DNA from: Clostridia bacterium
GTDB taxonomy: Bacteria; Bacillota_A; Clostridia; Christensenellales; Borkfalkiaceae
DNA length: 11,547 bases
NCBI GenBank assembly: GCA_003979335.1
Contig: RYWC01000015.1
Span: 1 to 11,547 of the forward strand
Reading direction: 5' to 3'
The notes under the pieces are model-generated. The model saw only the letters and a list, made by a program, of their open reading frames with translations. It was not told where the DNA came from and searched no databases. Of the stretch, positions 1 through 11,547 are shown one piece after another; the first letter of the stretch is position 1; each line of letters opens with the position of its first letter. Both the position numbers and the translations under genes were made by a program.

Positions 1-19
1 AGATGTGTATAAGAGACAG
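1..19 (+). other. Tn5/Nextera mosaic-end adapter (non-genomic)
   Basis: The first 19 bases read AGATGTGTATAAGAGACAG, which is exactly the 19-bp transposon mosaic end used in tagmentation sequencing libraries. Its position flush with the end of the sequence shows it is untrimmed adapter, not bacterial DNA. It creates a false ATG at base 3 that reads MCIRDR into the following gene. Any protein predicted from that ATG is chimeric. Genomic sequence starts at about base 20. Confidence 0.96.
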
Positions 20-20
20 A

Positions 21-704
21 TTATATGTTTGCGCGCGTAAAATGCCGCAGGCGGAATTTTATTATTTTGCCGATAATTTCAATGTGCCTTACGGAAGTTT
101 ATCAGAAGAAAAGATGCTTCAAAAAACCGATAAATTTTTCAGTGAAATAGAAAAGTTAAAACCGTCGGCGGCAGTAATCGGCTGTAATACCGTAACTGCG
201 ATTTGCGCCGGTTGTTTACGCAAGAAATATGGTTTTCCTATAATAGGCATTCAGCCGGCAGTAAAACCTGCGGCGGCTTCACTGCAAAGTTCCGCTGTTT
301 TGGCAACGCCTGCCACAGCTGTAAGCGAAAGTCTTAAAAGACTTGTAGATGTGTACGGGAACGGCGTAACAGGTATAGTAGCGTGTCCGGATTTGGCGGC
401 TTATATCGAGGATAATATTTTCCGTCTAAATGCGGAAGATATTTCAAAATTATTGCCTTCGCTGAAAGTAAAAAATATAGTTTTGGGCTGTACTCATTAC
501 ATATTTGCTAAGGAGTATATTTCACAAAAATACAACTGCAAGATTTTTGACGGACTTGAAGGCACCGCGAACAGACTTTTACACATTTTAAACGCCGCGC
601 CGAACGATAGCGGTTTGCATAGTATTCCGGAAATTAACTTCGTCGGCGGCGATGCGGAAAAAAACAGGCGTGTATTTTACGAAGTGCTTGTCACTAAAAA
701 ATAG
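21..704 (+). CDS. murI: Glutamate racemase, 5' truncated
   Basis: Interconverts L- and D-glutamate in the cytoplasm, giving the D-Glu that MurD adds to the peptidoglycan stem peptide. The frame from base 21 gives 227 residues. It shows the family's first catalytic cysteine in GCNT (Cys codon at 183-185), the second in LGCTHY (Cys codon at 489-491), and a YFAD...VPYG segment near the N-terminus. Racemases are usually about 260-270 residues and begin with a phosphate-binding DSGxGG motif carrying a catalytic Asp. That motif is absent because the contig starts inside the gene, so about 15 residues are probably missing. The ATG at base 3 belongs to adapter and is not a start. The gene ends 121 bp before mraZ on the same strand. 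The identification is firm; the true start is outside the window. Confidence 0.93.
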   Translation, partial: LYVCARKMPQAEFYYFADNFNVPYGSLSEEKMLQKTDKFFSEIEKLKPSAAVIGCNTVTAICAGCLRKKYGFPIIGIQPAVKPAAASLQSSAVLATPATAVSESLKRLVDVYGNGVTGIVACPDLAAYIEDNIFRLNAEDISKLLPSLKVKNIVLGCTHYIFAKEYISQKYNCKIFDGLEGTANRLLHILNAAPNDSGLHSIPEINFVGGDAEKNRRVFYEVLVTKK

Positions 705-719
705 TCTTCTAAAAGAAGA
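705..719 (+). repeat. Small hairpin just after murI
   Basis: TCTTCT and AGAAGA form a perfect 6-bp inverted repeat around an AAA loop, immediately after the murI stop codon. The stem is A/T-rich and no T tract follows it, so it is at best a weak transcript end or an RNA-stabilising stem. I do not call it a terminator. Confidence 0.4.
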
Positions 720-757
720 TGGGGAAATTTTTCCCAACAAATCCCAAAAAATTCCCA
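720..757 (-). promoter_or_regulatory. MraZ-box-like direct repeats (autoregulatory operator)
   Basis: Read on the minus strand, TGGGA occurs three times, at 753-757, 742-746 and 732-736. The spacers are 6 and 5 bp, so the boxes recur about once per helical turn. E. coli MraZ is known to bind direct TGGGN repeats separated by 5 nt at its own promoter, and this array closely resembles that operator. A further TGGGG lies in the opposite orientation at 720-724. It makes 720-736 a palindrome with one mismatched pair. The array ends 8 bp before the -35 element of the mraZ promoter, where a bound ring-shaped MraZ oligomer could interfere with RNA polymerase. Binding is inferred from the repeat pattern only. 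Confidence 0.7.
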
Positions 758-765
758 TAAAAGGG

Positions 766-794
766 TTGACAATGGACAGGAAGTGTAGTATAGT
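766..794 (+). promoter_or_regulatory. Sigma-A/sigma-70 promoter of the dcw operon
   Basis: A perfect -35 TTGACA (766-771) and a -10 TATAGT (789-794, five of six consensus bases) are separated by exactly 17 bp. Transcription should start near base 801, leaving a leader of about 24 nt before the mraZ ATG at 825. It is the only near-consensus promoter found in an intergenic region of the window. It lies directly downstream of the MraZ-box repeats and probably drives mraZ and the genes after it. Confidence 0.85.
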
Positions 795-824
795 GTACCT
801 ATAAACCCACAAAAGGCAGTTTTT

Positions 825-1253
825 ATGTTTTATCTGACAGGTGAGTATGCTCACCAAATGGACACTAAAAACAGAATACGCATTCCTAACAAACTTAAAG
901 GGGAAGAAAAAGGTCTGTACTTTTCAAAAGGTACGAACAACTGTCTTTTCGTTTACTATGAAGAAGGGTTTAAACAGCTTATCGAAAAGCTTGAACAAAG
1001 CGTAAAGATAAGCGACGCCGATAAACAGAAATCGGCAAGGGTTTTCGCAAAATCGTTCAGCTATGTCGAGGGCGACGCGCAGGGAAGAATGATACTTCCG
1101 CAGAAACTAAAAGAATTTGCTAAAATAGACAAAGATATAGTAATCTGCGGCGCAGGTGAAAGAATTGAAATTTGGGCAAAGGAAGTTTACGACGTATACT
1201 TCAGCGACGAGGACGAGAACTTCGACGAACTTTTCAAACAGTTGGATATCTAA
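825..1253 (+). CDS. mraZ: Transcriptional regulator MraZ
   Basis: A DNA-binding protein of the MraZ/AbrB-like swapped-hairpin fold that regulates the dcw cluster in other bacteria. It is 142 residues, the usual length. The two tandem MraZ repeats each carry the diagnostic DxxxR motif: DTKNR at 13-17 within MDTKNRIRIP, and DAQGR at 84-88 within GDAQGRMILP. The first repeat has Asn where Gly is usual. The ATG at 825 is preceded by AAAGG (812-816) with 8-nt spacing, a good ribosome-binding site. It is the first gene after the promoter at 766-794, and the TGGGA boxes upstream suggest it regulates its own operon. Its TAA abuts the rsmH ATG, so the two are probably translationally coupled. Confidence 0.95.
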   Translation: MFYLTGEYAHQMDTKNRIRIPNKLKGEEKGLYFSKGTNNCLFVYYEEGFKQLIEKLEQSVKISDADKQKSARVFAKSFSYVEGDAQGRMILPQKLKEFAKIDKDIVICGAGERIEIWAKEVYDVYFSDEDENFDELFKQLDI

Positions 1254-2195
1254 ATGGGCAATTTCGGACATATACCCGTTATGCTCGAAGAGTGTATGCA
1301 GGGTCTTAATTTAAAAGACGGCGGCATTTACTTCGATGGTACGGTAGGCGGAGCCGGACATTCTTATGAAATATTGAAGCGCACCGCGCCGGGCGGAAGA
1401 CTTATAGCTACCGATTTGGACGACGATGCAATTGCCGAAGCTGATAAAAGATTAAAAGAATTCGGCGGCAGATATAAAATATTTAAATCAGACTATAAAA
1501 ATTTCCAAAGCGTGCTTTGCGAGGCAGATGTCGAAAGTCTTGACGGCATAATGTTGGACTTCGGCGTATCAAGCTGGCAGCTTGACGCGGAAGAAAGAGG
1601 GTTTTCTTATATGAAACCTTCGGCGCCTTTGGATATGCGGATGGACCGTACGCAGGAACTTACGGCGGCAAAAGTCGTAAATGAATATAGCCAATCCGAA
1701 CTTATAAAAATTCTCAAAGAATACGGAGAAGAAAAATTTGCATCTTTAATAGCTGCCAACGTGGTTAAGGCGAGAACCCGAAAGCCTTTGACTTGCTGCG
1801 GCGAGCTGGTGGAAATAATAGAAAACAGCATACCTAAAAAATTTCAGCAGAACGGACCTTGTTCAAGAAAAAGTTTTCAGGCGATAAGAATTGCCGTCAA
1901 CGGCGAACTTAAAGGGCTTTACGATTGTGTCGTGGGGCTTGCAAGAAAACTCAAAAAAGGCGGAAGAATTGTAATTTTAACTTTTCATTCGCTTGAAGAC
2001 AGAATAGTCAAGCAGGCGTTCAGGTATTTGGAAACCGATTGCATATGCGATAAAAGTTTACCCGTTTGCGTATGCGGAAAGGTTAAAGAGGTGGAGGTTT
2101 TAACAAAAAAACCCACGGTTGCAAGCTTAAAGGAGATGACTTTAAATTCGCGCTCTAAGTGCGCTAAACTTAGAATAGCAGAAAAAATCGTTTAA
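1254..2195 (+). CDS. rsmH: 16S rRNA m4C1402 N4-methyltransferase RsmH
   Basis: SAM-dependent methyltransferase (MraW) that methylates N4 of C1402 in the 16S rRNA decoding centre. Its 313 residues match the family. Visible motifs are HIPVML at the N-terminus, the SAM-binding loop DGTVGGAGHS (28-37), LDFGVSSWQLDAEERGFSY (101-119), LDMRMD (126-131) and TFHSLEDR (243-250). The C-terminal Ser/Arg-rich NSRSKCAKLR is also present. A CxC...CxC cluster (Cys263, 265, 272, 274) matches the CIC/CVCG segment of many Bacillota homologues. The ATG directly follows the mraZ TAA with no separate strong Shine-Dalgarno, so initiation probably depends on ribosomes finishing mraZ. Its place behind mraZ is the near-universal dcw arrangement. 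Confidence 0.96.
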   Translation: MGNFGHIPVMLEECMQGLNLKDGGIYFDGTVGGAGHSYEILKRTAPGGRLIATDLDDDAIAEADKRLKEFGGRYKIFKSDYKNFQSVLCEADVESLDGIMLDFGVSSWQLDAEERGFSYMKPSAPLDMRMDRTQELTAAKVVNEYSQSELIKILKEYGEEKFASLIAANVVKARTRKPLTCCGELVEIIENSIPKKFQQNGPCSRKSFQAIRIAVNGELKGLYDCVVGLARKLKKGGRIVILTFHSLEDRIVKQAFRYLETDCICDKSLPVCVCGKVKEVEVLTKKPTVASLKEMTLNSRSKCAKLRIAEKIV

Positions 2196-2215
2196 TTTGC
2201 GATGAGGAGTGAATG

Positions 2216-2923
2216 ATGGCAGTCGCAGTGTTGGAAAGGGACGTTCAGACCTTAGAAAAAGAGGAAGCAACCAGCCGTATAAAAGTTAATAGCGGTTTTA
2301 ACACCCGTATGTCCGAGGATGAGCAGCATAACGCCAAGATAGGCGAAATTTATGCTAGGCTTATTAATTCCGATGCAAATGTGGACGAAGTGTTAGGCAG
2401 GTCGCAGGAAGCTGCAAAAGTTTCTGCGCCCAAAGATATTTTTGCAAAACCTTATCTTGTGGAGAATGCAAGGGCAGACAGCGCAATTTGGCGTGCGGAC
2501 AGCCCCGTAAACCGCAAGGTTTCCGAAATGCAGCTTCAGATGGCTGCGGCTGACGCCGAGGAAGAGAACGAAGATTTGCGTCCGACTTCCACGACGATTC
2601 AGTACAAGACTACAGGAGTCAAAAAGACTGTTGAAGAGGGCAAAATTGCAAACACCGGCGTGGAAAAACGCGCGAGCTTGTCAAAAAAAGAAAAAATAAT
2701 AATTGCGGTTGTAGTCAGCGTTATAGTTGCTATGTTTATTTTAATAATAGTAAATTCCGCAATTATTTCAGGCGTCAACGCCGACTTGGGCTCTCTTCAA
2801 ACGTCTTTGACGACAGTAAAAGCGTCTTATGCAGGCGTGAGCGATGAGGTGAATTCGGTCATTGAAAATATCGCCGATAACGCTGAAGATTTTGCGCTTT
2901 CAATCGGAATGGTAAAGCCATAA
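2216..2923 (+). CDS. ftsL: FtsL-like divisome membrane protein with long cytoplasmic tail
   Basis: Probably the FtsL-type bitopic protein that links the FtsQ/DivIC complex to FtsW and its PBP. From this start the product is 235 residues. An N-terminal hydrophilic region of about 160 residues is followed by a Lys-rich stretch (SKKEK), one membrane helix at about 161-185, and about 50 residues outside the cell. The external part has a short heptad-like helix and ends in GMVKP, matching the conserved LGM-x-P end of FtsL-family domains. The tail contains an aromatic patch around Tyr80-Trp92 and an acidic run near 113-120. Typical FtsL proteins are about 90-130 residues with a tail of 20-50. Two ATGs overlap at 2213 and 2216; AGGAG (2205-2209) is spaced better from 2216. 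The slot between rsmH and the PBP is where ftsL sits. Family assignment rests on position and architecture, since primary similarity is low. Confidence 0.68.
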   Translation: MAVAVLERDVQTLEKEEATSRIKVNSGFNTRMSEDEQHNAKIGEIYARLINSDANVDEVLGRSQEAAKVSAPKDIFAKPYLVENARADSAIWRADSPVNRKVSEMQLQMAAADAEEENEDLRPTSTTIQYKTTGVKKTVEEGKIANTGVEKRASLSKKEKIIIAVVVSVIVAMFILIIVNSAIISGVNADLGSLQTSLTTVKASYAGVSDEVNSVIENIADNAEDFALSIGMVKP

Positions 2924-2947
2924 AATTGCGTTAATTCAAGCATATAT

Positions 2948-2953
2948 GGGGGT
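2948..2953 (+). promoter_or_regulatory. Shine-Dalgarno-like GGGGGT before a possible ATA start
   Basis: GGGGGT can pair with the anti-Shine-Dalgarno like GGAGGT, with one G-U wobble. It lies 8 nt before ATA at 2962-2964, which opens a coding-like stretch (KRINKKGFSLTVLQKRLLS) in frame with the PBP. No ATG, GTG or TTG exists in that frame between the upstream stop (2932-2934) and 3016. The match makes a non-canonical start here plausible but does not prove it. Confidence 0.4.
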
Positions 2954-3009
2954 CTATCGTTATAAAACGAATAAATAAAAAAGGGTTTTCTTTAACTGTT
3001 TTACAAAAG

Positions 3010-3050
3010 AGGTTATTGTCATTGGGTTTGACAATAACCTTTATTTTTTT
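3010..3050 (+). terminator. Intrinsic-terminator-like hairpin overlapping the PBP 5' end
   Basis: AGGTTATTGTCA (3010-3021) is perfectly complementary to TGACAATAACCT (3029-3040), giving a 12-bp stem with a 7-nt loop. TTATTTTTTT (3041-3050) follows at once. This is the architecture of a Rho-independent terminator. The stem and T tract also encode the start of the PBP membrane helix, so the element must be read through for the PBP and later genes to be expressed. The candidate TTG starts at 3016 and 3022 lie in its 5' arm and loop, and the AGAGG at 3008-3012 is partly buried in the stem. It may attenuate the downstream genes or mask a start. The T tract alone is partly explained by hydrophobic Phe/Ile codons; the perfect stem is not. 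Confidence 0.6.
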
Positions 3051-4710
3051 CATTATTTTGGGCAGGCTGTTATATGTTCAGATAGCTTGGGGTTCAGACT
3101 TGACCTATCTTGCCGCCGACCAGTGGAACAGGGAAATACCAGTTGTTGCCGCAAGGGGTGTGATTTCGGATAGGAACGGTACCGTGCTTGCCGGCAATAA
3201 AACCACATACAGTGTGTTTCTGCGTCCAAATGCGGTTAAAAATAAAGAGTACACAGCGACCGTGCTCAGCGGTTTGTTTGATTTGGAGCCTGAAAAAATC
3301 TTAGAAAAAATTTCGGGCGGAAAGGTTTCGGAAATTACCGTTGCAAGGCAGGTCAGTAAAGACAGCGTTGAAAAATTAGTTTCATACGACCTTGCAGGCG
3401 TGTATTATTCGCGTGATAACAGCCGTCGGTATACATATAACGACGCGTTATGTCAGGTTTTGGGTTTTACGGCGAACGACGGTTCGGGGCTCAGCGGTAT
3501 AGAAAAATATTACGACAATGTTTTGAGCGGCATCAACGGCGAAATACAGTATTCTACCGATATTATTGGAGTGGAAACGGAAAATTCAGTCGTAGTTTAT
3601 AAGGCGGCTAAAAACGGCGACGAAATAAGACTGACAATTGATATGGATATTCAGCTTGCCGCAGAAAACGCAATGAAAAGCGTATATTCCTCAGCAAATG
3701 CAAAAGCTGTTTCCTGCATAGTCATAAATCCGCAGAATTTCGATATTTTGGCGCTTGCAAACTACCCGTCCTACGATTTGAACGACGTTCCGCGCGATGA
3801 TACGCAAACTTTAAACGCGCTTTCCCGTAACGGACTTGTAAGCGATATTTACGAACCGGGCTCGACGTTCAAAGTCGTAACAGCCGCCGCAAATATCGAA
3901 GAATACATTAGGGGAAACAATAAAGCTTTTTCTAATTCTTATGTTTTCAACGGAAGCCGTACGCGTACGGTTGACGGAACAAAGATTAAATGCTGGTCTG
4001 ACCATTCCAATGGTAAACATTCCAATCAAACGCTTGCAGAAGCTTTAAATAACAGTTGCAACCCGTGTTTTACGGATATTGCGCTGTCTTTGGGTAGTGA
4101 AACTTTTTATAACTATTTAAACGCTTTCGGATTCGGAAACGTCACAGGACTCGACTTCAAAGGCGAAGCGTTGGGTATGCTTGTTCCGCAGACAGCGGTA
4201 AGAGACTGCGATTTGGCGCGTATCGGTTTCGGTCAGACTATCGCTGTAACGGGCGTTCAGCTTGCTTGTGCGGTAGGCGCGGCGGTGAACGGAGGAAATT
4301 ATTACGTTCCGCACTTTCTTAAAAGCATAGTTTCGGCTGACGGCAAGACCGTTTCCGAGTATAAGCCTGTTTTAAAGAATAAGGTTATAAGCGAAAATGC
4401 ATCGAAGGCGCTTGCGCAGATGCTTGAAGGCGTAGTAACAGAGGGTAGCGGTAAAAAGGCTTTCATAGAAGGTTACCGTGTAGGCGGAAAAACGGGTACG
4501 GCGCAAAAATACGAGGGCGGTCATGTCGCACAGGGAAAATATGTATCCTCTTTCTGCGGATTTTTTCCTGCGAATAAGCCTGAATATCTCGCGCTTATAG
4601 TCGTAGACGAACCTCAGGGAACATATTACGGTAGTGCGGTTGCCGCGCCCGTAGCAAAAGAAATTTTCGAAGATATAATCAAAATCAAGAATATAGAGCG
4701 GTACGAATAA
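3016..4710 (+). CDS. Class B penicillin-binding protein, FtsI/PBP2-type transpeptidase
   Basis: Septal peptidoglycan DD-transpeptidase that cross-links stem peptides outside the membrane, probably partnered with the FtsW encoded downstream. Numbered from TTG 3016 (564 residues), a membrane helix spans about 3-22. The N-terminal pedestal carries RGVISDRNGTVLA (47-59), followed by GLSGIEKYYD. The transpeptidase domain has all three active-site motifs: STFK (283-286), SCN (347-349) and KTGT (492-495). There is no C-terminal PASTA domain, which separates it from typical SpoVD and PBP2x. The start is uncertain. TTG 3016 has AGAGG only 3 nt away and TTG 3022 has it 9 nt away, but both leave almost no cytoplasmic tail. 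The frame continues upstream through a basic stretch typical of these proteins to ATA 2962, which would give 582 residues. The TAA overlaps the murE ATG by one base. Confidence 0.93.
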   Translation: MSLGLTITFIFFIILGRLLYVQIAWGSDLTYLAADQWNREIPVVAARGVISDRNGTVLAGNKTTYSVFLRPNAVKNKEYTATVLSGLFDLEPEKILEKISGGKVSEITVARQVSKDSVEKLVSYDLAGVYYSRDNSRRYTYNDALCQVLGFTANDGSGLSGIEKYYDNVLSGINGEIQYSTDIIGVETENSVVVYKAAKNGDEIRLTIDMDIQLAAENAMKSVYSSANAKAVSCIVINPQNFDILALANYPSYDLNDVPRDDTQTLNALSRNGLVSDIYEPGSTFKVVTAAANIEEYIRGNNKAFSNSYVFNGSRTRTVDGTKIKCWSDHSNGKHSNQTLAEALNNSCNPCFTDIALSLGSETFYNYLNAFGFGNVTGLDFKGEALGMLVPQTAVRDCDLARIGFGQTIAVTGVQLACAVGAAVNGGNYYVPHFLKSIVSADGKTVSEYKPVLKNKVISENASKALAQMLEGVVTEGSGKKAFIEGYRVGGKTGTAQKYEGGHVAQGKYVSSFCGFFPANKPEYLALIVVDEPQGTYYGSAVAAPVAKEIFEDIIKIKNIERYE

Positions 4711-6149
4711 TGAAGCTTAGCGATATTTTGAAATATTTACAGGTGAAAGAGGTTGCCGGAAGTTGCGATATAGAAATCGGCGGTCTTTGCGCCGACAGTA
4801 CAAAGGTTAAAGAAGGTGATTTGTTTTTCTGTTTTACGGGTGGAAAACACGATTCCCATGAGAATATATTAGAAATTGTAAATGGTGGAGCGGCGGCGGT
4901 CATATGCGAAAAAAAACTGGACTGTCCCATAACTCAGATAATTGTGGAAAGCGGCAGGGCGCAGATTGCGCGCGCGGCGCAGGCTTTTTACGGTTTTGCC
5001 GATAAAAAATTAAAAATAGTAGCGGTAACGGGTACTAACGGCAAAACGACTGTTACGCATATGCTCGCTTCGATATTGCGCTCTAATGGCAACAGCGTTG
5101 GTGTAATAGGTACGCTCGGCATTTCGTATTGTGAAAAATTTATATCTCCCGAACTTACCACGCCCGACCCCGTTTATCTGTATTCAGTACTTGCGGATAT
5201 GGCGGCGGCAGGGGTTGAGTACGTCTTTATGGAGGTGTCGGCGCACGCACTTTATTACGATAAAATTTTTGGTTTGGATTTCGAAGTCGGTATATTTACT
5301 AACTGTACGCAGGACCACCTTGATTTTTTCGGAAATATGAAAGATTATTCAGAGTGCAAAAAACTGCTTTTTAAAAACGGCAGGTGCAGATATGCTGTCA
5401 TAAATTCCGACGACGCTCTGGGTGTTGAACTGCTTTTGCATTCGAAAAACGCAGTAAGTTACGGGCTTAAAAATCCTGCCGATGTGTTCGCGGTAGGTAT
5501 AACCGAAACGCTAGACGGCACGTCGTTTGTAATAAACTTGGAGGACGACCTGTATCAGATTGACTTGTGCCTGCCTGCAGAACATAATGTTTACAATGCT
5601 TTGGCGGCGGCAGCGTGCGCTAAAATTTTAGGCGTAAAAATTGCTGGGATAGCAAAGGGACTTCAAGCCTTGAAAAAGGTTTCAGGCAGGTTGGAAAAGG
5701 TCGCAAAATATAACGGAGCGGATATTTTCGTTGATTTTGCGCATACGCCTGACGGACTTGAAAAATCTTTGAAGTCGCTTAAAAAACTGTGTATGGGCAA
5801 GCTGTATTGTCTTTTCGGTTGCGGCGGTAACAGGGACAGGACTAAACGTCCGCTGATGGGTAAAGTTGCGGCGGAATACTCCGACTTCTGCATAATTACT
5901 TCGGACAATCCGCGTTACGAGGACCCTTACGATATAATAAGCGAAATAGAGTCAGGCATAAAACCTACCGGCAAAAAATACGTTACGGTTTCCGAAAGAG
6001 AGGTAGCAACCGAGTACGCCATACGCCTTTTGGAAAAGGGAGACGTCTTACTTGTAGCAGGCAAAGGCGGCGAGCATTATCAGGAGATAATGGGTATAAA
6101 ACACAGCTATAATGACAATACAGTTATAAAAAATATTATCGGCGTTTAA
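4710..6149 (+). CDS. murE: UDP-MurNAc-L-Ala-D-Glu:meso-DAP ligase MurE
   Basis: Cytoplasmic ATP-dependent ligase adding the third stem-peptide residue. It has 479 residues in the three-domain Mur ligase layout. The N-terminal UDP-substrate domain is followed by the ATP-binding P-loop TGTNGKTT (107-114) and ELTTPDP (148-154). FMEVSAHAL (173-181) comes next, with the probable carbamylated lysine at Lys217 in YSECKKLLF. The C-terminal domain opens near DFAHTPDGL (342-350). The specificity motif is DNPR (399-402), known from meso-diaminopimelate-adding MurE enzymes rather than Lys-adding ones, so a DAP-type wall is predicted. AGKGGEHYQ replaces the usual AGKGHE. The start overlaps the PBP stop as TAATG and has only a weak ribosome-binding site, suggesting coupling. 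The usual next gene, murF, is absent: mraY begins on the base after the stop. Confidence 0.95.
   Translation: MKLSDILKYLQVKEVAGSCDIEIGGLCADSTKVKEGDLFFCFTGGKHDSHENILEIVNGGAAAVICEKKLDCPITQIIVESGRAQIARAAQAFYGFADKKLKIVAVTGTNGKTTVTHMLASILRSNGNSVGVIGTLGISYCEKFISPELTTPDPVYLYSVLADMAAAGVEYVFMEVSAHALYYDKIFGLDFEVGIFTNCTQDHLDFFGNMKDYSECKKLLFKNGRCRYAVINSDDALGVELLLHSKNAVSYGLKNPADVFAVGITETLDGTSFVINLEDDLYQIDLCLPAEHNVYNALAAAACAKILGVKIAGIAKGLQALKKVSGRLEKVAKYNGADIFVDFAHTPDGLEKSLKSLKKLCMGKLYCLFGCGGNRDRTKRPLMGKVAAEYSDFCIITSDNPRYEDPYDIISEIESGIKPTGKKYVTVSEREVATEYAIRLLEKGDVLLVAGKGGEHYQEIMGIKHSYNDNTVIKNIIGV
5020..5047 (+). repeat. 28-bp direct repeat, copy 1 (murE P-loop)
   Basis: This segment is identical base for base to 7429-7456 in murD. 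Both copies encode the ATP-binding VTGTNGKT region of the two paralogous ligases. Protein conservation explains the amino acids, but the third codon positions also agree throughout. Confidence 0.9.
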
Positions 6150-7091
6150 ATGAAAGAAATATTTATTTCAGTTGTTTTTGCTTTTTTGGTATCGGGAGCG
6201 CTTATGCTTCTCATTCTGCCCCTTTTAAGACGCCTCAAAGCAGGACAGTATATTTTAGGTTACGTTAAAGAACATAAAGATAAAGGCGGTACGCCGACTA
6301 TGGGCGGACTTGCCTTTATTTGTGCAATCATCATAGTCGGACTTTGCACTTTCGGCTTCGGTGGCGGAGAAGTTAATTTAACCCTTGCCGTCACCGCAAG
6401 TTTTATGATTGTGGGTTTTTTGGACGACTTTATTAAAATTTACCGTAAAAATAACGAGGGACTGAAACCCTATCAGAAGATTATTTTTCAGGTGTCGATA
6501 GCGATAGTCGCGGCGCTGTACTGCTACTTTAACGGAATTACTAAACTAAATATTCCTTTTGCAGGAATTTCTGCGGATATAAGCTGGGGTATTATTCCGC
6601 TTGTAATTTTTATTTTTATAGCTACCGTAAACTGCGTCAATCTTACAGACGGGCTGGACGGGCTCGCCGGCGGGACAAGCTGTGCGTATCTGATAATATT
6701 GGGCATTATGCTTGCTATGAAAAACAGTTATTATTCTGCGCTTTGTTTTATTGGCGTGGGGGCTGTCGCGGCGTTTTTGGTTTTTAACGTAAACAAAGCT
6801 TCTATTTTTATGGGCGACACGGGTTCGCTTGCCTTGGGGGGATTTATTTCCTGTGTTTCGGTGTTTTCCGGTAACTCGCTTTATATTCCGATTGTCGGGA
6901 TAATGTTCGTGGTTTCGGGTATATCCGTCATTGTACAAGTCATATATTATAAACGGACAAGGAAGAGAGTGTTTCTTATGGCGCCCTTGCATCATCATTT
7001 TCAGATGAAAGGGTATACGGAATGTAAAATTACTTACTGCTATTTTGCGCTCACCTCTTTCGTCGGAATAATATGTTTGATTTTTTGGTGA
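6150..7091 (+). CDS. mraY: Phospho-N-acetylmuramoyl-pentapeptide transferase MraY
   Basis: Integral membrane enzyme that transfers phospho-MurNAc-pentapeptide from UDP to undecaprenyl phosphate, forming lipid I on the inner face of the membrane. Its 313 residues contain about ten hydrophobic segments. The signatures are all present: GGTPTMGG (46-53), the Mg-binding/catalytic pair in FLDDFIK (Asp92, Asp93), NLTDGLDGLAGG (164-175), FMGDTGS (Asp223), and the triple-His loop APLHHHF (278-284). It starts on the base after the murE TAA without a clear Shine-Dalgarno, so it is probably read by ribosomes coming off murE. Its own TGA overlaps the murD ribosome-binding site. Length and motifs are ordinary for a bacillotal MraY. 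Confidence 0.97.
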   Translation: MKEIFISVVFAFLVSGALMLLILPLLRRLKAGQYILGYVKEHKDKGGTPTMGGLAFICAIIIVGLCTFGFGGGEVNLTLAVTASFMIVGFLDDFIKIYRKNNEGLKPYQKIIFQVSIAIVAALYCYFNGITKLNIPFAGISADISWGIIPLVIFIFIATVNCVNLTDGLDGLAGGTSCAYLIILGIMLAMKNSYYSALCFIGVGAVAAFLVFNVNKASIFMGDTGSLALGGFISCVSVFSGNSLYIPIVGIMFVVSGISVIVQVIYYKRTRKRVFLMAPLHHHFQMKGYTECKITYCYFALTSFVGIICLIFW

Positions 7092-7097
7092 GGTAAA

Positions 7098-8459
7098 ATG
7101 TATTTTAAAGGTCAGAAATTTTTTGTGGCGGGTATGTCGGTTTCAGGTGAAAGCAGCGCCCGCTTTTTGCTTGAAAGGGGTGCGGACGTATACATATACG
7201 ACGATGTTGTAAGCGATAAGGTCAGGGAGGTAATGGCTGACCTTGCGAGTCTCGGCGCAAGAATAGTTACCGCCGATGCTTGTGATTTGGCGGCGGACGC
7301 GTGCGATATCCTTGTGCTTAGTCCGGGGATACCCATTGATAACGCATTGCCCGTAAATTTCAGGAAACGCGGAAAGGCTATTATAGGCGAAGAAGAGCTT
7401 GCTGCAATGTTTTTGCGCGCAACTTCAATAGCGGTAACGGGTACTAACGGCAAAACAACGACCGTCACTATGCTTAACGAAGTTTTGAAGGCGACGGGAG
7501 CAAACAGCGTTGCCTGTGGAAACAACGGCAATCCGCTTGTTAAAGAGGTGGAAGATTTGACTTTCAACGACTATGCGGTTATTGAAATTTCTTCTTTCCA
7601 GCTTGAAACCCTATTGAGCCTGCGTCCCCATATTGCGGTAATAACAAACGTTACAGAGGACCATCTTAACAGGCACTACAATATGGACAACTATGTGTTT
7701 TTGAAGTGCAAAATTTTAAGAAACCTGCGAGAAAGCGAGTTTGCGGTTTTGAACTACGACGACCCGATTGTGCGCGGCTTTGCAAAAAATACAAAGGCGC
7801 AGGTTGTGTATTTTTCTATGAATACAAAGGTAAACGGGGCATATTTTGAAAACGGAAGCGTATATTTCAACGGTGAGAAATATTTCGACGTAACCGAACT
7901 CAGTCTCAACGGATTACATAACGTTTACAACGCGCTTGCCTGCGTTGCGGCGGCAGGAATACTCGGGCTGGATAAAAAGACTGTTGCTCAGGCCGTATGC
8001 GCGTTTAAGGGCGTTAAGCACAGGATACAGGTTGTGCGCGAGGTAAACGGGGTAACTTACATAGACGACAGCAAGGGCACAAACGTAGATGCGGCGCTTA
8101 AAGCTGCGCAGTCAATGACCAAACCCACGGTTATTCTGCTTGGCGGCAAGGATAAAGGCGACGATTACGTTCCGCTTTTCGAGGGGTTGAGTTCAAGCCC
8201 TGTCATTCACGCCGTTATTTATGGAGAAAACAGATTTAAAATGCTATCTGCGGCGATAAAAACAGGTTTTGTTGGTTTTTCACTCTGTTCGGAGTTTTCC
8301 GCCGCGGTTATGCTTGCGCAGTTTATAGCTAAGCCTGACCAGAACGTGCTTTTGAGTCCTGCAAGTTCAAGCTTTGACAGTTTTTTGAATTACGAAGAAC
8401 GCGGCGACGCTTTTAAGGAGATAGTGGACGAAATAGATGAAAACGTCCAAAGCGAGTAA
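7098..8459 (+). CDS. murD: UDP-MurNAc-L-alanine:D-glutamate ligase MurD
   Basis: Cytoplasmic Mur ligase adding D-Glu, the product of the MurI reaction, to UDP-MurNAc-L-Ala. It is 453 residues, normal for MurD. An N-terminal Rossmann-like domain (FFVAGMSVSGESSARFL) is followed by the P-loop TGTNGKTT (114-121), EISSFQLE (163-170) and EDHLNRH (187-193). Lys203 is the probable carbamylated lysine. HNVYNAL (274-280), YIDDSKGTN (321-329), LGGKDKG (338-344) and the C-terminal LSPASSSFDSF (419-429) complete the set. EDHLNRH differs mildly from the usual DHLDRH, and SPASSSFD from SPAcaSFD. A GAGGT element (7090-7094) lies 3 nt before the ATG and overlaps the mraY stop. The 3' end overlaps ftsW by 23 bp. 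Confidence 0.96.
   Translation: MYFKGQKFFVAGMSVSGESSARFLLERGADVYIYDDVVSDKVREVMADLASLGARIVTADACDLAADACDILVLSPGIPIDNALPVNFRKRGKAIIGEEELAAMFLRATSIAVTGTNGKTTTVTMLNEVLKATGANSVACGNNGNPLVKEVEDLTFNDYAVIEISSFQLETLLSLRPHIAVITNVTEDHLNRHYNMDNYVFLKCKILRNLRESEFAVLNYDDPIVRGFAKNTKAQVVYFSMNTKVNGAYFENGSVYFNGEKYFDVTELSLNGLHNVYNALACVAAAGILGLDKKTVAQAVCAFKGVKHRIQVVREVNGVTYIDDSKGTNVDAALKAAQSMTKPTVILLGGKDKGDDYVPLFEGLSSSPVIHAVIYGENRFKMLSAAIKTGFVGFSLCSEFSAAVMLAQFIAKPDQNVLLSPASSSFDSFLNYEERGDAFKEIVDEIDENVQSE
7429..7456 (+). repeat. 28-bp direct repeat, copy 2 (murD P-loop)
   Basis: Exact match to 5020-5047 in murE, in the same orientation, about 2.4 kb apart, over the codons of the shared nucleotide-binding loop. Downstream the two sequences diverge, with different synonymous codons for the following Thr-Thr. 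Confidence 0.9.
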
Positions 8460-9594
8460 AAAGTCCGCTGTACCTCTTTATAAGGGGACAGCGGCAGTAA
8501 GATTGAAAAAAACGGGCGACGTTCCTCTTCTGATATGCGTAGTCTTTATGGCGTGTTTCGGCTGTATTATGATTTATTCCGCAAGCTCTTATACGGCGGA
8601 AGTGCAATACGGTGACAGTCTTTACTATGTAAAAAAACAGCTTATAGGCGTATTTCTCGGTATTGCGGCAATGGTGGGAACTTGTTTTCTGTCATACGGC
8701 AAACTTACTAAGCTTAAATTTCCTGCAATAATAGTTTCGGTTATACTGCTTGCTTTGGTGTTCGTTCCGGGCGTAGGTATTACAAACTACGGCGCTACAA
8801 GATGGATAGGCTTCGGCGGCGTGACTTTACAGCCTTCGGAGATCGCAAAATACGCGTTTGCGCTTTTTTCCGCCGCTTATTTCGCAAAAAATCACGAAAA
8901 AGTCAAGACGGTAAAGGGTGTATTGCCTGTTTTGGGCGTTGGTATACTTTTCTGCGTGCTTATAATCATCGAGCCCAATATGTCTATTACGATGTGCGTA
9001 GGGCTTTTGATGCTCGGAATAATATTTTTGAGCGGTACCAACCTGAAAACTTTTCTCGTAATTTTGGTGCCGTTTGCTGTCGCTGTGCCTGTTCTTATTA
9101 TTCTGGAACCTTACAGATTGCAAAGACTGAGCGCTTTCATTGACCCTTGGGCTTCGCCTAAGGACGAGGGCTATCAGCTGATACAGTCGCTTTACGCATT
9201 GGGCAATGGCGGAATTTTCGGACGGGGGCTTTTTAACTCCACTCAGAAATATAGATTTCTGCCTTTTGCCGAAAGTGATTTTATTCTGGCTATTATGGGT
9301 GAAGAGCTTGGTTATGTAGGGCTTCTGATTTTCTTCGCCGCCTGCGGATTTATAGTCTACCGCGGTTTTAAAATAGCCAAAAATTGTAAAGACAGGTTCG
9401 GTTTTCTGCTCGCGGCAGGTTTTACGTTAGTCTATGGAATACAAGTGGCGATAAACGCGCTTGTAGTAAGCGGAACCATACCGCCTACGGGACTTCCGTT
9501 GCCGCTTATAAGCAGCGGCAATACTTCGCTTATAATCACAATGGCATCAATGGGCGTTTTGTACAACATTTCCAAAGTGAACAAGACTGACTGA
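8437..9594 (+). CDS. ftsW: SEDS peptidoglycan glycosyltransferase FtsW
   Basis: Polytopic membrane enzyme that polymerises lipid II into glycan strands at the septum, working with the class B PBP. Its 385 residues begin with a Lys-rich cytoplasmic tail of about 28, then roughly ten membrane segments. Family motifs are IMIYSASS (44-51), RWIGFGGVTLQPSEIAK (122-138), the PYRLQRLSAFIDPW loop (225-238), and PFAESDFILAIMGEELG (276-292). Asp281 in the last matches the essential SEDS aspartate. IPPTGLPLPLISSGNTS (358-374) closes the set. The alternative SpoVE or RodA names are less likely because the gene sits in the division cluster, but sequence alone does not exclude SpoVE. The ATG lies inside the end of murD. 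AAGGAG at 8415-8420 is rather far (16 nt), so coupling to murD probably matters. Confidence 0.93.
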   Translation: MKTSKASKKSAVPLYKGTAAVRLKKTGDVPLLICVVFMACFGCIMIYSASSYTAEVQYGDSLYYVKKQLIGVFLGIAAMVGTCFLSYGKLTKLKFPAIIVSVILLALVFVPGVGITNYGATRWIGFGGVTLQPSEIAKYAFALFSAAYFAKNHEKVKTVKGVLPVLGVGILFCVLIIIEPNMSITMCVGLLMLGIIFLSGTNLKTFLVILVPFAVAVPVLIILEPYRLQRLSAFIDPWASPKDEGYQLIQSLYALGNGGIFGRGLFNSTQKYRFLPFAESDFILAIMGEELGYVGLLIFFAACGFIVYRGFKIAKNCKDRFGFLLAAGFTLVYGIQVAINALVVSGTIPPTGLPLPLISSGNTSLIITMASMGVLYNISKVNKTD

Positions 9595-9612
9595 TTCCGT
9601 CATATTATAAAG

Positions 9613-9653
9613 TAGGGTAACGAGGTAAATTGTTAAAGTGCGCCGTTACCCTA
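9613..9653 (+). repeat. Perfect 10-bp inverted repeat between ftsW and murA
   Basis: TAGGGTAACG (9613-9622) is perfectly complementary to CGTTACCCTA (9644-9653) across a 21-nt spacer. It fills most of the only sizeable gap inside the cluster and ends 12 bp before the murA Shine-Dalgarno (GGAG, 9666-9669). No T tract follows the 3' arm, so it does not look like a standard terminator. It could be a protein-binding operator or an RNA hairpin in the murA leader. Its role is not known from sequence. Confidence 0.65.
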
Positions 9654-9674
9654 TATTTACTATTCGGAGTCAAT

Positions 9675-10931
9675 ATGGAAAAATACATAATTAACGGAGG
9701 AAACAAGCTATACGGCAGCGTCGAAATTCAGTCGGCAAAAAATTCCGTGCTGCCTATACTTGCCGCAACGGTCCTGACGGACGACAAAGTAAAAATATTA
9801 AATGTTCCTGACATTACCGACGCAAAGAATATGGTAAAAATTCTTTCTAAACTCGGCTGTAAGGCTGTGTACAGCGGCGGCGACCTCATCGTGGACAGTT
9901 CGTACGCCGACAGCTACGAAATTCCGAGGGAGCTTGCGCACGAACTGCGATCGTCGGTTTTCTTGCTGGGCTCGATAATTTCGCGTTTCCGCACTGCCAA
10001 AATTGCTTATCCCGGCGGTTGTGACATAGGTCTAAGACCTGTGGATTTGCATCTTGTGGGGTTAAAAAGGCTTGGCGTGGACATAAAAGAGGATAACGGA
10101 TACATAATTTGCACATGCGAAAAACTTACAGGCAATGAAATAATGCTTGACTGTCCGAGCGTGGGCGCGACTGAAAATATAATGCTTGCGGCTGTAAAGG
10201 CGGAGGGCACGACGGTGATAAAAAACGCCGCGCGCGAACCTGAAATAGAAGATTTACAGAAGATGCTAAATTTAATGGGCGCAAAAGTAACGGGCGCAGG
10301 TACAGGGACAGTAATTATAGAGGGGGTAAAAAATCTACACGGCTGTGAATTTTTACCTATTTCCGACAGAATTGAGGCAGGTACGTTTTTAATTGCCGCG
10401 GCAATGTGCGGAGGCGAGGTGGAGCTTAAACGCGCCTGTGCTGAAAATATAAGTTCGCTTTTACATAAACTTAGAGAAAACGGTTGCAAAATACGCGTAT
10501 ACAATGATAAAATAGTGTTGGAAAATCATAGAAGGCTAACTTCGGTAAAAAGTGTTGAAACCCAGCCCTATCCGGGCTTTCCCACCGATTTACAGGCGCA
10601 GATAACGGCTTTAAGCTGTATTTGCAAAGGTCAGTCCATTATCACAGAAAATCTGTTTGAAACGCGGTTCAAATATGTGCCTGAACTCAGAAAAATGGGC
10701 GCTGACGTCACCGTTCTCAACAGAATTGCGTTTGTGAGAGGTGTTGAAAGGTTTAAAGGCGCAACGGTTATCGCGCATGATTTGCGCGGCGGCGCGGCTT
10801 TGGTTTCCGCAGGGCTTGCTGCGGAAGGACGGAGTGAAGTTCTCGATATTTTCCATATAGACAGGGGGTACGGCTCCTTTGAATATAAACTGCGCGCATT
10901 GGGCGGAGATATAGTCAGAGTGTCCGTTTAG
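9675..10931 (+). CDS. murA: UDP-N-acetylglucosamine 1-carboxyvinyltransferase MurA
   Basis: Cytoplasmic enzyme transferring enolpyruvate from PEP to UDP-GlcNAc, the committed step of peptidoglycan synthesis and the fosfomycin target. From ATG 9675 it has 418 residues, the usual length. Catalytic residues are visible: Lys22-Asn23 in SAKNS, Cys116 in PGGCDIGLRPVDLH (equivalent to E. coli Cys115), Asp305 in GFPTDLQAQ and Arg397 in HIDRGYG. Having Cys rather than Asp at 116 predicts a fosfomycin-sensitive enzyme. The ATG is preceded by GGAG (9666-9669) with 5-nt spacing. An in-frame TTG at 9630 would add 15 residues not seen in the family. The gene occupies the place where murG and murC or murB often sit in dcw clusters, and is followed 5 bp later by the ftsQ-like gene. 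Confidence 0.96.
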   Translation: MEKYIINGGNKLYGSVEIQSAKNSVLPILAATVLTDDKVKILNVPDITDAKNMVKILSKLGCKAVYSGGDLIVDSSYADSYEIPRELAHELRSSVFLLGSIISRFRTAKIAYPGGCDIGLRPVDLHLVGLKRLGVDIKEDNGYIICTCEKLTGNEIMLDCPSVGATENIMLAAVKAEGTTVIKNAAREPEIEDLQKMLNLMGAKVTGAGTGTVIIEGVKNLHGCEFLPISDRIEAGTFLIAAAMCGGEVELKRACAENISSLLHKLRENGCKIRVYNDKIVLENHRRLTSVKSVETQPYPGFPTDLQAQITALSCICKGQSIITENLFETRFKYVPELRKMGADVTVLNRIAFVRGVERFKGATVIAHDLRGGAALVSAGLAAEGRSEVLDIFHIDRGYGSFEYKLRALGGDIVRVSV

Positions 10932-10936
10932 CACTT

Positions 10937-11547
10937 ATGAAACACTTGAAGAAAATTGCGGCGCTTGTTCTTGCCGTTGTTATGGCGGCCGCCGTTGCCA
11001 TAGGCATAGGCGTTATTTTTGCCGTCAGGAACATAAACGTTACGCTTTTAAGTTACACTTCAGGCGAGGACGAAGCAAAGAACGAAATAAGCTCATTAAA
11101 GCAGAACGTAGCTGAGAAATGCAAAGGCAGGGTAATTTCTTTTGTAAGCGAAGAGGACGTCGTTTCGGCGTTGGATGAAAACTATACGCTTGAAGTTTTC
11201 GAAAAGATTTTTCCATGCACTCTGAATTTGACTTTAAAGCAGCGCAGGGAAGTTTTTGCGGTTGAAGACGGCGAAAGATTTGCTATGTATGACGATAGCG
11301 GTTCGCTTATGCGTTATGCCGAAGCTAACATAAATTCGACCGATGATTCGCCGAATGTGCTTGTTACCGGTGCCGAAACAGTCGGCGATATGGTGACGAC
11401 GGCGGAAATTTGTAAAATTTTTCAGGATTCGTCCAACTTTGCAGCACTGCGTTCCGTTGTTGAAAGCGTAGCTCTGTACAAATCAAAGACTAATATAAGT
11501 ACCGACAAAGATAAAATTACTTTTTATTTAAGAAGCGGACTTAAAAT
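10937..11547 (+). CDS. ftsQ: FtsQ/DivIB-type cell division protein, 3' truncated by window end
   Basis: Bitopic divisome protein that in other bacteria joins FtsL and FtsB/DivIC to control septal wall synthesis. The frame from ATG 10937 stays open for 203 codons to the end of the window. A short basic cytoplasmic start (MKHLKK) is followed by one membrane helix at about 7-30. A POTRA-like region comes next, from VRNINVTLLSYTS through FVSEEDVVSALDENY to EKIFPCTLNLTLKQRREVFAV (about 30-109). The later SPNVLVTGAE (138-147) resembles the beta-domain entry (LPvitG) of FtsQ. The 3' end lies outside the window. No strong Shine-Dalgarno precedes the ATG, and murA ends 5 bp upstream, so coupling is likely. 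Position after the mur genes agrees with ftsQ/divIB. Identification rests on architecture and short motifs, as this family diverges quickly. Confidence 0.82.
   Translation, partial: MKHLKKIAALVLAVVMAAAVAIGIGVIFAVRNINVTLLSYTSGEDEAKNEISSLKQNVAEKCKGRVISFVSEEDVVSALDENYTLEVFEKIFPCTLNLTLKQRREVFAVEDGERFAMYDDSGSLMRYAEANINSTDDSPNVLVTGAETVGDMVTTAEICKIFQDSSNFAALRSVVESVALYKSKTNISTDKDKITFYLRSGLK

Follow-up and report, generated by a model that had tools for sequence, protein, structure and literature searches.

A hairpin shaped like an intrinsic transcription terminator lies over the first codons of a penicillin-binding protein (PBP) gene in the clostridial DNA analysed here (11,547 nucleotides, hereafter the window), and the question is what such a structure does at a place that the polymerase has to cross on its way to the genes behind. 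According to the ORF list and to Pfam and NCBIfam matches, the gene order of the window is that of a dcw cluster: mraZ, rsmH, an ftsL-like ORF, a class B PBP gene, murE, mraY, murD and ftsW, followed by murA. The PBP is of the SpoVD/FtsI type, its best NCBIfam match being SpoVD with 525 bits, under the cut-off of 688 for that model. The protein at the ftsL position (236 aa) has its hydrophobic segment near residues 160-185 and is matched by no Pfam or NCBIfam model above cut-off.

The element and the set of relatives

The stem is built of AGGTTATTGTCA (3010-3021) and TGACAATAACCT (3029-3040), separated by the loop TTGGGTT (3022-3028), and TTATTTTTTT (3041-3050) follows directly. The perfect 12-bp stem, the 7-nt loop and the T-rich tract of the original prediction are thus borne out by sequence and folding, and the helix has 14 pairs when A3008-U3042 and G3009.U3041 are included. 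Two features of an intrinsic terminator, a stable stem-loop and a U-tract directly after the stem, are present. The segment 3000-3055 folds with -18.2 kcal/mol, against -5.7 ± 2.1 kcal/mol in 200 dinucleotide shuffles, none of which was as stable (z -5.9); none of 300 synonymous-codon shuffles encoding the same peptide equalled the element of the window either. This is the single perfect stem of at least 12 bp (loop of 3-10 nt) in the window, and 60 dinucleotide shuffles of the window contained none. A simple terminator scan of the window is by itself no evidence, because it found 18 terminator-like sites against 14.9 ± 3.8 expected, which is not significant; the evidence comes from the stem length and from conservation. 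When the region 2920-3060 of the window is folded the hairpin remains intact, and antiterminator pairing of its 5' arm is not seen in this fold. The hairpin lies inside the PBP frame, with no separate short leader ORF of the trp type. Rfam gave no match to the window at the gathering threshold, and none at E ≤ 0.05 in 20 sources, the window included.

Table 1. Features of the ftsL-PBP region of the window.
Feature	Position	Strand	Basis
ftsL by position, 236 aa, one hydrophobic segment	2213..2923	+	ORF; name from gene order alone
Shine-Dalgarno (SD) GGGGGT of the PBP gene	2948..2953	+	anti-SD duplex -9.1 kcal/mol before AUA; position same in close relatives
AUA, probable non-canonical PBP start codon	2962..2964	+	no in-frame ATG/GTG/TTG from the upstream stop to codon 3004; most relatives have AUA/AUU/AUC after the SD
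Class B penicillin-binding protein CDS (division/sporulation type)	2962..4710	+	Pfam PBP_dimer and Transpeptidase
Conserved 5' flank GTTTTACAAA	2998..3007	+	synonymous constraint reaches ~2 codons upstream of the Gln codon
Hairpin 5' arm, perfect core 3010-3021	3008..3021	+	sequence, folding, alignment, pairing
In-frame TTG within the stem, start of the ORF lister, not a likely start	3016..3018	+	other codons in 63/145 sequences
Loop, variable	3022..3028	+	alignment of relatives
Hairpin 3' arm, core 3029-3040	3029..3042	+	sequence, folding, alignment, pairing
U-tract TTATTTTTTT, 9/10 T	3041..3050	+	T count and codon choice across relatives

Relatives were obtained from two sources: a scan of contigs with the PBP (75 loci), and a protein search of 398 genomes from the family of L001's genome (G001), of which 351 matched. 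From the best ~150 places of these 351 genomes, 30 loci and 118 more were taken, while two listed places (G516 and G468) were left out for lack of a usable N-terminal end; as the best-scoring places came first, the set leans to closer relatives. The 205 sequences (the window, L001-L056 and L124-L271) were reduced to 155 distinct, 149 anchored, 146 of at least 480 aa and finally 145, which share less than 95% nucleotide identity and include the window; L027, L029, L050, L055, L201 and L206 were left out because their N-terminus was unreadable. PBP identity to the window starts from 53%, gene GC ranges from 0.40 to 0.63, and 137 distinct 57-mers entered the pairing alignment. Family membership is known for the genomes of the family list and of the family protein search, and not for each locus of the 75-locus scan; the close records from that scan are uncultured Clostridia, Clostridiales or Eubacteriales, with one Candidatus Coproplasma.

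Pairing, codon choice and distribution

At least eight of the ten lower-stem pairs are formed in 140 of the 145 PBP genes (all ten in 133, eight or nine in 7), which are called carriers below, and fewer than eight in the other five (L052, L236, L245, L251 and L258). Among the 137 distinct 57-mers, 97.4% of lower-stem cells are paired, and six of the ten pairs contain changes on both sides (24 cells, against a shuffled mean of 6.3). Since shuffles do not control for relatedness, a parsimony count of pair changes was added on a single FastTree tree (167 sequences, midpoint root, arbitrary tie-breaking), which gave 70 one-side and 15 both-side pair-keeping changes and 22 pair-breaking ones; 37 of 1670 cells are unpaired, 24 of them in the five hairpin-less rows. 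Outside the family GGUUA/UAACC has become GGAUA/UAUCC (L292, L297, L299). The original prediction had asked for compensatory stem changes in relatives and had named a kept peptide with lost pairing as the outcome that would speak against it; the result went the other way, with pairing kept and changes found on both sides.

Single transitions in four U-A pairs of the 145 sequences are one-sided: U-G, which keeps the pair, occurs in 132 cells and C-A in none, the former arising from transitions in the 3' arm and the latter requiring transitions in the 5' arm. Pairing seems to outweigh the peptide here, because in the first U-A pair TTA could turn into CTA on the 5' side without affecting the protein, and the 3' change replaces Thr by Ala. 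RNAalifold gives a weak consensus (-1.26 kcal/mol, 6 pairs), probably as a consequence of the upper stem, which re-pairs differently in the LeuSer and PheAla clades.

When synonymous conservation is scored in 566 eight-codon intervals along the whole PBP gene, the top 12 all overlap the element (z up to 6.1), their first positions ranging from 2992 to 3034, over the hairpin and its U-tract. Codon-shuffled versions are never as stable as the natural sequence in 79 of the 145 genes and are so in at most 1% of shuffles in 103, so that the codon-shuffle comparison proposed together with the original prediction is passed at 1% by these 103, the window among them; 21 of the 42 sequences outside the top 1% have a GC of at least 0.55, and 5 are hairpin-less. 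As to the U-tract, the aligned columns 3040-3049 hold 9/10 T in 137 of the 145 sequences and 5 to 8 T in the other 8, and TTT stands at both U-tract Phe codons in 140/140 carriers. Among the 47 carriers with a gene GC of at least 0.55, TTT is found in 47/47 at both Phe codons (21.8 expected at each), and the tract further contains Leu CTT in 29/30 (5.1 expected) and ATT in 17/17 (2.8 expected). These carriers also use TTA for Leu at codon 3013 in 40/47 (1.4 expected by the codon usage elsewhere in the gene), AGG for Arg in 42/47 (6.0 expected) and ATA for Ile in 34/34 (11.3 expected). The U-tract is kept through synonymous codon choice even in GC-rich hosts, and the hairpin is under RNA-level selection, together with selection on the U-tract and a fixed position.

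The constraint also includes codon 3001, which is TTA in 127 of the 133 rows with Leu (12.7 expected from the rest of the gene). Positions 3001-3015 read TTA CAA AAG AGG TTA, i.e., two UUA codons and one AGG flank or enter the 5' arm, the first UUA being outside the stem; in carriers with a GC of at least 0.55, UUA is almost unused elsewhere in the gene (39/44 and 40/47 here, 1.4 expected each). Slowing of the ribosome at the first UUA could matter. The flank GTTTTA is not kept in carriers outside the family.

The 5' arm region CAAAAGAGGTTATTG occurs in one exact copy each in 17 of the 18 genomes behind the loci and is missing from the genome of L052. The exact 16-mer ACAAAAGAGGTTATTG is present in 18 of 396 genomes drawn from the order, in two of them (L090, L092) at unrelated places. 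With a covariance model built from the element, matches were obtained in 33 of 200 genomes of the order, 13 of them members of the family and 20 others by the family list, and in 5 of 186 genomes of the class, all five already in the order sample; search filters are stricter above 40 genomes, which lowers the sensitivity in both samples. In 20/20 carriers outside the family the place of the element in the PBP gene is unchanged, with identities as low as ~35% across the stretch compared. At this sensitivity and in these samples, the element is found in one clostridial order only.

The start codon and the junction upstream

An ORF lister limited to ATG, GTG and TTG puts the PBP start inside the hairpin, owing to probable non-AUG starts. 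The upstream frame is readable in 136 carriers, of which the window is one; in 91 of them no ATG, GTG or TTG stands in frame from the previous stop to codon 3004, and the candidate with the best SD in these 91 is AUC (43), AUA (27) or AUU (21). In 93 carriers (these 91 and two more) the SD duplex of every candidate start is at least as stable as -5 kcal/mol (median -7.8). Of the remaining carriers, 30 have a better SD at an AUH codon, 5 are ambiguous and 8 have it at a canonical one (5 TTG, 2 GTG and 1 ATG; both GTG only 18 nt before the Gln/Arg codon). All these calls rest on SD energy; L046, for instance, has an ATG 6 nt before the chosen AUH. Under one rule for L001-L056, a canonical start is missing from the PBP gene in 38 of 51 loci and from rsmH, murE, mraY, murD, mraZ and murA together in 0 of 261; ftsW (3 of 18) is left out of this comparison, its N-terminal part being poorly aligned. 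Outside the family, UUG has the best SD in 16 of the 20 carriers (AUU ties counted as UUG), AUH in 3 and AUG in 1 (L296). Considering that Ser and Thr residues upstream of the stem are kept while the synonymous sites of their codons vary freely, this stretch is translated. Initiation at 2962, as supposed in the original prediction, is supported in the form of a putative AUA start with an SD. From this AUA the base of the stem is at +47 and the end of the U-tract at +89, and in 76 of the 91 carriers without a canonical start the distance from the first nucleotide of the start codon to the stem base is 34-46 nt. These putative start codons are unusually weak. In a purified system, mismatched initiator pairs, including AUU with a CAU anticodon, gave very low expression (PMC10158994). 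The weak start and the hairpin are not strictly tied to each other, since two hairpin-less relatives (L245, L258) still have SD-AUH starts.

The spacer between ftsL and the PBP gene was scanned for terminators in 143 junctions, two of the 145 having less than 230 nt upstream. All five hairpin-less relatives carry a stem with a U-tract ahead of the PBP gene, in the spacer (-13.2 to -22.8 kcal/mol). This spacer is 110-302 nt long in them, compared with a median length of 19 nt in the 104 carriers that gave no upstream hit; the gene preceding the spacer may be one other than ftsL in L052 and L245. The same scan gave an upstream hit in 34 of 138 carriers, 23 strong (-23.9 kcal/mol or lower) and 11 weak, 8 of the latter lying at least 230 nt upstream. 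The 23 strong ones form, with L239 and L251, one clade of 25 leaves (gene GC 0.49-0.63). The hairpin-less relatives fall into three lineages: L236, L245 and L258 make up one clade, L052 stands apart, and L251 sits within the clade of strong spacer terminators, for which reason its spacer terminator was probably there first. A terminator-like structure is present at every one of the 143 junctions, either within the ORF or ahead of it, which argues for selection for termination at this point of the operon, and the spacer terminators of the hairpin-less lineages point to termination at the junction rather than to masking of a start.

The spacer structure in that clade (L218, L222, L224, L238, L242, L250, L262, L267 and 15 others) is a second long terminator-like structure; in several loci it opens with CGGTCTCGC and has a T7 tail, often with a ACGAAAGA-like string before it, as in the element inside the ORF. 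No Rfam match to it was found in 19 loci. As the spacer terminator of one clade starts with TTTACGAAAGA in several loci, a motif for a genome-wide factor was also considered. The 11-mer TTTACRAAAGA has 33 occurrences across 4 genomes, against 17 for the reversed control, and 29 sites viewed by eye revealed clear hairpins only at the ftsL-PBP junction (L324, L327), inside the PBP gene (L317, L320, L323) and at one ordinary terminator (L335); the string was dropped as a general motif because clear terminator hairpins follow it at those few sites only. A promoter in the spacer (score 9.5 in 3 of 5 hairpin-less relatives, 9.5 or more in 11 of 138 carriers) is too weak to claim.

Proposed action, rival readings and known systems

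We consider it likely that the hairpin and the U-tract constitute an intrinsic transcription terminator within PBP codons ~16-30, limiting readthrough into PBP-murE-mraY-murD-ftsW. Polymerase coming from the mraZ side would either stop at ~3045-3052, leaving an mraZ-rsmH-ftsL message that ends in a stop-less ORF, or read through into the genes behind; since it must do one or the other, the ratio of upstream to downstream genes would be set by the element. Without some means of being let past the site, many of the transcripts may end early. We infer from sequence the termination at this site, its frequency and its tuning by the initiation rate alike.

As to the tuning, the hairpin would be free while a ribosome sits at the start codon, and usual ribosome footprints imply that the ribosome must move ~11 codons to melt it. 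Because the element lies within the first ~90 nt of the CDS, the first ribosome would melt the hairpin only by initiating at once and being ~11 codons on before the polymerase clears the U-tract. A weak start (AUA, AUC or AUU in the family, mostly UUG outside it) makes this race hard, so that termination is probably the default and the polymerase should often win; weak starts may also spare ribosome rescue, since terminated messages would lack a stop codon. The claim of the original prediction that poor initiation would stop transcription fits such starts. That the first ribosome gates the terminator is plausible, with a chance that we put somewhat below one half. Just as tentatively, the first ~30 PBP codons may be the leader of a ribosome-gated attenuator, in which the AUH or UUG start would sense the initiation capacity (IF3, free 30S, SD access) and slow initiation would lead to loss of transcription of PBP, murE, mraY, murD and ftsW. 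In this case transcription of cell-wall and division genes would be tied to translation capacity without a leader peptide, a riboswitch or a protein.

The strongest rival is a constitutive partial terminator without any regulation, which would provide a fixed low readthrough into the PBP and mur genes; it is a sub-case of the terminator reading, compatible with the first half of it, and we put its chance, too, somewhat below one half. The weak start would then be a separate device for low PBP translation that also keeps ribosomes off the stop-less message. According to PMC4824070, which also mentions the pyrBI attenuator, E. coli terminators situated within the first 100 bp of an ORF can function almost unhindered by translation, and one placed 30 bp into an ORF stays efficient, translation lowering it by only ~10%; so small a relief is in favour of termination at a site of this kind and makes strong gating less likely. 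The ordinary spacer terminators of the hairpin-less relatives, unable to sense PBP translation, and the SD-AUH starts kept in two of these relatives agree with the constitutive view as well. However, a constitutive terminator could lie in the spacer, and its retention in codons ~16-30 of 140/145 genes, at a cost in codon choice, suggests that the position inside the ORF matters.

It is unlikely that the element acts as an mRNA structure on translation or on the fate of the message, by slowing ribosomes before the transmembrane segment or by protecting or cutting the mRNA. The element does cover the codons leading into the hydrophobic segment, and its T-richness follows partly from coding for Phe, Ile and Leu; yet a pause or decay element needs no U-tract, and TTT, CTT and ATT are chosen even in GC-rich genes, while spacer terminators stand where the hairpin is missing. 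Still less probable is that the terminated RNA is the main product, with the hairpin as the 3' end of a regulatory RNA made of the ftsL end and the first PBP codons. A precedent exists in FtsO, an sRNA internal to E. coli ftsI with raised wobble-position conservation (PMC7815308), but the scan, which covered the PBP gene, shows no conserved stretch beyond the stem, the U-tract and a short 5' flank, of which GTTTTA is lost outside the family.

The two remaining readings were rejected as very improbable. A DNA palindrome bound by a dimeric protein would account for the inverted repeat and for the single exact copy of the 5' arm in nearly all genomes behind the loci, but it is disfavoured by the U-G cells, which break the DNA symmetry and keep the RNA pairing with no C-A counterpart, and by the conservation of a one-sided U-tract. 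Start-masking, in which the stem would hide a TTG start with AGAGG as its SD, was one half of the original prediction, and both the AGAGG (3008-3012) and the in-frame TTG (3016) are indeed part of the stem; the codon is, however, TTG in 82 of the 145 sequences and TTT, TTC or others in 63, its distance from AGAGG is 3 nt, and conserved coding sequence with an SD-AUH start lies upstream, ~46 nt 5' of the stem. The other half, a terminator or attenuator, is what pairing, the U-tract and the spacer terminators of the 5/5 hairpin-less relatives favour.

In attenuators of the trp, his and pyrBI type a separate leader peptide ORF precedes the structural gene. Like them, the PBP element would be an intrinsic terminator that a ribosome close by could keep from folding, so that translation could decide on readthrough; it differs in that the hairpin is inside the structural gene, that no antiterminator is seen in the fold of the window, and that termination would leave a stop-less ORF. 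The infC gene, which encodes IF3, begins with AUU and is autoregulated at this start. It has in common with the PBP gene an AUH start codon in an essential gene, and the sequence pattern in question (an AUH start with an SD and no in-frame AUG, GUG or UUG) is that of 91 of the 136 carriers; here, in contrast, a class B PBP is encoded, with AUC, AUA or AUU at its start.

The dcw clusters of Rhodobacteraceae also have a Rho-independent terminator in their transcript, with an RNA, UpsM, made on stopping; according to PMC5089854, UpsM is located in a 268-nt 5' UTR before mraZ, whereas the present element is found in Clostridia, inside the PBP ORF after ftsL. FtsO is similar in being an extra RNA function within a division PBP gene with raised wobble-position conservation, but, as PMC7815308 describes it, its ends are ascribed mainly to RNase processing, it acts on RybB as a sponge, and a lack of structure is predicted for its pairing region. 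The mraW RNA motif (RF01746), likewise a candidate structured RNA named for a dcw gene, is listed for Actinomycetales in PMC2864571, and Rfam gives the window no match at the gathering threshold. A literature search, made largely without subscription papers, found no described attenuator of this kind in dcw clusters or inside PBP genes.

The ingredients are already known, namely intrinsic terminators, attenuation, AUH starts, a leader terminator in dcw (UpsM) and an ORF-internal RNA in ftsI (FtsO). Neither the literature search nor Rfam revealed their combination within a PBP ORF, as it is retained by many members of an order. Searches for bacterial RNA regulators often look between genes, and PMC6429828 places structured ncRNAs almost without exception outside coding regions; the present element is inside an essential-type gene, with its U-tract written in Phe, Ile and Leu codons. 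If it terminates transcription, the dosage of division and cell-wall genes would be set at a point after ftsL that the literature search did not find described.

Two observations concern the margins of the window. Behind ftsW (region 8437-11545) there are murA and an ORF at 10937 that runs off the window and has no Pfam match above cut-off. At the other end, positions 1-19 read AGATGTGTATAAGAGACAG, which we take to be the Nextera/Tn5 adapter and which is probably an untrimmed remnant at the contig end; the ORF listed at position 3 (MCIRDR...) begins inside it.
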